Shown: positions 1-64,000 of the stretch, one piece after another
Numbering within the stretch: position 1 is the first letter of the stretch
Layout of the letters: each line of letters opens with the position of its first letter
Source of the DNA: Planococcus sp. MSAK28401
GTDB lineage: Bacteria > Bacillota > Bacilli > Bacillales_A > Planococcaceae
Length of the DNA: 64,000 bases
Direction: 5' to 3'
NCBI RefSeq assembly: GCF_018283455.1
Contig: NZ_JAAMTH010000001.1
Span: 805,501 to 869,500 of the forward strand
The notes under the pieces: generated by a model
Told to the model about the DNA's origin: nothing
Seen by the model: only the letters and a program-made list of their open reading frames with translations
Databases searched by the model: none
Position numbers and translations under genes: made by a program

Positions 1-1
1 C

Positions 2-2257
2 GAAGTGCTCGGCGATGCAACGCCTTCGTTCAAGCAAGTGAAGCAATTGAAATATGTGCGCATGATTTTAAATGAAGCGCTGCGTCTGTGGCCAACCGCG
101 CCAGCATTTTCCGTCTATGCGAAAGAAGATACGACGCTTGCCGGCAAGTACGAGGTCGAAAAAGGCGAAGCATTCACTTTGCTGATTCCGGAACTCCACC
201 GCGACACGAGCGTTTGGGGACAAGATGCCGAAAGTTTCCGGCCGGAACGTTTTGAAGACATCTCGAAAATCCCGCATCATGCATACAAGCCGTTCGGCAA
301 CGGACAGCGCGCATGCATCGGGCAGCAATTCGCACTTCACGAAGCGGTGCTCGTGCTCGGCATGGTGCTGCAGCATTTCGAGCTGATCGACCACACCGAT
401 TACCAGCTCGAAGTGAAAGAAACTTTGACCTTCAAACCAGACGGATTGACGATGAAAGTGAAACCGAGACGAAAAGTGCAGATGTTCCAGGCGCCAGCAG
501 TTGAAGAGCCAGAACAAGCGCCGGAAGTCGAGCAAGCGATTGACTCGCACGGCACGCCGCTATTGGTACTTTACGGATCCAACCTCGGGACAGCACAAGG
601 CGTTGCCCGGGAGCTCTCGGAAACGGCACGCTTTAAAGGCTTTGATGCGAAAGTTGCCGCAATGGACGATTATGCAGGAAACCTTCCGGCTGAAGGGGCG
701 GTCGTCATCGTATCGGCTTCCTATAACGGCAACCCGCCGGATAATGCCGTGCGTTTTATGGAGTGGCTATCGACTGATAGTGATTTACAAGGCATCACAT
801 ACAGCGTCTTCGGCTGCGGCGACCGCAACTGGGCAACGACCTATCAGCGCGTGCCGAGCATTATCGATGAACAGCTGTCGGCGAATGGTGCATCCCAGCT
901 TATCGAACGCGGCGAAGGCGATGCCAGCGAGGACTTCGACGGCGAGCTTGAGAAATGGCAGCAATCCTTGTGGCCGGCACTCGCGGAACAGTTCGGGCTC
1001 GATCTGGAAACAAACGCGCAAGCCAGCAATCAATTGTCGATGGAATTCATCAGCGGCGTCAGCCACACACCGGTCGCTCGAGCATACGATGCCTTCACGG
1101 CAGTAGTTGCCGGCAATGAGGAGCTATTGAAGACACAGGAACGCAGCACCCGCCATATCGAGATCCAATTGCCTGAAGGGGCAGTGTATCAAGAAGGCGA
1201 CCACCTCGGTGTGTTGCCGGAGAACTCTGTTGGGCTCGTGGAACGAGTGTTGAACCGCTTTGGCTTGAAAGGGGAAGACCATGTAGTCCTTGAAGGAAGT
1301 TCTGGGCGGTCCGATCATTTACCGACAGGGCACCCGGTCCAGCTCGCGCAACTGCTCACAAGCTATGTGGAATTGCAGGAACCCGCAACGCGCGCGCAAC
1401 TCCGTGAACTCGCGAAAAGCAATCCGTGCCCGCCGCATAAACAAGAGCTTGAAGGATTGGTGGAAGACGAAACGTATAAACGCGAAGTGCTCGCGAAGCG
1501 GTTGACGATGCTTGAATTGCTCGAGCGCTTTATGTCTTGCGAAATGGAGTTCGAGAACTTCTTGGCTTTATTGCCCGCATTGAAAGCCCGCTACTACTCG
1601 ATCTCCAGTTCGCCGCGTGTCTCATCCAGCAAAGCGAGCATCACGGTCAGCGTCGTAAAAGGTGCGGCTTGGAGCGGAATGGGTGAATACGAAGGCGTCG
1701 CCTCCAATTATTTGGCGAAGCGCGATGCGGAAGATAAAATCGCATGCTTTATACGGACGCCTCAAACTGCTTTCCAATTGCCGGAAAACCCGGAAACGCC
1801 GCTCGTCATGGTCGGCCCAGGAACCGGCATCGCACCGTTCCGTGGCTTTATCCAAGCACGAAATATGTTGAAAGAACAAGGGTCCCAACTCGGCGTAGCG
1901 CAGCTGTATTTCGGCTGCCGCCATGCACAAGAGGATTTCTTATATGAAGAAGAATTGAAGCAAGCCGAGCAGCTTGGCTTGATCGAGTTGCACAGCGCCT
2001 TCTCGAGACAACAGCAAGAGAAAGTCTATGTGCAGCATTTGATGGAACAGAACGCACAGGAAATTCTCGGGCTGTTGGAACAGGGGGGACATTTGTATAT
2101 TTGCGGTGATGGCGGCAAGATGGCACCAGCCGTGGAGCAAAGCTTGGTCCGCAGCTATCAGGAGTTGCGAAACGCGACGCATGAACAAGCGTTGGTGTGG
2201 CTCGGGGAACTTGAACAATCCGGCCGTTTTGCGAAAGACGTTTGGTCGGCTTCGTAA
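2..2257 (+). CDS. Cytochrome P450/NADPH-P450 reductase (CYP102 family), 5' truncated by window
   Basis: Self-sufficient fatty-acid monooxygenase of the P450 BM3 type. It takes electrons from NADPH through FAD and FMN to haem within one polypeptide and normally hydroxylates medium- to long-chain fatty acids. The visible 751 codons begin inside the haem domain and are open to the window edge, so roughly the first 300 residues are missing. In order there are: the K-helix ExxR motif (EALR); the haem-ligand loop [10 protein letters not shown], with the axial Cys at about visible residue 105; a flavodoxin-like FMN domain ([14 protein letters not shown]); an FAD/NADPH reductase module with RYYSISSSP and [12 protein letters not shown]; and the NADPH-binding CGDGGKMAP near the C-terminus. 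The frame is intact to its stop. A large palindromic terminator follows. Sequence resemblance to BM3 is strong across the whole visible part; substrate preference cannot be read. Confidence 0.95.
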
Positions 2258-2298
2258 AAGGTGGAATAATGACCAGCTTGTAAAAAAACAGTAACTGA

Positions 2299-2340
2299 AA
2301 TAGAGCCCAAGGGAAACGGCCGTTTCCCTTGGGCTCTATT
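2299..2340. terminator. Bidirectional intrinsic terminator
   Basis: Perfect 21+21 bp palindrome (core GGGAAACGGCCGTTTCCC) lying between the convergent P450 and SDR genes. A-rich and T-rich flanks are weak, but the position and the perfect stem support termination of both genes. Confidence 0.85.
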
Positions 2341-2354
2341 CGTTTATATCCATA

Positions 2355-3119
2355 TTAATCGGCTTGCATGCCGCCATCGACATTGTAAATGGATCCGGTA
2401 ACAAAAGAGGATTTATCGGAAGCCAAGAACAGCACGATTTGCGCGACTTCCATCGGTGTCCCGAAACGGCCGACCGGGATGCCTTGCCGTATGGCTGCTG
2501 CGGCAGCTTCCGGGTCGTCCGGGGAAATATTGCTTTGGATGGCGGTCAGCATTTGTGTATCGATAGCTGCCGGGGCGACCGCATTGACACGGATGCCTTG
2601 TGCAGCTGTTTCCAACGCAGCTGTTTTTGTCAGTCCGACGACTGCGTGTTTGGAGGCGATATAGCCGGGCATACCAGGGGAGCCGATATAAGCCGCATTT
2701 GAAGCCGTGTTGATGATGCTGCCGAATCCCTGTTTCTCCATTTGCTGGATAACATGCTTGAGACCCAGGAAAACACCCGTGACATTGATGCCCATGATGC
2801 TCTCGAAATGCTCCTTCTCCAAGTCTTTGATCATTTTATGGGGGCCGTTGATGCCGGCGTTATTGAAGAAAACGTCGATGCGGCCGAAAGCGTCCACGGT
2901 TTCCTGCACATAATTTGCCACATCGCTTTCTTCGGTGACATTTGCTTGAATGACTTTAACTTGCTCTTCACTGGCTTCCAACAAGTCTTTCGTTTTATCC
3001 AGGGCTTCCCGGTTAATGTCGACAAGGACGACGCGATCGCCTTGTTCCAAAAAGGCCTTCGCTGTATCCATGCCGATTCCGCCTGCGCCGCCGGTAATTA
3101 AGACCACTTTTTCTGTCAT
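2355..3119 (-). CDS. Short-chain dehydrogenase/reductase (SDR)
   Basis: 254-residue classical SDR oxidoreductase using NAD(P)H on an unidentified alcohol or ketone. Visible signatures are the cofactor loop TGGAGGIG at residues 9-16, NNAG at 86-89, the catalytic Ser140, and the YxxxK pair at Tyr153/Lys157. The C-terminal region (FVTGSIYNVDGG) is typical of the glucose-dehydrogenase/3-oxoacyl-ACP-reductase branch. The ATG is preceded by an AGGAGG-type site. It is divergent from the LuxR-type regulator, and the shared intergenic region carries dyad repeats, so control by that regulator is plausible. The substrate is unknown. Confidence 0.9.
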   Translation of the reverse strand: MTEKVVLITGGAGGIGMDTAKAFLEQGDRVVLVDINREALDKTKDLLEASEEQVKVIQANVTEESDVANYVQETVDAFGRIDVFFNNAGINGPHKMIKDLEKEHFESIMGINVTGVFLGLKHVIQQMEKQGFGSIINTASNAAYIGSPGMPGYIASKHAVVGLTKTAALETAAQGIRVNAVAPAAIDTQMLTAIQSNISPDDPEAAAAAIRQGIPVGRFGTPMEVAQIVLFLASDKSSFVTGSIYNVDGGMQAD

Positions 3120-3169
3120 GATGATTCCTCCTCATATTCTTTTGAATAAAAATGGGAATATTCTATCAA

Positions 3170-3194
3170 TTATTAATGTTACAATAATTAATAA
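3170..3194. promoter_or_regulatory. Candidate operator dyad between SDR and LuxR-type genes
   Basis: TTATTAAT at 3170-3177 and its inverted copy ATTAATAA at 3187-3194 are separated by 9 bp in the divergent intergenic region. An outer inverted pair GGGAATAT/ATATTCCC brackets it at about 3154-3209. The arrangement suits a regulator site. The region is AT-rich, so a chance dyad is possible. Confidence 0.4.
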
Positions 3195-3249
3195 CTTAGG
3201 CATATTCCCTTTTTAGCAGGAAGTGCCTCCTTCGAAAGGATGAGTGAAG

Positions 3250-3927
3250 ATGGCCCTTGCGGATCAAGCTCGGATATTGAAGCCAGGAAGCAATCAGGAA
3301 CAGTCCATGGTCGAAATGCTTAAAGTCTTTGTGAATCAATGCCAGATGGCGGAAGCTTATTTTTTCCGTTACTCGATTATCGGATTTTTGGGCGAAGGAA
3401 TTATTTCATTGGAACAAGAGAAAATCAAGCACATCCCGGAATTGCGCTATGATATCCGCAGCCTGCCTACGATTGAAGCTGCGCTTCTGGAACGCAAGGC
3501 AAAATATTACGAAGGCCAGGAAATTTTCGAGAAGACTAGCAGCAATTACGTCATCGATTCCACGGTCCGGTCATTTCTCGTGACGCCCGTCTTCACCGGA
3601 ACTACCGTGCATGGCTTCATTTACGGCATTAATCAGGAAACCGTCTGCTCACCGGAATTATTGGATCACATGACGAAGTTTGGTGAACAAGCAGGCAAAA
3701 TTTTGTGCTCTTTTTCAATATCCCAAAGCCATACGTTATTGAGCACGCGGGAATGGGAAGTCATGAGGGAAATCGCTTGGGGAGCGGCGACAAAAGAAAT
3801 CGCTGGGCGCCTGGACATCAGCGAGGCTACGGTCAAGCAGTACGTTAAGCAAGCTGTGAAAAAGCTTGGCGTTTCCAATCGCACACATGCAGTAGCGGAG
3901 TTGATGAGAAGGGGCGCGATCTTTTAA
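3250..3927 (+). CDS. LuxR-family transcriptional regulator
   Basis: About 225 residues. The last ~63 residues form a LuxR/GerE-type helix-turn-helix (LSTREWEVM, then KEIAGRLDISEATVKQYV). The N-terminal ~150 residues look like a GAF-type sensory fold, but the ligand is unknown. I prefer the ATG at 3250 because AAAGGA at 3235-3240 is well spaced from it. The in-frame GTG at 3244 is too close to that site. It is divergent from the SDR gene and may control it. A GGAGG-rich spacer leads to the aspartate dehydrogenase gene 70 bp downstream. Confidence 0.85.
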   Translation: MALADQARILKPGSNQEQSMVEMLKVFVNQCQMAEAYFFRYSIIGFLGEGIISLEQEKIKHIPELRYDIRSLPTIEAALLERKAKYYEGQEIFEKTSSNYVIDSTVRSFLVTPVFTGTTVHGFIYGINQETVCSPELLDHMTKFGEQAGKILCSFSISQSHTLLSTREWEVMREIAWGAATKEIAGRLDISEATVKQYVKQAVKKLGVSNRTHAVAELMRRGAIF

Positions 3928-3997
3928 TTAGGTTTCAATTGGAGGATTGCTTCGTGCAATTTCTTAGGAAAACCATCTACCTTAGGGAGGGGCTAGT

Positions 3998-4777
3998 ATG
4001 AACATTGGCATTATCGGAACCGGCAATATCGCCACTTACTTGCTCGAACAAGTGAATGAAAAGAGCATGGCAGATGGGCGCATCACCGCGGTATTCGGGC
4101 GCAACGTGGAAGCCGGAACGCGTTTAAAAGAACGTTTTGGCATGGAATTTTATACGGATCTTCAAGATTTCCTGTCGGGACCCATCGATACGGTCGTGGA
4201 AGCTGTGACAGTGGATGCGGCAAGGCTGTTTTTGAAACAAGTGGCCGAACATAAAAAAGACCTCGTTGTCAGCAGCATCGGCGTGTTCAAAGACTTCGCG
4301 TTCCTGGATGAACTGACCGGATTAGCCGATGCGAACAACAGGAAGATCTATCTGCCGTCCGGTGCAATCGGCGGATTGGACGTGTTGCAATCAGCGAAGG
4401 CGCTTGGTGGATTGGAATCTGTTCAGCTGAAGACGCGGAAATCCCCTATGTCACTCGGGATGGAGGCGGATCGGGAACAAGTGCTGTTTGACGGAACGGC
4501 GTTTGACGCGGTTGGTGAATTCCCGAAAAATATTAATGTCGCTTTAGTGCTCGCGATTGCGGGTATTGGCGTACACGAAACGAAAGTCCGCATTATCGTC
4601 GACCCGAAAATTGAACGCAATACACATACGATTGAAGCGCAAGGGGATTTCGGCAAGATGCACCTGCAAGTCGAAAACAACCCGATGGCAGCGAACCCGA
4701 AAACGAGTTTACTGGCGGCACTCAGCATTCTGTCGGTGCTCCAGAATAAAAGCAAGGCATTAAGGATAGGAAGCTGA
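3998..4777 (+). CDS. L-aspartate dehydrogenase-like protein
   Basis: 259-residue NAD(P)-dependent amino-acid dehydrogenase of the aspartate dehydrogenase (NadX/DUF108) family, which converts L-aspartate to iminoaspartate, a precursor of quinolinate. The N-terminal Rossmann loop is GIIGTGNIA. The central SGAIGGLD stretch and the C-terminal domain (NINVALVLAIAGIG, then DPKIERNTH) match the family. Length is normal. The start has a GGGAGGGG ribosome site. It is far from the nadBCA operon of this window, so its role could be in NAD synthesis or in aspartate catabolism. A short terminator-like hairpin follows. Confidence 0.85.
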   Translation: MNIGIIGTGNIATYLLEQVNEKSMADGRITAVFGRNVEAGTRLKERFGMEFYTDLQDFLSGPIDTVVEAVTVDAARLFLKQVAEHKKDLVVSSIGVFKDFAFLDELTGLADANNRKIYLPSGAIGGLDVLQSAKALGGLESVQLKTRKSPMSLGMEADREQVLFDGTAFDAVGEFPKNINVALVLAIAGIGVHETKVRIIVDPKIERNTHTIEAQGDFGKMHLQVENNPMAANPKTSLLAALSILSVLQNKSKALRIGS

Positions 4778-4812
4778 AACAAAAAGGGGAAATGCTATTC
4801 TTTTAAACATAT

Positions 4813-4835
4813 AAACAAGCCAGCTTGTTTTTTAT
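4813..4835 (+). terminator. Short intrinsic terminator
   Basis: AACAAGC/GCTTGTT stem with a minimal loop, followed by a run of T, 36 bp after the aspartate dehydrogenase stop codon. Confidence 0.6.
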
Positions 4836-5161
4836 GAATAGACAGCAAAAAAACACATTAATTTCATTCGGAAATAAGGAGAGTGAATCGATTTTCAGCT
4901 ATTCGTTTATCCGCTTCGATTTCAGCTAATCTCGATAAATACCATAGAAATCATTTTATTAGAAAAATACATGTTATGCTTATAAGGGACGAAAAGGCTA
5001 GTAGGGAGGATGTTTTGTATTTCCCTGCGCTTCGTGGCGTCTTTTTGCACTGTGCAATTGAGGCAGCCGGAAGGGTTGCGCGTGTCTGGATAGATTAAAT
5101 TACAGCCAGCGCCGAATCGCCATTACAGTCATTTTTTCTGTTAAAGAAGGGAGGTGTTTCA
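4836..5161 (+). other. Long leader upstream of the OpuC-like operon
   Basis: About 325 bp without a convincing gene. There is a possible uORF of 27 codons (TTG at about 5015, after GGGAGG; ends near 5098), but start and coding value are weak. A GGGAGG-rich stretch near 5002-5010 can pair with TTTCCCT 20 bp downstream. No convincing sigma-A or sigma-B promoter was found by eye, though one must lie here or in the preceding gene. Confidence 0.3.
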
Positions 5162-5815
5162 ATGGAAAATTGGACCAGGTTTCTTGAGGTGAACGCTCCT
5201 CGCATTCTAGAGTTGACGATTGACCATGCTGTGCTCGTCTCGTTAGCCATTGTTGTGGCGCTATTGATTGGAATTCCACTCGGCATTTACTTAACTACGA
5301 ACCAATACCTTGCAGATACAGTTCTTCAAATCGCTTCCATTACATTAACCATTCCGAGTATCGCACTCTTCGGGGTAATGATTCCGATCTTTTCCTTGAT
5401 CAATCAGGGCATCGGCTTTGTGCCGGCTTTTGTGGCACTCGTGCTGTATTCACAATTGCCGATCATCCGCAATACGTATACCGGCATCAAAAACGTCAAT
5501 CCTGAAATGCGCGACGCGGCAATCGGCATGGGCATGAAAACGCATCAGCGCTTGTTGCGTGTCGAAATCCCGAATGCCTTGCCGGTCATCATGGCAGGTG
5601 TCCGTACGGCGGTGGTCATGAATATCGGGATTGCGGTCATCGCGGCTTATATCGGCGCGGGTGGTCTCGGCGTCCTCATCACACAAGGCATCAGCAGAAA
5701 CGACAATTACCTGATCATCAGCGGATCCATCGCGGTGGCGATATTGGCGATCATTGCGGATTCCATCTTACTACTGATTCAAAAACGCTTTACGAAAAAA
5801 GCAATAGCGGAGTAA
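5162..5815 (+). CDS. Osmoprotectant ABC transporter permease (OpuCB-like)
   Basis: 217-residue inner-membrane permease of the glycine-betaine/carnitine/choline uptake family. Around five or six hydrophobic segments are visible. The conserved cytoplasmic EAA-type loop, which contacts the ATPase, reads DAAIGMGMKTHQRLLRVEIP. The start follows GGGAGG. It is the first of four genes in one operon (permease, ATPase, permease, binding lipoprotein). This resembles the Bacillus opuB/opuC systems but with a different gene order. Substrate choice between betaine, carnitine and choline is not determinable. Confidence 0.88.
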   Translation: MENWTRFLEVNAPRILELTIDHAVLVSLAIVVALLIGIPLGIYLTTNQYLADTVLQIASITLTIPSIALFGVMIPIFSLINQGIGFVPAFVALVLYSQLPIIRNTYTGIKNVNPEMRDAAIGMGMKTHQRLLRVEIPNALPVIMAGVRTAVVMNIGIAVIAAYIGAGGLGVLITQGISRNDNYLIISGSIAVAILAIIADSILLLIQKRFTKKAIAE

Positions 5816-5833
5816 CTGCAGAGAGGTGAGTCT

Positions 5834-6826
5834 ATGATTTCATTTAATCACGTAACAAAAAGCTATGGAGAAGAGATAACGGCGATCGATGACGTCGACT
5901 TCACAGTTGAACAAGGAAAAATCGTCGTGCTGCTCGGGCCATCTGGCTGCGGGAAAACGACGTTGCTTCGAATGGTCAACCAGCTTGAGACCATCACAAA
6001 AGGCGAGATTGTCATCAACGGGGAAAACTCGAAAGACTTGGACCCGATCGAATTGAGGCGCAAAATTGGCTATGTTATCCAAAGCAATGGCTTATTTCCA
6101 AATATGACGATTGAAGAAAACGTCATGCTCGTCCCGGATCTATTGGGCTGGAATAAGAAGAAAAAGCGTGAACGCTTTGAGTACCTGATGAATCTGATTG
6201 GTTTGGATCCTAAAGATTACGGGAAACGCTATCCGCATGAATTATCAGGCGGCCAACAACAACGCATCGGTGTCGTCCGTGCCCTTGCGGCCGATCCACC
6301 GGTCATGTTAATGGATGAACCTTTCGGCGCACTTGACCCGATCATCCGCGACAAGATCCAGGAAGAGTTCCTGCAGATCCAGCGTGAAGTGAAGAAAACG
6401 ATTCTGTTTGTCAGCCATGATATTGACGAAGCCATCAAGATGGCGGATAAAATCGTGCTCTTGCGCGACGGCAAAATCATGCAATTTGATACGCCATCGG
6501 AAATGCTGGCGCATCCCAAAAATGAATTTGTTTCACAGTTTTTCGGGAAAGACCGCGCCATTAAAGGTTTAAGCTTGCATACAGTGCAAAATTTGCGTGA
6601 AGTCATCGGGCTGGGGCCAGTCGATGAAGCAATACAAGATACGAAAACGATCCATGTCCACCAAGATCTGCGCAACACTTTGTCGATGCTATTGAACCAG
6701 GAAGCGGATCAAGTCATCGTCAAAGATGAACAGGATGAAAACATCGGGACGATTACCATCGACATGGTCCAGAAATATTTACATTACGAAATAAAAGGGA
6801 AGATGTCCGCCTCCCAGGAAGGGTGA
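5834..6826 (+). CDS. Osmoprotectant ABC transporter ATP-binding protein (OpuCA-like)
   Basis: 330-residue ABC ATPase energising osmoprotectant import. Walker A GPSGCGKTT is at residues 35-43. The signature LSGGQQQR, Walker B VMLMDEP and the switch histidine in FVSHD follow in order. The C-terminal ~75 residues resemble one CBS-type regulatory unit; Bacillus OpuCA has two, so this protein is shorter than usual. CBS units in this family sense ionic strength or nucleotides. It begins 18 bp after the first permease and ends 4 bp before the second, so it is co-transcribed. Confidence 0.9.
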   Translation: MISFNHVTKSYGEEITAIDDVDFTVEQGKIVVLLGPSGCGKTTLLRMVNQLETITKGEIVINGENSKDLDPIELRRKIGYVIQSNGLFPNMTIEENVMLVPDLLGWNKKKKRERFEYLMNLIGLDPKDYGKRYPHELSGGQQQRIGVVRALAADPPVMLMDEPFGALDPIIRDKIQEEFLQIQREVKKTILFVSHDIDEAIKMADKIVLLRDGKIMQFDTPSEMLAHPKNEFVSQFFGKDRAIKGLSLHTVQNLREVIGLGPVDEAIQDTKTIHVHQDLRNTLSMLLNQEADQVIVKDEQDENIGTITIDMVQKYLHYEIKGKMSASQEG

Positions 6827-6830
6827 TCCG

Positions 6831-7568
6831 GTGAAACGTAAAAAATTGATAGGCAATATTGTCAGATATGCGCTTTATGCAGCGGTCGCCGCATTTTTCA
6901 TTTGGGCGATCTCCAACAGTTATTTTGACTATATTTTTAGCCAATCGGAAACATTTTTGGTGTTATTGAGACAGCACATAGTACTTGTGTTGGTTTCCTC
7001 GCTGCTCGCTATTTTAATCGCAGTGCCGGCCGGTATTCTCATCACACGGCCAAAATTCAAGAAAGCGGAGTGGGTGTTCTCCAATATCGCAAACTTAGGT
7101 CAAACGATTCCGAGCCTCGCCGTTCTTGCCTTGATGATCAGTATTTTGGGCATCGGATTCCAGACCGCAGTGTTTGCGCTGTTCATTTATTCGATCCTGC
7201 CGATTTTCAGAAACACCGTGGCCGGCATCGACTCGATCGATAAGAATATGATCGATGCGGCCAAAGGAATGGGCATGAAACCGCATCAGATCCTGTTCCG
7301 CATCGAACTTCCCAATTCAGCTTACTCGATCCTTGCAGGCATCCGCACGGCTGTCGTCTTGAATATTGGAACAGCGGCTCTAGCTTATGTGGTCGGGGCA
7401 GGCGGCCTTGGCGTATGGATCTTCACCGGCATCAATTTGTTCGATAACGGCTTCCTCATTTCAGGGGCGATCCCGGTGACGCTATTGGCGATTCTTGCTG
7501 ATTATATCCTGCGCAAAGTGGAATATATCGTCGTGCCGAAAGGGTCAAGACGTGTTGAGAAAGCTTAG
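6831..7568 (+). CDS. Osmoprotectant ABC transporter permease (OpuCD-like)
   Basis: 245-residue second permease of the uptake system, with a GTG start after AAGGGTGA. Several membrane spans are visible, with the EAA-type loop DAAKGMGMKPHQILFRIELP. It is paralogous to the first permease (same GxGxxTAxxAYVVGAGGLG style core). The two permeases presumably form a heterodimer with the ATPase on the cytoplasmic side. It is separated from the lipoprotein gene by 22 bp. Confidence 0.88.
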   Translation: MKRKKLIGNIVRYALYAAVAAFFIWAISNSYFDYIFSQSETFLVLLRQHIVLVLVSSLLAILIAVPAGILITRPKFKKAEWVFSNIANLGQTIPSLAVLALMISILGIGFQTAVFALFIYSILPIFRNTVAGIDSIDKNMIDAAKGMGMKPHQILFRIELPNSAYSILAGIRTAVVLNIGTAALAYVVGAGGLGVWIFTGINLFDNGFLISGAIPVTLLAILADYILRKVEYIVVPKGSRRVEKA

Positions 7569-7590
7569 CGAATAGGAGGTATCGGAATTT

Positions 7591-8490
7591 GTGAATAAAT
7601 CACTTAAACTTATCCCGCTGCTGATTACCATGCTGATCTTGTCCGCCTGTTCAGGCGTGACAGGAAAAGAAGTGACAGTCGGGGGCAAAAACTTTACAGA
7701 ACAATATATCTTGTCTGAGATGACGGCTTTCTTGTTAGTGGAAGAAGGATTCAAAGTCAATCAAATGAACAATCTCGGCAGCAGTGTGGTCCGTTCCGCA
7801 CTCGAAAACGGCCAAGTGGATCTGATGTGGGAATACACGGGAACAGCGCTCATTACGTATATGGGCGAAGAATCCATCGCGGACCCTGAAGCTGCGTTCC
7901 AAAAGGTCAAAGAACTCGACAGCGAGAACGGCATCCATTGGATGAATATGTCGGAAGTTAATAACACCTATGCGCTCGCCATGACAAGCGAACGGTCGGA
8001 AGAACTCGGCATTGAATCGATCAGCGACCTCGCCGATTATATCAATGAAAATCCAGGGGAGCTGTCGATGGCGGCTGATGCTGAATTCGCCAACCGTTCA
8101 GATGGCTTGCCGGGTGTTGAAGAAACTTATGGCTTTGAATTCGGTTCCGGACAGGTCAACCAGATGGATATTGGATTGACGCAGCGCTCGCTCGACAATG
8201 GTCAAGTCGATGTGTCGGTAGCTTTTGAAACGGATGCGACGATCAGAAGTTATGATCTCGTCGTTTTGGAAGACGATCAACGATTCTTTCCGCCTTACCG
8301 GGCAGCCGTGTCGATCAACCAAGAAGTACTGGAAGAATACCCTGAAATTGAAGAAATTACGGCGCGCTTGGCCAATAGCCTGAACAGCGACATCATGAGA
8401 GAACTCAATTATTATGTAGACGTTGAAGGACAGAGCGTTTCCGTCGTCGCTTATGATTGGCTTGTGGAAAATGGTTTTCTGGAAGAATAA
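7591..8490 (+). CDS. Osmoprotectant-binding lipoprotein (OpuCC-like)
   Basis: 299-residue extracellular substrate-binding protein of the OpuAC/QAT family. The GTG start follows AGGAGG. A lipoprotein signal ends in LSAC with Cys20 as the lipidation site. The mature part opens with VTVGGKNFTEQYILSEM, a hallmark of betaine/choline/carnitine binders. It closes the four-gene operon and is followed by a strong terminator. Aromatic residues that would form the quaternary-ammonium cage cannot be assigned by eye. Confidence 0.92.
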   Translation: MNKSLKLIPLLITMLILSACSGVTGKEVTVGGKNFTEQYILSEMTAFLLVEEGFKVNQMNNLGSSVVRSALENGQVDLMWEYTGTALITYMGEESIADPEAAFQKVKELDSENGIHWMNMSEVNNTYALAMTSERSEELGIESISDLADYINENPGELSMAADAEFANRSDGLPGVEETYGFEFGSGQVNQMDIGLTQRSLDNGQVDVSVAFETDATIRSYDLVVLEDDQRFFPPYRAAVSINQEVLEEYPEIEEITARLANSLNSDIMRELNYYVDVEGQSVSVVAYDWLVENGFLEE

Positions 8491-8516
8491 ATTCCATCAG
8501 TAAGATGAAGCTGCAG

Positions 8517-8548
8517 CCGCCATTCCGAAAAGGAATGGCGGTTTTTCT
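8517..8548 (+). terminator. Intrinsic terminator of the OpuC-like operon
   Basis: Ten-bp stem CCGCCATTCC/GGAATGGCGG with a GAAAA loop, followed by TTTTTCTT. Confidence 0.93.
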
Positions 8549-8628
8549 TATGGTACGTGAAAATAAAGGGAATCTTGCTTAAATGGAGAACTGCTTGTTA
8601 ACGGTCTAAAAAGGAGGCACAAGCATTT

Positions 8629-9513
8629 ATGGAACATGTCAAAGAAGGGTTCATTCCCGTGACTGGGGGCAAAGTATGGTATCGCATCACTGGAAAGGGG
8701 CCCGGCATTCCGCTCTTGCTGTTGCACGGCGGGCCGGGAATGAAAAGCAGCGACAGCGACCCGCTGAGGCAATTAGGGACAGAGCGGCCGGTCATCCAAT
8801 ACGACCAGCTGGGCTGCGGAAAATCGGAGCGGCCGGAAGATACTTCTCTTTGGACCGTGGACCGCTACGTCGAGGAGCTCGGGCAAGTGATCCAAGCGCT
8901 CGAACTGGAAGAAGTCCATTTGCTCGGCCATTCCTGGGGGACGATGCTTGCCGCGTCTTATCTCTTTACGAAACCGGGCGGTGTGCGCAGCGTCATGTTC
9001 TCCGGGCCGGCACTTGATGCGCAGCGCTGGGAGCAAGACCAGCGCGCTTATTTGAAGCAATTCCCAAAACCAGTGCAAAAGACGATCGAGGAGAGCGAAA
9101 GCCAAGGAACGACCGATTCAGACGACTACCAGCAAGCGATGATGCAGTATTACAAAACCCATATGTGCCGCGTCGACCCTTGGCCAGACGAGCTGTCGGA
9201 AGATCTCGATCAGCTGAACTCGAATGTCTACAATTATATGTGGGGAGCTTCGGAATTCACGGTCACCGGCACCTTGAAGCATTTTGATGCGACGGATCGC
9301 TTGAGTGAGATCGACATTCCGGCTTTGTTTACTTGCGGCCGGTATGATGAAGCTACACCCGAAGCGACAGAACAGTATGCGAGCCTCGTGCCGGATGCAG
9401 AATTTCACGTATTCGAAAACAGCTCGCATATGCCGTCAATCGAAGAACCCGAAGTATATGTAGAAACCGTTCGTGAATGGGTCAACCGCCAGGAAATGAA
9501 GCCGGGTGCGTAA
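8629..9513 (+). CDS. Proline iminopeptidase-family alpha/beta hydrolase
   Basis: 294-residue cytoplasmic serine peptidase of the S33 family, which removes N-terminal proline from peptides. The oxyanion motif HGGPG is at residues 33-37 and the nucleophile elbow GHSWG has Ser102. Acid and base candidates are the Asp in CGRYDEATP and the His in NSSHMPS near the C-terminus. Length matches monomeric prolyl aminopeptidases. The ATG follows AAGGAGG. It stands alone between two terminators. Other hydrolases of the same branch have the same motifs, so the substrate is inferred from the family. Confidence 0.88.
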   Translation: MEHVKEGFIPVTGGKVWYRITGKGPGIPLLLLHGGPGMKSSDSDPLRQLGTERPVIQYDQLGCGKSERPEDTSLWTVDRYVEELGQVIQALELEEVHLLGHSWGTMLAASYLFTKPGGVRSVMFSGPALDAQRWEQDQRAYLKQFPKPVQKTIEESESQGTTDSDDYQQAMMQYYKTHMCRVDPWPDELSEDLDQLNSNVYNYMWGASEFTVTGTLKHFDATDRLSEIDIPALFTCGRYDEATPEATEQYASLVPDAEFHVFENSSHMPSIEEPEVYVETVREWVNRQEMKPGA

Positions 9514-9543
9514 ACGGATTAATTGTGAAACTGATGCTATGAT

Positions 9544-9579
9544 AATAACGAACCGCAAGCAATGGCGGTTCGTTATTTT
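9544..9579 (+). terminator. Intrinsic terminator
   Basis: Thirteen-bp stem around AACGAACCGC/GCGGTTCGTT followed by TTTT, 31 bp after the peptidase stop. Confidence 0.9.
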
Positions 9580-9617
9580 AATGGGAAAAAGCTTTACTGA
9601 CCAGAGGAGAGATAGCC

Positions 9618-10298
9618 ATGAATGAAGACCAGTGGCAACTAACAGCGCAAGCATTATCTACTATAACGGTGACAGCACAGCCCGATAATGAACCAGTCGT
9701 AATCACTGGCATTGCCGAAGGATTCCGCTGCATTGGCGTTGGGACAGACGCAGCCGTATTCCAGTCTGAGAACTTTCCGGAATATGCATTTAAAGTATAC
9801 GCCGAAGGCAAAAAAGATAAACTCGAAGCTGAAGCGAAGGTGTACGAACAAATCGGGCAATCTGTTTATTTTTCGACTTGTTACGGAAGAGATGGACGTA
9901 TGCTTGTGTTGAAATTCGAGCAAGGCCCAACTTTATTCGATTGCCTGCTGCAAGGCGTGTACGTGCCGGAACAGGCCATCGTGGATGTGGAAAAAGCGCG
10001 CGACTATATCCGCGAAATCGGCTTGAATCCGCGGGACATCCACTTAAAAAACATCATCTTGCAGGATGGGCGCGCGAAATTGCTCGACGTGTCCGAGTAC
10101 ATCAAGCCTGGCAACGATTTCCGCTGGGAGCATTTGAAAAAAGCGTATCACGAATATTATCCGATCATCGATGGCAAACCCGTTCCATTCTGGCTGCTCG
10201 ACACCATTCGCAAATGGTACCACCACTGGAACCGCTATTCTGCTTCATTTGAAGAATTCATGCGCATCGTATCTAAGCAATTGAATTACCGGAAATAG
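9618..10298 (+). CDS. Small protein kinase-like protein (YrzF type)
   Basis: 226 residues with a degenerate eukaryotic-like kinase fold. A glycine-rich loop GVGTDAAVF is at residues 40-48, with a candidate ATP-binding lysine in AFKVY shortly after. The catalytic loop reads PRDIHLKN, and a metal-binding Asp is in KLLDVSEY in place of DFG. It resembles small Bacillus proteins annotated as serine/threonine-protein kinase-like (YrzF). Much of the usual C-lobe is missing, so activity is uncertain. It lies alone between two terminators. Confidence 0.8.
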   Translation: MNEDQWQLTAQALSTITVTAQPDNEPVVITGIAEGFRCIGVGTDAAVFQSENFPEYAFKVYAEGKKDKLEAEAKVYEQIGQSVYFSTCYGRDGRMLVLKFEQGPTLFDCLLQGVYVPEQAIVDVEKARDYIREIGLNPRDIHLKNIILQDGRAKLLDVSEYIKPGNDFRWEHLKKAYHEYYPIIDGKPVPFWLLDTIRKWYHHWNRYSASFEEFMRIVSKQLNYRK

Positions 10299-10342
10299 CT
10301 CCAATAAAAAGAATAGATTATTTTACAAAATCCTGAATTTGA

Positions 10343-10379
10343 TCACTGGAAAAATGACCAATTTATTCCGGTGGTTTTA
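10343..10379 (+). terminator. Intrinsic terminator
   Basis: Stem CACTGGAA/TTCCGGTG (one G-T pair) followed by GTTTTA, 45 bp after the kinase-like gene. Confidence 0.6.
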
Positions 10380-10397
10380 TAGGCGATTTCAATATTT

Positions 10398-10548
10398 GCT
10401 GATGGAAATGTAGACGGCGACTCCTGCGGGAGCAGTGACGGAGCAGCGCGACGGAGCGACATGAGGTGAAGACCCTGCAGGAGCGTTAGCGACGAAGCGG
10501 CTGAGGCCATGCCCGCGGAAAGCGTCCGTCGGAATGGACATCAGCCGG
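10398..10548 (+). repeat. bcr-like dispersed intergenic repeat, copy 1
   Basis: About 150 bp bounded by inverted GCTGATG/CATCAGC ends. Internal hallmarks are GGCGACTCCTGCGGGA, GAAGACCCTGCAGGAGCG and CCCGCGGAAAGCGTCCGTC. A shorter inverted relative lies at 44774-44902. Similar GC-rich elements are scattered between genes in Bacillales genomes. It has no coding capacity I can support and occupies most of the gap before the oligopeptide-binding protein gene. Confidence 0.85.
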
Positions 10549-10614
10549 TTATTCTTTTTTTAGAATAAATAAGTGATAATATCAACTCGATTATATTCAA
10601 AATTTTATATATTT

Positions 10615-10642
10615 TTCAAGAAAATTATTATTTGTATATAAT
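10615..10642 (+). promoter_or_regulatory. Candidate sigma-A promoter of the peptide-binding protein gene
   Basis: TTCAAG, 16 bp, TATAAT, about 45 bp before the start codon, in a very AT-rich stretch. The -10 is perfect; the -35 is weak. Confidence 0.55.
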
Positions 10643-10687
10643 AAGGGGAGGAATGCACTAGAGCAATAGACTTAGGAGGATTCATAA

Positions 10688-12373
10688 ATGATTAAACGAA
10701 ATAAAGCTTGGGCGCTGGCAATCACGGCTAGTTTAGCTGCGGTGCTCTCAGCGTGCGGCGGGGAACAGGAAACTGCGACAGATACAGAAAGTGCTGCAGA
10801 ACAAGACGGACTGGACAGTGTCCAGGAATTGCGCTTGACGACAGGGTCTGGGATTCCGACCATGGATTCCGTGTTGGCAGACGACGCGGTATCGTTCACC
10901 ATGTTAAATAATGCCGGCGAAGGCCTTTACCGATTGAATCAGCAGAACACGGCTATTCCAGCGATGGCTTCGGCCGAGCCTGAAATCAGTGAAGACGGGC
11001 TGACCTATACCTTCACCCTGCGCGAGGCAAAATGGTCTGACGGCTCACCCGTGACGGCGCAAGATTTTGTGTTTGCGTGGCAGCGGGCAGCCGACCCGGA
11101 AACAGGCTCGACATACGGCCCGTATATGATGGCGGGAACGATTAAGAATGCTGCTGCGATTGCAGCAGGCGAACTGGATAAATCGGAACTCGGCATTACT
11201 GCACAAGATGACAAGACGCTCGTCGTGTCACTTGAACGCCCGATTCCTTATTTCTTGTCATTGATGGCATTCGGTACGTTTTATCCACAGAAAGAAGCAT
11301 ACGTCACGGAACTTGGAGATCAATACGCCATGGACTCGGACAAGCTATTGTCGAACGGGCCATTCGTATTGGCGAACTGGGACGCTGCTGCCATGTCGTG
11401 GGAGCTGGAGAAAAACCCCGAATATTGGGATGCAGAAACAGTGAAATTGGATAAAGTCGAATTCAATATCGTCCCGGATCCAGGGACAGGGGTTAATTTA
11501 TACGAAACAGAGGAAGCAGACCGTGCCGGCTTGGCTGGTGAATTTGCGATGCAATACGCAGACGATGAGGAAGTCGTGCGCGTCTTGAAGCCATCGGTCT
11601 ATTATTTGCAATTCAACCAGGAACGCGAAGGCGAATCAACACCGCTTGCGAATCCGAAATTGCGCAAAGCTTTGGCACTGTCATTCAATAAACAGGATTT
11701 GGCGGATATCGTTCTTGCCAACGGATCGATTCCGGCAGATTTCTTGGTCCCAACGGAATTCACATTTGATGCAGACAATGAAGATTTCCGCACAGTCAAT
11801 GGGAATATGATGGAATTCAATGCCGAGGAAGCGAAAGCCTTATGGGCAGAAGGCTTGGAGGAAGAAGGGCTGACGGAAGTGAGCTTGGAGTACTTGAGCG
11901 GCGATACGGAACTTTCGAAAAAGATCGATGCCTATATGCAAGACCAGATGGAAGGCAATCTGGAGGGCTTGACACTTGAACTTAGCCAAGTGCCGTTCAA
12001 TGTCCTGCTCGATAAAAACGATGCGCAAGATTACGATATCCAAAGCACAGGCTGGGGCCCGGATTTCCAGGACCCGATTACATTCCTTGATTTGTTTGCG
12101 ACAGAATCGCCTCAAAACACGATGGCGTATTCCAATAAACAAGTGGATGAATTGCTGGAACAGGCGAACGGCGAATTAGCCTTGAAGCCGGAAGAGCGCT
12201 GGCAAGCGTTAGCGGAAGTAGAGAAAATCCTCGTCGAAGAAGATGCAGCCATTGCCAATATGTATCAGTTCGGCAGCATGGCACTGCAAAAACCGTATGT
12301 GCATGATGTCATCACGCATCCGTTCACGGGCGACTTTAGCTATAAATGGGCTTATATCTCAGGAAGAGAATAA
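10688..12373 (+). CDS. Peptide ABC transporter substrate-binding lipoprotein (OppA/DppE type)
   Basis: 561-residue extracellular solute-binding protein of family 5, which delivers oligopeptides to an Opp/Dpp importer. The signal peptide has a LSAC lipobox with Cys23. The mature protein has family features such as LREAKWSDGSPVTAQDFVF and GPFVLANWD. The ATG follows AGGAGG. It is monocistronic: a promoter lies upstream and a palindromic terminator downstream, with no permease or ATPase genes nearby. It therefore must use a transporter encoded elsewhere or serve in peptide sensing. Confidence 0.92.
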   Translation: MIKRNKAWALAITASLAAVLSACGGEQETATDTESAAEQDGLDSVQELRLTTGSGIPTMDSVLADDAVSFTMLNNAGEGLYRLNQQNTAIPAMASAEPEISEDGLTYTFTLREAKWSDGSPVTAQDFVFAWQRAADPETGSTYGPYMMAGTIKNAAAIAAGELDKSELGITAQDDKTLVVSLERPIPYFLSLMAFGTFYPQKEAYVTELGDQYAMDSDKLLSNGPFVLANWDAAAMSWELEKNPEYWDAETVKLDKVEFNIVPDPGTGVNLYETEEADRAGLAGEFAMQYADDEEVVRVLKPSVYYLQFNQEREGESTPLANPKLRKALALSFNKQDLADIVLANGSIPADFLVPTEFTFDADNEDFRTVNGNMMEFNAEEAKALWAEGLEEEGLTEVSLEYLSGDTELSKKIDAYMQDQMEGNLEGLTLELSQVPFNVLLDKNDAQDYDIQSTGWGPDFQDPITFLDLFATESPQNTMAYSNKQVDELLEQANGELALKPEERWQALAEVEKILVEEDAAIANMYQFGSMALQKPYVHDVITHPFTGDFSYKWAYISGRE

Positions 12374-12375
12374 TA

Positions 12376-12407
12376 AAAAGGAGGATGGCAGCTGCCATCC
12401 TCCTTTT
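12376..12407. terminator. Bidirectional intrinsic terminator
   Basis: Perfect 32-bp palindrome centred on GGCAGCTGCC, with A tracts on the left and T tracts on the right. It serves the convergent peptide-binding protein and DUF2207 genes. Confidence 0.93.
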
Positions 12408-12423
12408 GTTTTAGGTATTCATT

Positions 12424-14097
12424 TTAAAATGCGCCGGAGCCGCCGCCACCGCCGCCGACTCCGCCTCCAGTTCCAGCCATTCCGCCGCCGCTTGCGCTGG
12501 CGCTCGAACTCGTCGTGGTGCTGGCCGAAACGAATACGGCTGTCATGAGGACCGGGTTCATGGCGAAGCCAGAAACATCGTTGGCCGGCTCAGCGGCTGT
12601 GAAGGCATTTGCTTTTCGCTCGGCTGTTTTCTGGTCGCTGCCGAGCAAGTACGCATAAGCGCGCTGCTTTTCGTCCATTGTCAGCCGTTCCCATTGTTCA
12701 GTCGGCAATTGTTCCATAGCGTTTTTCATACTGCGCCATTCATAGCGCATTTTATGCCCTTGGGGAGTAAGGGGCGAATAACTGAGTGCAAATCCAAAAG
12801 CGAGCATCGCGAGAACAGCGGATACGGCCATCCAAGGCAATAAACCGTATATGCCGGTAAAAATAGAAAGGCCCAGCAATACTGCGCTCATGATTCCAGC
12901 AGTCCATCGAAGACCAGGATGTTTCTCGTAGAAATTATGAGTCGTCACTTCGGCTTTTACTTCCTTGCTCCAGTCGGCAGTAGCTGCGTTGTACTCTTCG
13001 TGATTGCTTTCGTTTTTTGTATAAATCTCAACTTGTTCAAGCGTGAACTCCTGACCATCTCCGATCGTATCGAATAACAAACCGATCAGCACTTCTTCGT
13101 GTTTGTAGTCGGTGTTTCTGTCAATCAGTTCGAAATGATCTTCCGATAATTGCCGGATCTTGCCTTTTCTCATCAAATCTAAAATGGCCGCCGATATGCC
13201 GTTCGCTGCGACATAGGTCGGGTTCGTGAAATGGAGCAGTGCCGGAATGCTCATCGAATCTTCCGGTACGAAAAATTCATAAGGCTGGCTTTGGACCTCC
13301 CGTTTGCGACGAATCGCCTTCATCCAAGTAAATAGCACGATGCCGATGAGGCCAGCGCCGAATAATATGATGGCGGGGATACCAGCCGATTGCGCGATTT
13401 GCTGGTTGCGGTCGAACGCTGCTGCCTCGTTTTCGAGTTCTTCGCGATCATCTGCGAGCTCATCGCGCACCGTGCCGTCTTGCGCTGTGACACCAGGGAA
13501 CAATTCGGATTCAAAAATTGCGCGGATATTCGCATTTTTTTCGGATGGTACATTGCCTAAATCGAAAACAGCTGTGCCATCTTCCGTAACGTTCGAGGTA
13601 TCAAACGCCTCGCCATATCCGAGCGCTTCGGTTTCAGCTGCCGGAGCAGGCGGAATGACTGTAATTGTCATATCACCGTATTCGCTTTCGTTGCTTGCAT
13701 CAAAGAACGGCCAGTAAAATTCGGCGCCGTCTTCAAACTTTTCGACAGCCCCGATGATCCGGTAGTTCAGCTCGACTTGGATCGTATCGCCGTCATTGCC
13801 TGAGCGGTAAATTTTGTACAGGCCGTTTTCGATTTCCACTTCCAGGTCCCGGCGGCTATCGCTCGCGGTAAACTCCTCGATCGACGTTCCTTCTTTCGGA
13901 ATCAAGCTTCTTGTGATGCCATTAAACTCATCTTCGAATTCGTACGTGAATTGTTCCGTGACATCTGCCGTACCGTCTTCATTCAACTGAGCCTCGATTT
14001 GCACTTCCGTAATATCGAAATCAACTGCAAACGCCTGGACCGGGACGAGCAGCAGGAAAATGAACAAAACGAATACCAAAACTCTTTTGTTCTTCAC
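12424..14097 (-). CDS. DUF2207 family membrane protein
   Basis: 557-residue surface-facing membrane protein of unknown function. An N-terminal signal segment (residues ~4-26) is followed by an extracytoplasmic DUF2207 domain, with DITEVQIEAQLNEDGTADV at its start. A membrane span near 240 (IILFGAGLIGIVLF) and two spans at about 395-440 follow. The tail is Ser/Thr- and Gly-rich (GGVGGGGGGSGAF), as is usual in this family. It is monocistronic and convergent with the upstream lipoprotein gene. No enzymatic motif is visible. Confidence 0.85.
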   Translation of the reverse strand: MKNKRVLVFVLFIFLLLVPVQAFAVDFDITEVQIEAQLNEDGTADVTEQFTYEFEDEFNGITRSLIPKEGTSIEEFTASDSRRDLEVEIENGLYKIYRSGNDGDTIQVELNYRIIGAVEKFEDGAEFYWPFFDASNESEYGDMTITVIPPAPAAETEALGYGEAFDTSNVTEDGTAVFDLGNVPSEKNANIRAIFESELFPGVTAQDGTVRDELADDREELENEAAAFDRNQQIAQSAGIPAIILFGAGLIGIVLFTWMKAIRRKREVQSQPYEFFVPEDSMSIPALLHFTNPTYVAANGISAAILDLMRKGKIRQLSEDHFELIDRNTDYKHEEVLIGLLFDTIGDGQEFTLEQVEIYTKNESNHEEYNAATADWSKEVKAEVTTHNFYEKHPGLRWTAGIMSAVLLGLSIFTGIYGLLPWMAVSAVLAMLAFGFALSYSPLTPQGHKMRYEWRSMKNAMEQLPTEQWERLTMDEKQRAYAYLLGSDQKTAERKANAFTAAEPANDVSGFAMNPVLMTAVFVSASTTTSSSASASGGGMAGTGGGVGGGGGGSGAF

Positions 14098-14272
14098 GAT
14101 TCATCACCTCTTGTATAGGAGTACGGTTGAGGAGAGAGAAGGTTTCATTTATGAACTGGCTTGAATAGTTGCCATGAGATTTTCGTAAGGGAGCTCTTCA
14201 AACTTTGGGGGCAGCGAGCTGTATGAAAGGAGCATATTATCCTTATTAATTAGAATAATTTGTAATATTTAT

Positions 14273-14301
14273 TTGACAGCGCTTTCATTACTAAATATAC
14301 T
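14273..14301 (+). promoter_or_regulatory. Strong sigma-A promoter overlapped by a cre-like site
   Basis: TTGACA (14273-14278), 17 bp, TATACT (14296-14301). The -35 and spacer read TTGACAGCGCTTTCA, one mismatch from the CcpA cre consensus. This suggests catabolite repression of the transcript. The next 100 bp contain a terminator hairpin rather than a gene start. Confidence 0.75.
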
Positions 14302-14307
14302 AGGTAT

Positions 14308-14390
14308 AAGTTAATATCTTGTGAGGAGATTAGGAGACACATTAATTACTTTGGGGCGTGGACCAAAGATATTTAATGTGTCTTTTTTCA
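14308..14390 (+). ncRNA. Candidate ~80-nt leader RNA or small RNA ending in a terminator
   Basis: Transcription from the promoter at 14273-14301 would start near 14308 and meet a two-part hairpin: outer stem AGACACATTAA (14335-14345) with TTAATGTGTCT (14373-14383), inner stem CTTTGG (14349-14354) with CCAAAG (14363-14368), then TTTTTT. No coding region lies between promoter and terminator. The product is either a free small RNA or an attenuated leader of the hydrolase gene that starts 95 bp downstream. It matches no riboswitch I recognise. Confidence 0.5.
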
Positions 14391-14482
14391 TCGCAAATAA
14401 CAGTGCATGAAGGGGGATGGATAATTGGGAATGGACTTTTTGACGGCGCCACGGCTATCACTACATAAAAAAGGAGATTAGT

Positions 14483-16501
14483 ATGAAGAAGTTTAAAAAA
14501 TCACTTGTATATTTAATTGTTGCTTTATTATTAGTGTTCATTGGCAGCGCAGTTGCTGCGCAATTCAATAGCTCCAGCGGTGAAGTGGATGTCTCAAGGA
14601 TTTATTTTGAAACTGAACGGGGTGAATTGTCTGGGCTGCTCTACAAGCCGGACGGAGCGGACAGTGAAGCAAGACCGACATTGGTCGCAACCCACGGATA
14701 TTTGAACTCGGGGGAAATGCAGGACGCCCAGGCTATTGAAATGTCCAAGCGCGGCTATGTAGTATTGGCTCTCGATCAATACGACCACGGTCACTCGACA
14801 GGCACAATGGAGAAGCCGGTCCCGTTTTTCTCGTTCTGGCCACAAGCGATGTATGATGCCGTTCAATATATGTATGATCAGGATTACGTGTTGAAAGATG
14901 CGGAAGGCAACGGCATCATTGCTGTTTCGGGCCATTCGATGGGCGGGTTTTCATCCACGCACGCCGTCATGCTCGACGAAGTTGATTTCCAGGATTCAGG
15001 CATCCGCAAAATCCACAGCTCTTTGACGATGGGATCGGATTATCAATGGCTGAAAACTTTGGGCTACACGGGTGAAGAAATCAATGCTTCCTACGGCCCG
15101 CGCATGTCCGGGAAAATTGCGGGCGTCTACGATGAATTTTTCTTTGATGCAGAAGCGTCGGCTGCCGGACAGCCCGTCGTGAAAAAAGATTATGTCAGCA
15201 CAGCAGAAGGCTTGGGCTTCCTCGGCGGCTTGGAATCTGCGCAGGCTGGTGAGTTTTATGAAGTCGATGGTGCTCAGCGCATCATTTACCAGCCGAACGA
15301 AACACATCCGTGGAATCATTTCTCCCAGCAATCGACAGCACACGCCATCGATTTTTACGATGCTGCCTTTGCGGAATACGGAGATTTGGTGGCGATCGGC
15401 GACGACGGCCAAACGTGGATGTGGAAAGAATGGTTCTCGTTCGTAGCGTTGATTGGCTTTTTCTTATTGTTCATTCCGGTCATCAATTTGTTGACGAAAT
15501 TGCCATTTTTCAACTGGGTCTACACCAAACGGCCGGCAGCCCTGTCAGCACCGAAAACACCAGGCGCCAAGCTTGCCGGCTATATTTTGCTGATCGTCGG
15601 TGCGCTTTATCCAGCCTTGTTCTTTACAGCACTTTATAGCGGAGATGCTACAGGAATGACTTTGCTTCGCCAGATCAGCATGATTACGATCGGATTGGCG
15701 GCATTGATTTTCATCTTCAGCTTTGTGAAAAATGGCGACAAATCTATCAAAACAGGATCGGGCCTTATCCTCGGGATCGGCATTGTGCAGTATATCTATT
15801 TGCGACAACAGGAACGCTTTTTTGCGACGACGGAATGGTTCGGCGCGGCGACGGTTAACCCGGTCGTCTTTTGGGCGATCAACGTGGCCATTGTAACTTT
15901 GATGATTTTGGTCGGCTACCATTTCGTGGCGAAAAAAGCGGAAGGCGCAAGCTTTGCGAGTTACGGCTTGAAGGCTAATGCCAAAACGATTGTTGCCGCT
16001 TTAGCTACGGCGATTGTGGCTGTAGTGATCGGTTATGGCCTGCTGTATTTGGTCGACGCACTGTTCAAAGTCGACTTCCGCCTATGGACCTTGGCAGTGA
16101 AAACTTTTGAAGATCAGCATGTTTGGGCGCTTCTGCGTTATGCCCCGTTGTTCTTCATCTATTATTTCATTGTCGGGCTGTCCGTGAATGTTAATACGGC
16201 AAGCAGTATATATGATGGCTGGAAAGGCTACGGAATTTCCATCCTTCACTTTATCGGCGGATTGGTTCTGTATCTTGCTTACCATTATGGGTTGCTGTTC
16301 CTGACAGGGACTGGCGGCTACCCTGCCGAATCCTTATCGTCGATCATTGTCATCGGACTTGTTCCGATTTTGCTGGTGGCGGCCATTTACAACCGCTATT
16401 TCTTCAGAAAAACCGGCAACGTCTATGTTGGGGCATTCTTGAATACCATCTTGATGACGCTCATTACGTTGGCGAACACGGTTCTTTATACGATTCTTTA
16501 A
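14483..16501 (+). CDS. Membrane-embedded alpha/beta hydrolase
   Basis: 672 residues. An N-terminal membrane anchor (residues ~8-27) is followed by an extracytoplasmic alpha/beta hydrolase domain (~40-290): VATHGYLNSG supplies the oxyanion loop, LALDQYDHGHSTG follows strand 4, and GHSMGG carries the nucleophile Ser152. A later His (THPWNHFSQQS, ~270) may complete the triad. The C-terminal half contains about nine hydrophobic spans from ~310 on. I cannot name a substrate; lipid or cell-wall esters are conceivable. The ATG follows AAGGAG. Transcription is possibly governed by the attenuator-like leader upstream. Confidence 0.8.
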   Translation: MKKFKKSLVYLIVALLLVFIGSAVAAQFNSSSGEVDVSRIYFETERGELSGLLYKPDGADSEARPTLVATHGYLNSGEMQDAQAIEMSKRGYVVLALDQYDHGHSTGTMEKPVPFFSFWPQAMYDAVQYMYDQDYVLKDAEGNGIIAVSGHSMGGFSSTHAVMLDEVDFQDSGIRKIHSSLTMGSDYQWLKTLGYTGEEINASYGPRMSGKIAGVYDEFFFDAEASAAGQPVVKKDYVSTAEGLGFLGGLESAQAGEFYEVDGAQRIIYQPNETHPWNHFSQQSTAHAIDFYDAAFAEYGDLVAIGDDGQTWMWKEWFSFVALIGFFLLFIPVINLLTKLPFFNWVYTKRPAALSAPKTPGAKLAGYILLIVGALYPALFFTALYSGDATGMTLLRQISMITIGLAALIFIFSFVKNGDKSIKTGSGLILGIGIVQYIYLRQQERFFATTEWFGAATVNPVVFWAINVAIVTLMILVGYHFVAKKAEGASFASYGLKANAKTIVAALATAIVAVVIGYGLLYLVDALFKVDFRLWTLAVKTFEDQHVWALLRYAPLFFIYYFIVGLSVNVNTASSIYDGWKGYGISILHFIGGLVLYLAYHYGLLFLTGTGGYPAESLSSIIVIGLVPILLVAAIYNRYFFRKTGNVYVGAFLNTILMTLITLANTVLYTIL

Positions 16502-16510
16502 ATAGCAGGG

Positions 16511-16542
16511 CAAGAGGTGAACTTCACCTCTTGTCTTTTTTC
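16511..16542 (+). terminator. Intrinsic terminator
   Basis: Stem CAAGAGGTGA/TCACCTCTTG followed by a T-rich run, 10 bp after the membrane hydrolase gene. Confidence 0.9.
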
Positions 16543-16621
16543 TATCTGCTGAATTCCAGTAGATTCAAATGACAGAAAATGATCGTGAGCTTTTGGTTAG
16601 GTTGGGGTTTTTATCAACAAT

Positions 16622-16712
16622 GCAGGCGATTCCGGCTTTCGAATACAGGGAAATGGATACAGCCGGTCAGTGCTGTGGCTCAACATCGCCTGCTCTAGCG
16701 GGATGTCCGCTA
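16622..16712. other. Intergenic region with three nested or adjacent perfect stems
   Basis: GCAGGCGAT (16622-16630) pairs with ATCGCCTGC (16685-16693). Inside it CCGGCT (16632-16637) pairs with AGCCGG (16661-16666). Immediately after, TAGCGG (16696-16701) pairs with CCGCTA (16707-16712) across a 5-nt loop. The region lies between two terminators of convergent genes and has no ORF. A structured RNA or a protein-binding element is possible. It is unrecognised, and either strand could be the RNA. Confidence 0.45.
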
Positions 16713-16723
16713 AGAGAACGAAA

Positions 16724-16763
16724 AAAAAGCCTTGTTGCCCGCATATAGGCAACAAGGCTTTTT
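16724..16763. terminator. Intrinsic terminator of the ydbT-like gene
   Basis: Sixteen-bp stem AAAAAGCCTTGTTGCC/GGCAACAAGGCTTTTT. It abuts the minus-strand stop codon, and its minus-strand copy ends in a T run. Confidence 0.92.
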
Positions 16764-18291
16764 AGTTGGAGGCATCCAGTTTGATTTCCCTGGTCCGACC
16801 ACGGTACCACAGGCGGAAAGTGCCGGTCAGAGCATCCGGCACATCTTCGAGATAGGAGGTGTGGATAGGCCGGGCGCGTGTGACCGTCTTGAGGGAAGAC
16901 AGACCGAATGCGCGCTGGATGCGGTTTTGTGTGATTTCGACTTCGACAATCTTTTCACGCTTGGTGACGAATAAAGTGGAAGTGAAGCCGCCGTCTTTCA
17001 ACTGGATCAATTCATCGTTCAGTAAATAGCGGGTATGCAAAAAGTCTAAAATGCGGGATGCGAATATGACTATCAGCAACAGGATGGAGGCGATCCACCA
17101 AGTATCAACGATGCCAAGGAAGTTCGGTTTGAAGTAAAACAGCGCGGCTGTGGCAAACAGCCATAACCAGCTCGGCTTGAGCATGCGTAACCATAGCGCA
17201 CGGCGCGGCAGACGCTGCATGTCTTCTTGGATTTGATAGCCAGGCAGCAGTTCGGCAACGAGTGCATAGGCTTTTTGTTTCGGCAGAAAAGGATAAAGCG
17301 AGCTGATGTTCAAGTCTTCCGCGCCCATGGCCAGGCTGCCAGCGCTGATCAATTTCACTTCTGCAAGCCCAAGAACCCGCTTGGAGAAGGATTGCGTAAT
17401 TTCCACGGCTTGCACGCGCTCTTTAGCGATCGAAAATGACGCTTCCGAGACAACACCTTTTTTGATGTAGACGCGCTCGCTATCCGAAGAAATTTCGTAT
17501 TTGCCGTATTTGATAAATGTATGAATAATGCCAAACGTGAACGAAGCCGCAATGATCACTGCTACAGCACTAGCTATGATCCAAGGTGAACCTAGCAGGC
17601 TGGCACTGATGCCATCCAATCGCTCTTCAAGAGAGATAAATTCGGATACATTATAATAAAGTGAAGCAATCAGCGGAATAAGCAACAAAAAACTGAACGA
17701 GGTCATCGATGCTTTCAGCAAATCGCGCCGCGTTGGCTGAAAATGGATGACGCGCTGTTCCGGCTGTTTTCGCGGGGACGGCACGTATTCAGTTTCGGAG
17801 CCATCTTCGGCGACAGTCGCCGTGTCCGGTTCTGTGTCAAGCGATTCCTTGTGTTCCTGTACTGCGGATTCCAAGCGCGCCGCTTCTTTTTTCGTCGCGA
17901 CTTCGAAGTTCACGGTGGCATCTTCCCCGGCGATGCCGGTTTCAAAACGGATTGAGGTCAGCCCGAGCACGCGGTGGAAAAAGGAAGTGTGGCGGTTGAT
18001 GTTCTGGACTTTTGAAAATGGGATCGACTGGTCGATTTTGCTGAAAATGCCGCGCCTCAAATAAAAGCGTTGGTCGTCGAGTGCATAAGTGGACGTAAGC
18101 CATTTCAAAATGGCGGACACGATAGACCACACGAAAAACAGCAAAAACGCATAGCGGCCGTAGACGAGGAGCGGTCCATCATTGTCGGCTTGAAAGACAA
18201 ATAAAATCAAGATGATGAAAATGGAGTTGCGAATCAATTTGCCGACTTTAAATAGAACGAGTGCTGGATGATGGCGGCGATGGTCGTTCAT
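16762..18291 (-). CDS. Bacterial PH-domain (bPH2) membrane protein, YdbT-like
   Basis: 509-residue integral membrane protein with repeated bPH2 (PF03703) units, each following hydrophobic pairs. Recurrent phrases such as SIPFSKVQNIN, SIAKERVQAVEI and TKREKIVEVEI mark the repeats. The length and the pairing with the smaller upstream gene match Bacillus YdbT, which acts with YdbS in protection against certain antimicrobial proteins. It overlaps the ydbS-like gene by 4 bp (ATGA). An acidic linker of ~40 residues lies between the first and second units. Confidence 0.85.
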   Translation of the reverse strand: MNDHRRHHPALVLFKVGKLIRNSIFIILILFVFQADNDGPLLVYGRYAFLLFFVWSIVSAILKWLTSTYALDDQRFYLRRGIFSKIDQSIPFSKVQNINRHTSFFHRVLGLTSIRFETGIAGEDATVNFEVATKKEAARLESAVQEHKESLDTEPDTATVAEDGSETEYVPSPRKQPEQRVIHFQPTRRDLLKASMTSFSFLLLIPLIASLYYNVSEFISLEERLDGISASLLGSPWIIASAVAVIIAASFTFGIIHTFIKYGKYEISSDSERVYIKKGVVSEASFSIAKERVQAVEITQSFSKRVLGLAEVKLISAGSLAMGAEDLNISSLYPFLPKQKAYALVAELLPGYQIQEDMQRLPRRALWLRMLKPSWLWLFATAALFYFKPNFLGIVDTWWIASILLLIVIFASRILDFLHTRYLLNDELIQLKDGGFTSTLFVTKREKIVEVEITQNRIQRAFGLSSLKTVTRARPIHTSYLEDVPDALTGTFRLWYRGRTREIKLDASN

Positions 18292-18782
18292 TGTTCCACT
18301 TCCTTGATTTTGGCGAACTGGGCGATGCGCTCGCGCAGTTCGGCAGCCGTGTCTTTCGGCAGTGCCGGGATGGCATGGCTCGAGCCCATCGTTTCAACGG
18401 ACAGGGAAGCGAGTTGGTATTTGCGCATCAACGGCCCCTGGGTCAGTGAAACGGCTTGGATTTTGGTCATCGGCACCAATTGCTCAGTGCGGCTCCATAT
18501 ACCGAATTGCAAATGTAAGAACTCTTCGTCCAAATCGTAGCGCCAGCTTTTGAAGGTGAGCGGCGGGCTGAGAAACGACCACACCAAACCGATGACGAAA
18601 AAGACGGCTAGCGCTACTAGCACCCAGAAAATCCAGCTGTACCAATCAAAGCGAAAATCTAAATAAAAAAGCACTGCAAGGACGATAAACGCGATGATGT
18701 TGGAAATCAGTTCCTCCATGCGCCAGTATTTGACTGCATGAGGAGAGAGTGAATGCTGCGGAACGACAGTTTGACCATTCAT
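18288..18782 (-). CDS. Bacterial PH-domain membrane protein, YdbS-like
   Basis: 164 residues. Two adjacent membrane spans (~30-70) precede one bPH2 unit (WRYDLDEEFLHLQFGIW and VPMTKIQAVSLTQGP). It is the first gene of a translationally coupled pair with the YdbT-like protein. The ATG at 18782 lacks a strong AGGAGG; a later internal start is possible. Function is inferred from the Bacillus pair. Confidence 0.82.
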   Translation of the reverse strand: MNGQTVVPQHSLSPHAVKYWRMEELISNIIAFIVLAVLFYLDFRFDWYSWIFWVLVALAVFFVIGLVWSFLSPPLTFKSWRYDLDEEFLHLQFGIWSRTEQLVPMTKIQAVSLTQGPLMRKYQLASLSVETMGSSHAIPALPKDTAAELRERIAQFAKIKEVEQ

Positions 18783-18962
18783 ATAAAGTGCACCACCATT
18801 TTCATAAGATAGTATTCTATACGTATAAATGGCACTGAAGTTTCACAGATGTAGTCAAGTTGACCTTTTAAGGAATAATATGGTAAAGTTACGGCCGATT
18901 GAATGGATAAAGAGGGTCTTAAAAAGCTTCATTTGAAAAAAGCTGATTTAAGGAGGGAAATC

Positions 18963-19775
18963 ATGCTTGCAGAAATGTATAAAAAAAGGGAAAAGCTTGC
19001 TTATGTCTTTTTGGCGGTTACGGTGCTAGTAGCAGCCGGCTGGCTAATCTTTCAGAGGCCTGAGAGCAGCCGGGAGTTGTGGGAGTTGCTATTCTTTTTG
19101 CTGCCATTCGGATTGAGCATCTCGATTATTGTCATCAGCCGCTCGCATTACCTTAAAGTAAAAGACATTGAAATACCGCATTCCGACAAGCAGCTGCTGG
19201 AGCTGAAAGAGCTGGTCATCAAAAAAGATGCCACCTTTGTTCCGAGGCTTTTATTGTTTGAAAAAAGTGGTGGGTTTATCGGCAGTGTGGAGATGGCTAA
19301 CATTAAATGGTGGATGTATCCGGTGTTGTTGAGGGACGCAACACTTTTGACATGGTTTCCGATGACCTATCAATTTCTCGATGATGAGGGCAAGATCCAA
19401 TTGAGCTTCCGGAAAACAGGATGGGTGAAACAGTCCAAGCTCGAGATTTTCAGTGCGGAAAACAATATGCTCGGCACATACATACAAGAAGAATTAAAGG
19501 CATTCGTCAATATCAAAGGCAAACTATACAATGAAAGACAAGAGCTCATCCTGCCAATTCAGGCATCAGGTTTTACGGGCAGTTTCAGCTGGAATGACCA
19601 GCAGGAGCGGCGCTGGGCTTATTTCTATAACGGGATGTTCCCACACGAGTACACACATCTTTTCAGGGACATGCAAAATGATATTGTGGAATTATCCGAG
19701 AATATTGGCAAAGATGACAAAAACCGCTTGCTTGCGGTAATTGGCTATTTGTTTTTTACACGCATCAAATCGTGA
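18963..19775 (+). CDS. Unrecognised two-span membrane protein
   Basis: 270 residues if started at the ATG at 18963, which follows a perfect AAGGAGGG; an in-frame ATG at 18903 exists but has no ribosome site. Two hydrophobic spans are near the N-terminus (YVFLAVTVLVAAGWLIF and LLFFLLPFGLSISIIVI). A soluble C-terminal region of ~210 residues is rich in Trp and charged residues and carries no motif I recognise. It is monocistronic, divergent from the ydbS-like gene and convergent with the DUF4097 gene. Confidence 0.75.
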   Translation: MLAEMYKKREKLAYVFLAVTVLVAAGWLIFQRPESSRELWELLFFLLPFGLSISIIVISRSHYLKVKDIEIPHSDKQLLELKELVIKKDATFVPRLLLFEKSGGFIGSVEMANIKWWMYPVLLRDATLLTWFPMTYQFLDDEGKIQLSFRKTGWVKQSKLEIFSAENNMLGTYIQEELKAFVNIKGKLYNERQELILPIQASGFTGSFSWNDQQERRWAYFYNGMFPHEYTHLFRDMQNDIVELSENIGKDDKNRLLAVIGYLFFTRIKS

Positions 19776-19812
19776 ATGAAGCAAAGCAATATGGATGAAA
19801 TTTCCGTAATTT

Positions 19813-19855
19813 AAAAAGCTATCCGTGAACCCTTAGGGGTTCATGGATAGCTTTT
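19813..19855. terminator. Bidirectional intrinsic terminator
   Basis: Long stem (arms around GCTATCC-TGAACCC and its complement, loop TTA) with A/T tracts on both sides, between convergent genes. Confidence 0.92.
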
Positions 19856-19857
19856 CT

Positions 19858-20886
19858 CTATACAAGTTCAACCTTAATGCTGCCATTATCCGACTGCAAA
19901 TCCACTGCATTCTCGCCGCTGCCGAACACGCTGTGGCGGTTTTTCACACCGAATACGGAAACCGTTCCCCAATCGACATTCGCACGGATCGTTGCGTTTG
20001 TTGGCTTCACTCGTGTTTCCACAGAAATTGCGCCGTTATCAGCTTCGAGGCTGATCGTCCGGTCGAGGTCCACGGTGGACAAATGGATGAGCCCGTTGTC
20101 GGTTTTCGCACGCACATTGCCTTCGATATCTCTCAAGTCGATGGCGCCATTGTCCGTAGAAGCATCAAGTTCATCTGCCTGGATGTTGCGAAGCTGAAGC
20201 TGTCCGTTGTCAGTGCCGACTTTCAGTTTCTTCGCCTGTACCCGTGCCAATTCGATATCGCCATTGTCCGATTTGACGCTTGCTTGATCCGCATTCATTT
20301 GCGTGAGTTCGATGCGGCCGTTATCCGTTTCGATGGATAAGTATCGGCTGTCGAGATTCTCGCCAGTGATCATGCCATGGTCGGAATCGATTAAGATCTT
20401 GTCATACAGTTTCTTCGGCAAGCGGACGTCGAGCTTTGGTGATTTCATGCTGCCGGTAAAGCTGAAGATGCCCCATTTTCTCGGCTCTTCTTTCAAGGTG
20501 ATGACAAGCGTCCGGTTGAGGATATCGACAGACAACTGCTGGCGGTAGCTTTTATCGGTGATGTCGGCATACATCTTGCCATCTTCCGAAGGGCCGATGG
20601 TAAGCATGCCGTTATCAATCTGAATGTCGACTTGATCGAATTTATCTTCCGTCAGTTCATTCGCCGCCGTGCTGATGTCGTTTTGGTTGAAATCAAACGA
20701 CTCGATCAATTCATCGGCGATTTCCTGCGGCGAGCCGAGTTCATCGGCAATTTCGTTGTCCGTCTTGCCATCCGCCTGGCCGTTCGCAAAATACTCTTTA
20801 ATGTCTTGGAGAATATCGTTTTGTTCTTCTTTCGGCAATTGTTTCAACGCTGTTTCAAGTTCTTGCAAAAATTGGTTTTCAGTCAT
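19858..20886 (-). CDS. HAAS/DUF4097 protein
   Basis: 342 residues from the ATG at 20886, which overlaps the padR stop as ATGACTGA; the longer reading from 20904 lacks a ribosome site. The N-terminal ~65 residues form a HAAS (DUF1700-like) domain (FLQELETALKQLPKEEQNDI, then DELGSPQEIADELI). The rest is a DUF4097-type beta-helix with regular STDNG/ETDNG/KSDNGDIEL repeats every ~20 residues. It has no membrane span, unlike many HAAS proteins. It is translationally coupled to the PadR regulator, which probably autoregulates both. Confidence 0.88.
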   Translation of the reverse strand: MTENQFLQELETALKQLPKEEQNDILQDIKEYFANGQADGKTDNEIADELGSPQEIADELIESFDFNQNDISTAANELTEDKFDQVDIQIDNGMLTIGPSEDGKMYADITDKSYRQQLSVDILNRTLVITLKEEPRKWGIFSFTGSMKSPKLDVRLPKKLYDKILIDSDHGMITGENLDSRYLSIETDNGRIELTQMNADQASVKSDNGDIELARVQAKKLKVGTDNGQLQLRNIQADELDASTDNGAIDLRDIEGNVRAKTDNGLIHLSTVDLDRTISLEADNGAISVETRVKPTNATIRANVDWGTVSVFGVKNRHSVFGSGENAVDLQSDNGSIKVELV

Positions 20887-21202
20887 TTTGCACACCCTCT
20901 TCAATTAGTTGGTTGACCCCATCCGTGAAACTTTTCCATTCTTCGAGCTGTTCCTGCAAATACGTCCGGCCGAGTTCAGTGAGCGAGTAATATTTTCGCG
21001 GCGGGCCTTCGCTTGATTCCTGCAAGTAGGTGGTGAAATAGCCTTCCTTGGTGAGCCGCCGCAGCAGGGGATAGACGGCGCCTTCCGAGATGGCGATGCG
21101 GCTCGAGATTTTCTGGACGAGTTCATAGCCGTAGCGGTCTTGTTTATCCAACAGCACCAGCACACATAAATTCAATACGCCTTTTTTAAACTGGATGTTC
21201 AA
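20879..21202 (-). CDS. PadR-family transcriptional regulator
   Basis: 107-residue winged-helix repressor of the PadR type. It has an N-terminal LNLCVLVLL-DRYGYELVQ helix pair, SEGAVYPLLRRLTKEGYF as recognition helix and wing, and RKYYSLTELGRTYL. The ATG follows AGGAGGGA. It is first in a two-gene operon with the HAAS/DUF4097 protein. This pairing usually regulates a membrane-stress or lipid-related function. The ligand is unknown. Confidence 0.92.
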   Translation of the reverse strand: MNIQFKKGVLNLCVLVLLDKQDRYGYELVQKISSRIAISEGAVYPLLRRLTKEGYFTTYLQESSEGPPRKYYSLTELGRTYLQEQLEEWKSFTDGVNQLIEEGVQND

Positions 21203-21231
21203 TGGGATTCCCTCCTTTCTTAGCTAGTGTT

Positions 21232-21275
21232 TTATAAACAGTAGTGATTAATGAATAATATATCATCCAGTATTG
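21232..21275 (-). promoter_or_regulatory. Candidate PadR operator/promoter
   Basis: Inverted TAAACA...TGTTTA flanks (with ACAGTA/CAGTAT repeats) lie just upstream of padR in an AT-rich stretch. Weak evidence, based on position and dyad only. Confidence 0.3.
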
Positions 21276-21362
21276 TTTAATGCAAGGTACTGAATTAAAT
21301 AAAACTAGAAATTTTGAAGAAATAATAATAGTTACTTAAAGAAATGTATTATTTTTTAATAG

Positions 21363-21404
21363 AAAAAAGCAGTTGCATCAAACTTTGATGGACTGCTTTC
21401 TTTC
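21363..21404 (-). terminator. Intrinsic terminator of the disrupted membrane-protein gene
   Basis: Stem AAGCAGT-CATCAA/TTGATG-ACTGCTT; on the minus strand it ends in a run of six T. Confidence 0.88.
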
Positions 21405-22032
21405 CTGCTCGATATAATATTTTAAGTTTTAAAAGGGAACGAAAGATCAACTCCTAAGTAAAAAATTATGGGTTCACATAGTATTGATCAGTTTTAACTT
21501 GTTGAAGTTCCCAATCTTTGTTTGAAATATAAAGCGTATTGTTTTTTTCGGCCACCACTATGCCATCGATTGTTTCGATTGTTCCACTTGGTGTTAAAAT
21601 TTGAATCTTAGAAAATTGTAATTCACTATTAGGGGTAAATTCTCTAATTATCTTTGCTGTCGAGGCAGCAACACGCGGAATTAAAACAAAAATAGCTAAA
21701 ATAAAAATGAGAAGAAAAACAGTTGCTTTTTTGTGAGTATTGGGATTCAAGAATTGATTAATTATGTCTAATACGGTCTTGCCTAAAGAGTTATTTGCTT
21801 TTTGAAGAACAGGAATTTCAGTTGTTTTATTAAAGCTTATAAATTTTTTTGAAATCCATGAAATAAAAATACTTATCAGTACCGATATCAATACTAGGGA
21901 AATAAGTTTAAAGCTCAAATGAAAATTTTCAAAAAATGTTAATTGCAGTTGAGGAACTGTCAATAAGAAAAGTAAAAACGTATAAGGAAAGATAAATAGA
22001 ATATTAGTGAATCTATTCAAAGGGATGTATGT

Positions 22033-23373
22033 GAGAGCGTAAAATATCTTGTGTAAATGAATAAATAGAAAAAGGAAGACCTTTTCTTGTAGAATTAAGT
22101 CACCACAACCAATTCACAGAAAAGAGGCCTTCCCTATGACTCAGTTTACAACAGATATTATGCAAGCTCTAGTAAAAAAAGAAGACATCTCCGAAGTTTT
22201 TCGCAAACATTTGGAGACGGCGGTGAATACACTTCTTCAAACGGAACTAACAGCGTTCCTGGATTACGAAAAATACGACCGCATCGGGTTTAATTCCGGC
22301 AACTCACGCAATGGTGTCTACACGCGGACACTCCATACGGAGTATGGGGATTTAGAGCTTTCGATGCCACGGGACCGGAACGGCGAATTCAACCAACAGA
22401 CGGTCGCTCCGTACAAGCGCTCAAACGATACGCTGGAAGCCTTCGTTATTCATATGTTCCAAAAAGGCGTGACCATGTCCGAGATTTCGGACCTGATCGA
22501 GAAAATGTACGGCCATCATTACACGCCACAAACCATTTCCAATATGACGAAAGTCATGAGCGAACAGGTCGAGGCGTTTAAATCTCGTCCGTTAGAACAG
22601 CGTTATGCGTGTGTCTATCTAGATGCAACTTACATTGCCCTCAAGCGCGACACGGTCTCGAAGGAAGCCGTCTATATTACGATTGGCATCCGAGAGGACG
22701 GCTCAAAAGAAGTCTTGGCCTATACAGTGGCACCTACGGAATCCGCATTTGTTTGGGAAGAAGTCCTGTTGGACTTGAAAGAGCGCGGTGTCGAAGAGGT
22801 GCTTTTGTTTATCTCCGACGGCTTAAAAGGCATCACTGATCGCATCTTCGCGGTCTTTCCCGATGCTCAATATCAGGCGTGCTGCGTCCACTTGTCGCGT
22901 GGGATCCGCCACAAAGTTCGCGTTACCGATCGCAAGGAGATTCTGGATGATTTCAAATCGGTCTACCGGGCAGAGAACCAAGAACTGGGTGAAAAAGCGT
23001 TGAAAGCCTTTGTCGACAAATGGAAAACGGCCTATCCCAAAGTGGCGAAATCGTTGGAAGCGAATCCCTATATTTTCACTTTCTACAGCTTCCCAAAATC
23101 CATTTGGCGAAGCATCTATTCAACGAACCTGATCGAATCGTTCAACAAGAACGTAAAGAAATACAGCAAGCGCAAGGAGCAATTTCCGAACGAAGATTCC
23201 TTGGATCGCTTCCTGGTTTCCCAGTTCGAAATCTATAACCAGAACTTCTCCACCCGTTGCCATATCGGATTCGATCAAGCTCGTGCAGAGCTGACTGAGA
23301 TGTTCAAGCAAACCTAATCGATATACATACAAGAAAAGGATTTACTTATTTACACATAATTATTGACGGTCTC
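22033..23373 (+). mobile_element. IS256-family insertion sequence with 8-bp target duplication
   Basis: About 1341 bp. Terminal inverted repeats start GAGA-CGT at both ends and share TGTGTAAAT-A-TAAAT about 18 bp in. The element is flanked by direct repeats ATGTATGT at 22025-22032 and 23374-23381. It has one transposase gene on the plus strand. It inserted into a membrane-protein gene on the minus strand. Confidence 0.93.
22136..23317 (+). CDS. IS256-family (mutator-type) transposase
   Basis: 393-residue DDE transposase. The N-terminal part has the family's ELTAFLDYEKYDR and RTLHTEYGDLELSMPRDRNG. The first catalytic Asp is in VYLDATY, the second in FISDGLKGI; YQACCVHLSRGIRHKV and the late Glu in STNLIESFNKNVKKYSKRKEQFP complete the site. 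The ATG is preceded by AAGAGG. It looks intact and full-length, so the element may be active. Confidence 0.96.
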   Translation: MTQFTTDIMQALVKKEDISEVFRKHLETAVNTLLQTELTAFLDYEKYDRIGFNSGNSRNGVYTRTLHTEYGDLELSMPRDRNGEFNQQTVAPYKRSNDTLEAFVIHMFQKGVTMSEISDLIEKMYGHHYTPQTISNMTKVMSEQVEAFKSRPLEQRYACVYLDATYIALKRDTVSKEAVYITIGIREDGSKEVLAYTVAPTESAFVWEEVLLDLKERGVEEVLLFISDGLKGITDRIFAVFPDAQYQACCVHLSRGIRHKVRVTDRKEILDDFKSVYRAENQELGEKALKAFVDKWKTAYPKVAKSLEANPYIFTFYSFPKSIWRSIYSTNLIESFNKNVKKYSKRKEQFPNEDSLDRFLVSQFEIYNQNFSTRCHIGFDQARAELTEMFKQT

Positions 23374-24087
23374 ATGTATGTAAATATAACTGAGAAAATT
23401 GTGATGCTTAAGATAAGAAGACTTTCAGAGATGTTTTGATTTAGATTGTTAAGAAACAATAGAACAAGAATATAGAAAGTAAAACCAAATAAGGCACCTG
23501 AAGATAATTTATAAATATTGTTTACTCCTCTAATAAAAAGCAAAATCAATATTGATATAAAAAGGGGGAAGATCCAGATAACACTAAATTTTAATATATT
23601 TATAATTGTAAAATCGTTTGTGAAAAAGCCAGTCAAAATAATATGAAAAACTATAGATAAGATTAACAACCCTATAATTACCAATGTATCTTTACTGATT
23701 ATCAGGTGTAAAGAATAGGTAATTAAGGTTGTGGACAACCCGATAATAAGATAAGTAAATAGAATAGTATTCAAATCAAAAGGGACGAAAATCCGAATAA
23801 GTTCGAAGTTTGAAAAAGAATTTTGTGCATCTCCTCCGAAGTAATACCCGTACAAAAAACTATATGTCATCAAAAATGAAAGAGAAGAAAATAAACTGAA
23901 GATCAAAGCTAGTAAACTAACTTTGCGCACTATATCTAGAATGTTTTCTAAGGATTTTATTTTATATGCAGAATGGTTAATTCGTATCACTCCTTGACTG
24001 TATTTGCAATTTTAATATATAGCTAAATAGTGACTGTTCATTATCACACCTATTTCCAGGTTAAATCTATTTTACACGTTTATATAC

Positions 24088-24126
24088 AAACACCATTTCT
24101 TTTTTAAAAGAAATGGTGTTTTTTGT
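24088..24126. terminator. Intrinsic terminator
   Basis: Stem AACACCATTTCTTTT with its complement and a short loop, followed by TTTTTTG on the plus strand. It lies just past the stop codon of the disrupted PH-domain gene. Confidence 0.75.
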
Positions 24127-24506
24127 ACTTAAAGAATCCCTTCCGCAATAATCTTATCCAGCTTGCGGATATCAACTTTCTTATTCAGATTCAGCTTAAA
24201 ATTTCCGGCTCTTGTCCAAAGCTGAATTTCCGCGTTGGCATCAAAAGTACCGGCGTTTTCGGTCGAGTACATATTGATTGATGCGAAGGGAATGGTGTAG
24301 ACTTCGACTTTTTTGCCCGTTAAGCCTTGCTTGTCGGAAATGATGATGCGCTTGTTTGTTTATGGCATTCTAAAAATGTAGTCTTTGGCAGTTAATTTAT
24401 GTAGCCTCTCTTGAGGCTATTTGAACAAAAAAAGTCACTTGTCAACAGCATCCCATACATTTAAACTCTCTGTGATTGGGCTAACAATTACAGGGAGGTA
24501 TAAGGA

Positions 24507-26009
24507 GTGTTAACAGTGACTGACGTAAATTATATCAGACAAGAAGTAAATCTGAAAAGGCGTACATATTCGGAAGTGGCGAATCAGATGGGACTAGATT
24601 TCCGAACGATTAAGAAATATGCGGATAAAGAAGACTGGAACGAACCAAAGCAAATACAGCGTCGCAAAGCTAGAGTGATGGGGGCTGCGAAACCAATTAT
24701 CGATCAGTGGCTGTTGGACGATTCAAAGAAAAAGAAGAAATTCCAACGCACTGCCAAGCGAATGTTTGATCAACTGGTCAAGGAACATAATTTTCAAGGA
24801 TCGTACCGTGCGGTACGTGATTATGTAAGCCGGCGTAAAAAAGAACTAGGGGAAGCTGCCGAGTCGGCGTTGCCGTTGGAAGCTAAGCCAGGAACAGCAC
24901 AAGTGGACTTTGGGGAAGCGCCCTTCATACATAATGGCGAGGTCATCGATCTTCCCTATCTCGTTCTTTCATTTCCCTATAGCAATAGCTTTTATTTTCA
25001 AGTGTTTCGATCCCAGAATCGAGAGTGTTTCCTGGAAGGGTTGAAAAGAATCTTCCATTACATAGGCGGTGTCCCGAAGGCCATCCGTTTTGATAATTTG
25101 ACACCAGCGGTAAAGAAAATCTTGCCTCATGGTGAAAGAGTCTTAACGGATGAATTTCAGCGCTTTGTCTTCCATTATGGATTCACCCCAGAATTCTGTA
25201 ATCCAGCGAGTGGCAATGAAAAGGGACATGTAGAAGCTATGGTCAAGTACGTGCGGAACAATTTCTTATTGCCTGAATTGCCATTTAGCGATTTGGAAAG
25301 CCTGAATCGTACGTTTTGGCAATTAGCCGAAGAAGATCGCGACCGAAAGCATTACGTGAAGGAAGAACAGCTTTCGGCACTTTATCTGAAAGACCAAGAA
25401 GCGCTGTTCCAACTGCCGGAAAAAGTCTTTGAATGTGTGCGGTATGAGTCAGGAAAGCCCGATAAGTACGGCTACCTAAAAGTGGATAATCGCCTTTATT
25501 CCACTTCCCCACGCTTTGCGAAAGGCAAGGTATTGGCCAAGATTTCCTACAACCGCATCGACATCATGACGCCGGAGAAAGAATTAATCATTAGCCATGT
25601 ACGCATTTACGGAGACCAGAAAAAATCAATGGAATGGCAGCCTTACTTAAACTTAATGGCCAAACGGCCAATGGCAATCAAGTATACCGACTTCTATGAA
25701 CAGCTCCCACAAAATTGGCAACAACACTTGGAAGCTTGTACAGTCCCTGAAAAACAGCAAGCCTTGCGGCTTCTATCGGTGTTGTTAAAAGAGCATGATT
25801 TCTCCATTGCGACAGAAGCACTCTCCCTCGCATCTGAATATGCCCATCCTTCGGTCGACTCAATTAAGCAGGTCTTTTATCAACTGATCAATGGACGAGG
25901 CGTCCGGAAAGAAATTGAGATTCGTAAAGGTTCAGTTCCTGTCATGCCTGCAATTATAAGAGGCGCGAGTAATTACGATCAGCTCTTTGATAAAGGAGGT
26001 GCTTCTTAA
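24507..26009 (+). CDS. istA: IS21-family transposase
   Basis: 500-residue integrase-like DDE transposase. The N-terminal helix-turn-helix is TYSEVANQMGLDFRTIKKYA. The catalytic core has the first Asp in AQVDFGEAPF, the second in IRFDNLTPAV, and the Glu in NEKGHVEAMVKYVR. A C-terminal beta-rich segment (VDNRLYSTSPRFAKGKV) follows. The GTG start follows AGGGAGG. The stop overlaps the istB start by one base. Confidence 0.96.
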   Translation: MLTVTDVNYIRQEVNLKRRTYSEVANQMGLDFRTIKKYADKEDWNEPKQIQRRKARVMGAAKPIIDQWLLDDSKKKKKFQRTAKRMFDQLVKEHNFQGSYRAVRDYVSRRKKELGEAAESALPLEAKPGTAQVDFGEAPFIHNGEVIDLPYLVLSFPYSNSFYFQVFRSQNRECFLEGLKRIFHYIGGVPKAIRFDNLTPAVKKILPHGERVLTDEFQRFVFHYGFTPEFCNPASGNEKGHVEAMVKYVRNNFLLPELPFSDLESLNRTFWQLAEEDRDRKHYVKEEQLSALYLKDQEALFQLPEKVFECVRYESGKPDKYGYLKVDNRLYSTSPRFAKGKVLAKISYNRIDIMTPEKELIISHVRIYGDQKKSMEWQPYLNLMAKRPMAIKYTDFYEQLPQNWQQHLEACTVPEKQQALRLLSVLLKEHDFSIATEALSLASEYAHPSVDSIKQVFYQLINGRGVRKEIEIRKGSVPVMPAIIRGASNYDQLFDKGGAS

Positions 26010-26728
26010 TGGAACAACTGATTGAGGAATATGCGAAGAGATTAAAGTTGAGCTGGATTCGCCAGCACTACCACGAGGTAGAAGCTTCTTCGAATGAAGA
26101 GTTTTTACTCAAGCTGATGGAACAAGAAGTTCAGCAGCGGGAGGAACGAAAAACGAATCTCTTACTCAGTCAATCACAGCTTCCAGAAGTACCATCGGTA
26201 CCTTTCATATGGGATGAAATTGATTATACCCAGGGACTAACGAGAAATTATTTTTTAGAGGGAGAATTCCTATCGAAGAAAGAAAACCTGATATTTTACG
26301 GAGGCGTGGGCACTGGGAAGACCTTTCTTTCTACACTGATTGGACTGAATGCCATTCAGTCATCCGCTAAAAATATCAAGTTCTTTACGGTAGCAAACTT
26401 GGTCAATCGGCTTCTAGATGCCCACGAGAAAGGGACAATTGGTCGATTCCATAAGCAGCTTGAAAAACTGGATTTACTGATCTTAGACGAACTGGGCTTC
26501 ATCCCTTTGCATAAACAAGGAGCCGAACTTCTCTTCCAAGTTATCAGTCTGTGCTATGAAAGAAATAGCCTAATTATCACTACAAACCTACGGTTTGGGG
26601 AGTGGAACCATGTTTTCGGTGACCCCATTCTTACCGAAGCAGTCATTGACCGATTGATTCACCATTCCCATTTGGTCGTATTTAAAGGACCGAGTCATCG
26701 GATGAAAGAGTCTTTACTGCAAAATTGA
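26009..26728 (+). CDS. istB: IS21-family helper ATPase
   Basis: 239-residue AAA+ protein, DnaC-like, that assists IstA in target selection. Walker A GGVGTGKT is near residue 98, Walker B is LLILDELGF, and the sensor region is LIITTNLRFGEW. Translational coupling with istA (TAATG) is visible. It appears intact. Confidence 0.95.
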   Translation: MEQLIEEYAKRLKLSWIRQHYHEVEASSNEEFLLKLMEQEVQQREERKTNLLLSQSQLPEVPSVPFIWDEIDYTQGLTRNYFLEGEFLSKKENLIFYGGVGTGKTFLSTLIGLNAIQSSAKNIKFFTVANLVNRLLDAHEKGTIGRFHKQLEKLDLLILDELGFIPLHKQGAELLFQVISLCYERNSLIITTNLRFGEWNHVFGDPILTEAVIDRLIHHSHLVVFKGPSHRMKESLLQN

Positions 26729-27011
26729 ACAAGTAGAAAAAGGTGCATTGGCAAGCGACATTTTTAACTGCCATTCACTGCATTTTTTACTTGCCAAAAA
26801 CACGCTTGTTCGTCACGACAGCGGTATCGCGCACGGTTTTATAGGCGACTTTCGCTTGTTCACCGTCCACCAGCAAGTCCTTGACCGAGTCCGGTACATC
26901 AATTTCCTGCAGGAAGGTCCAGCCCATCATTGCATTCAATTCTGCCATTTGAATTCCCCCTAATTATTGTTGATATCAGTATGGCATATGTCGGAAAAGG
27001 GAGCTATAAAA

Positions 27012-27209
27012 ATGAACAAGCCTTTCGATTACAACTCAGACAATCAAATCTTTGTACGCAATCGCATCTGTCAGCAATTCCCGCAGCAAATGGGCAAAAA
27101 CGGCTGCGACCGCAGAACCGAATGTGCCAAAGACTGTATGGCTTGCCAGCTAGGGGTGAATTATCTCAGCATTAAAGAATGGATCAACTCTTTAAGGGGT
27201 ATAAAATGA
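27012..27209 (+). CDS. Small cysteine-rich hypothetical protein
   Basis: 65 residues from the ATG at 27012 after GGGAG. Five cysteines are present, with a CAKDCMAC cluster in the middle that could bind a metal. It ends KEWINSLRGIK, overlapping the MgtC-like gene start by 4 bp (ATGA), so the two are probably co-transcribed. I do not recognise a family. Translational coupling supports it being real. Confidence 0.6.
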   Translation: MNKPFDYNSDNQIFVRNRICQQFPQQMGKNGCDRRTECAKDCMACQLGVNYLSIKEWINSLRGIK

Positions 27210-27937
27210 TAATAGACTCCATAAGTATCGGAGGGATGAATGTGGATTTTTTACCAGATGATTATCTCATCATTACTTTACGGCTTATATTGGCTGCCCT
27301 ATTAAGTGGACTTATCGGGATGGAAAGAGAAATGAAAAAACAGCCTGCCGGACTTCGCACACATCTTTTGGTTGGCATTGGGGCTTGTTTGATGATGCTG
27401 CTTTCCATCACCGGTTTTGAGTATTTCCTGAAAAATAGCACGGGACCTATCCAATTCGATCCTAGCCGTATTCCATCCTATGTCATCAGTGGCATCGGTT
27501 TTCTTGGAGCGGGCACTATTATCGTCCATGGAAAATCGGTAAAAGGTTTGGCAACAGCCGCTTCGATTTGGGTTGCTGCAGGACTTGGGTTGGTGGTAGG
27601 CATTGGGATGTATTACGTAGCCGTGTTAGCGACTTTTATTGTACTGATGGTCCTGTTTGTTCTTGGAAAACTAGAAAAAAAGTACATCCCCAGCTCTAAG
27701 CAAAGACAAATAACGGTAATAGCCGAAGATGAACAAGAAATTTTTTCAAAGATTAGCCATGCTTTTGAATACCACCAATTGATCATCATTGATTTTCGTA
27801 TTGAAGATGGAGCGCTATATGGCAGTAAAAATATTTCAAAATATATTTTTTCGATAGAAGGTGGAGAGACTGGCCGAGAAATGGAGTTGGTGAAGGACTT
27901 ACAGAAATCAGCGGCTGTCATAAAAGTGATTACTTAA
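27206..27937 (+). CDS. MgtC/SapB family membrane protein
   Basis: 243 residues from the ATG at 27206, which has AAGGGG upstream; the ATG at 27179 has no ribosome site. The family signature is LSGLIGMEREMKKQPAGLRTH at the first loop, followed by SGIGFLGAGTII and GLATAASIWVAAGLG. Four or five membrane spans precede a cytoplasmic C-terminal ACT-like region of ~85 residues. Relatives are linked to Mg2+ homeostasis or ATPase control. It overlaps the cysteine-rich gene upstream. Confidence 0.88.
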   Translation: MIIDSISIGGMNVDFLPDDYLIITLRLILAALLSGLIGMEREMKKQPAGLRTHLLVGIGACLMMLLSITGFEYFLKNSTGPIQFDPSRIPSYVISGIGFLGAGTIIVHGKSVKGLATAASIWVAAGLGLVVGIGMYYVAVLATFIVLMVLFVLGKLEKKYIPSSKQRQITVIAEDEQEIFSKISHAFEYHQLIIIDFRIEDGALYGSKNISKYIFSIEGGETGREMELVKDLQKSAAVIKVIT

Positions 27938-27961
27938 TTTAGTTCTGGAGGTGAGTATGCA

Positions 27962-28414
27962 ATGCCGCCATCAACACGGAAAGAAATGATGAGCCGCTTG
28001 GATTTCTTTATCGGGACTTGGGCAATCGAAGTATTTCATCCCGAGCTTCAACCAACGCCGATTACGGGGCAGACAAGCTTCAACTGGCTGGATGAGCGTT
28101 ACGTCATTCAGCGCACGCAGATCAACAAGCCTGAATTTCCGAGCAGCATGATCGTCTACGATTGGGACGATACGAAGGAACAATATGTGCAGCATTATTT
28201 TGATTCGCGCGGCGTGACGCGGTTATACGAGATGAGTTTTCAAGAAGGTGTCTGGAAGTTATGGCGGACCGAGCCCGATTTCTCACCGCTCGATTTCCAT
28301 CAACGGTTCAGCGGAAAAGTGAATGCAGCAGGAAGTCTTATTGAAAGCTCCTGGGAACAATCAGCAGACGGTGTTCATTGGGAGCATGATTTCAGCTTGA
28401 TTTATAAAAAATAG
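27962..28414 (+). CDS. DUF1579-like protein
   Basis: 150-residue soluble protein. FFIGTWAIEV near the N-terminus and regular beta strands with many aromatics (DDTKEQYVQHYFDSRGVTRLY, VWKLWRTEP) suggest a lipocalin-like barrel of the DUF1579 type. No catalytic motif is visible. It is downstream of the MgtC-like gene by 24 bp with GGAGGTGAG in between, so it may be in the same operon. Followed by a terminator. Confidence 0.65.
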   Translation: MPPSTRKEMMSRLDFFIGTWAIEVFHPELQPTPITGQTSFNWLDERYVIQRTQINKPEFPSSMIVYDWDDTKEQYVQHYFDSRGVTRLYEMSFQEGVWKLWRTEPDFSPLDFHQRFSGKVNAAGSLIESSWEQSADGVHWEHDFSLIYKK

Positions 28415-28423
28415 TAAAGAGTG

Positions 28424-28454
28424 AAAGCCTTCTGGATTGCTTGGAGGGCTTTTT
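28424..28454 (+). terminator. Intrinsic terminator
   Basis: AAAGCCTTC/GAGGGCTTT stem followed by TTTT, 9 bp after the DUF1579-like gene. Confidence 0.85.
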
Positions 28455-28546
28455 GACTGTGTAAATGAAAAATTTGGAAGTAATCAACGAGAAACAGGAC
28501 TTTTGATGTCTTTATGAGGATTATGACAAAAATATCGAAAATGATA

Positions 28547-28575
28547 TTGAATTATTTGTTAATTCAGACTATTAT
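28547..28575 (+). promoter_or_regulatory. Candidate sigma-A promoter of the Excalibur-domain gene
   Basis: TTGAAT, 17 bp, TATTAT, 42 bp before the ATG. Confidence 0.6.
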
Positions 28576-28616
28576 TTGTTGTAGCAAGAAAATAAAGGAA
28601 ATGGAAGGAGAATAAT

Positions 28617-29051
28617 ATGAAAAAAGGAATTGCTGGAATTTTTATGGGGTCACTTTTAGTGATGGGGGCTTCTCTAAACGTAGCCGCCGATGAACACGAC
28701 GACAAGAACTGTGATGATTTTTCAAGCCATGAAGAAGTCATGGAATTTTGGTACGCGAACGGGTATAGTGCAGAAAACGACCCGCACGATCTCGACCGTG
28801 ATAATGATGGACTCGCATGTGAAGTCAGCCAATCAGAATACGATGATTATGTAGCGAGCCAAGAAGCTGCCGGATCTGATGACGAAGCTTCTGGTGATCA
28901 GGAAGAAGCTGTAGAAGAGGAAGAGGAAGGCGCAGCTTTGCCGGATACCGCTTCTAATGGCCCTCTTATGATGCTGTTCGGCGCTGGAATTGCCGGGGCA
29001 GGTTCATTGCTCTTATTCCGTAGAAAGAACCAAACAGCCGATCAGCAATAG
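28617..29051 (+). CDS. Secreted Excalibur-domain protein with LPDTA cell-wall sorting signal
   Basis: 144 residues. An N-terminal signal peptide (cleavage near Ala24) is followed by an Excalibur-type calcium-binding domain with the DxDxDG loop DLDRDNDGLACE at residues 58-69. An acidic, low-complexity linker of ~35 residues comes next. The C-terminus has the sorting motif LPDTA (108-112), a hydrophobic stretch (LMMLFGAGIAGAGSLLLF) and the positively charged tail RRKNQ. It is presumably anchored to peptidoglycan by the class D sortase encoded 137 bp downstream. The Bacillus homologues anchor nucleases with LPDTA/S, so a nuclease partner may exist elsewhere. Confidence 0.9.
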   Translation: MKKGIAGIFMGSLLVMGASLNVAADEHDDKNCDDFSSHEEVMEFWYANGYSAENDPHDLDRDNDGLACEVSQSEYDDYVASQEAAGSDDEASGDQEEAVEEEEEGAALPDTASNGPLMMLFGAGIAGAGSLLLFRRKNQTADQQ

Positions 29052-29118
29052 GCTGTCTGATAAGCACTCATATTAAAGAGCAGCGGAATTGAATATCCGC
29101 CGCTTTATCCAAATCTAA

Positions 29119-29171
29119 AAAGGACTGTCCTTGAAAGTCATGACCATGACCTTTTGGGGCAGCCTCTTTAT
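29119..29171. repeat. Dispersed hairpin element, copy 1 (GGRCTGTCC type)
   Basis: Stem-loop of the form GGACTGTCC...AAGTCATG/CATGACC...GGGGCAGCC ending in TCTTT. Related copies are at 44707-44752 and 62815-62868. It lies between the Excalibur-protein gene and the sortase gene and could act as a terminator. Confidence 0.6.
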
Positions 29172-29187
29172 TGCGAGGTGAAGCTAA

Positions 29188-29823
29188 ATGAGGCGTTGGT
29201 TGGGCTTGGTGCTCCTTTTTATTGGCGCAAGTATTGTCATAGTGAATTTCTTGGAATGGAATACCGGCCATACAGCTGCGCAGGATTTCACTGAAAAAGA
29301 AGCGGATGAAGTGGCGGAAGTGGCCCAGACACTGGAAAAAGAAATGATCTATACGCCACCTTCCATCGAAGAGCCGACTCCAGTTTTCACAAGCGATATT
29401 CAAGAAGAGGCAGGAGCGAATATCGCTACACTGCTCATCCCCAAGATTGAACAAAAATATTCCATCTACTGGGGGACGGATCCTTCAACCTTGACTCAAG
29501 GCGTCGGCATGTTCATCAGTGATTTGACGACGGTGCCAGGCGGTTACGGCCATACCGTTCTAAGCGGCCATCGGGACACAGTCTTTACTAGATTAGGTGA
29601 ACTTGAAAAGGCCGATCTGCTTCATGTGCAATACGGCGATGAAATATTTATTTATGAAGTCACGGATACGTGGATCACGCACGAAGAGGATCGAACAGTC
29701 ATTGTAGAAAAAGAGGAATCTACACTGACTTTGACGACTTGTTATCCTTTCGACTTTATCGGCTATGCTCCGGATCGGTATATCGTTCAAGCAGAACTGG
29801 TCGCTGAGCAAAAATTGAAGTAG
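29188..29823 (+). CDS. srtD: Class D sortase
   Basis: 211-residue membrane-anchored transpeptidase that cleaves LPxTx motifs and links proteins to the wall. One N-terminal span (residues ~5-22) precedes a sortase barrel. Catalytic residues are His128 (SGHRDTVF), Cys185 (LTTCYPFDF) and Arg197 (APDRYIV). The family resembles Bacillus YhcS, whose substrates carry LPDTA/LPDTS. Its neighbour 137 bp upstream carries LPDTA and is the obvious substrate. The hairpin element between the two genes may reduce read-through. Confidence 0.92.
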   Translation: MRRWLGLVLLFIGASIVIVNFLEWNTGHTAAQDFTEKEADEVAEVAQTLEKEMIYTPPSIEEPTPVFTSDIQEEAGANIATLLIPKIEQKYSIYWGTDPSTLTQGVGMFISDLTTVPGGYGHTVLSGHRDTVFTRLGELEKADLLHVQYGDEIFIYEVTDTWITHEEDRTVIVEKEESTLTLTTCYPFDFIGYAPDRYIVQAELVAEQKLK

Positions 29824-29866
29824 TAAGCATATAGTTTGGTAGCTGAAAGCGCATATAAAAATTTAG

Positions 29867-29898
29867 AAAAGGCCCAAAGTGAACATTGGGCCTTTTTT
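29867..29898 (+). terminator. Intrinsic terminator
   Basis: AAAAGGCCCAA/TTGGGCCTTTT followed by TT, 44 bp after the sortase. Confidence 0.92.
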
Positions 29899-29985
29899 AA
29901 ATTTCAACAGTTAATGTTTCGAAAGGATCTTATGAATGACTAGCGAATATGCCAATAAAGCGTTGTTTAAAAAGGAGGGATCGCA

Positions 29986-31011
29986 ATGAAAATCCTGATT
30001 CTCGGAGGCACCCGGTTTTTGGGGCGCTTTCTTACGGAGTCGGCGCTAGAGCGTGGACACGAAGTCACGCTGTTCAACCGTGGAAAAGAAAATCCGGAAC
30101 TTTTCCCGGATGTGGAGAAATTGGTCGGCGACCGGGGAGGCGATTTGTCTGCGCTCGAAGAAGGCGAGTGGGAGGCGGTCATCGATACATGCGGCTTCGT
30201 GCCGCGCGTAGTCCGTGAATCTGCCAAGCTTCTTGCAGAACGTACGGGGCATTACACCTTCATCTCCAGTGCTTCCGTTTACGATGAATTGGAACGTGCT
30301 GGTATCGACGAGGAGCATCCCGTCGGCCAGATGTCTCTGTCCGATGCGGAAGAGATGACGAAAGGGATGACCAATCCGCCCGCCAATGAATACTACGGTG
30401 AACTAAAATTCTTATGCGAACAGGAAGTAAAGCAGCAATTTCCCGGGCGCAGCCTTATCGTCCGCCCGGGGCTGATTGTCGGGCCATATGATTTCACAGG
30501 CCGCTTCAGCTATTGGGTTAATCGCGTGGCGAAGGGCGGCACAGTGCTAGCGCCCGGCCGTAAAGACAAACGCATCCAATTGATCGATGTCCGGGATTTG
30601 GCGGAATGGATCATCCGCATGGTCGAACAACAGAACAGCGGCATTTTCAATGCGGCCGGGCCCGAATCGGTCTTGACGATGGAAGCATTTCTCGGTGAAT
30701 GCAAAAGAGCGTTGAAGAGCGATGCGGAATTCGTGTGGGTGGATGAAGCGTTCCTCCTTGAAAACGAGGTCGGCTATTGGCTGGAACTGCCTTTATGGAT
30801 ACCGGATAGCGAACAGATGGAAGGCTTCCTGTCGCTTGATATCGATAAAGCGCTTAAGACAGGGCTCGCGTTTCGCCCGCTTTCGGAAACGATCCGTGAT
30901 ACGTGTGAATGGGAGCTCGAGCACCAAGCTCTGGAGCGAAAAGCGGGGCTTGCCCATGAGAAGGAGCAAGAAGTGCTTGAAAAGTGGAGAACCAGAAAAA
31001 TAGATAGCTAA
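29986..31011 (+). CDS. NAD-dependent epimerase/dehydratase family protein
   Basis: 341-residue extended SDR. The N-terminal NAD(P)-binding loop is GGTRFLG. The RGKENPELFPDVEKLVGDRGGD stretch is typical of the CSP41-like epimerase subfamily. SASVYDE and the later NEYYGELKFLCE give a candidate Ser and a YxxxK-type pair. The substrate is unknown; plant relatives bind RNA. It is monocistronic with a strong AGGAGGG site. Confidence 0.8.
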   Translation: MKILILGGTRFLGRFLTESALERGHEVTLFNRGKENPELFPDVEKLVGDRGGDLSALEEGEWEAVIDTCGFVPRVVRESAKLLAERTGHYTFISSASVYDELERAGIDEEHPVGQMSLSDAEEMTKGMTNPPANEYYGELKFLCEQEVKQQFPGRSLIVRPGLIVGPYDFTGRFSYWVNRVAKGGTVLAPGRKDKRIQLIDVRDLAEWIIRMVEQQNSGIFNAAGPESVLTMEAFLGECKRALKSDAEFVWVDEAFLLENEVGYWLELPLWIPDSEQMEGFLSLDIDKALKTGLAFRPLSETIRDTCEWELEHQALERKAGLAHEKEQEVLEKWRTRKIDS

Positions 31012-31073
31012 GCTTCATTTTTTCTGCTGGGCCTGCCGTCGCAATGCACCCTTTTTCAGGGATTTCTTCCAAA

Positions 31074-31099
31074 GTTTAGAGACAATTCATTGCGGGAAA
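31074..31099 (+). promoter_or_regulatory. Candidate sigma-B promoter
   Basis: GTTTAG, 14 bp, GGGAAA, 57 bp before the start of a general-stress-like protein. It matches the Bacillus sigma-B pattern GTTTAA-N12..15-GGGWAW. The gene's family in Bacillus is sigma-B dependent, which strengthens the call. Confidence 0.75.
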
Positions 31100-31155
31100 C
31101 TAAGAGACTGTACTTAATTAATCGCAGGTTACTAGTTGAATGGAGGAGAAAGAAG

Positions 31156-31665
31156 ATGGCACAACAGCATACACATGAAGAAGCAGTGGAAACGGTCAAA
31201 GATCTTATCAAGGATATTAAGGTCGCGATGATGACGACAGTCGTGGACGGCAAGCCCGTGTCGCGGCCGATGCAAACGCAGGAAACCGAGTTCGATGGCG
31301 ATTTATGGTTCGTTACCTTGAAAGACACGGATAAATACGATGAGATTGCATCTAACCCAACAGTCAATTTGGCGTATGCCGGAAAATCTTACGTCTCCGT
31401 CAGCGGCACGGCTGAATTTATGGAAGACCTGGAGCGCAAGAAGAAATATTGGAACCCGATCTTCGATAAAATGCTGGAGACCAGCTACGATGACCCGAAC
31501 GTCGTGCTGATCAAAGTGACGCCGGAAACTGCAGAATATTGGGAGTCGGGCAATACGCTGAAAACCGTGAAGAAGTTTGCGCAGAAACTGACGAGCAAAG
31601 ATTCCGTAGATGATAATGACGGTGAACTGAACGATACCGTCGACTTCCATAAACCCCAGCAATAA
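31156..31665 (+). CDS. General stress protein 26-like FMN-binding split-barrel protein (YdaG type)
   Basis: 169 residues from the ATG at 31156, which follows GGAGGAG; the in-frame reading from 31090 is upstream of the ribosome site. Pyridoxamine-phosphate-oxidase-like barrel (KVAMMTTVVDGKPVSRPM, LWFVTLKDTDKYDEI). Bacillus YdaG belongs to this family and to the sigma-B general stress regulon. The ligand is probably a flavin. Monocistronic, with a sigma-B-type promoter upstream and a terminator downstream. Confidence 0.88.
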   Translation: MAQQHTHEEAVETVKDLIKDIKVAMMTTVVDGKPVSRPMQTQETEFDGDLWFVTLKDTDKYDEIASNPTVNLAYAGKSYVSVSGTAEFMEDLERKKKYWNPIFDKMLETSYDDPNVVLIKVTPETAEYWESGNTLKTVKKFAQKLTSKDSVDDNDGELNDTVDFHKPQQ

Positions 31666-31680
31666 AAGGAAAGAACGAAT

Positions 31681-31717
31681 AAACAGCATCCGTTTTCAAA
31701 TGGGATGCTGTTTTTTA
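31681..31717 (+). terminator. Intrinsic terminator
   Basis: AAACAGCATCC/GGATGCTGTTT followed by TTT. Confidence 0.9.
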
Positions 31718-31796
31718 TTGATGAAAAATTATGATAAACTTAAACTGGAAATGGATGATAGTGGAAGAACAGTTGAATTCCACAAGGAGGGCTTAA

Positions 31797-32051
31797 ATGA
31801 AGAAAAGCTTTGAATTCACACATGAAGGCCGACATATCGTCATTGAAAATCGATGGTTTGAAGGCGAAAAGTTATTCGTGGACGGCCAATTGCAGGATGA
31901 AAATCTGGGGCTCAGTTTTGGCGGGGAGTTGAACGGCAAGCTGAAAACCTCCGAAGGCATAAAAGACTTGAAAGCCACTGTCGGCGGTTTTTTTACGATC
32001 GAGTGCAAAGTGTTCGTCGATCATCGATTGGCATACTCCAGCAAGGCATAG
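31797..32051 (+). CDS. Hypothetical small protein
   Basis: 84 residues, soluble, rich in beta-strand-like stretches (RHIVIENRWFEGEKLFVDGQ, LGLSFGGELNGKL). The AAGGAGGG site 5 bp before the ATG and its own spacing from neighbours support it being expressed. No family recognised. Confidence 0.65.
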   Translation: MKKSFEFTHEGRHIVIENRWFEGEKLFVDGQLQDENLGLSFGGELNGKLKTSEGIKDLKATVGGFFTIECKVFVDHRLAYSSKA

Positions 32052-32108
32052 GCAATTCAATGGCTTAATTTGAGATTAGAAAAATTGCAGCGAAAGGGGT
32101 GATATCAG

Positions 32109-32201
32109 ATGGCAATCCGTAATCAATTGTCAGCGTCAGGAACGACTCACGCAAAGCCTGTATGGAATGGCGATCCTTTGTGTGGGGCAAGCAAGAATTG
32201 A
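32109..32201 (+). CDS. Possible 30-residue peptide gene
   Basis: ATG with AAAGGGGTG upstream; the 30-codon frame ends in LCGASKN. There is no similarity I recognise. It lies between two solid genes. Support is only the ribosome site, so it is a low-confidence gene. Confidence 0.3.
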   Translation: MAIRNQLSASGTTHAKPVWNGDPLCGASKN

Positions 32202-32278
32202 ATCGCCCATCACGCGTCATTTCAGCACACGGCTTCCTTATTAAATAAAAGAATCTACTTTATAAGGAGTGTCTTACA

Positions 32279-32965
32279 ATGACGCAAACAGAACAGAACC
32301 GTGCTGAGAACAACATCGCCGGTAGACGGGTGGAAGCATTCATCCGCAATGACCAGTTTAACTTTATCAAAAACCAGGCAAAAATCCTGGTCCATGGCAA
32401 GGCGACGAGCAACGACCGGGAAGTAGTGAATGTACTGCGGCATTTGGCACAGGAAAAGGTTTCCGCCTTGTTTCCATCAGTTACTGAAGAACAAGCATCG
32501 CTGCTTGGGCAATTGACCGATATAGCAGATCAAGCGCATGCAGATGCTTATTTGGAACAGTTGGAACAATATCTTCTGCCGTTCAAACAAGTGTCGCCTG
32601 CAGGATTGAAGAAGCTTTTTCCGAAAGCGAAAAAGCTGAAAGGGCCGAAGCTTGAGTCACTGGATTTTAAGCGCACATCTTATTTGGGATGGATTGAAAG
32701 TTCAAATTTGATGTACTTGGTAACGGAGCAAGACGGGCAGCTGCAGGGAATCCATGGCAGCTTCACACGCAGTTCGAAACAAGGCATCTGCTCGATCTGC
32801 AACCGCCATAGTGAGGTCGGCATGTTCATCGCGAAGACGAAAGGATCCACTCAGGATCATTTCATCAAGCGCGGCAATTATATTTGCCAGGACAGCGAAG
32901 TCTGCAATGAAAATATCGATACCTTGGATCGTCTGAATGAATTCGTCTGGCGTTTGAAAAAATAA
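32279..32965 (+). CDS. FusB/FusC-like elongation factor G-binding protein
   Basis: 228 residues. An N-terminal helical part (~1-115) is followed by a treble-clef zinc-finger domain whose ligands include CSIC and the pair in YICQDSEVC. The FBP C-terminal signature TRSSKQGICSICNRHSEVGMF is typical. FusB-type proteins bind EF-G, free it from ribosomes stalled by fusidic acid and give low-level resistance. Chromosomal homologues are common in Bacillales, so resistance is not implied. The ATG follows AAGGAG; a terminator follows. Confidence 0.88.
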   Translation: MTQTEQNRAENNIAGRRVEAFIRNDQFNFIKNQAKILVHGKATSNDREVVNVLRHLAQEKVSALFPSVTEEQASLLGQLTDIADQAHADAYLEQLEQYLLPFKQVSPAGLKKLFPKAKKLKGPKLESLDFKRTSYLGWIESSNLMYLVTEQDGQLQGIHGSFTRSSKQGICSICNRHSEVGMFIAKTKGSTQDHFIKRGNYICQDSEVCNENIDTLDRLNEFVWRLKK

Positions 32966-32973
32966 AGAACCAG

Positions 32974-33006
32974 AAAGCTCTCCGGCATGTGCTGGAGAGC
33001 TTTTTT
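32974..33006 (+). terminator. Intrinsic terminator
   Basis: AAAGCTCTCC/GGAGAGCTTT followed by TTT, 9 bp after the EF-G-binding protein gene. Confidence 0.92.
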
Positions 33007-33159
33007 GCATGAAAATTTTTTTAGCTTCAACGGGTTGAGCAGTGTTAAAAAGAAGGCTTAGGGGTATTTTATTTATGGCTAGAAACTTTGTCACTGCTGC
33101 CGGCGCACCTTGTCTGGGAAATGCCAAAACCAATTGTGTTTTTGGAGAGGGTGGGTTCG

Positions 33160-34392
33160 ATGGAGCCGGAAAAGAACAAAACGGCGTTCAGCCTTGCCGC
33201 TTCGTGGTTCGTGAGGTGGGTGCTGAATAATAAAGCGGTATCCGTACTGGTCATTCTGTTATTGATCCAAGTGAACATCCTGCTGCTGCCGAGGATCAGC
33301 TTCATTTTCGCACCGCTATTTGCATTGATCAGCGTCATGGGGCTGCCGCTGATCATGGCCGGGGTATTGTATTATTTGCTGAGCCCGCTGATTGATTGGA
33401 TGGAAACGAAAAAAATCAACAGGCTCGGCGGCATTACGATTGTCTTCGTAGTGATTCTCGGCTTGCTCGCATGGGGCGTTACGGCTTTGATCCCGGTAAT
33501 CCGCGAACAATCACTGAGCTTGCTGGAAAACTGGCAGGATTATTTAGCCAGCTTTATCGCCAAGATCGATACATTTTTTGAAAGTGAGTTTTTGGCAGGA
33601 CTGCAGGAACAATTAACCGGGGAAGAAGGCGGCATCACGGCCACGATTACTGATCAAGTCGGTGGGTTTTTCGGTTCAACAGTGAGCGGCATCGGCAATG
33701 TATTCGGCATCGTAACGACGACCGTCTTGGCCTTGATCACGACGCCTTTTATCTTGTTCTATTTATTAAAGGACGGCCATCACCTGCCGTATCATATTAT
33801 GAAATTTGTGCCTTCGCATATGCGGGAACAGACCTACCGCTTGCTGCGCGAAATGAATATGCAGATCAGCCAGTATATCCGTGGCCAGCTGCTCGTCGCA
33901 TTTTTTGTCGGGCTGATGTTCTGGATTGGCTTGAGCATCATCGGCCTGGAGTACGCGCTGACGCTTGGGATTTTGGCAGGTGCCTTGAATTTAATTCCAT
34001 TTCTCGGGACCTTTATCGCGGTCATTCCGATCTTCATCATCGCCATTGTCCTGCATCCACCGCTTATGCTTTTGAAAGTGCTGATTGTGTTCATTATCGA
34101 ACAGACATTGGAAGGGCGCGTTGTGCAGCCGCTTGTCCTCGGAAGCAGCTTGAATATCCATCCGGTGACGATCATCGCCGTGCTGCTGACAGCTGGGAGC
34201 TTATTCGGTTTGCCCGGCGTCATCATCGGGATACCGGCCTATGCAGTTCTCAAAGTAGTTCTCGTGCATTTATTCAAATGGTACCAATCCTATACGGGCA
34301 TGTATGCCGATGATTACAATCCAGCCCCAAAGCCCTTGGTTTCCGAAAAGAAAAAGAAGAAGCTGCTGAAACGGAAGAAGAAAATGACTTAG
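33160..34392 (+). CDS. AI-2E family transporter
   Basis: 410 residues from the ATG at 33160, which has GGAGAGGGTG upstream; the longer reading from 33088 has no good site. A PF01594 membrane protein with about eight spans. Characteristic stretches are ITTPFILFYLLKDG and LEGRVVQPLVLGSSLNIHP. Family members transport varied substrates, some being sodium/proton antiporters, so the name does not establish autoinducer transport. The C-terminal tail is strongly basic (KKKKKLLKRKKK). Confidence 0.85.
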   Translation: MEPEKNKTAFSLAASWFVRWVLNNKAVSVLVILLLIQVNILLLPRISFIFAPLFALISVMGLPLIMAGVLYYLLSPLIDWMETKKINRLGGITIVFVVILGLLAWGVTALIPVIREQSLSLLENWQDYLASFIAKIDTFFESEFLAGLQEQLTGEEGGITATITDQVGGFFGSTVSGIGNVFGIVTTTVLALITTPFILFYLLKDGHHLPYHIMKFVPSHMREQTYRLLREMNMQISQYIRGQLLVAFFVGLMFWIGLSIIGLEYALTLGILAGALNLIPFLGTFIAVIPIFIIAIVLHPPLMLLKVLIVFIIEQTLEGRVVQPLVLGSSLNIHPVTIIAVLLTAGSLFGLPGVIIGIPAYAVLKVVLVHLFKWYQSYTGMYADDYNPAPKPLVSEKKKKKLLKRKKKMT

Positions 34393-34423
34393 TTTTCAAC
34401 GAGCGATGGAGCGGTCGCGCAGG

Positions 34424-34460
34424 CAAAAAAAATCCCGGCCATGAGAATTTGGCCGGGAGT
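34424..34460 (-). terminator. Bidirectional intrinsic terminator
   Basis: CCCGGCC/GGCCGGG stem between convergent genes. The minus-strand copy ends in eight T, so it mainly serves the sulfurtransferase. Confidence 0.9.
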
Positions 34461-34469
34461 GTTCTTCAA

Positions 34470-35345
34470 TTAGCGAGTTTCGCTTTTGATGACTGGGCAA
34501 GACGGGTCGCTTGTCCATTCGTTCATGGAGCCGTCGTATACGGCAACATTCGGCTGTCCGAGTTTATTCAGCAATAAAGCGTTCCAGGTTGCTGCGATGC
34601 CGCCCCCGCAATACGTGATGACTTTTTTGCCGGGATCGAGCGCACCGGTCTGTTCAAAGGCAGCACGCAGTTTTTCATCATTGTACAAGGCTTTTGTCTG
34701 TTCGTCTGCAAGGTCTGCGAAAAAGACGTTTTGGCTGCTTGGGATGTGGCTGCCTTCATATTCTTCCGGCGACAAGCTGTCGATAAGAATGGTTTGTTCG
34801 TCATCGATGGCTTTTCGGACGTCTTCTTTCGTGGCGAGCATATCGCTGCGCCGCTGCCCTGAGAAGCTGGCTTTTGGATAGGGCGCTGCGTCTGTTGATA
34901 GGTCGCGGCCTTCCGCCTGCCATTTTTGCAAACCGCCTTCTAAAATGGCGATTTGATCAAATCCTTCATAGCGCAGCTGCCACGCGAGGCGCGAAGCCCA
35001 GTACGAAGCGGCAACCGATTCGCCGACGAGTGCGTTTTGGTCATAGACGACGGTGCGTGTGCCGTCGCCGATGCCAAGCTCGGTCATTTTTTCGATAAAT
35101 GCATCACGCGGCGGAACGGTGAACGGCAGATCCGATTCGCTGTCCGTCAACTCCCCGAGTAAATCAGCATACACCGCTCCCGGGATATGGCCTTGTGCAA
35201 AGGACTCTTTGCCGGATTCGACATCCGGCGGCCCACCAGCTTCCGGAAACTTCATGAATACCGTCGCATCCACAATCCGTAAATCTGGATCATTCAAATG
35301 TTCTGCTAGCCAATCGGTTGTCACGATCAATGGAATATCATTCAT
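34470..35345 (-). CDS. Sulfurtransferase with two rhodanese domains
   Basis: 291-residue cytoplasmic enzyme transferring sulfur from thiosulfate or 3-mercaptopyruvate to an acceptor. The N-terminal inactive domain (GHIPGAVYADL) is followed by a catalytic one with GSHIPSSQNV and the active loop YCGGGIAA at Cys246. The GGGIAA loop resembles the thiosulfate-type subset rather than the usual mercaptopyruvate CG(S/T)GVTA. The ATG follows AGGAGG. It is monocistronic. Confidence 0.88.
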   Translation of the reverse strand: MNDIPLIVTTDWLAEHLNDPDLRIVDATVFMKFPEAGGPPDVESGKESFAQGHIPGAVYADLLGELTDSESDLPFTVPPRDAFIEKMTELGIGDGTRTVVYDQNALVGESVAASYWASRLAWQLRYEGFDQIAILEGGLQKWQAEGRDLSTDAAPYPKASFSGQRRSDMLATKEDVRKAIDDEQTILIDSLSPEEYEGSHIPSSQNVFFADLADEQTKALYNDEKLRAAFEQTGALDPGKKVITYCGGGIAATWNALLLNKLGQPNVAVYDGSMNEWTSDPSCPVIKSETR

Positions 35346-35486
35346 CTAAGAAATCCTCCTTCGCGTAATTGTCTTTACTGTACGCTTTTAGCGAGAACCT
35401 CGTCAAAAAATAAGTTTCTAAAACCGATTCGCATTCGTGCTATGTCAATGTAATGGCCCATTATTTTCCGGAAGGGAGAGAAGCCC

Positions 35487-36026
35487 ATGATTTATGCAGC
35501 GCTGCTTCGCGGAATCAATGTCGGCGGTAATAATAAAATCAATATGAAAGAACTGAAAGAAGCGTTCGAACAAGCAGGCATGTCGTCGGTCAAAACGTAT
35601 ATCAACTCAGGGAATATCATCTTCAAAGACGCCCGGAATAAAGAGCAAGTGACGCTTGTGTCGGAACAGGCGATTTTTGAACATTTCGGGCTGCGCATCA
35701 AGGTGCTCGTTTATTCATTCGAAGAATACAAGCGCATTGCACAAGCGGTCCCGCCGGAATGGACCAACGATGAAGGATTGAAAAGCGATGTGCTGTTTTT
35801 ATGGGAACAAGCCGATGATGAACACGTGTTGGAGCAATTGCCTTTGAAGCCAGGTATTGACCGCGTGCAATACGTGCCCGGAGCAATTCTTTGGTCGGTT
35901 GACCGAGGGGATGTCACCAAAAGCGGAATGGCGAAAATCGTCGGGACCAAATTATATAAGCTGGTCACCGTCCGAAATGTGAATACCGTCCGCAAAATTT
36001 ATAGGCTAATGGAGGAACTGAAATAA
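35487..36026 (+). CDS. DUF1697 domain protein
   Basis: 179 residues. The hallmark N-terminus is MIYAALLRGINVGGNNKINM, with YINSGNIIF soon after and a C-terminal IVGTKLYKLVTVRNVNTV. Family function is unknown. The ATG follows GGAAGGGAG. Possibly followed by the SDR gene on the same transcript, 82 bp on. Confidence 0.85.
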   Translation: MIYAALLRGINVGGNNKINMKELKEAFEQAGMSSVKTYINSGNIIFKDARNKEQVTLVSEQAIFEHFGLRIKVLVYSFEEYKRIAQAVPPEWTNDEGLKSDVLFLWEQADDEHVLEQLPLKPGIDRVQYVPGAILWSVDRGDVTKSGMAKIVGTKLYKLVTVRNVNTVRKIYRLMEELK

Positions 36027-36108
36027 AAATAGCCAAAATATATTTCTTATTGATGGATAATTCTGATAATATAAGATTGATACAAAATATGGAAGTGGAG
36101 GCGATAAG

Positions 36109-36849
36109 ATGGAGTTGGCAGGCAAAGTGGCAGTGGTGACAGGCGGAGCTTCTGGAATTGGATTGGCGGCGGCAAAAGCATATTTAGCGAAAGGCGCCAA
36201 AGTGGTCGTTGCCGATTTTAATGAAGAAGGCGGCAAACAGGCGGCAGAGAGCTTGAAGAACGATGGCGACATCCTGTTCATTAAAGTGGATGTGGCAAGC
36301 GAAGATTCGGTGAAAGCGATGATTGATTTCGCGATCGATCAGTTCGGCACAATTGACCTGCTCGTAAGCAACGCCGGCATCGGTGCGTTGACGGAGACGC
36401 ATGAGCTGAGCTATGAAGATTACCATAAAGTCATTGCGGTCAATCAGGACAGTATCTTCTTTGGCGCAAAGCACGCAATCCGCCATATGATGAATAATGG
36501 AGGCGGCGCCATCATCAATACTTCATCGATTCTTGGAAGTGTCGGCGAAGGAGCAGCATTTGCCTATAACGCATCAAAAGGTGCGGTTAACCTCATGACG
36601 AAATCCCTGGCGCTCCAATATGCCAAGCACAATATCCGCGTCAATGCCGTCGCGCCGGGCTATGTCGAATCCGGCATGGTGAGCCGTGAAGCGCTCGGCG
36701 AAGAGTTCTACGGGCAGCTGGTCAGCAAGCATCCGATCGGCCGTCTCGGTAACGCGGATGAAATCGCCCATGCCATCATTTTCCTTAGTGAAAATGACTT
36801 CACCACCGGCACGACGATCTTGGTCGATGGGGGCTATACCGCACAATGA
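36109..36849 (+). CDS. Short-chain dehydrogenase/reductase (SDR)
   Basis: 246-residue classical SDR. TGGASGIG is at residues 11-18, SNAG at 87-90, Ser140, and Tyr153/Lys157 as the catalytic pair. The C-terminal FTTGTTILVDGGYTAQ closes the family fold. Asp35 after strand 2 (VVVADF) suggests a preference for NAD over NADP. The ATG is preceded by GGAGGCGA. A terminator follows. Substrate unknown; paralogous to the SDR near the window start. Confidence 0.9.
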   Translation: MELAGKVAVVTGGASGIGLAAAKAYLAKGAKVVVADFNEEGGKQAAESLKNDGDILFIKVDVASEDSVKAMIDFAIDQFGTIDLLVSNAGIGALTETHELSYEDYHKVIAVNQDSIFFGAKHAIRHMMNNGGGAIINTSSILGSVGEGAAFAYNASKGAVNLMTKSLALQYAKHNIRVNAVAPGYVESGMVSREALGEEFYGQLVSKHPIGRLGNADEIAHAIIFLSENDFTTGTTILVDGGYTAQ

Positions 36850-36874
36850 ACTGAAATGAAACAGCAGTTTGCAT

Positions 36875-36919
36875 AACACCCGTGCTTTGGATTAGCTATC
36901 CAAAACACCGGTGTTTTTT
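36875..36919 (+). terminator. Intrinsic terminator
   Basis: AACACC-GTG...TTGGAT/ATCCAA...CAC-GGTGTT followed by TTTT. Confidence 0.88.
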
Positions 36920-37135
36920 GATTTTCCTGGCTTGGGGGCGCAGACAAGTTTCATCAGCACTTGCCGAGCGGAAACTAGGTGAGGCGAAAGAAGGGTTTCC
37001 TTTAAAATACATAAGTTCAGAAAACATAAGGGCCCTGCAGGTGATATGATTAGAAGATACGATCGACAGCGAAAACTCGAAGAAACCAGCCGGGCTATTG
37101 GGCTTTTTCAGTTTGGCAGAACAGGTGATGACACA

Positions 37136-40100
37136 ATGGCAACGCAGACAAACACATACCAGACGTCTATACGTCTAACTAAAACCGCATCGGAAAAGAT
37201 GAGAGGGTTCGGCATCAGCGAACGCTCATTTTTTATGGCGGACAAACCGTTTCAGGTATTTCTTGAACGCTATCCGTCGACTGCGGATGGCTCTCTTTCG
37301 GTTGCGCTGCTGTTCAGTGCAGAACAGACAGGGCGGCTGACGGATCAGGCAAATGGGCAACTCGCTGTGCTTCACTGCGTGTTTGCCAACCATCAACTGT
37401 TGGTGACCAATGTGACTTTGCGCAAAGCCTACCAGGCACTCGGCACCAATTGGCAGCGCGAGGAATCGATTCAGTTCAACAATTCGCGCGATCCGGTGCC
37501 GGTGGCGTTCATGAATTTGATCAACCGGATGACGCCGGCGAAAGAGCGTTCGGATTACGTGAAAAAGCGCATCTCGAGCTGGGAAGGCTATTTAAAAATC
37601 CAAGAACAGGGCATGGATATTCCAGATATCAAGACGGGCTATTCGAATCTGGCGTTCAGCCATGATTTCAGCCGCATCACCTTGACGGGCTGTCGCATGG
37701 ACGACAAAGAATGGAAAAACCTGCGCAATTTGAGCGTCCGCTTGACGGGGATCGACGGCGATGTCGGCAGTGTCCTCAAGACGAAAAACCGGGCGATCGA
37801 AATCGAATTGAATCCATACATCATCAAGCAGCTGCGCGAAAAAGCGCATGCTCTTCATAAGAAGGAAGTCGTGTTCAGCAATTTCGCGGCACTCAGCCAA
37901 ATCCGGAGGTTGCGCCAAGGCTTTACCAATCTCGAGAAAGGCCTCGCGGTTAACCCGCAACTCGACCGCCTGTTGTTCGAGGAACGGCCCAATGTGGCGC
38001 CGTTAAAAGAAATGCCTAAGCTCGCGTTCCACAACCGCTTGAATGAATTCCAGCAGCAAGCTGTGACAGGGGCGATGTCAGCGGAAGATCTCTACGTTAT
38101 ACAAGGGCCTCCCGGAACCGGCAAGACGACGGTCATTTCAGAAATCTGCCTGCAAAACGCCAAAAAAGGCTTGCGCACACTCGTCGCTTCCCAGTCGAAT
38201 CTGGCAGTCGACAATGCGCTCGGGCGTTTGCTTGCCCATAAAGACATCCGCATCTTGCGCGTCGGGCGCACCGAAAGCATCGAAGAAGACGGCCAGAAAT
38301 TCATCGAAGAAAACGTTGGCCAGTATTGGAAAGACCATACCTTAAAAGAAATCACGGCACAGTTCGAGGCGCGTAAAGCCCGCGAACAAGAAGTTGCCCA
38401 CAAGCTTGAAGAAACGGAACAGGCCTATGCAGAATTGCAGCCGGTTTTTGAAAAATGGCAGCAAGCCGTGGAAGATAAAAAGGCAGCCCAAGCGAAACAG
38501 CGCGAATTGCAGTCGTCCATCGAACCGTTGCAAAACAAAACACGGGCAATCGAGCTCGAACAGCGGCAAGCAAGAAGTCGCAAGCAAAGCATCCAAGAGA
38601 AAATGGATGTTCTGCAAGCGAAGATCCAGAAAGCGCAGGGCTTGATTGATAGCGGGCATGGGCCCGAATGGTTCGAACAGCAACAGCGGCAAACAGCCGA
38701 AACGATCGAGCAGCTCGAACGCGTACGCGAGTCCACTGAGCTGACCAAACAGCTGTCAGCACTCCGCCGCGAGATGGCATTGATTGAAGAAAAGCGCGAC
38801 GAAGTGATGGCGAAAGCTAAGGAAAAGCAAGCCGTGCTCGAAACAGTCGAGGGCATGAAAAAAGTCGGCAGCTTGCTTGATATGATGAATGAACAGCAGA
38901 TCGAAGAAGTGCCGGCGATCACTTTCTCACTCAGCAAGCTCGATATGATCCGCGACAAGATGGCAGAGCGCAAAAAACTCGAAGCCTATAATACCAGTGT
39001 CACTTCAGCAATCGGCTATGTCGAGAAATTGCTGGGGGGTTCTGGCATCGATGCGGCGCAAGTGAAAGAACGCGCCTTGTCGCAAGCGGAATCGTTCACC
39101 TCGGCCAATATCGATGAGTTTCTGGAAAAGCTGCGCGCGGTGCTGAAAAATTCGCAGCACATCGATTCGAGCGTTCTCACGAAAGCGCTGAGCGGCTTAT
39201 ACAAACGGCAGAACGACGTGTGGCGGAGAGGCGCGATGCTAAAAGCCGCCGATGTTTATATAGAAGAGTCGCAACGTGCATTTGGCCAATTGAAAAAAGC
39301 GCTGTGCATGGAACTCGAAAAGCAAAGGCAGCGCTACTTGGACTTGGACGAACGAGGACTGGAACAAGCGGAACGGCAACGTGCAGAACTTTCGCGCATC
39401 GAACGGCGAGTGGCCAGTTTGTCCGTCTCGCTTGAAGTGCCGGAAGATATCGCACAGGCAATTGCCGATCACCAAACCCAATTGGCGCAGCTCCAGAAAG
39501 ACCAAAGTGATTCCGTCCAAACGGCAGCGGATTTGGAGCAACAGCAAGCCAATTTGCTCGCTGAACAAACAGCATTTGAGAAAGCCGAACAGCGAATCGT
39601 GGAGATTGCAGCGCAACTTGACATGGCGATGCGGCGTCTAACAGAGAAAGAGCAGGAACTTCAAGCTTTGGAAACCATTCTTTTGGCGGATCCGGAAGCG
39701 GCATACGAAGAAACCGCGAAACAACTCGCCAGTTTGTCATTCGATGTGGAATCGCTCAAGCAAGAGCAGAAAAACTTCCCCTTATTGCAATCGGTGCAAA
39801 AGCAGTGGATCGGGCTGCTCGAGTCGGCGAATGAGCACGATTTGGATGAAATCCGCAAGCTCTACATCAAACACGCCAATGTCATCGGCACGACTTGCGT
39901 AGCATCTGCGCGCAAGGATTTCCAGGACAATTATCCGGTATTCGATGTCGTCATTATCGATGAAGTGTCGAAAGCGACACCTCCTGAACTATTATTGCCG
40001 ATGCTCAAAGGCAAAAAGGTCATTTTGGTCGGGGACCACCACCAATTGCCGCCATTGCTCGGCAACGATACCTTGGAAGAGACTTTAGAAGAGATGATCA

Positions 40101-40900
40101 AAGAGGGCAGCGGCTTTGAAGAAAAGCGCGAACTCGAAAAACTGCTCGAAGAATCGTTGTTCGAACGCTTGTATAAAAACTTACCGGAGACTAACAAGAC
40201 GATGCTCGCCATTCAGTACCGCATGCATGAAGACATCATGGAAACCATTTCGCCATTCTACAAAGACGAAAATGTCCAATTGCAATGCGGCTTGGCTGAT
40301 TCAGACAAAGAACGCGACCATTTCCTTGAGTCGGCATCCGTCAAACGCCACAATCACCTGATGTGGCTCGATTTGCCGAACGAACCGGCGTATTTCGAAG
40401 AACGCATGAGCGGCGGGAAAAGCTTGTACAATCAGTCGGAACTTGCGGAAATCAGCCGTCTGCTGGTGGAACTTAACGACGCGACGGCCGAAGCGAAAGC
40501 GGCCGGGCGGATTCCAGCGGACGAGCTGAAAACCGTCGGCGTCATTTCGTTCTACGGCGAACAAGTAAAGCGGCTACAGCGCATGATCGACCAGGAAATG
40601 CGCTTGCCGCATTTATTGCTCCGCACCGGCACGGTCGACCGATTCCAGGGCAGTGAAATGGAGATTATCCTCCTGAGCATGGTGCGCAATAACCACAATG
40701 ACCGCGGCGATATCGGCTTCGCGAAAGATTACCGCCGATTGAACGTCGCGTTGTCGCGCGCCAAGCAATTACTCGTGATGGTCGGCAGTTCCGCGATGTT
40801 CACAAAACGTGCGAAAAAAGAACAGACAAAACAGATGTATCAGCATGTGCTCGACGTGGCCGAACAAAAACACGGCGTAAAAGTGCTGCAGAAGGGGTGA
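37136..40900 (+). CDS. Large SF1 (Upf1/Dna2-like) helicase with inserted coiled coil
   Basis: 1254 residues if started at the ATG at 37136, which has AGGTGATG 8 bp upstream; the in-frame ATG at 37046 has a poorly placed site. The N-terminal ~300 residues are unrecognised. Walker A GPPGTGKTT is at 324-332, and motif Ia is ASQSNLAVDNAL. Then ~490 residues of Gln/Glu/Lys-rich heptad-like coiled coil separate this from motif II IIDEVSKATP (Asp942) and motif III GDHHQLPPLL. QYRMHEDI, TVDRFQGSEME and RRLNVALSRAK complete the ATPase and helicase core. It is followed after 4 bp by a partner gene. Function unknown: DNA repair, RNA metabolism or defence are all conceivable. Confidence 0.88.
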   Translation: MATQTNTYQTSIRLTKTASEKMRGFGISERSFFMADKPFQVFLERYPSTADGSLSVALLFSAEQTGRLTDQANGQLAVLHCVFANHQLLVTNVTLRKAYQALGTNWQREESIQFNNSRDPVPVAFMNLINRMTPAKERSDYVKKRISSWEGYLKIQEQGMDIPDIKTGYSNLAFSHDFSRITLTGCRMDDKEWKNLRNLSVRLTGIDGDVGSVLKTKNRAIEIELNPYIIKQLREKAHALHKKEVVFSNFAALSQIRRLRQGFTNLEKGLAVNPQLDRLLFEERPNVAPLKEMPKLAFHNRLNEFQQQAVTGAMSAEDLYVIQGPPGTGKTTVISEICLQNAKKGLRTLVASQSNLAVDNALGRLLAHKDIRILRVGRTESIEEDGQKFIEENVGQYWKDHTLKEITAQFEARKAREQEVAHKLEETEQAYAELQPVFEKWQQAVEDKKAAQAKQRELQSSIEPLQNKTRAIELEQRQARSRKQSIQEKMDVLQAKIQKAQGLIDSGHGPEWFEQQQRQTAETIEQLERVRESTELTKQLSALRREMALIEEKRDEVMAKAKEKQAVLETVEGMKKVGSLLDMMNEQQIEEVPAITFSLSKLDMIRDKMAERKKLEAYNTSVTSAIGYVEKLLGGSGIDAAQVKERALSQAESFTSANIDEFLEKLRAVLKNSQHIDSSVLTKALSGLYKRQNDVWRRGAMLKAADVYIEESQRAFGQLKKALCMELEKQRQRYLDLDERGLEQAERQRAELSRIERRVASLSVSLEVPEDIAQAIADHQTQLAQLQKDQSDSVQTAADLEQQQANLLAEQTAFEKAEQRIVEIAAQLDMAMRRLTEKEQELQALETILLADPEAAYEETAKQLASLSFDVESLKQEQKNFPLLQSVQKQWIGLLESANEHDLDEIRKLYIKHANVIGTTCVASARKDFQDNYPVFDVVIIDEVSKATPPELLLPMLKGKKVILVGDHHQLPPLLGNDTLEETLEEMIKEGSGFEEKRELEKLLEESLFERLYKNLPETNKTMLAIQYRMHEDIMETISPFYKDENVQLQCGLADSDKERDHFLESASVKRHNHLMWLDLPNEPAYFEERMSGGKSLYNQSELAEISRLLVELNDATAEAKAAGRIPADELKTVGVISFYGEQVKRLQRMIDQEMRLPHLLLRTGTVDRFQGSEMEIILLSMVRNNHNDRGDIGFAKDYRRLNVALSRAKQLLVMVGSSAMFTKRAKKEQTKQMYQHVLDVAEQKHGVKVLQKG

Positions 40901-40904
40901 GCAA

Positions 40905-41654
40905 ATGGACAAATTGAACAATAAGCTGCGCGCAGAAGTGGCGTCGAACAAGGACGTGACGATCGTAAAAGAACTTTCGTGGCATGTGCCGCTGGTTTCC
41001 TATGAAGTGTCGTTTGCCCGCGTCAAGCGGCTCAAAATGGACATTTTGATGAAGATGCTGCTGCTGGCATTTCAAGAAGCAGACATCCGCCGCCCTGCAG
41101 CGCTCGCTGAGATGCTATTTGTCGAAGAGCTGTTCATCCGCGATTTAATCGATAAAATGCACAGCACGCAGTTGATCCGCCTGGATGCAAAAGGCTACCG
41201 GCTGACCGATAAAGGTTACGGCCATTTGGAAAAAGGCATTTTCGAAGAAGCGATGGAAGACGATGAGGCCATCGTGTCTTTCAGTGCCGTGCACGATAGT
41301 TATGGGCTGTCAGAAGATGTGCTTGAAGAAGGTAGGCAAAACTTATCCTCCTATCGCTATGCAATTAGCCAGAATACTGATACCGAGCGCATCCATGAGC
41401 TGTTAACGGCAGAAAAAAACAGTGCAGAAGATGGCTATCAAGTGATCGTCGCGGACATTTCATCGTGCGAAGAACTTGGCACTGAATACATTCCGTGCAT
41501 CGAGTTTCAATTATATGACCAAAAACAGGACCTCTTCTACGCGCGTGTCTGGAACACCCGGCTCGGCGCGTGGGATGAGGTGCTCGAAAAGCAAATTGAA
41601 GAAAAGGAACTTGTCGAATGGCGCGAAGCGATGAAAAATGCGGAACCGTCTTAA
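40905..41654 (+). CDS. Unrecognised partner of the SF1 helicase
   Basis: 249 residues. AAGGGGTGAG before the ATG overlaps the helicase stop, so translation is coupled. Residues ~45-110 look like a winged helix: a helix pair ALAEMLFVEELFIRDLIDKM, then LIRLDAKGYRLTDKGYGHLE. An acidic C-terminal half contains Trp- and Tyr-rich strands (FYARVWNTRLGAWDEVL). No nuclease or ATPase motif is visible. Position alone suggests it loads or regulates the helicase. No family recognised. Confidence 0.8.
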   Translation: MDKLNNKLRAEVASNKDVTIVKELSWHVPLVSYEVSFARVKRLKMDILMKMLLLAFQEADIRRPAALAEMLFVEELFIRDLIDKMHSTQLIRLDAKGYRLTDKGYGHLEKGIFEEAMEDDEAIVSFSAVHDSYGLSEDVLEEGRQNLSSYRYAISQNTDTERIHELLTAEKNSAEDGYQVIVADISSCEELGTEYIPCIEFQLYDQKQDLFYARVWNTRLGAWDEVLEKQIEEKELVEWREAMKNAEPS

Positions 41655-41670
41655 CTAGCCGCTTTAAACT

Positions 41671-41698
41671 TTGAATTTCCGGAAAATGGGAGTACAAT
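41671..41698 (+). promoter_or_regulatory. Candidate sigma-A promoter of the LTA synthase gene
   Basis: TTGAAT, 16 bp, TACAAT, about 70 bp before the ATG. Confidence 0.65.
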
Positions 41699-41770
41699 AG
41701 AGTTTGTTTCTTTAAAGCAGGCACACAAGCTTGCCTTCAGATAATCGATGATGAAAAGGTGTAATGCAAA

Positions 41771-43708
41771 ATGAAAAATAAAATGATAATGAATAACTAC
41801 ATGCCCTTATTTCTCTTGGCAGTTGTCATGTTGTGGGCGAAGACCTATATCTCGCAAAAAACCCAATTTACGCTGGAAGTGGAAGGGGCGCTGCAGGAAT
41901 TCCTGTTGGCAATCAACCCTTTAGGTTCAGCACTGCTATTGTTGAGTTTCTCGCTATTCTTCAAAGGAACGCGGAAATACTGGGCGCTGCTTTCGATTTA
42001 CCTCGGCATGTCGATCTTGCTGTATGCAAATGTCGTCTATTACCGCTTCTTCAGTGATTTCATCACGTTGCCGACTTTGTTCCAAACACAGAACTTCGGC
42101 GATTTGGGCGGCAGCGTCCTGACTCTGATCCAACCGATGGATTTCCTGTACTTCGTGGATGTATTGCTTCTCGGTGCATGGGTAATCTCTAAGCGGACAG
42201 AAAAAGATATGCGCATCATCAAAAAGAGAATGGCCTTGCCGTTAATTGCGGCGGCTTTGTTGATTTCCCTCTTTAATTTGTCGCTCGCAGAATCAGACCG
42301 TCCCGACCTGTTGACACGCGGCTTTGACCGTGCGTATATCGTCAAGTATTTGGGAATGTATAATTACGCCCTATACGACACGGCGGAGACCTTGAAAGCT
42401 TCTTCCCAGCGGGTCATGGCGGACAGCGACGACAATACGGAAGTATTGAACTACACGAAATCCAATTACGCGAGTCCGAATGAAGAATATTTCGGTGCAG
42501 CGGAAGGCATGAACGTTGTCTATTTGCATCTCGAATCGTTCCAGACTTTCCTGATGGATTATGAACTGAATGGCGAAGAAGTCACGCCGTTCTTGAATTC
42601 GATGATGGATGACCCGAATACGATGTACTTCGATAATTTCTTCCATCAGACAGCGCAAGGCAAAACTTCAGATGCGGAATTCATGCTGGAAAACTCCTTA
42701 TTCGGCTTGCCGAAAGGATCTGCATTCATTACAAAAGGCCAGAACACGTATCAATCGGCTCCAGCCATCTTGAAAGATGAAGGCTATACGTCGGCTGTAT
42801 TCCATGGCAATAATGGGACGTTCTGGAACCGCTCTGAAATCTACAAGTCTTTCGGCTACGATTATTTCTTCGATATCGAATCGTATCCGAATACGACATC
42901 CGCTGATATGGCAGAATACGGCTTGATGGATAAACCATTCTTCGAGCAGTCGGCACCGCTTTTGGAATCGCTGCCGGAGCCGTTCTATTCGAAATTTATC
43001 ACCGTTTCGCATCATTTCCCTTATAAAATGGACCAGCAACTGGCGACCATCGAAAAAGGAACGACAGGCGATGCGAGCGTCGATAATTATTTCCAGACGG
43101 CTCGTTATGCAGACGAAGCAATCAAGCAATTTTTCGAACAGCTTGAAGCGTCGGGACTTGCGGACAATACGATGATCGTCATGTACGGCGACCATTACGG
43201 CATTTCCGACAACCACAACGAGGCGATGTCTGAGGTATTGTCAAAAGACATCACGCCGGTAGAGAACGCCAAGCTTCAGCGCGTGCCGTTGTTCATCCAC
43301 GTACCGGGCATGGAAGGCGGCATCAACGACACATACGGCGGCCAGATTGACCTATTGCCGACCGTGATGCATCTGCTCGGTGTGGAAACGCAGAATTACG
43401 TGCATTTCGGAACCGATCTATTGTCGGAAGAACATGAAGAACTCGTCATGTTCCGCAACGGCGATTACGTCAGCCCTGAAGTCTATTCCATCGGCGAAGC
43501 GTTCTACGATTCGGAAACCGGCTTGCCACTCGAAGATGAACAACAGCTCGAGCAAGCCGAGACCCTTAAGCAGCACGGAAGATATGAATTGCAGCTATCG
43601 GATGAAGTCGTCAACGGCGACTTGTTGAGATTTTACACGCCGAACGGCTTTACGCCGGTCGACCCGGCGGATTATTATTACCAGCAATCCACAGATTCAA
43701 CTGAATGA
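41771..43708 (+). CDS. Lipoteichoic acid synthase family protein (LtaS type)
   Basis: 645-residue membrane phosphoglycerol transferase that polymerises glycerol-phosphate from phosphatidylglycerol. Five N-terminal spans (to ~residue 180) precede an extracellular sulfatase-like domain. The catalytic Thr299 lies in GKTSDAEF; metal ligands include the Glu of HLESFQ and the Asp-His of MYGDHYGIS. DLLPTVMHLLGV is a family landmark. The signal-peptidase site usual after the spans is not obvious. Bacillales often have several paralogues, so primary or stress-type role cannot be told. Confidence 0.92.
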   Translation: MKNKMIMNNYMPLFLLAVVMLWAKTYISQKTQFTLEVEGALQEFLLAINPLGSALLLLSFSLFFKGTRKYWALLSIYLGMSILLYANVVYYRFFSDFITLPTLFQTQNFGDLGGSVLTLIQPMDFLYFVDVLLLGAWVISKRTEKDMRIIKKRMALPLIAAALLISLFNLSLAESDRPDLLTRGFDRAYIVKYLGMYNYALYDTAETLKASSQRVMADSDDNTEVLNYTKSNYASPNEEYFGAAEGMNVVYLHLESFQTFLMDYELNGEEVTPFLNSMMDDPNTMYFDNFFHQTAQGKTSDAEFMLENSLFGLPKGSAFITKGQNTYQSAPAILKDEGYTSAVFHGNNGTFWNRSEIYKSFGYDYFFDIESYPNTTSADMAEYGLMDKPFFEQSAPLLESLPEPFYSKFITVSHHFPYKMDQQLATIEKGTTGDASVDNYFQTARYADEAIKQFFEQLEASGLADNTMIVMYGDHYGISDNHNEAMSEVLSKDITPVENAKLQRVPLFIHVPGMEGGINDTYGGQIDLLPTVMHLLGVETQNYVHFGTDLLSEEHEELVMFRNGDYVSPEVYSIGEAFYDSETGLPLEDEQQLEQAETLKQHGRYELQLSDEVVNGDLLRFYTPNGFTPVDPADYYYQQSTDSTE

Positions 43709-43717
43709 TTCAAAGAG

Positions 43718-43752
43718 ATGCCCCGAACCATTTTCTGGTTCGGGGCATTTAT
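43718..43752 (+). terminator. Intrinsic terminator
   Basis: Thirteen-bp stem ATGCCCCGAACCA/TGGTTCGGGGCAT, then TTTATTT. Confidence 0.92.
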
Positions 43753-43894
43753 TTGAATTTAAATGGAATTTTTCCGAGTGATTGGCCAACTTCATTGGCA
43801 AAAGCTTTCAAAAGAGAGATAATGGCGATAATCAAACATCATCGTCGTCGAACAGGAGATAACTGCTGCAAAACCTGAAAAGGAGCTGATCGGC

Positions 43895-44509
43895 ATGGCA
43901 CAGAAACTGACGATTTTCGGAGCAATCGCTGTGTTTTTCTACGTTTTCCACGTCGTGCTGGGAGGATGGCTGTGGGAAGGCTATCGCCATTTGCATCAGC
44001 CAATCAGCGATTTGACGGCTCAAGGCGCGCCGGACCGCAGGGTATTGACCGTTATTACGCTGTTGTACGGCATCTGTTCGATTGTATTTGCGGCGAGTGC
44101 TTATATCGCATTCAAACGCTTTGCGCCGAAAATTTCACGCATAGGCATGCTGGTTTTTCTGGTAATGCATCTCGTGTCGATTACCTACGGCTTGTTTCCG
44201 CAAGACGCCCCGGGAGCCCCGTTGAGCTTTACCGGCATGATGCATTTGACGGTCACGGTCTTGATCGTTCCGCTGACGATCCTGGCGCCGTTTTTGGTCG
44301 GGATCGGGGTGAGAAAAGATCGCGATTTCAAAGTATACGGACAGTATTCCATCGCAACAGGCGTGTTCATCTTGATTGCCGGCGGAACGACCGCGATCTT
44401 TTTCGCGCAGGGCTGGCCGTATTTCGGTCTTGTCGAACGGCTCAATATCGGTGCGCTGCAACTATGGATGCTCATTAGTTCACTTATGCTTTTTACTATG
44501 AAACAATAA
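43895..44509 (+). CDS. DUF998 membrane protein
   Basis: 204 residues with six hydrophobic spans. HQPISDLTAQGAPDRRVL after the first span and LFPQDAPG in the middle loop are typical of the DUF998 family of unknown function. The ATG follows AAGGAG. Likely co-transcribed with the small zinc-ribbon gene 37 bp downstream. Confidence 0.82.
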   Translation: MAQKLTIFGAIAVFFYVFHVVLGGWLWEGYRHLHQPISDLTAQGAPDRRVLTVITLLYGICSIVFAASAYIAFKRFAPKISRIGMLVFLVMHLVSITYGLFPQDAPGAPLSFTGMMHLTVTVLIVPLTILAPFLVGIGVRKDRDFKVYGQYSIATGVFILIAGGTTAIFFAQGWPYFGLVERLNIGALQLWMLISSLMLFTMKQ

Positions 44510-44546
44510 ATGAACCTTGAATCTAAGATTAAAGGAGCGACAGGAT

Positions 44547-44699
44547 ATGTTCTCGTTTTTTAAGAAGAAATGCGCGGTGTGCAAACAAAAAGCACGGCAG
44601 CCGCGGAAATATTATAACGACCGCGATGAAGCGGTCGTCGTCTGTGCGCAATGCGCCATATACGCCGAAAGACGCGCGTTCCGGAAACGCAGTGCATAA
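44547..44699 (+). CDS. Small CxxC zinc-ribbon-like protein
   Basis: 50 residues from the ATG at 44547 with AAAGGAG upstream. Two cysteine pairs (CAVC and CAQC) 28 residues apart suggest a zinc ribbon. The rest is strongly basic (KKK, RRAFRKR). No family assigned. The next feature downstream is a hairpin element/IS end 7 bp away. Confidence 0.65.
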   Translation: MFSFFKKKCAVCKQKARQPRKYYNDRDEAVVVCAQCAIYAERRAFRKRSA

Positions 44700-44706
44700 A
44701 ACAGAA

Positions 44707-44752
44707 GGGGCTGTCCCAAAAGGTCATGAAAAGTGACTTTTAGGGGCAGTCC
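44707..44752. repeat. Dispersed hairpin element, copy 2 / IS1182-like end
   Basis: GGGGCTGTCCCAAAAGGTCA with a partly complementary TGACTTTTAGGGGCAGTCC. Related to the hairpins at 29119-29171 and 62815-62868, and its first 16 bp match the right end of the IS1182-family element. Confidence 0.65.
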
Positions 44753-44773
44753 ATTTTCGTCTTCTAAAGAAAA

Positions 44774-44902
44774 GGCTGATGTCCATTTCGACGGACGCTT
44801 TCCGCGGGCACGGCCTTAGCCTCTTCCCTCGCTTCGCTCAGTCCAGGGTCTTCGGCTCGCGCTGTTCCCGCTGGAGTCGCCGTCTCCATTCCCATCAGCC
44901 GG
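44774..44902 (-). repeat. bcr-like dispersed intergenic repeat, copy 2
   Basis: Inverted, ~20 bp shorter relative of the repeat at 10398-10548: shares GGCGACTCC-GCGGGA, GAAGACCCTG, CCCGCGGAAAGCGTCCGTC and the GCTGATG/CATCAGC ends. Lies between the apparent left IS end and the transposase gene. Confidence 0.85.
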
Positions 44903-44988
44903 TTTAAAAAGAAAAAAGGATACAAAAAAATCGTCCATTTCTGTAAAATGGGAGTTACCACACCACCATTAGAGAAAGGACGATTTTT

Positions 44989-46809
44989 ATGTGCAATCCG
45001 AAGATTACTTCCTCAAATTATAACACTGAACAAGCCGCATTTCCACTCGCTCTGGGAGAAGGAACTGGCGTTCCGCTATCCAAAAAAGCGAGTCCTACGT
45101 TCATTCCCTATAACAACCAACAAGGCTTTGCCATCTTTGATATACAAGATCTTGTGCCAGCCAACCATGTCGCCCGGGTCATCGACGAAATGGTGGAATT
45201 GATTGATGATGAGCTGTTTTTCGCGCACTATAAAGGCGGCGGAAGAAGCTCTTTCCATCCAAAGATGATGACCAAAGTTATCCTTTACGCTTATTCGAAG
45301 AAAATCTATTCTTCTCGAGGTATTGAAGAAACACTTACTGAACACATTCCGTCCATGTGGCTCGCAGCTGGCCAACAACCAGATCACCGAACGATTAACC
45401 GGTTCCGTTCGGACCACTTAAAAGCGATGATGGACTCCCTTTTTGAACAGATGATTCACCAGCTGATCGAACAGAACTACATCACTATGGAGCATTATTT
45501 TTTGGATGGCACCAAAATTGAAGCTGATGCCAATAAGTATTCATTCGTCTGGAAAAAAGCGACACAGAATTTCGAAGGCAAGTTGAAGGTAAAGATTGCC
45601 GAAACGATTCAGCATATCCATGAACTGGCCGCAGCTGAAGCGATTCCACTCAACGAACAGGTAGAAGAAGCAACGCCTGAACAGCTGGAAGAAATGGCGG
45701 AAGCCATGGAAGAACAGATTGACGCATTCACGGAAGCCCTTGATCTGGAAGACGATACCGAAAAACGAAAGCAACTCCGGTCCAAGCGCAGTGAGTGGAA
45801 AAAGCCGGTCAAAGCGATTCGCGAAGATTTCCTTCCGCGTCTGGAGAAATATAGTCAGTACCACGAGATCTTCGGTGATCGAAACAGCTTTTCGAAAACA
45901 GACCCGGATGCGACCTTTATGCGAATGAAAGATGATCACATGAAAAATGGTCAATTGAAAGCAGCTTATAATGTACAAATGGCCACAGAAAATCAGTTCA
46001 TTCTTTATTATTCGATACATCAGCGACCAACGGACACGCGCTGTTTTCTTCCGCATCTGGAGAAACTAGCGGCTTCCAGCCTGCCCATGCCGAAGACGGT
46101 CATTGCCGATGCAGGCTATGGCAGTGAAGAGAATTACCTGTATGCGTTGGGCGATGAAAAAGAGCCGCATTTCGACTTTCTCATTCCATATGGAATGTAT
46201 CTGAAGGAAAAATCAGCGAGTTACAAGAAGAATATCAAACACGCGAAAAATTGGACATACCTAGAGGAGGAAGATTGTTTCATCTGTCCGAATGGTCGGC
46301 GTGTCGCATTTAAAAAATACCTGAATAAAAAGAATGCCTCCGGTTACGAACAAAACTTAAAAATCTATGAATGCGAAGACTGTTCGGATTGTCCGTTAAA
46401 AGCCCTCTGCACGAAAGCAAAAGGCAACCGACAAGTCCAATGGAATCCCATTTATGAAGAAATGAAAGCGAAGGCCAAAGCAGCTCTTGAAGATGAAACG
46501 AAGACACAAATCTACGCCCAACGCAAAATTGACGTAGAAAGTGTGTTCGGTCATATCAAGGGCAATCGGTCGTTCCGCCGATTTCTCCTCCGGGGCTTAG
46601 AGAAAGTGCATACAGAGTTCGGGATTGTGGCATTGGCCCACAACCTCCTGAAAGTAGCCGGCATGCGCCGGCTACTTTCAGTGACCTCACCAATAAATGA
46701 AAAACAGACGGAGAAAAAGAAATTCTTTTTCTCCGTCTGCTTTATTTTAGGGGCTTATGGGACAGCCCCTTTTCATGTTAAAGGAAGTTTCGTTTTCCGC
46801 TATAATTAA
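44989..46809 (+). CDS. IS1182-family transposase
   Basis: 606 residues, ATG after GAAAGGA. The N-terminal DUF772-like region (PANHVARVIDEMVELID, FHPKMMTKVILYAYSKKIYSSRGIE) has a first Asp in YFLDGTKIEADANKY. A charged coiled-coil insert (~200-290) precedes the core Asp in VIADAGYGSEENY. The C-terminal domain has a cysteine cluster (CEDCSDCPLKALC) and the Glu in IDVESVFGHIKGN. The frame runs through two hairpins and the right terminal repeat, ending 40 bp past the element, so the last ~14 residues are host-derived. Confidence 0.92.
   Translation: MCNPKITSSNYNTEQAAFPLALGEGTGVPLSKKASPTFIPYNNQQGFAIFDIQDLVPANHVARVIDEMVELIDDELFFAHYKGGGRSSFHPKMMTKVILYAYSKKIYSSRGIEETLTEHIPSMWLAAGQQPDHRTINRFRSDHLKAMMDSLFEQMIHQLIEQNYITMEHYFLDGTKIEADANKYSFVWKKATQNFEGKLKVKIAETIQHIHELAAAEAIPLNEQVEEATPEQLEEMAEAMEEQIDAFTEALDLEDDTEKRKQLRSKRSEWKKPVKAIREDFLPRLEKYSQYHEIFGDRNSFSKTDPDATFMRMKDDHMKNGQLKAAYNVQMATENQFILYYSIHQRPTDTRCFLPHLEKLAASSLPMPKTVIADAGYGSEENYLYALGDEKEPHFDFLIPYGMYLKEKSASYKKNIKHAKNWTYLEEEDCFICPNGRRVAFKKYLNKKNASGYEQNLKIYECEDCSDCPLKALCTKAKGNRQVQWNPIYEEMKAKAKAALEDETKTQIYAQRKIDVESVFGHIKGNRSFRRFLLRGLEKVHTEFGIVALAHNLLKVAGMRRLLSVTSPINEKQTEKKKFFFSVCFILGAYGTAPFHVKGSFVFRYN
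46648..46740 (+). repeat. Two strong hairpins inside the 3' end of the transposase gene
   Basis: A perfect 15-bp stem CTGAAAGTAGCCGGC with its complement (46648-46681) is followed 24 bp later by a second stem CAGACGGAGAAAAAG with its complement (46706-46740), then a T-rich stretch. Both overlap the reading frame. Confidence 0.85.
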
Positions 46810-46838
46810 AGAAACCATAGTTATGGAAGGGGAAGCGC

Positions 46839-47774
46839 ATGAATCACCACATCGAACTCAAGTCCGAAAATCTCCATTCTTCATTTAATAAAGAATACAG
46901 ACCCATTTTAACAGTCCAATCGGGTGATACGATCGAAACGAGGACACCGGATATCCAATGGGGCTACTCAGCGCATAAGGGTGAAGAACAGGTCATCTAC
47001 AACTCGCGCGAAAACGAAGAACGACTTGGCCATCCGCTCATCGGGCCGATTGCCATTGAAGGCGCAAAGCCTGGAATGGTGCTCGAAGTGCGTATTAACC
47101 AAAACGTCCCTGGCTGGTACGGGCGCAATTGGGCGGGCGGCACGCCGGCTTGGCAAAATGAGAAACTCGGCATCGCGGACAGCGAACGCCTTCAAGTGGA
47201 CTGGACGTTGAACCGTGAGCAGATGACCGGCAAATGCACCTTGTCCGGCAAGGAATTCAGCGTCGCTTTATCGCCGTTTCTCGGGCTCATCGGCCTGGCG
47301 CTTGGGGAAGCTGGAACGCACCCCACTTCGCCGCCGTACCGGACGGGCGGCAATATCGATTGCAAGGAACTGGTCGAAGGCAGTTCGCTGTTTTTGCCGA
47401 TCGAAGTGGAAGGTGCGCTGTTGTCGTTCGGTGATGGCCACGCCGTACAAGGCGATGGCGAGAATTCTGGAACAGCGATTGAATGCCCGATGGATCTCGT
47501 CAATTTGACGGTTGTGCTTCATGAAGAGATGGAACTCCATATGCCAAAAGCCAAAACGCCAGCCGGCTGGGTAACATTCGGCTTCGATGAAGATTTGAAC
47601 GAAGCCGCAGCGGCGGCGCTCGATGAAATGGTCGGCTTGCTCCAGCAGTTTCATTCATTATCAAAAACGGAAGCGACCGCGCTCGCAAGCGTCGCTGTCG
47701 ACTTGCACGTCACACAGATCGTCAATGGGGTTAAAGGGGTACACGCCATTTTGCCGCACGGGGCGATTCGTTAA
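46839..47774 (+). CDS. Acetamidase/formamidase family protein
   Basis: 311-residue FmdA/AmdA-type amidohydrolase that releases ammonia from short amides. Family landmarks are NRGKEN-like early loop, HPLIGPIAIEGAKPGMVLEV, GGNIDCKELVEGSSLFLPIEVEGALLSFGDGHAVQGDGE and the late LHVTQIVNGVKGVHA. Metal ligands are presumably the Asp/His of FGDGHAVQGDGE. The ATG follows AAGGGGAAG. Monocistronic. Substrate inferred only from the family. Confidence 0.88.
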   Translation: MNHHIELKSENLHSSFNKEYRPILTVQSGDTIETRTPDIQWGYSAHKGEEQVIYNSRENEERLGHPLIGPIAIEGAKPGMVLEVRINQNVPGWYGRNWAGGTPAWQNEKLGIADSERLQVDWTLNREQMTGKCTLSGKEFSVALSPFLGLIGLALGEAGTHPTSPPYRTGGNIDCKELVEGSSLFLPIEVEGALLSFGDGHAVQGDGENSGTAIECPMDLVNLTVVLHEEMELHMPKAKTPAGWVTFGFDEDLNEAAAAALDEMVGLLQQFHSLSKTEATALASVAVDLHVTQIVNGVKGVHAILPHGAIR

Positions 47775-47783
47775 TAAGCCATA

Positions 47784-47832
47784 GCAAAAAGCTGTTCCAC
47801 AGATGCTAATTATCTGCGGAACAGCTTTTTTT
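47784..47832. terminator. Bidirectional intrinsic terminator
   Basis: AAAAAGCTGTTCC...GGAACAGCTTTTT stem-loop between convergent genes. Confidence 0.92.
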
Positions 47833-47846
47833 AATGAGCCTTCCTT

Positions 47847-48557
47847 TTACATCTTGATAGGGACACGCTTCGTCAAAATCTTCATGGCCAGGAATAGCAC
47901 GAGAATCATGGCGGCCGAGCCGAGTGCTGTCAGCCAGAAATCCGCTTCGAGCGGCTCATACGGCAACCAGTCCAGTGTGTAATTTCTAGGTTTCCACAAA
48001 TAATCGTTGAGGCCAAAGACGATGAACGTTAAGGCAATAAAGCCGAATCCGGCAATCCAGCGGAAGCGGTAATAGCCAATGCTGATGAGCCAGCCGGCTA
48101 AATAATAAGTTAGCACATTCAGGAACAGCGCAATAGCGGCAGCGGCCATGCCAGCTGTCGTCTCGAAAGCGATAGCGGTATCCAGTGCAACTGGTAATGA
48201 AATGACTTCTGCCAGCAAATGTTGAATGCCGTTGATGACAAGCGGCACCACTGTCAGGAACAAGGAGAGTCCAATCGCGGCAAGGGAGATACCGAAAAAG
48301 GAATCCCGGCGGCTGATCCCCTGCTGGATATGCCGGCCCATAAACGTATAGGCCGACATGATGCCAAGCACCAACATAAAGATATTCGTCGAGTACTGGG
48401 AGAAGGTGAAGAACCCTTCAATTGGGCTTGGTCCTCCATTTAGCCAAAAAATTCGGATTAAATGAATCACCAACAGAATGGAGAAAAACCATAGACTCCA
48501 TCGGATCATTTCGGAAAAAACAGCAGTTGCTACTTTCAGATAGCGGCGTGATGTCAT
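47847..48557 (-). CDS. ABC transporter membrane subunit
   Basis: 236 residues with six or seven hydrophobic spans. It lies 1 bp after the ATPase gene in a GntR-ATPase-permease operon like Bacillus ytrA/ytrB-type or bacteriocin-type exporters. No sequence motif names the substrate. TM helices have Trp-rich caps (NDYLWKPRNYTLDWLPYEP). Likely the transmembrane partner of the ATPase upstream. Confidence 0.75.
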   Translation of the reverse strand: MTSRRYLKVATAVFSEMIRWSLWFFSILLVIHLIRIFWLNGGPSPIEGFFTFSQYSTNIFMLVLGIMSAYTFMGRHIQQGISRRDSFFGISLAAIGLSLFLTVVPLVINGIQHLLAEVISLPVALDTAIAFETTAGMAAAAIALFLNVLTYYLAGWLISIGYYRFRWIAGFGFIALTFIVFGLNDYLWKPRNYTLDWLPYEPLEADFWLTALGSAAMILVLFLAMKILTKRVPIKM

Positions 48558-48558
48558 A

Positions 48559-49434
48559 TTAGTTCGCCTCCTCGGTTAAGTAGATAAACAGATCTTGCAG
48601 CGAGACGGGACCTATTTCCAGCCCTAAAGCTTGAGCTTCCCGGCGTTTCGATTCGTCCAGCTCTCCGTAGACCATGACAGATTTCGTGCCGCCGAGCTGC
48701 TGTTCGTTCAAGTGCTTCATATCTACCGTGAACGCCTCGACATCAGAGGCTGCGCCGGTCACTGATGCGCCCCGTGCTTCGAGTGTTTCATATGGTTCAT
48801 TCAATACAAGCTGGCCTTGGTCGATGATGACGACATGGTCGAACAAATAATCCATCTCCGACACTAAATGGGTCGATAGGATAAACGTTCGCGGATGTTC
48901 TTCCTGGTCTTTCAAGATTTCTTTATAGAAGATCTCGCGTGCCGGCGCATCCATACCAAGATAGGCTTCGTCGAAAATCGTCAACGGTGCGCGGCTGGCG
49001 AGCCCCATTACGACATTCATCGCAGATTGCATGCCTTTCGATAATTTATTGACGGGTTTGTTGACCGGCAGTTTGAAACGCTTAATCAATTGTTCTGCAT
49101 AGTCCATGTCAAAATGAGGACGGTAATGGGAGGCAAGTGCGATTAACTTCTTCGCTTTCTCGGTTTCTTCCTTATAGTCCTTATCGTAGACGAACGCCAC
49201 TTGCTCCATGTTCTCCGGATTCTCGAACACCGGAGAGCCGTCGACAAAGATGCCGCCGGATGTCGGTTCACGGAAAGCGGCAATCAGCGATAACAAAGAG
49301 GTCTTGCCGGCTCCGTTTCGGCCGATAAGGCCATGGATTTTGCCCGCTTCCAATGTCAGCGATACATCTTTCAAGGCTTCAAACTTTTTGAATTTCAATG
49401 TTACGTCATTGAGTTGGACTGAAGCTGCCATCAT
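48559..49434 (-). CDS. ABC transporter ATP-binding protein
   Basis: 291-residue ATPase. Walker A GRNGAGKTS is at residues 38-46, signature LSKGMQSA, Walker B LTIFDEAYLGMD, switch FILSTHL. The Walker B Glu is the usual catalytic residue, here followed by AYLGMD. The start overlaps the end of the GntR gene (ATGATG). It powers the membrane subunit encoded 1 bp downstream. YtrB/BcrA-like exporters act in stress from cell-wall antibiotics, so an efflux or envelope role is inferred. Confidence 0.9.
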   Translation of the reverse strand: MMAASVQLNDVTLKFKKFEALKDVSLTLEAGKIHGLIGRNGAGKTSLLSLIAAFREPTSGGIFVDGSPVFENPENMEQVAFVYDKDYKEETEKAKKLIALASHYRPHFDMDYAEQLIKRFKLPVNKPVNKLSKGMQSAMNVVMGLASRAPLTIFDEAYLGMDAPAREIFYKEILKDQEEHPRTFILSTHLVSEMDYLFDHVVIIDQGQLVLNEPYETLEARGASVTGAASDVEAFTVDMKHLNEQQLGGTKSVMVYGELDESKRREAQALGLEIGPVSLQDLFIYLTEEAN

Positions 49435-49805
49435 GCATCACGCCCTTTCGTGGATTTGATTAATTCGATGATTTCTTGTTCGGTGATACCTAGTTTTTCT
49501 GCTTCCTGTACTAGCCCAGTGACGTAATTATCGACAAATGCCTTTTTCCGCTGCTGGACCAAAGTTTTTTTTGCGCCTTCTGCTACAAACATGCCAATCC
49601 CTCGCTTCTTAAAAAGTATGCCTTCGTCGACAAGCTGGGTGATGCCTTTAGAGACGGTTGCGTGATTGATTTTGTAGAAATTGACCAATTGATTTGTTGA
49701 TGGGGCTTGGTCGCCTTCTTTTAATTGATCATTGACGATCTGGTCTTCGATCAATTCGCGGATCTGCAAAAACAGGGGCTTCGTTGAATCGGATGGGTTG
49801 ACCAT
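49431..49805 (-). CDS. GntR-family transcriptional regulator (YtrA subfamily)
   Basis: 124 residues. The N-terminal winged helix (PLFLQIRELIEDQIVNDQL, then PSTNQLVNFYKINHATVSKGITQLVDEG) is typical of short YtrA-type GntR regulators, with a short C-terminal dimerisation helix and no ligand-binding domain. It is first in the operon with the ABC transporter. A 32-bp dyad 28 bp upstream of its start is the likely operator, implying autoregulation. Confidence 0.92.
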   Translation of the reverse strand: MVNPSDSTKPLFLQIRELIEDQIVNDQLKEGDQAPSTNQLVNFYKINHATVSKGITQLVDEGILFKKRGIGMFVAEGAKKTLVQQRKKAFVDNYVTGLVQEAEKLGITEQEIIELIKSTKGRDA

Positions 49806-49832
49806 AAAAACACCTCCTTGGGTGAACTGGTA

Positions 49833-49864
49833 ATATGGTTATATACTTATGTGTATAACCATAT
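49833..49864 (-). promoter_or_regulatory. Operator-like dyad upstream of gntR-ABC operon
   Basis: Arms ATATGGTTATATAC (49833-49846) and GTGTATAACCATAT (49851-49864) with a 4-bp spacer and one mismatch. It probably overlaps the operon promoter and binds the GntR-type regulator. Confidence 0.85.
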
Positions 49865-49912
49865 ATCTTTAATGTTTATTTGTCAACAAAGTTGTCAGAA
49901 AAATTTCAGGCA

Positions 49913-49944
49913 TAAAAAAAGAGCCGCACAAGTGGCGGCTTTTA
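49913..49944 (-). terminator. Intrinsic terminator of the nifS gene
   Basis: AGCCGC/GCGGCT stem; the minus-strand copy ends in a run of seven T. It sits at the 3' edge of the cysteine desulfurase gene. Confidence 0.85.
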
Positions 49945-51075
49945 TGAATGGGGAACGAATTCAGACAGTGACTGTTCGACTAGCTGGATAAACTGGTCAA
50001 TCTCGTCGTTGCTGGTTTCTTTACGGAATGAAATCCGGACAAATTTTTTCGCGGCATCGCTTTCCGTTCCCATCGCAAGCATTGCAGACATCGCTTCACC
50101 ATAGCCGATCTTGCAGGCGGTGCCGGTGGAGATGGCGATCTGCGCGCGGTTGCAGGCGAGCATCATCCATTGCCCTTCAACATGCGGCAAAACAAGTCCA
50201 TGAATGAACGGAGATTTCGACTGTATGTCACCGGTCGCGATGACGCCTTCCGGCAAGTGTTCAATCAAATAGTCCTGGAGCTTGCGAGCGTGCTCATAGC
50301 TCTCAGGCTGTTCCATGATAGCGTGTTTCGCGGCGATCGTCGCAGAGACGATTCCCGGAACATCGATTGTTCCGGCGCGGAAACCACCTTGATGCGTCGT
50401 TCCCTCATAGACAGATTCCCAGTGGATGGACGGGTCAAGATAGGCAATGCCGACACCTTTAGGGCCGCCGATTTTATGCGCTGAACAAACAGCAGAAGCG
50501 ACGCCCCACAAGCTGATGTCGACCGGCAGTTTCCCGAAGCCCTGGACGATATCCGAGTGAAGCGGCACGCCGAAGTGGTTGGCGATCTTCGCACATTGTT
50601 CGAGCGGCTGGATAGCTCCCATTTCCGAATTGACGAGCTGCATGACGACGAGCGCCGTTTGCTCGTTGATGGATTGTTCGTAAGCATCCAAATCGATGTG
50701 CCCGAACCCATCGACCGGAACATAGGTGATGTCATAGCCTTCTTGCTCGAGTTCATGAAGCACCGATAGCACGGAAGCATGTTCGAGTTGTGTCGACACG
50801 ATTGAGCGGCAATTCCCGGGGCGTCCTTTTAATACCGAGCGAATGGCGAGCTGGTTCGCCTCTGAAGCGTTGCCAGTGAAATAAATGCCGTCTTGCCGCA
50901 CGTTGAGGAACTGTCCCCAAAGTCTCTTGCACGATGCGAGATAGTCTGCTGCAAGAGATCCTGCATCATGCAAACTTTGCGTATTGCCGAATGCGTTTTT
51001 AGCCGTTTCCACGTAGGCGTCAATCGCTTCTTTTCTCATCGGGGCGGTCGCCGCCGAATCCAAGTAAATCATCAT
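49942..51075 (-). CDS. nifS: Cysteine desulfurase (NifS-like) of the NAD cluster
   Basis: 377-residue PLP enzyme that takes sulfur from cysteine. The PLP-binding Lys201 is in SAHKIGGPKG, and the catalytic Cys321 is in STGTACKIG. As in Bacillus, it is divergent from nadBCA. The likely job is building the [4Fe-4S] cluster of quinolinate synthase NadA. The dyad between it and nadB probably regulates both. Confidence 0.9.
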   Translation of the reverse strand: MMIYLDSAATAPMRKEAIDAYVETAKNAFGNTQSLHDAGSLAADYLASCKRLWGQFLNVRQDGIYFTGNASEANQLAIRSVLKGRPGNCRSIVSTQLEHASVLSVLHELEQEGYDITYVPVDGFGHIDLDAYEQSINEQTALVVMQLVNSEMGAIQPLEQCAKIANHFGVPLHSDIVQGFGKLPVDISLWGVASAVCSAHKIGGPKGVGIAYLDPSIHWESVYEGTTHQGGFRAGTIDVPGIVSATIAAKHAIMEQPESYEHARKLQDYLIEHLPEGVIATGDIQSKSPFIHGLVLPHVEGQWMMLACNRAQIAISTGTACKIGYGEAMSAMLAMGTESDAAKKFVRISFRKETSNDEIDQFIQLVEQSLSEFVPHS

Positions 51076-51140
51076 TTCCCATCAACTTCTTTCCTTAGCC
51101 GAGTTTCTTCTTGTAATCACTGTATCTTTATGTCATTAAT

Positions 51141-51154
51141 AGTGTCAAGACACT
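51141..51154. promoter_or_regulatory. Candidate NiaR (niacin repressor) operator
   Basis: Perfect dyad AGTGTCAAGACACT between nifS and nadB. It matches my recollection of the TGTC-TTGACA-type NiaR motif of Bacillales NAD genes, read on either strand. The niaR gene itself is not in this window. Confidence 0.65.
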
Positions 51155-51173
51155 TGTAAAGAAGGTGTAAAGT

Positions 51174-52721
51174 TTGTTCGATGTTTGCATCATCGGGGGA
51201 GGCGTCGCCGGGCTCATGCTTGCGCGTTCGCTCCCTGATCATTATTCCATCGCAGTCGTCACGAAAGAACATGACGGGACGGGAAATACAAGCCTTGCGC
51301 AAGGTGGAATTGCCGCAAGCCTGAGTTTTGATGATCGTCCCGAATCTCATGCCACGGATACTTTGCTCGCCTCGGCAGATCACGCCGATGCTGGGCGCGT
51401 AGAAATTTTGGTCAATGAAGGATCGGAGCTCATGAAGAATTTGCTGAAGCACGGACTGCCATTCGATGGCGACGAACTCGGGAGGCCAGCGCTCGGCATG
51501 GAAGGCGCACACAGCCAGCGCCGAATCGTCCATGCAGGAGGCGACCAGACCGGCAAGATGCTCATGCACTATCTAATGGAAGAAACGTCCGGAAAAATCA
51601 CGCGTTTTGCTTTTCATCAAGCTTTGGAATTAAGGATGGAGAGCGGACGCTGCACCGGCGTGCTCGTTTCGGATCGGTCCGGAAAACGTTCGGTCGTTCA
51701 AGCACGCCACGTTGTCCTGGCGACAGGCGGCATCGGGCAATTGTACAGCGAAACATCCAATTCATCCGTTTCGACAGGCGACGGATTATCATTGGCGTAT
51801 CACGCAGGCGCTGTACTGGAAGATCTCGAATTTGTGCAATTCCATCCGACCGTCCTGACACTTGAATGCAAGTCGTGCGGGCTTATCTCGGAAGCAGTGC
51901 GCGGTGAAGGCGCTGTATTGGTTGCCGAAGATGGCAAGCGTGTCATGGACGGCATCCATCCGCTCAAGGAGCTCGCGCCGCGCGATGTTGTTGCCAGGGC
52001 AATCGAACGGCATTGGCAAACAGAAGGGCCGGTCTTTCTCGACGCCAGGGAGTTGGCTGATTTCCAACAGCGCTTTCCTTCGATTTACGACAATTGCCGG
52101 AATCATGGAATCGATCCAACGAAAGAGTTACTGCCGGTCCGTCCGGGCGCCCATTTTCATATGGGGGGCGTGAAGACGGATAGTTACGGCCAGACGTCCA
52201 TCCCAGGGCTTTATGCCGTCGGAGAAGTCGCGTCGACCGGCGTTCACGGCGCCAACCGCCTGGCGAGCAATTCATTGCTGGAAGGCTTGGTATTCGCTAG
52301 GCGACTTGCCGAGCGGATCAAGGAAGAGCCGCAATCATCCGAAAAGATAAGTTCAGCGCAAGCAGATCATGTGCCATGTACATATTTTCAAGGCATTGAT
52401 GAAAGCCAGCTTAAACGCAACATGACGGAAATGGCGGGAATCTTGAGAGAACCGTATGCGCTGCAGAACTTTTTACAAGGCCACCCTTTAAAAGCGTATG
52501 CGCTCGAGGATTATAAGGATGAAGCCATCGCGCAGATCCACCGCCAAACCTCTTGCAGCCTTATTGCGACTGCTGCTTTATTGCGGGAAGAAAGCAGGGG
52601 TGGCCATTACCGGATCGATATGCCTGAACCGAAAACCGAATGGGCCGGAAAAGTCATCGGCATTTCAAAAAGCGGCGTCCATTTAACGACACGACAAACG
52701 AAGATCAAGGAGACCATATAA
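51174..52721 (+). CDS. nadB: L-aspartate oxidase
   Basis: 515-residue flavoprotein that oxidises aspartate to iminoaspartate with FAD, the first step of quinolinate synthesis. FAD loop IIGGGVAGLM is at residues 6-15; TGNTSLAQGGIAAS, GAHFHMGGVKTDSYG and HGANRLASNSLLEGL are family landmarks. The start is a TTG with AAGGTG upstream; no ATG in frame is nearby. It overlaps the nadC start by 1 bp (TAATG). Confidence 0.93.
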   Translation: MFDVCIIGGGVAGLMLARSLPDHYSIAVVTKEHDGTGNTSLAQGGIAASLSFDDRPESHATDTLLASADHADAGRVEILVNEGSELMKNLLKHGLPFDGDELGRPALGMEGAHSQRRIVHAGGDQTGKMLMHYLMEETSGKITRFAFHQALELRMESGRCTGVLVSDRSGKRSVVQARHVVLATGGIGQLYSETSNSSVSTGDGLSLAYHAGAVLEDLEFVQFHPTVLTLECKSCGLISEAVRGEGAVLVAEDGKRVMDGIHPLKELAPRDVVARAIERHWQTEGPVFLDARELADFQQRFPSIYDNCRNHGIDPTKELLPVRPGAHFHMGGVKTDSYGQTSIPGLYAVGEVASTGVHGANRLASNSLLEGLVFARRLAERIKEEPQSSEKISSAQADHVPCTYFQGIDESQLKRNMTEMAGILREPYALQNFLQGHPLKAYALEDYKDEAIAQIHRQTSCSLIATAALLREESRGGHYRIDMPEPKTEWAGKVIGISKSGVHLTTRQTKIKETI

Positions 52722-53575
52722 TGAATCGCTTAAAAGCAGAACAAGCATTAACACAATTTCTACTTGAAGATATCGGAGACCGCGATGTCTCCTCTGTATT
52801 GTTCGATCGTACGGATACAGGCGAAGCACTTGTGCGCATGAAACAAAGCGGCGTCGTGGCAGGTCTCGATTGCTATGAATGGGGCTATCACCTGCTCGAT
52901 CAGTCAGTCGAAGTGGAATTATTGAAACAAGACGGCGACCGTGTAGAAACGGGAGAGGCGATCGTGAAAATTACTGGGCCTATCGCTTCGCTTCTAGCGG
53001 GGGAACGGACCTTATTGAATCTGATCCAGCGCATGAGCGGGGTTGCGACATTGACGGCGAAATGCGTAGAGGCATTGAACTCGGACCACACGCGCATCGT
53101 CGATACCCGCAAAACAACACCGGGACTGCGGATGTTCGAAAAATACGCGGTCCGCGCAGGCGGTGGTTTCAACCACCGAAACGGCTTGTACGATGCGGTC
53201 ATGCTCAAAGACAATCACATCGCAGCGGCCGGATCGATTACCGAAGCGGTAAAAAAAGTGCGCGACTCGCTGGGCCATATGACGATGATCGAAGTGGAAG
53301 TCGAAACGCAGCAGCAATTGATGGAAGCGATCGACGCGCGTCCTGACACGATCATGTTTGACAACCAGAAACCGGAAACGATCAGGCGCTGGGTGCAGCT
53401 TGTTCCGGAGACGATCCGTACGGAAGCGTCCGGCGGCATCGATCTCGAAAAGCTTTCCGAATACCGTAATACCGGCGTCGACGTCATTTCTATCGGCGCT
53501 TTGACGCATAGCGTATCGAATCTCGACATCAGCATGAATCTTTCCATATCCCCGAAGGAGGCAGTAATTTCATGA
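52721..53575 (+). CDS. nadC: Nicotinate-nucleotide pyrophosphorylase (carboxylating)
   Basis: 284 residues from the ATG at 52721, after AAGGAG; the in-frame reading from 52640 lies inside nadB. It converts quinolinate and PRPP to nicotinate mononucleotide. Landmarks are DIGDRDVSS, the PRPP/quinolinate-binding VDTRKTTPGLR, and RAGGGFNHRNGLYDAVMLKDNH. The end overlaps nadA by 4 bp (ATGA). Confidence 0.94.
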   Translation: MNRLKAEQALTQFLLEDIGDRDVSSVLFDRTDTGEALVRMKQSGVVAGLDCYEWGYHLLDQSVEVELLKQDGDRVETGEAIVKITGPIASLLAGERTLLNLIQRMSGVATLTAKCVEALNSDHTRIVDTRKTTPGLRMFEKYAVRAGGGFNHRNGLYDAVMLKDNHIAAAGSITEAVKKVRDSLGHMTMIEVEVETQQQLMEAIDARPDTIMFDNQKPETIRRWVQLVPETIRTEASGGIDLEKLSEYRNTGVDVISIGALTHSVSNLDISMNLSISPKEAVIS

Positions 53576-54666
53576 CTTCATTGCTTGAAGAACTTCAAAT
53601 GGCAGATGCCATGCCAAAAAGCTATTTAACAGCATCCGCGGAGGAATTGCATGAACGCGCGAAACGTGCACGTGCAGCTCTCGGAGAACGCTTGTACATC
53701 CTCGGTCATCATTACCAGAAAGACGAAGTGATCCACTATGCCGATGTAACCGGCGACTCGCTGCAATTGTCGCAAATCGCAGGGAGACAGACAGCGGATT
53801 ATATCCTGTTTTGCGGCGTCCATTTTATGGCGGAGACCGCAGATATCCTGACCGAACCGCATCAAGCGGTCATTTTGCCGGATACGCGGGCAGGCTGTTC
53901 GATGGCGGATATGGCCAATATCGACCAAACCGAGCGTGCTTGGCAAGAGCTTCAGAAATTGTACGGCGACACGATCGTCCCGCTTACTTACGTCAATTCG
54001 ACAGCGGCTATCAAAGCGTTTGTCGGCCGCAACGGAGGCGCGACGGTGACTTCCTCGAATGCTGAAGAAATGGTCGAGTGGGCTTTGTCCCAAAAGCAGC
54101 GCATGCTGTTCTTGCCCGATCAGCATTTAGGACGCAATACTGCCGTGAAGCTTGGCATTCCGCTCGAGCACATGGCGGTGTGGGACCCGATCAAGCAAAA
54201 ACTCGAACTCGACTGTGCGGTAGAAGACGTGCAAGTGATTCTCTGGAAAGGGCATTGCTCGGTACATATGAACTTCTTGCCGAAACACGTCGACAACCTG
54301 CGCGTCAAAGAACCGGACCGCAACATCCTCGTGCATCCGGAATGCACGTACGAAGTCGTCAGCGCATCCGATTTTGCCGGTTCGACCAAATACATCATCG
54401 ACATGATCGAAGCGTCCGAACCCGGATCGAAATGGGCAATCGGCACGGAGATGAACCTCGTCAACCGGCTCATCAAAGATTACCCAGACCGCGACATCGT
54501 GTCCTTGAATCCGTTTATGTGCCCGTGTTTGACAATGAACCGTATCGACTTGCCGCATTTCACATGGATCTTGGAAGAATTAGTAGATGGCCGCGTCCTC
54601 AACCGCATCCAAGTGGACGGGAAAACGGCGAGTGAAGCGAAACTGGCTTTAGCGAAAATGTTATAG
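53572..54666 (+). CDS. nadA: Quinolinate synthase A
   Basis: 364-residue [4Fe-4S] enzyme that condenses iminoaspartate with dihydroxyacetone phosphate to quinolinate. Landmarks are LGHHYQKDEV, cluster Cys109 (RAGCSMADM), a Cys in WKGHCSVHMNF, and one or both Cys of FMCPCLTMN near residue 315. Long-form Bacillus-type NadA. It closes the nadBCA operon. Confidence 0.94.
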   Translation: MTSLLEELQMADAMPKSYLTASAEELHERAKRARAALGERLYILGHHYQKDEVIHYADVTGDSLQLSQIAGRQTADYILFCGVHFMAETADILTEPHQAVILPDTRAGCSMADMANIDQTERAWQELQKLYGDTIVPLTYVNSTAAIKAFVGRNGGATVTSSNAEEMVEWALSQKQRMLFLPDQHLGRNTAVKLGIPLEHMAVWDPIKQKLELDCAVEDVQVILWKGHCSVHMNFLPKHVDNLRVKEPDRNILVHPECTYEVVSASDFAGSTKYIIDMIEASEPGSKWAIGTEMNLVNRLIKDYPDRDIVSLNPFMCPCLTMNRIDLPHFTWILEELVDGRVLNRIQVDGKTASEAKLALAKML

Positions 54667-54670
54667 GAAG

Positions 54671-54705
54671 AAACCCGCTGTCCTGGAGAGGGGCAGTGGG
54701 TTTTG
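54671..54705 (+). terminator. Intrinsic terminator of nadBCA
   Basis: AACCCGCTG/CAGTGGGTT with one mismatch, then TTTTG. Confidence 0.8.
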
Positions 54706-54720
54706 TGTTTCTTCAATAAA

Positions 54721-54749
54721 TTGAATTTTACGAAATTTAAATTTACAAT
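54721..54749 (+). promoter_or_regulatory. Candidate sigma-A promoter of the alcohol dehydrogenase gene
   Basis: TTGAAT, 17 bp, TACAAT, about 85 bp before the predicted start. Confidence 0.6.
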
Positions 54750-54834
54750 TAAGGGGCGAGAAGATAAACGATGGAAGATTTCTATTTGGTGGGCTTGAGT
54801 CTATAATTTTTATATTGAGCAAGGCAGAAGTGGA

Positions 54835-56028
54835 GTGGATGATTTGTCGAGTAAACTTACATTCATGCCAATCAGCTATACCGGCTGGGGCGCATTGGAG
54901 CAATTAACGAGCGAAGCGGAACGCTTGAACGCCAGCAATATTCTCATTGTCACCGACCCGTTTCTTGAAGAATTGGGGATGACGAAAAAAATCGTCGAAC
55001 CGCTCGAAGCAAAAGGATGGAAAACGAGCATCTATACAGAAGTCGTGCCGGAACCGCCGCTCGAAGTCGGGGAAAAACTGGTCGCTTATACGAAGGAAAA
55101 CAAATTTGATTTAGTCATCGGCCTTGGCGGCGGCAGTGCCTTAGACCTTGCGAAATTAGCAGGCGTCCTGGCGACGCATGAAGGAAAAGTGGCCGACTAC
55201 TTGAATTTGACGGGTGAACGAGCGCTAGTCGATAAAGGCATCCCAAAAATATTGATCCCGACTACGTCCGGAACCGGTTCCGAAGTGACGAATATTGCCG
55301 TGTTGTCATTGGAATCCTCGAAAGACGTGGTCACTCATGATTATTTGTTGCCGGACGTGGCGATTGTCGACCCGGAATTGACTATTTCCTTGCCGCCGAA
55401 AGTGACAGCTGCAACAGGCATCGACGCGTTGACACATGCAGTGGAGGCGTATGTTTCGAAAAATGCCAACCCGGTAACAGACGGCCTGGCTTTGCAGGCG
55501 ATCCGCTTGATCAGTGGGTCGATCCGCACGGCAGTAGAAGACGGGGAAAACAAAGAAGCGCGCACGAATATGAGCTACGGCAGTTATTTAGCAGGATTGG
55601 CCTTTTTCAATGCCGGCGTTGCCGGTGTGCACGCCTTGGCGTATCCGCTTGGCGGCCAGTTCCATATCTCGCACGGTGAATCCAATGCGGTCTTGCTTCC
55701 GTATGTCATGGGCTACATCCGCCCAAGCTGTGAGAAGAGAATGAAGGACATCGTGGAGGCGATGGGCGTCAACGTCACGCAATTGGCTGAACAAGAAGCT
55801 TCCTATACATGCGTCGAGGAGTTGAAAAAACTCGTCGCCGACGTGAATATTCCCGTGTCGCTGAAAGGCTTCGATATCGGGGAAGACGCCTTGGACAGCT
55901 TGGCGGACGACGGCATCAAGCAAACAAGAATCTTGGCGAGAAGTCCGATGCCGCTTGAAAGAGAAGATATTTACGCAATCTACCATGCCGCCTATTCAGG
56001 GGAAGTCGCTGAGAAGAAAACGGTGTGA
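54835..56028 (+). CDS. Iron-containing alcohol dehydrogenase
   Basis: 397-residue Fe-dependent ADH family member. NAD-binding GGGSALDLAK, the TTSGTGSEVTNIAVL stretch, and iron ligands in DALTHAVEAY, HALAYPLGG and the late HAAYSGE region are visible. Start codon is GTG at 54835 or, better spaced from GGAG, TTG at 54844; no ATG fits. Substrate unknown. Monocistronic with its own promoter and terminator. Confidence 0.9.
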   Translation: MDDLSSKLTFMPISYTGWGALEQLTSEAERLNASNILIVTDPFLEELGMTKKIVEPLEAKGWKTSIYTEVVPEPPLEVGEKLVAYTKENKFDLVIGLGGGSALDLAKLAGVLATHEGKVADYLNLTGERALVDKGIPKILIPTTSGTGSEVTNIAVLSLESSKDVVTHDYLLPDVAIVDPELTISLPPKVTAATGIDALTHAVEAYVSKNANPVTDGLALQAIRLISGSIRTAVEDGENKEARTNMSYGSYLAGLAFFNAGVAGVHALAYPLGGQFHISHGESNAVLLPYVMGYIRPSCEKRMKDIVEAMGVNVTQLAEQEASYTCVEELKKLVADVNIPVSLKGFDIGEDALDSLADDGIKQTRILARSPMPLEREDIYAIYHAAYSGEVAEKKTV

Positions 56029-56032
56029 TATG

Positions 56033-56079
56033 AAAAAAAGCTGAAGTAGGAACCCATTCAGGTTCCCGCTTCAGCTTTT
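56033..56079. terminator. Bidirectional intrinsic terminator
   Basis: AAAAGCTGAAG.../...CTTCAGCTTTT with an internal GGAACC/GGTTCC stem, between convergent genes. Confidence 0.92.
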
Positions 56080-56104
56080 GTGTTTCTATAGAAGAAAGTG
56101 AGAT

Positions 56105-57133
56105 TTACAGTTTAGCAAACTCAGGGTCAGCGACTTTCACCAATTGCTTGCCTAGGTTGCTGCCTTCGAATAGGCCAAGGAAAGCTTCCGGTGTTTTCTC
56201 AAAGCCTTCTACGATTGTTTCTTCGTATTTCAGTTTGCCTTCTTGCAGCCATTTGCCGAGATCTTGTGCACCGGTTTTGAAATCATGTGCGTAATCGCCG
56301 AGCGTGAAGCCTTTCATCATCGAGCTTGTCGTGATGAATTTCCACTGGATGCGCGGGCCGATATCTCCTTCTGGGTTGTTGTAAGCAGAGATGGCGCCAC
56401 ACAACACGACGCGTGCGTTGCGGTTGATTTCAAAAATGACCGCGTCCGATACTTCGCCGCCGACATTGTCGAAATAGACGTCAACGCCGTTCGGGATGGC
56501 TTTTTTGAATGCTTCTTTGAAATTATCGTCTTTATAGTTCACGGCTTCGTCGAATCCAAGTTCGTTGATCAGGTAGTCGATCTTTTCCTGTGAACCGGCG
56601 ATGCCGACGACGTGTGCGCCTTTCAGTTTGGCGATCTGCCCGACGACTGAACCGACAGCTCCTGCTGCGCCTGAGACGACGACCGTTTCGCCTTGTTGCG
56701 GCTTGCCGATATCGAGCAGGCCGAAGTAGGCTGTTAGGCCAGTCAAGCCGAGTATGCCGAGACGAGTCGTGATCGGTGCAATAGATGGATCGACTTTTTG
56801 CACTGATTTCGCATCCGCCACATTATACTGCGCCCAGTCCAATGTGCCAGTGACGATATCGCCTTGTTTGAAATCATCGGAATTCGACTCGATGACTTCA
56901 GCGAGCACTCCGCCTGAAATCGCTTTGTTCAATTCGAACGGTGCCACATAGGATTTCTGGTCTTTCATGCGGCCGCGCATATACGGATCGACGGAAAGAT
57001 ATAAAGTTTTCAGCAATAATTCATTCGCGCCGATTGTCGGGATGTCTTTTTCGACAAAATTAAAGTCGCTGTCAGTCGGCGTGCCTTCTGGGCGGTTCGC
57101 CAATTGGATTTCTTTGTATGTGTTTGGGGTCAT
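56105..57133 (-). CDS. NADP-dependent oxidoreductase (MDR, zinc-independent; YfmJ/CurA type)
   Basis: 342-residue medium-chain reductase without zinc ligands. Landmarks are LSVDPYMRGRM near the N-terminus, GAAGAVGSVVGQIAKLKG as the cofactor loop, and FDNVGGEVSD. Relatives reduce the double bond of enones (prostaglandin or curcumin-like reductases; leukotriene B4 dehydrogenase fold). It is divergent from an OYE-family ene-reductase gene, so the pair may detoxify reactive enones. The ATG follows AAGGAGG. Confidence 0.88.
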   Translation of the reverse strand: MTPNTYKEIQLANRPEGTPTDSDFNFVEKDIPTIGANELLLKTLYLSVDPYMRGRMKDQKSYVAPFELNKAISGGVLAEVIESNSDDFKQGDIVTGTLDWAQYNVADAKSVQKVDPSIAPITTRLGILGLTGLTAYFGLLDIGKPQQGETVVVSGAAGAVGSVVGQIAKLKGAHVVGIAGSQEKIDYLINELGFDEAVNYKDDNFKEAFKKAIPNGVDVYFDNVGGEVSDAVIFEINRNARVVLCGAISAYNNPEGDIGPRIQWKFITTSSMMKGFTLGDYAHDFKTGAQDLGKWLQEGKLKYEETIVEGFEKTPEAFLGLFEGSNLGKQLVKVADPEFAKL

Positions 57134-57290
57134 GTAGATTCCTCCTTGGAATAAGTTTGCATAGAAGAGCGTACCACTCCCAAAGAAAGGAAGTAAAATT
57201 TCCAGCTTGCCAAGCTCGTATTGTTGTAGTTGTCCTAAGGCTATGATATTTTAATATAACTAACTTTAATTCAAAGGAAGAGGTAATTAA

Positions 57291-58418
57291 ATGAACCCGC
57301 AATACAAACCATTATTCGAAGAAATCACCTTGCCGAACGGCGTCGTCCTGTCTGACCGTTTAGGCGTCGCACCGATGACTACCTATTCAGGAAATCCGGA
57401 CGGCACTGTCTCAGATGCCGAACTTTCGTATTACCAGCGCCGCTCAGGACTCGGCAGCCTGTTCGTCTCTGCCTGCATCGCGGTTTCGGAAAACGGCATC
57501 GCTTTCCCGAACCAATTCGTCGCATTCAAAGATGACGTTATGCCGCGCTTGAAGCAACTCGCGACTGAAATGAAATCACAAGGCAGCAAAGCCATCCTGC
57601 AAATGCAGCACGGCGGTCGCCAAGGCCAGCCAGATTTGATCGAAGCGGGCGAAACGGTCGCACCGAGCGCCATCGCAGAATCTGCGGACAAGCCAACACC
57701 GCGCGCTTTGACAGGAGAAGAAATCACCGACATCATCCGCGATTTCGGTGAAACGACTCGCCGCGCGATCGAAGCCGGATTTGACGGTGTGGAAATCCAC
57801 GGTGCCAATACGTACTTGATCCAGCAATTCGTCTCAGCTACTTACAACCAGCGTGAAGACGAGTGGGGCGGCAACTTAGAGAACCGTTTGAAATTCGGTT
57901 TGGCAGTCTTGGATGAAGTGAAACAAGTAGCTGCAAAACATGCAGACGATAGCTTCATCATCGGCTACCGTTTGTCACCGGAAGAAAACAATGCAGAATC
58001 TGTCGGTTACACGATCAAAGAAACGCAACAATTGGTTGAGCGTTTGATCGAAGGCGGCATCCATTATATCCACGTGTCGCTGATGGAATTCAAAAAAGCG
58101 CCGCGCGGCATGGAAGATGGGGACAGCATCGTCCAAATCCTGTCGAAACAAATCAACGGCCGTGTGCCGTTTGTCGTAGTCGGCGGCGTGACGCAGCCTG
58201 AACACGCGGTAGCTGCGCTTGAAGAAGGCGCGGACATCATCGTCATGGGCCGTCAAGCACTGGTCGATCCGGAATGGACCGAGAAAGTGAAGCAAGGAAA
58301 CGAAGCAGACATCAACGAAACGATCCCGCAAGAACTGGTCGGCAAACTCGATATCCCGGAAACGATGTGGAACGCTGTGACTTCTTACGGCATGGTCAAA
58401 GTTGACGCGAAAGTATAA
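57291..58418 (+). CDS. Old yellow enzyme family NADH:flavin oxidoreductase
   Basis: 375-residue FMN ene-reductase. Landmarks are LGVAPMTTYSGNPDG, LQMQHGGRQG, VEIHGANTYLIQQFVSATYNQR (catalytic His and Asn), and ADIIVMGRQALVDPEW. It is of the YqiG-like bacterial branch. Divergent from an MDR reductase. The ATG follows AGGAAGAGG. Natural substrate unknown. Confidence 0.9.
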   Translation: MNPQYKPLFEEITLPNGVVLSDRLGVAPMTTYSGNPDGTVSDAELSYYQRRSGLGSLFVSACIAVSENGIAFPNQFVAFKDDVMPRLKQLATEMKSQGSKAILQMQHGGRQGQPDLIEAGETVAPSAIAESADKPTPRALTGEEITDIIRDFGETTRRAIEAGFDGVEIHGANTYLIQQFVSATYNQREDEWGGNLENRLKFGLAVLDEVKQVAAKHADDSFIIGYRLSPEENNAESVGYTIKETQQLVERLIEGGIHYIHVSLMEFKKAPRGMEDGDSIVQILSKQINGRVPFVVVGGVTQPEHAVAALEEGADIIVMGRQALVDPEWTEKVKQGNEADINETIPQELVGKLDIPETMWNAVTSYGMVKVDAKV

Positions 58419-58426
58419 AGAACAGC

Positions 58427-58462
58427 AAGCTCCCAGGCCGTATATGGCTTGGGAGCTTTTTT
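58427..58462 (+). terminator. Intrinsic terminator
   Basis: AAGCTCCCA-GCC/GGC-TGGGAGCTT followed by TTTT. Confidence 0.92.
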
Positions 58463-58520
58463 GTACAACAAAAGTCTATTTGATAGACTTGTATTAATAA
58501 TATGCGTAGGGAGTGATTGG

Positions 58521-59165
58521 GTGTCGCTGATTCCAGCTGAACACTTGAAGCAAAGCTTTTCAGTCGAGGCAAAGTTCTATGATGTCGAAATAGAGAACGA
58601 AAAGATTCTCATGCGCCGTGAAGCACGCATCAGGCGAAATGGCGTTTTTACCACTCGAGCAGATGCGGTGATCGTCATGATCAACCCGTCCAATTGTGCA
58701 CAAGCTGGCGAAACCACAAAGAGCCCCGGGGACGCGGAGTGGATTCCAACCAAACCGAATCCGACGCAATACCAGTTGATGAACTTGATGGAGCGGCAAG
58801 AATGGAATTTGATCACGCTCATCAATTTATCGGATATTTGCGAAGGGAATATCGGGAACTTCAAAATCATTGAAAACAAGTTCAATAGAACGGGTATCTC
58901 CCACTCGCTATTCCAAGAAGACAATGTGCAAGACCGTGAAGCTTTGCTGGCGTCCGCAGATCACCTCATTTTTGCCTGGGGTTCATCGACTGTCGCCAAA
59001 AGGCTCGCTGCACAGTTCGGCTTGTTCCAAGAGGGCAACCCGGAAAAGTCTTATGAACACGCGAAAGCATGGATGGCAGCTGAAAATGGTTTCCCGCGCC
59101 ATCCGAAACCCGCAACGGTTGCGGACCGGATCGTCTGGTTAGATAAGATGGAAGATTTGCTTTAG
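58521..59165 (+). CDS. DUF1643 protein
   Basis: 214 residues from the GTG at 58521 after GGGAGTG; the reading from 58449 runs through the terminator. VIVMINPSNCAQ, the T-KSPGDAEW stretch and LINLSDICEG are typical of DUF1643, a family of unknown function sometimes seen near defence genes. Length is normal. Convergent with a GIY-YIG protein gene. Confidence 0.78.
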   Translation: MSLIPAEHLKQSFSVEAKFYDVEIENEKILMRREARIRRNGVFTTRADAVIVMINPSNCAQAGETTKSPGDAEWIPTKPNPTQYQLMNLMERQEWNLITLINLSDICEGNIGNFKIIENKFNRTGISHSLFQEDNVQDREALLASADHLIFAWGSSTVAKRLAAQFGLFQEGNPEKSYEHAKAWMAAENGFPRHPKPATVADRIVWLDKMEDLL

Positions 59166-59197
59166 CAGGCACTAAGTAAGAATAGGAAGATAAAATC

Positions 59198-59228
59198 AAA
59201 AGGCGTCTTCATTCGAAGGCGCCTTTTT
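59198..59228. terminator. Bidirectional intrinsic terminator
   Basis: AAAAGGCG-CTTC/GAAG-CGCCTTTT between the convergent DUF1643 and GIY-YIG genes. Confidence 0.9.
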
Positions 59229-59236
59229 ACTGTCCA

Positions 59237-59917
59237 TTATTTTTCTTTCAGCACTCCAGCCGACACCAAATTGTTCAATGCGCCTTGGTTTTTAAAGCGG
59301 AAATAGCCGCTCATGCGGTTCAAGTCTTTGTGTGTCAGCTGAGAAAAATCAACAGCCAGTTCATAACGGTCTTCAAGCTTGGTGAGCAGGGTTTTAGCAA
59401 ATTCGGCTTGTTTTGGAGTTAATGGCTTTTCATCTTTATTGATAGCTGCTGAAGAAGAAATCACGTTGGCTTGAGTGGTTGAAATGGTCTGTTGAATCGC
59501 TGCAGGATAGTCGCCAGCTTTGAGCCATGCCACATCTTCCTGGTTCAAGGAAAACCATTCACCCTCAAGCCGCTTATCGCTGAAATGCTTATGGAAGGCG
59601 GCTTTTGTTTGATGATGGTTTCCGGAATTGATCAAATGGATCAATTTGTTTTCAAAAGGCAGTTTCACAACGAACAGGTTCATATAGCGTTCCACATGCT
59701 TGGTTTTGCCGATTTTGAAAGAGCCATTCATATGCTCTTGAACAAAATAAACATAGCCTGGCGCTTCTCCAGGAATTTCAGAGGATTCCATCACTTGCTT
59801 TAGGGCGGCTTGATTTGGTTCATATAAATATACTTTCGAGGCCGGAGCCGGAGGAACATTGATCGTTGCTTCTTCGACAGGTGTGGATAACCATTTGTTC
59901 AACAAATTTTTCAGCAT
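59237..59917 (-). CDS. GIY-YIG nuclease family protein (T5orf172/MUG113 type)
   Basis: 226 residues. The GIY-YIG core is GYVYFVQ (54-60) followed by FKIGKT (67-72); then HHQTKAAFHKHFSDKRLEGEWFSL holds the Phe/Glu/Trp/Phe end of the fold. The conserved Glu is in EGEWF. An N-terminal 50 residues and a helix-rich C-terminal (~150-226) are added. Divergent from a small XRE repressor. Phage-derived and defence families share this domain. No membrane span. Confidence 0.8.
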   Translation of the reverse strand: MLKNLLNKWLSTPVEEATINVPPAPASKVYLYEPNQAALKQVMESSEIPGEAPGYVYFVQEHMNGSFKIGKTKHVERYMNLFVVKLPFENKLIHLINSGNHHQTKAAFHKHFSDKRLEGEWFSLNQEDVAWLKAGDYPAAIQQTISTTQANVISSSAAINKDEKPLTPKQAEFAKTLLTKLEDRYELAVDFSQLTHKDLNRMSGYFRFKNQGALNNLVSAGVLKEK

Positions 59918-59959
59918 AAGTCTACTTCCAATCTATAATTATTTCCAATTTTATATGAT

Positions 59960-59990
59960 ATTGTGATTATAACTTAATTACCATTGTGAT
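59960..59990. promoter_or_regulatory. Tandem ATTGTGAT repeats between GIY-YIG and XRE genes
   Basis: Two direct copies of ATTGTGAT, 23 bp apart, in the AT-rich divergent region. Likely operator half-sites for the XRE regulator. Confidence 0.45.
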
Positions 59991-60109
59991 ACTATTTAAT
60001 TATAAAATACAATTGTTATTTGTTGGGGATTTACTCTTGTGAAGAAAGTTATGACTTCAATGCTCCAGGGGTTAAAGCACTTAAAACGATGTTGAGAGGG
60101 AGCAAACCT

Positions 60110-60463
60110 ATGCCAAAACTAGCTGAAAACTTGAAGGCGCTCAGAGTACAAAATAAGTTATCGATGCAAGTAGTTGCGGATCATCTGAAAATAGCACGGG
60201 CAACTTATAGTAACTTCGAAACGGGGAAGGGTGAACCAAACCTCAAGTTGCTGGTGAAAATGGCGGACTTGTACAATGTTTCACTCGATGAACTCGCAGG
60301 CCGGCAATTTACGCCGAACGGAGTAGTCATCGATCAAGTAAGAATGAAGACAGAGATGAATAGGGAAATCAATGCAATGGTGAAGCAGATTGCCAATGAA
60401 TTTATCCAGAGCAAAGAAGCGGATATCGTGAAACGAATCAAAAAGAAGTTCAGTTTGGCATAG
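60110..60463 (+). CDS. XRE-family transcriptional regulator
   Basis: 117 residues from the ATG at 60110 after GAGGGAG; the longer reading from 60020 has no good site. Helix-turn-helix: LKALRVQNKLSMQVVADHLK, then RATYSNFETGKGEPNLK. A ~50-residue C-terminal helix ends RIKKKF. Divergent from the GIY-YIG gene, likely autoregulatory and its repressor. Terminator follows. Confidence 0.88.
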   Translation: MPKLAENLKALRVQNKLSMQVVADHLKIARATYSNFETGKGEPNLKLLVKMADLYNVSLDELAGRQFTPNGVVIDQVRMKTEMNREINAMVKQIANEFIQSKEADIVKRIKKKFSLA

Positions 60464-60485
60464 TATACTTATAGAGTAAACAATG

Positions 60486-60513
60486 AAAAAAGACTGAGCA
60501 ATCCAGTCTTTTT
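60486..60513 (+). terminator. Intrinsic terminator
   Basis: AAAAGACT/AGTCTTTT stem with T run. Confidence 0.8.
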
Positions 60514-60555
60514 AATTGTCCATGGAGGATTGCAAGCTAAAAAGGGGGCGGCAGA

Positions 60556-61074
60556 ATGGACTACCGGATCAAAGAGCAAACAGGATTCTCGCCGAAAGTC
60601 GGTGAGCTTGTGTCGATGCTCGAGTATACACGTGCGGTTACATTGGCGGATGTAGAAGGCTTATCGACCGAAGAGCTTGATTATTTGGCTGACGGGCAAG
60701 CGAATTCGATCGGGGCGCTATTGATGCACATGGCGGCGATTGAATTTGTCCACCAGGTCATCGCATTCGAAAACCGCGATTTAACGGAGCGAGAGCTGGA
60801 GCAATGGCTAGTGCCGCTTGAGCTTGGGGACAAAGCAAGAAATGAAATCTGCGACCAGCCGCTTGATTATTACTTGGCTGAATTAAAAAAGGTCCGGGAC
60901 CGCACACTGTCGCTTATGGAAAATGTCGACGATAGCTGGTTGTACGAAGAAGGACAGTACTTTAACGGAGTTGTCTACAATAAGTATTATCTCTGGTTTC
61001 ATGTCGTGGAAGATGAAACAAGCCACCGGGGGCAGATCCGGCTCCTCAAACGGATGCTGGAGAAGCAAAAATAA
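60556..61074 (+). CDS. DinB/DUF664-like protein
   Basis: 172-residue four-helix-bundle protein. Three His candidates for a metal site are in LLMHMAAIEFVH and DETSHRGQIRLL. Family members include mycothiol/bacillithiol-dependent enzymes and damage-inducible proteins, so the enzymatic role is open. ATG after AAGGGGG. Confidence 0.82.
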   Translation: MDYRIKEQTGFSPKVGELVSMLEYTRAVTLADVEGLSTEELDYLADGQANSIGALLMHMAAIEFVHQVIAFENRDLTERELEQWLVPLELGDKARNEICDQPLDYYLAELKKVRDRTLSLMENVDDSWLYEEGQYFNGVVYNKYYLWFHVVEDETSHRGQIRLLKRMLEKQK

Positions 61075-61112
61075 CGAAAATGATATTTTAATGTCCAATC
61101 GCAACTAGCCGC

Positions 61113-61140
61113 TTGACTTCTCCCGGGGAGATGCTAATAT
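61113..61140 (+). promoter_or_regulatory. Candidate sigma-A promoter of the T-box transcript
   Basis: TTGACT, 16 bp, TAATAT upstream of the T-box leader. Confidence 0.55.
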
Positions 61141-61154
61141 TTATAGCAATTGCA

Positions 61155-61378
61155 AAAAGCAACGACTAATATTGAATGATGAATGAGTAGGCTCATTGCG
61201 CGCAGCAGAAAGAGACTGGACGGAGGGTGGAAGTCCAGGCAGCAATCGGGGTGAATTACGCCATCTGTAGTTTCAACGGTCAATTGAGTGGATGTTCCAA
61301 AACGGAAGATCAACTAGGGTGGTAACGCGGAGAAAACCTTCGTCCCTTTTTTTTAGGGATGATAGGTTTTCTTTTTTT
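61155..61378 (+). promoter_or_regulatory. T-box riboswitch, probably tyrosine-responsive
   Basis: Leader with AGTA motif and AGAGA bulge in stem I, the specifier region GAATTACGCC (Tyr codon UAC as the likeliest reading), the T-box AGGGTGGTAACGCGG (~61315-61330) and a terminator stem GAAAACC/GGTTTTC with poly-T (61331-61378). Uncharged tRNA would switch termination to antitermination. It controls the NhaC-family gene 28 bp downstream. Related transporters in Bacillus are Tyr-T-box controlled and predicted to move tyrosine. Confidence 0.9.
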
Positions 61379-61405
61379 ATTTTCACAATACAGGAGGAAC
61401 TGGAC

Positions 61406-62800
61406 ATGTTTCATATTAAAGCGATTTTATCACCGGGCACGAAAGAAGCGGCAGCGCTGGTCGCACTGGTCGTCGTAATCATTAGCGCCAGCATCATCCG
61501 ATTCGAAGCGGCGCCGCATGTGCCGATCTTACTGGCGATCTTGTTGCTGATGTGCTACGGATTGGCTAAAAAATTATCGTATCGCGAACTGGAGCGGGGA
61601 CTGATCGAAGGCGCGGGCGCAGGAATGGGCGCCGTGTTCTTGTTCTTCTTCATCGGCATCCTCATCAGCAGCTGGATGATGAGCGGAACGATCCCGACTT
61701 TGATCTATGCCGGGTTCAGCCTGGTGACGCCATTATTTTTCTTTGCGGTGGTCTTTGTCGTCACGGCGATCATCGGGCTGTCTGTTGGCAGCTCGTTGAC
61801 GACAGTGGCGACGGTCGGCGTGGCTTTGATCGGCATCGCCGGAGCGCTGGATTTGTCGCTGGCCATCACGGCAGGCGCGATCGTCTCGGGTGCCTTTTTC
61901 GGGGACAAGATGTCGCCGTTATCGGATACGACCAACTTGGCCGCTTCCATTGTCGGCGTCGATCTCTTCGAACACATCCGCAATATGGGATGGACGACGA
62001 TTCCTGCTTTTATTCTGACGCTGATTTTCTTCGGTGTGTTATCGCCGTCGGTTACTTTGGACCATACCGAGGACATTGCCCTTTTCAAGGAAGGTTTGCT
62101 TGAGACGGGGTTGATCCATTGGTACGCCATGGCGCCTCTCGTCGTCTTGATCGCCTTGACGGTATTGAAAGTGCCTGCGGTTTTGACTTTAGCTGCTAGT
62201 TCAGCGGTAGCGCTTGTCGTTTCTTTGTTCCACCAGAGCTTGCAAGCCTCGTCGATGCTCGGCATCCTATTCGGCGGCTATGAATCAAAGACTGGGATTG
62301 ACGAAATCGATGCGCTGCTTTCACGAGGCGGCATGGAAAGCATGTTCTTCACCATCGCTTTGGTGTTGCTCGCACTCAGCATGGGCGGATTATTATTCAA
62401 ACTCGGCATTATTCAAAGTTTGTTGGCGAAAATCGAAAGCCTGCTGAAGAAAGTGTCTTCTGTCATCGTCGCGTCCGCCTTGACGGCGATCGGCACGAAT
62501 ATCCTCGTCGGGGAACAGTATTTATCGATCCTGCTGACGGGACAAGCGTTCAGTGAATCGTACGGAAAAGTCGGACTGGCCGGAAAGAACTTGAGCCGCG
62601 TCATGGAAGATGCGGGGACGGTCGTCAATCCGCTCGTTCCGTGGAGCGTCTGCGGGATTTTCATCGCCTCGGTGTTGGATGTTTCGACATTGGAGTATTT
62701 GCCGTTTGCGTTCTTCTGCTTGCTGTCGCCTCTTTTGACGGTGTTGCTCGGAGTGAGCGGGAAAACTTTGACGTATATTGAAAAATCTCCTGTAAAGTGA
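61406..62800 (+). CDS. NhaC-family antiporter/transporter
   Basis: 464 residues from the ATG at 61406 after AGGAGG; the reading from 61292 runs through the T-box. About 11 hydrophobic spans. GDKMSPLSDTTNLAAS, VGEQYLSILLTGQAF and VMEDAGTVVNPLVPWSV are landmarks. Annotated family role is Na+/H+ antiport, but a T-box leader suggests amino-acid (probably tyrosine) uptake or exchange. Confidence 0.88.
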   Translation: MFHIKAILSPGTKEAAALVALVVVIISASIIRFEAAPHVPILLAILLLMCYGLAKKLSYRELERGLIEGAGAGMGAVFLFFFIGILISSWMMSGTIPTLIYAGFSLVTPLFFFAVVFVVTAIIGLSVGSSLTTVATVGVALIGIAGALDLSLAITAGAIVSGAFFGDKMSPLSDTTNLAASIVGVDLFEHIRNMGWTTIPAFILTLIFFGVLSPSVTLDHTEDIALFKEGLLETGLIHWYAMAPLVVLIALTVLKVPAVLTLAASSAVALVVSLFHQSLQASSMLGILFGGYESKTGIDEIDALLSRGGMESMFFTIALVLLALSMGGLLFKLGIIQSLLAKIESLLKKVSSVIVASALTAIGTNILVGEQYLSILLTGQAFSESYGKVGLAGKNLSRVMEDAGTVVNPLVPWSVCGIFIASVLDVSTLEYLPFAFFCLLSPLLTVLLGVSGKTLTYIEKSPVK

Positions 62801-62814
62801 ATGCTAAAGAAGCC

Positions 62815-62868
62815 AAAAAAGGGCTGTCGCCAAGGTCATGAAGATGACTTGGAGACAGCCCTTTTTTG
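62815..62868. repeat. Dispersed hairpin element, copy 3 / intrinsic terminator
   Basis: GGGCTGTC-CCAAG-TCAT/ATGA-TTGG-GACAGCCC followed by TTTTTT on the plus strand and A-rich sequence before. Related to hairpins at 29119 and 44707. Acts as terminator for the convergent genes. Confidence 0.8.
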
Positions 62869-62874
62869 ATAGTT

Positions 62875-63300
62875 CTATTGATTAAGAAGTTCCTTGCGAT
62901 TTTGGGAACCGGTCTTGTGCTTTTTTAAAACACCGTACAAGCCGAGTGCCATTTGAATGAAACTGAGGAAGAAAAAGAACACGAGCGGCAAATACCAGTC
63001 GCCGAGTAATACAATCGGCAATGCCGCACTTAAAAATAACAGGATCCCTAAACTAAGATTAGCGACAAAAAATATCCTCGTTTTCTTCATAAACCCATAA
63101 ACCGCTGTCACAGCGTTTCCGATTCCGAAGATAATCATTCCATACATAGCTAAAGCGGACCAACTAGTAAAAGGCATGACGCCGACCCACTCGGGTGGAA
63201 ATTCTACGAAAACCCCCATGACCGGCAGCATGGAAATGCCCATAAAAAACGCGCCTAACGACATGGCTAGATTAAATGCAGCGACCAGTTTTGTCAGCAA
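62875..63300 (-). CDS. Hypothetical four-span membrane protein
   Basis: 141 residues with a TTG start after AAAGGAGG. Four hydrophobic segments (AAFNLAMSLGAFFMGI, WSALAMYGMIIFGI, FVANLSLGILLFLSAALPIVLL, PLVFFFFLSFIQMALGL). Basic C-terminal tail. No family recognised. Same strand as the downstream regulator pair, 81 bp away. Confidence 0.7.
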   Translation of the reverse strand: MLTKLVAAFNLAMSLGAFFMGISMLPVMGVFVEFPPEWVGVMPFTSWSALAMYGMIIFGIGNAVTAVYGFMKKTRIFFVANLSLGILLFLSAALPIVLLGDWYLPLVFFFFLSFIQMALGLYGVLKKHKTGSQNRKELLNQ

Positions 63301-63380
63301 GATCTTTTCCTCCTTTGTGTTCGAAGAATGAGCGAGATGCTCTGAAATTTCCTGTTTCCAAAAAGCGAAGGAAGTTTAGT

Positions 63381-63590
63381 CTACTCTTCCTCCCGGTATT
63401 CCAATACGTCTCCAGGCTGGCAGTCGAGCACTTTACAGATGGCTTCGAGCGTGGAGAAGCGGATCGCTTTCGCTTTGCCATTCTTCAGGATGGACAAATT
63501 GGGCATGGTAACGCCGACTTTTTCGGATAGCTCGGTCATGCTCATTTTGCGCTTGGCGAGCATGACATCGAGATTTATGATTATTGGCAT
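63381..63590 (-). CDS. XRE-family regulator (YozG type)
   Basis: 69-residue single-domain Cro/CI-type helix-turn-helix: MLAKRKMSMTELSEKVGVTMPNLS, then AIRFSTLEAICKVLDCQPGDVLEY. It is 10 bp downstream of a DUF2975 membrane protein gene, a common pairing in which the membrane protein modulates the regulator. The regulated target is unknown. Confidence 0.9.
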   Translation of the reverse strand: MPIIINLDVMLAKRKMSMTELSEKVGVTMPNLSILKNGKAKAIRFSTLEAICKVLDCQPGDVLEYREEE

Positions 63591-63599
63591 GGTATCACC

Positions 63600-64000
63600 T
63601 CAGACCGTAAGATCGTTTTCTGATTTGATGTCGATGGCGTGCGTCAGCAGCTTCTGCAAAACCGCTGCGAAAACGGCGATGACAAGTGCGCCGAAGCCGA
63701 TTGCTGCGCCCATGAGGATCAGTCCCGGGGCATCATCAATTTCTGCGATGATGTAAAACAACGGCATCGCGAGAACGTAAATGCCGGTAATCACCAGCGC
63801 ACACCGTTTGATGTTTTTGATCGCCGTCACTGAGCGCACAGAGAAGGCGATATTGTCATCGATAAAGCTCAATAATTTATAAGTCTGGTACAGCGCGACG
63901 AAATACGCAACCGCCGTTGCATAAAGCAAGGCGACAAACACATATTGCAAAAACGCCAGCTGATCCGGCCCGTCCTGGATAATGCTCGAAAGCGGTGGCA
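63600..64000 (-). CDS. DUF2975 membrane protein, 5' truncated by window
   Basis: About 132 residues visible, with the frame open to the window edge. Two or three spans remain. YKLLSFIDDNIAFS, IKNIKRCALVI and EIDDAPGLILMG are typical of DUF2975. Stop lies 10 bp before the YozG-like gene. The N-terminal span and start codon lie outside the window; the internal TTG at 63950 is not a credible start. Confidence 0.85.
   Translation of the reverse strand, partial: PPLSSIIQDGPDQLAFLQYVFVALLYATAVAYFVALYQTYKLLSFIDDNIAFSVRSVTAIKNIKRCALVITGIYVLAMPLFYIIAEIDDAPGLILMGAAIGFGALVIAVFAAVLQKLLTHAIDIKSENDLTV

Follow-up and report, generated by a model that had tools for sequence, protein, structure and literature searches.

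A core helicase and winged-helix gene pair of Planococcaceae, probably related to the Mokosh and CoCoNuT machines

Described members of the class of systems pairing a UPF1-like helicase with a winged helix-turn-helix (wHTH) protein are mostly antiviral. In the accessible part of the 2024 CoCoNuT paper, a UPF1-like helicase that bears a helical insertion precedes a protein in which an 'elongated wHTH' is joined to an effector, and an AF2 multimer model by its authors suggests that the wHTH contacts the insertion of the helicase (PMC11090510). In Mokosh type I, the helicase is likewise followed by a protein with a wHTH-like N-terminus. A PLD-like nuclease is given as a Mokosh component in the available text of one source (PMC10952713), and one survey, in its accessible part, reports that 93.8% of the genomes in the B. 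cereus group carry Mokosh, for the most part a type II that is not called by DefenseFinder (PMC11811056).

The gene pair analyzed here lies in a window of 64,000 nucleotides from Planococcus sp. MSAK28401, to which all coordinates refer. It shares with CoCoNuT types II/III, as the available text presents them, the UPF1-like SF1 helicase with a large, partly coiled-coil helical insertion after Walker A and the downstream gene with an elongated wHTH, CnuH and CnuE being likened to the window's proteins by description and not by sequence. In contrast to these types, in which according to the same text the wHTH protein or the helicase bears an effector (HEPN, PLD), Pfam finds none in the window pair; no McrB/McrC (CnuB/CnuC) gene occurs among eight scanned window neighbours, and the pair shows a core distribution in one bacterial family. 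The original prediction had called the partner unrecognised, which does not hold: the gene arrangement falls into a class already described in the accessible part of PMC11090510, and the proteins resemble MkoA and MkoB. As to a characterised family with a known role, the relatives carry family names, but no role was found for this lineage in the searches made, and the literature listed on Mokosh, CnuH/CnuE, PLuB, UPF1-like coiled-coil proteins and coiled-coil helicases of Planococcaceae included no paper on it.

Helicase core and coiled-coil arm

The upstream gene had been predicted to encode a 1254-residue Upf1/Dna2-type helicase, and coordinates, length, SF1 motifs and core fold all agree with this assignment. 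Its features are as follows.

37136..40900, forward strand: SF1 helicase of the UPF1/IGHMBP2 class, 1254 aa (ATG 37136, stop 40898-40900)
37136..37525, forward strand: residues 1-130, basic alpha/beta N-terminal domain (predicted secondary structure; pI 8.9)
37544..38035, forward strand: residues 137-300, aligned with the IGHMBP2/UPF1 N-terminal part (the alignment with 4b3f begins at model residue 139)
38105..38131, forward strand: motif I (Walker A) GPPGTGKTT, residues 324-332 (invariant in 21-row and 43-row alignments)
38189..38215, forward strand: motif Ia SQSNLAVDN, residues 352-360 (S354 nearly invariant, the others invariant; 21 and 43 rows)
38306..39823, forward strand: residues 391-896, coiled-coil arm made of helices, its basic multi-helix tip spanning about 574-704 (AlphaFold2 model)
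39959..39964, forward strand: motif II, D942-E943 (DEVSKATPPE; 21-row and 43-row alignments)
40031..40054, forward strand: motif III GDHHQLPP, residues 966-973 (21-row and 43-row alignments)
40634..40762, forward strand: motifs V and VI (VDRFQG ... RRLNVALSRA), residues 1167-1209 (21-row and 43-row alignments)

An alternative, longer in-frame start lies at 37046. Pfam places AAA_11 and AAA_12 on either side of a long middle without Pfam assignment, and motifs I, Ia, II, III, IV, V and VI are intact, being invariant or nearly so in both alignments. An AlphaFold2 model of residues 1-1200 (46-row alignment, mean pLDDT 79, pTM 0.56) has the core fold of IGHMBP2/UPF1 in a structural search (4b3f: Z 27.0, rmsd 5.3, 497 aligned), with Dna2 (Z 23.4), Sen1 (23.3) and UPF1 (about 22) as further neighbours. 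The likeness to these helicases (Z about 22-27) extends to the region N-terminal to motif I, whereas the giant arm, the extra domain 1-130 and the dedicated wHTH partner set the window helicase apart. Its scores remain below the cut-offs of NCBIfam TIGR00376, the IGHMBP2 family (244.2 versus 348.9 bits), and of NF040671, the PLuB helicase-like family (188.2 versus 999 bits); three short helicases in our tree (L202-L204) pass TIGR00376 at 657-689, whereas L208, beside them in the tree, fails at 235.

The claim of an unrecognised N-terminus of about 300 residues survives for about residues 1-130, which are without assignment. Most structural-search alignments begin at about residue 133, and from about 137-139 onwards the chain aligns with IGHMBP2/UPF1; residues 137-300 we take to be the stalk and 1B. 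Residues 1-95 are covered by no structural match listed. When the N-terminal 300 residues were compared with four MkoA-like N-termini, no significant match was obtained (best E 0.03) that would support homology to MkoA in this part.

A coiled coil of about 490 residues had been proposed between motifs Ia and II, and the AlphaFold2 model accordingly places an arm of about 505 residues there, consisting of predicted helices 391-504, 510-573, 705-761, 772-849 and 853-896 and the multi-helix stretch, whose pI is 9.2. Walker A and motif II lie 607-642 aa apart in 43/43 aligned relatives, the window's helicase counted, which marks the arm as conserved and no product of chance; sequence identity within it is 0.44-0.45, compared with 0.80-0.93 for the core. 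Likeness to MukB and JetC is confined to coiled-coil stretches of the arm, and the ATPase is of the SF1 type, the ABC-type head of the SMC/RecN class being absent. The PADLOC candidate PDC-S37 gives one continuous weak match over residues 306-984, arm included (4.2e-8), and matches 21/21 relatives, but it is a candidate model of 1550 positions and the likeness is weak and partly coiled-coil.

The winged-helix partner and its probable relation to Mokosh

Four bases separate the helicase stop from the start of the partner gene, and AGAAGGGG reaches up to that stop, which fits the proposed ribosome site at the end of the helicase gene.

40890..40897, forward strand: AGAAGGGG, likely ribosome-binding site for the partner, adjoining the helicase stop (from the sequence)
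40905..41654, forward strand: partner, 249 aa, MkoB-N/CnuE-like without recognised effector domain
41031..41240, forward strand: winged helix-turn-helix, residues 43-112 (structure model, structural search)
41241..41651, forward strand: residues 113-249, acidic beta/alpha part (conserved S127, H130, R214, N217, W223, D224)

The winged helix suspected at about residues 45-110 is placed at 43-112 by the model (pLDDT 91.5) and by structural search (best match Z 11.3, CggR 11.0, over 67-70 residues). That the partner resembles a DNA-binding protein is doubtful in view of its acidic overall charge (pI 4.7, net -19) and of the recognition helix ELFIRDLIDKMHST, which is not basic, its net charge being -1 compared with a family mean of -0.2. 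Ordinary DNA binding is made less likely by these charges, yet the basic wing (net +2) and the basic residues 1-44 (net +4) leave room for nucleic-acid binding. Among 60 aligned partner rows, the remainder of the protein shows no variation at R214, N217, W223 and D224 and hardly any at S127 and H130. No match covers residues 113-249 alone among the structural matches listed, in a search that scarcely probed the protein outside the winged helix; the absence of a match for this part, as for residues 1-95 of the helicase, is no evidence of a new fold. Pfam detects a kinase or nuclease domain in neither the helicase nor the 249-aa partner. Because Pfam likewise shows no nuclease in three longer partners that are MkoB-like (L176, L177, L178), its silence on the window partner constitutes weak evidence.

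The best PADLOC match of the window helicase is MkoA (7e-114), a model matched by 21/21 helicases (best 9.4e-117). In the helicase tree, which contains several long branches, the clade of the window helicase joins six MkoA proteins (83/70, unstarred) and two kinase-less MkoA-like proteins (89/86), and three true IGHMBP2-family helicases fall apart from them; with moderate support, the helicase would thus be sister to Mokosh MkoA. Partner residues 1-114 align with nine MkoB N-termini (hhalign probability 94.7%, E 5.9e-8), a value that drops to 84.8% and 6.6e-6 with six MkoB rows and to a probability of only 1-21% with single rows. The MkoB model PDLC03922 is matched by 13/21 partners (best 3e-8), and two other winged-helix defence models, WH_III-A and PRTase_III-A, by 8/21 and 7/21. 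Against the winged helix alone, a MarR control from the same genome did not differ from MkoB (E 7.9e-7 versus 5.6e-7; control alignment 1.5e-5 over 52 columns), which weakens wHTH likeness as proof of kinship with MkoB. A correspondence of the partner's C-terminus to the MkoB middle domain gains no firm support either, the two being collinear if alignment is forced and not significant alone (E 0.2).

Compared with Mokosh type I, whose helicase core is nearest in the tree with moderate support, several differences exist. Pfam recognizes a protein kinase in L175 and L176 and none in the window helicase, and PLD in the MkoB of L175 but not in L176, L177, L178 or the window partner. Walker A and motif III are 642 residues apart in the window helicase, as opposed to 336 in L175, 188 in L176 and 320 in L178; its N-terminal domain has no detectable similarity, and the pair was not seen on mobile elements. 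In evolutionary terms the pair is probably akin to the MkoA/MkoB and CnuH/CnuE machines, most likely as their sister, and it appears to lack the kinase and nuclease found in them.

Distribution and genomic setting

Both genes occur together in the same 184/200 Planococcaceae genomes and are both absent from the same 16, presence being all-or-none per genus (13 genera with the pair, 4 without). The partner directly follows the helicase in 80/80 named loci, so that conservation of the neighbour is upheld; the genes lie apart in G108 and G223. Restriction-methylases, the patchy control, gave strong matches (E 1e-49 or better) in 19/44 genus genomes, a count made by eye with a cut-off picked after a gap in the list was apparent; at E 1e-10 the methylase model matches 195/200 genomes, weak matches near 1e-13 being almost universal. 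The pair is rare in Bacillaceae, whose copies form one clade (98/96) nested within those of Planococcaceae with the two genes still adjacent, and the unit has therefore probably been transferred. Such rare entry would also be compatible with defence genes.

The chromosomal neighbours differ greatly among species, and those that have a name serve mainly metabolism, transport or the cell surface, in accordance with the earlier statement that flanking genes give no explanation of the pair. Among 128 of the 245 listed neighbours no defence island was seen, each PADLOC family at E 1e-20 being matched by one protein only, chiefly by kinase and RtcR-like models; of 192 Pfam families in 128 neighbours of relatives, the 25 at the head of the list do not include McrB/C. 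Partner relatives were found neither in plasmids, which an MkoB query did not match either, nor in phages, and none of 46 viral-contig stretches fitting a pattern encoded one. A mobile origin in the Planococcus genome was rejected on these grounds and on GC content (0.486-0.520 over the pair, 0.446-0.516 around it). Rfam yielded no RNA family between 30000 and 50000 of the window. General control by LexA was dismissed as well: the window's closest site deviates at 3 positions, and sites with at most 1 mismatch occur in 4/100 loci (0.35 expected from shuffles). Three relatives (L087, L089, L092) have a LexA-like box at almost identical upstream positions. In all, the two genes have the behaviour of a core, non-mobile unit in Planococcaceae and not that of a defence island.

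Possible functions and significance

The intact motifs, the conserved arm length, the predicted arm and winged helix, the gene order and the co-occurrence are directly supported. Our preferred explanation, to which we give an even chance, is a chromosomally encoded surveillance complex of helicase and wHTH protein that belongs to the Mokosh/CnuHE class but has no effector. Both gene products would form one complex: from the first RecA-like domain of the UPF1-like SF1 helicase, a long antiparallel coiled coil would extend as an arm that ends in a basic tip, and the small acidic winged-helix partner would dock on the helicase, probably also on the arm. The helicase would move along single-stranded nucleic acid, RNA being likelier than DNA, at the expense of ATP; the arm may reach a second target, such as the ribosome, RNA polymerase or the nucleoid, to which the partner would couple ATP turnover. 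Since the pair is core and non-mobile, standing nucleic-acid surveillance is favoured over a phage-triggered killing device.

An antiviral role is possible, though we lean against it: in such a reduced Mokosh/CnuHE relative, viral nucleic acid would be detected by helicase and wHTH, which would need no fused nuclease and would work, for example, by unwinding, a translation block or a host nuclease in trans. The best database relatives having a partner gene are defence proteins (PADLOC; PMC11090510 in its accessible part), the highly variable neighbours fit such a role, and so does the probable transfer to Bacillaceae of the intact unit. Near-universal, genus-wide presence speaks against it, as do the lack of a defence island among the 128 neighbours covered, the lack of partner relatives in phages, plasmids and viral contigs, and the absence of kinase and nuclease Pfam domains from both proteins.

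The resemblance to MukB and JetC, Dna2 among the structural neighbours, the three LexA-like boxes and the basic parts of the partner would suit a helicase of DNA repair or recombination whose arm is SMC/RecN-like, the wHTH protein serving as its DNA-binding loader. We consider this unlikely, as coiled-coil similarity carries little information, the window has no LexA-like box and few relatives do, and the partner is acidic overall with a non-basic recognition helix. Least probable, at a slight chance, is an unrecognised enzyme in the C-terminal part of the partner, a new effector fold that would make the system complete rather than effector-free. Its conserved residues and the uncovered stretch 113-249 point in this direction, but residue conservation can be structural, and that stretch was hardly sampled structurally.

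Returning to the effector-free complex, we tentatively propose that such a machine has turned into a family-wide housekeeping surveillance complex, whose arm, with a reach of roughly 25 nm (about 180 helix residues each way), would connect a UPF1-type motor with a remote target, for instance the ribosome or RNA polymerase. On the same tentative footing, the pair would be comparable in kind, on the bacterial side, to RNA surveillance by UPF1. In it the core shared by Mokosh and CoCoNuT, consisting of motor, arm and wHTH adaptor, is isolated, kinase and nuclease being apparently absent, and the pair's conservation in a cultivable family makes the motor-adaptor step open to study separately from killing. 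Caution is indicated where defence annotation relies on homology, which could tag a core gene pair as 'MkoA'. If the pair is indeed housekeeping, it would point to an exchange between immunity and the maintenance of RNA or DNA.

Architecture of the helicase and its winged-helix partner

Two open frames in the sequence, four bases apart, constitute the pair:

37136-40900, + strand, helicase frame, 1254 codons
40905-41654, + strand, partner frame, 249 codons

The window helicase contains the Pfam domains AAA_11 (residues 302-473) and AAA_12 (1004-1219), and sequence comparison places IGHMBP2, Dna2 and UPF1/NAM7 as its closest solved proteins. The SF1 motifs show no or almost no variation, whether in 21 aligned rows, where relatives have 38-88% identity, or in a 43-row set. 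In an AlphaFold2 model of residues 1-1200 (46-row alignment; mean pLDDT 79, pTM 0.56), the core, from model residue 139, is best matched by IGHMBP2 (Z 27.0, 497 residues), followed in order by Dna2, Sen1 and UPF1; residues 1-130 stay without an assignment. The predicted core is split between motifs Ia and II by an arm with helices at 391-504, 510-573, 705-761, 772-849 and 853-896 and a multi-helix tip at about 574-704. All 43 helicase rows have 607-642 residues from Walker A to motif II, and identity is 0.44-0.45 in the arm versus 0.93 and 0.80 in the two parts of the core; the arm thus keeps its length while its sequence drifts, as a coiled coil would. The tip and N-terminal domains of the window helicase are basic, the arm shafts acidic. 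Relatives with shorter insertions exist, since Walker A and motif III lie 642 residues apart in the window helicase versus 188-336 in three MkoA-like comparators.

No Pfam domain reaches the Pfam cut-offs in the window partner. Its model (60 rows; pLDDT 91.5) opens with an N-terminal helix and a long strand (18-44), continues into a winged helix (43-112) and ends in a C-terminal part of beta/alpha type. In a structural search, the winged helix resembles SSo2273, MarR proteins and CggR (Z about 11, 67-70 residues). The protein is acidic overall (pI 4.7), its recognition helix has a net charge of -1 (mean -0.2 across the 60 rows), and its basic parts are the wing (+2) and residues 1-44 (+4). The winged helix is probably a protein-docking module, which may also contact nucleic acid.

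Distribution and history of the pair

The closest named relatives of the window genome are Planococcus, whose family is called Caryophanaceae at NCBI and Planococcaceae in GTDB; family and genus names for the surveyed genomes are those that we infer. The partner was found in 36 of 36 genus genomes, the window genome included, and in none of 24 genomes from other families in the same draw. In an order-level survey of 200 genomes, every one from a single family, 184 contain the partner and 184 the helicase (E 1e-60 or better), both genes being missing from the same 16. Each genus has the pair in all of its surveyed genomes or in none (13 genera with it, 4 lacking it), and these patterns are clade-level events rather than 200 independent tests. 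Class-wide, the partner profile matches 31 of 299 genomes; outside the family, the sole full-length match is genome G291, and G055, G239 and G240 give weak, partial ones.

In all 80 named loci, which are the top 80 of 167, the helicase lies directly upstream of the partner on the same strand; its frame is intact, at 1234 aa or longer, in 78. It is partial in locus L140; in Halalkalibacter okhensis (L139, 4216-8008) it is split into two frames of 268 and 983 aa, through either genuine loss or sequencing error. The genes adjoin in 20 of 20 fetched loci. Two genomes carry both genes intact though separated, on different contigs in G108 (L182, L183) and about 125 kb apart in G223 (L184, L185), a natural test indicating that linkage is not required.

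In a tree of the helicase minus its arm, the Bacillaceae copies form a single clade (98/96) nested within Planococcaceae rows, with which Psychrobacillus (L146), listed by NCBI under Bacillaceae, is grouped here. Support is weak (80/68) for the branch that unites them with just Planococcus, and strong (100/98) for the branch that also takes in L031. Partner identities to the window rank in the same order, at 44-52% for Bacillaceae rows (L101-L145) versus 30-41% for non-genus Planococcaceae rows. The simplest reading of these sequences would be that the two-gene unit moved once into Bacillaceae.

Relation to Mokosh and CoCoNuT

In PADLOC, the window helicase matches MkoA, the Mokosh kinase-helicase, at 7e-114, and each of the 21 aligned helicase rows also has an MkoA match. 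MkoB matches 13 of 21 partners (best 3e-8), but other winged-helix models match 7-8 of 21. In a tree built from the second half of the core (47 rows), drawn from the midpoint and containing long branches, the window clade (19 rows, 100/100) adjoins six MkoA (83/70); next out are two kinase-less MkoA-like helicases (89/86), then IGHMBP2-family ones with L208 (99/96), three of which score above the IGHMBP2 cut-off. Profile alignment of partner residues 1-114 with nine MkoB N-termini gave a probability of 94.7% (E 5.9e-8) and a MarR control E 1.5e-5 over 52 columns; by itself, the winged helix fails to tell MkoB from MarR.

Among comparators drawn from other classes, L175 encodes a kinase-helicase and a PLD protein, and L176 a kinase-helicase and a 591-aa MkoB-type protein with no PLD by Pfam. 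In L177 (13316-14641) and L178 (2493-3953), a separate kinase gene, NERD-kinase in L178, lies upstream of a kinase-less MkoA-like helicase, which suggests that the kinase of Mokosh is separable; their MkoB-type partners (733 and 426 aa) contain no Pfam domain. MkoA and MkoC are assigned to the SF1 UPF1 subfamily in a passage of PMC10925250; passages elsewhere state that Mokosh degrades viral transcripts (PMC11291487) or, in a 2026 review, give its mechanism as unknown (PMC12926258). By published description (PMC11090510), CoCoNuT CnuH/CnuE and their broader relatives place a UPF1-like helicase bearing a helical insertion ahead of an elongated wHTH protein that is fused to an effector; the window pair has this gene arrangement with no recognised effector. 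No publication on the window lineage was found under Mokosh, CnuH/CnuE, PLuB or UPF1-like/Planococcaceae coiled-coil helicases.

Genomic setting and proposed role

Flanks are variable, the commonest neighbour family occurring in 20 of 101 loci, and the partner had no match in 72,556 plasmid records, 50,697 phage records or viral contigs; on these searches and the neighbour scan below, the pair is neither a mobile nor an island gene here. A transposase (DDE_Tnp_1_6 + DUF772; window 44989-46809) lies about 3.3 kb downstream. In the same genome, about 180 kb from the pair, a second AAA_12 protein (1453-aa frame) is encoded, with an N6-methylase gene about 6 kb away (G000:C1:659625-660161 and G000:C1:665660-666571). 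In L087, L089 and L092, whose hosts are Planococcus/Planomicrobium relatives, a one-mismatch LexA-like box (CGAACRTATATTCG) stands at a nearly constant position some 135 nt ahead of the helicase frame; the window is without a corresponding box.

The main rival reading gives the pair a role in defence, but no defence island emerged: among 128 of the 245 distinct listed neighbours of relatives, each PADLOC family had at most one matching protein at E 1e-20, the matches being to kinase, RtcR-like, mads_3, subtilase and DpdF models. Of 192 Pfam families in these neighbours, the 25 listed comprise enzymes and transporters together with S-layer or stress domains. Strong methylase matches (E 1e-49 or better), taken as a control, are present in 19 of 44 genus genomes, versus 44 of 44 for the pair. 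A protein-kinase-like gene lies upstream of the pair in two of 101 loci (L118, 2931-3746; L120, 2806-3636).

In the mechanism that we propose, helicase and partner would form one complex, the partner docking on the helicase as in a model outlined for CnuH/CnuE (PMC11090510); the UPF1-type motor would travel along single-stranded nucleic acid, presumably RNA by the precedent of UPF1/IGHMBP2 and CoCoNuT, and the arm would bridge the helicase to a second target. Because the pair is distributed as core genes are and has no recognised effector, a standing surveillance role is favoured for it.
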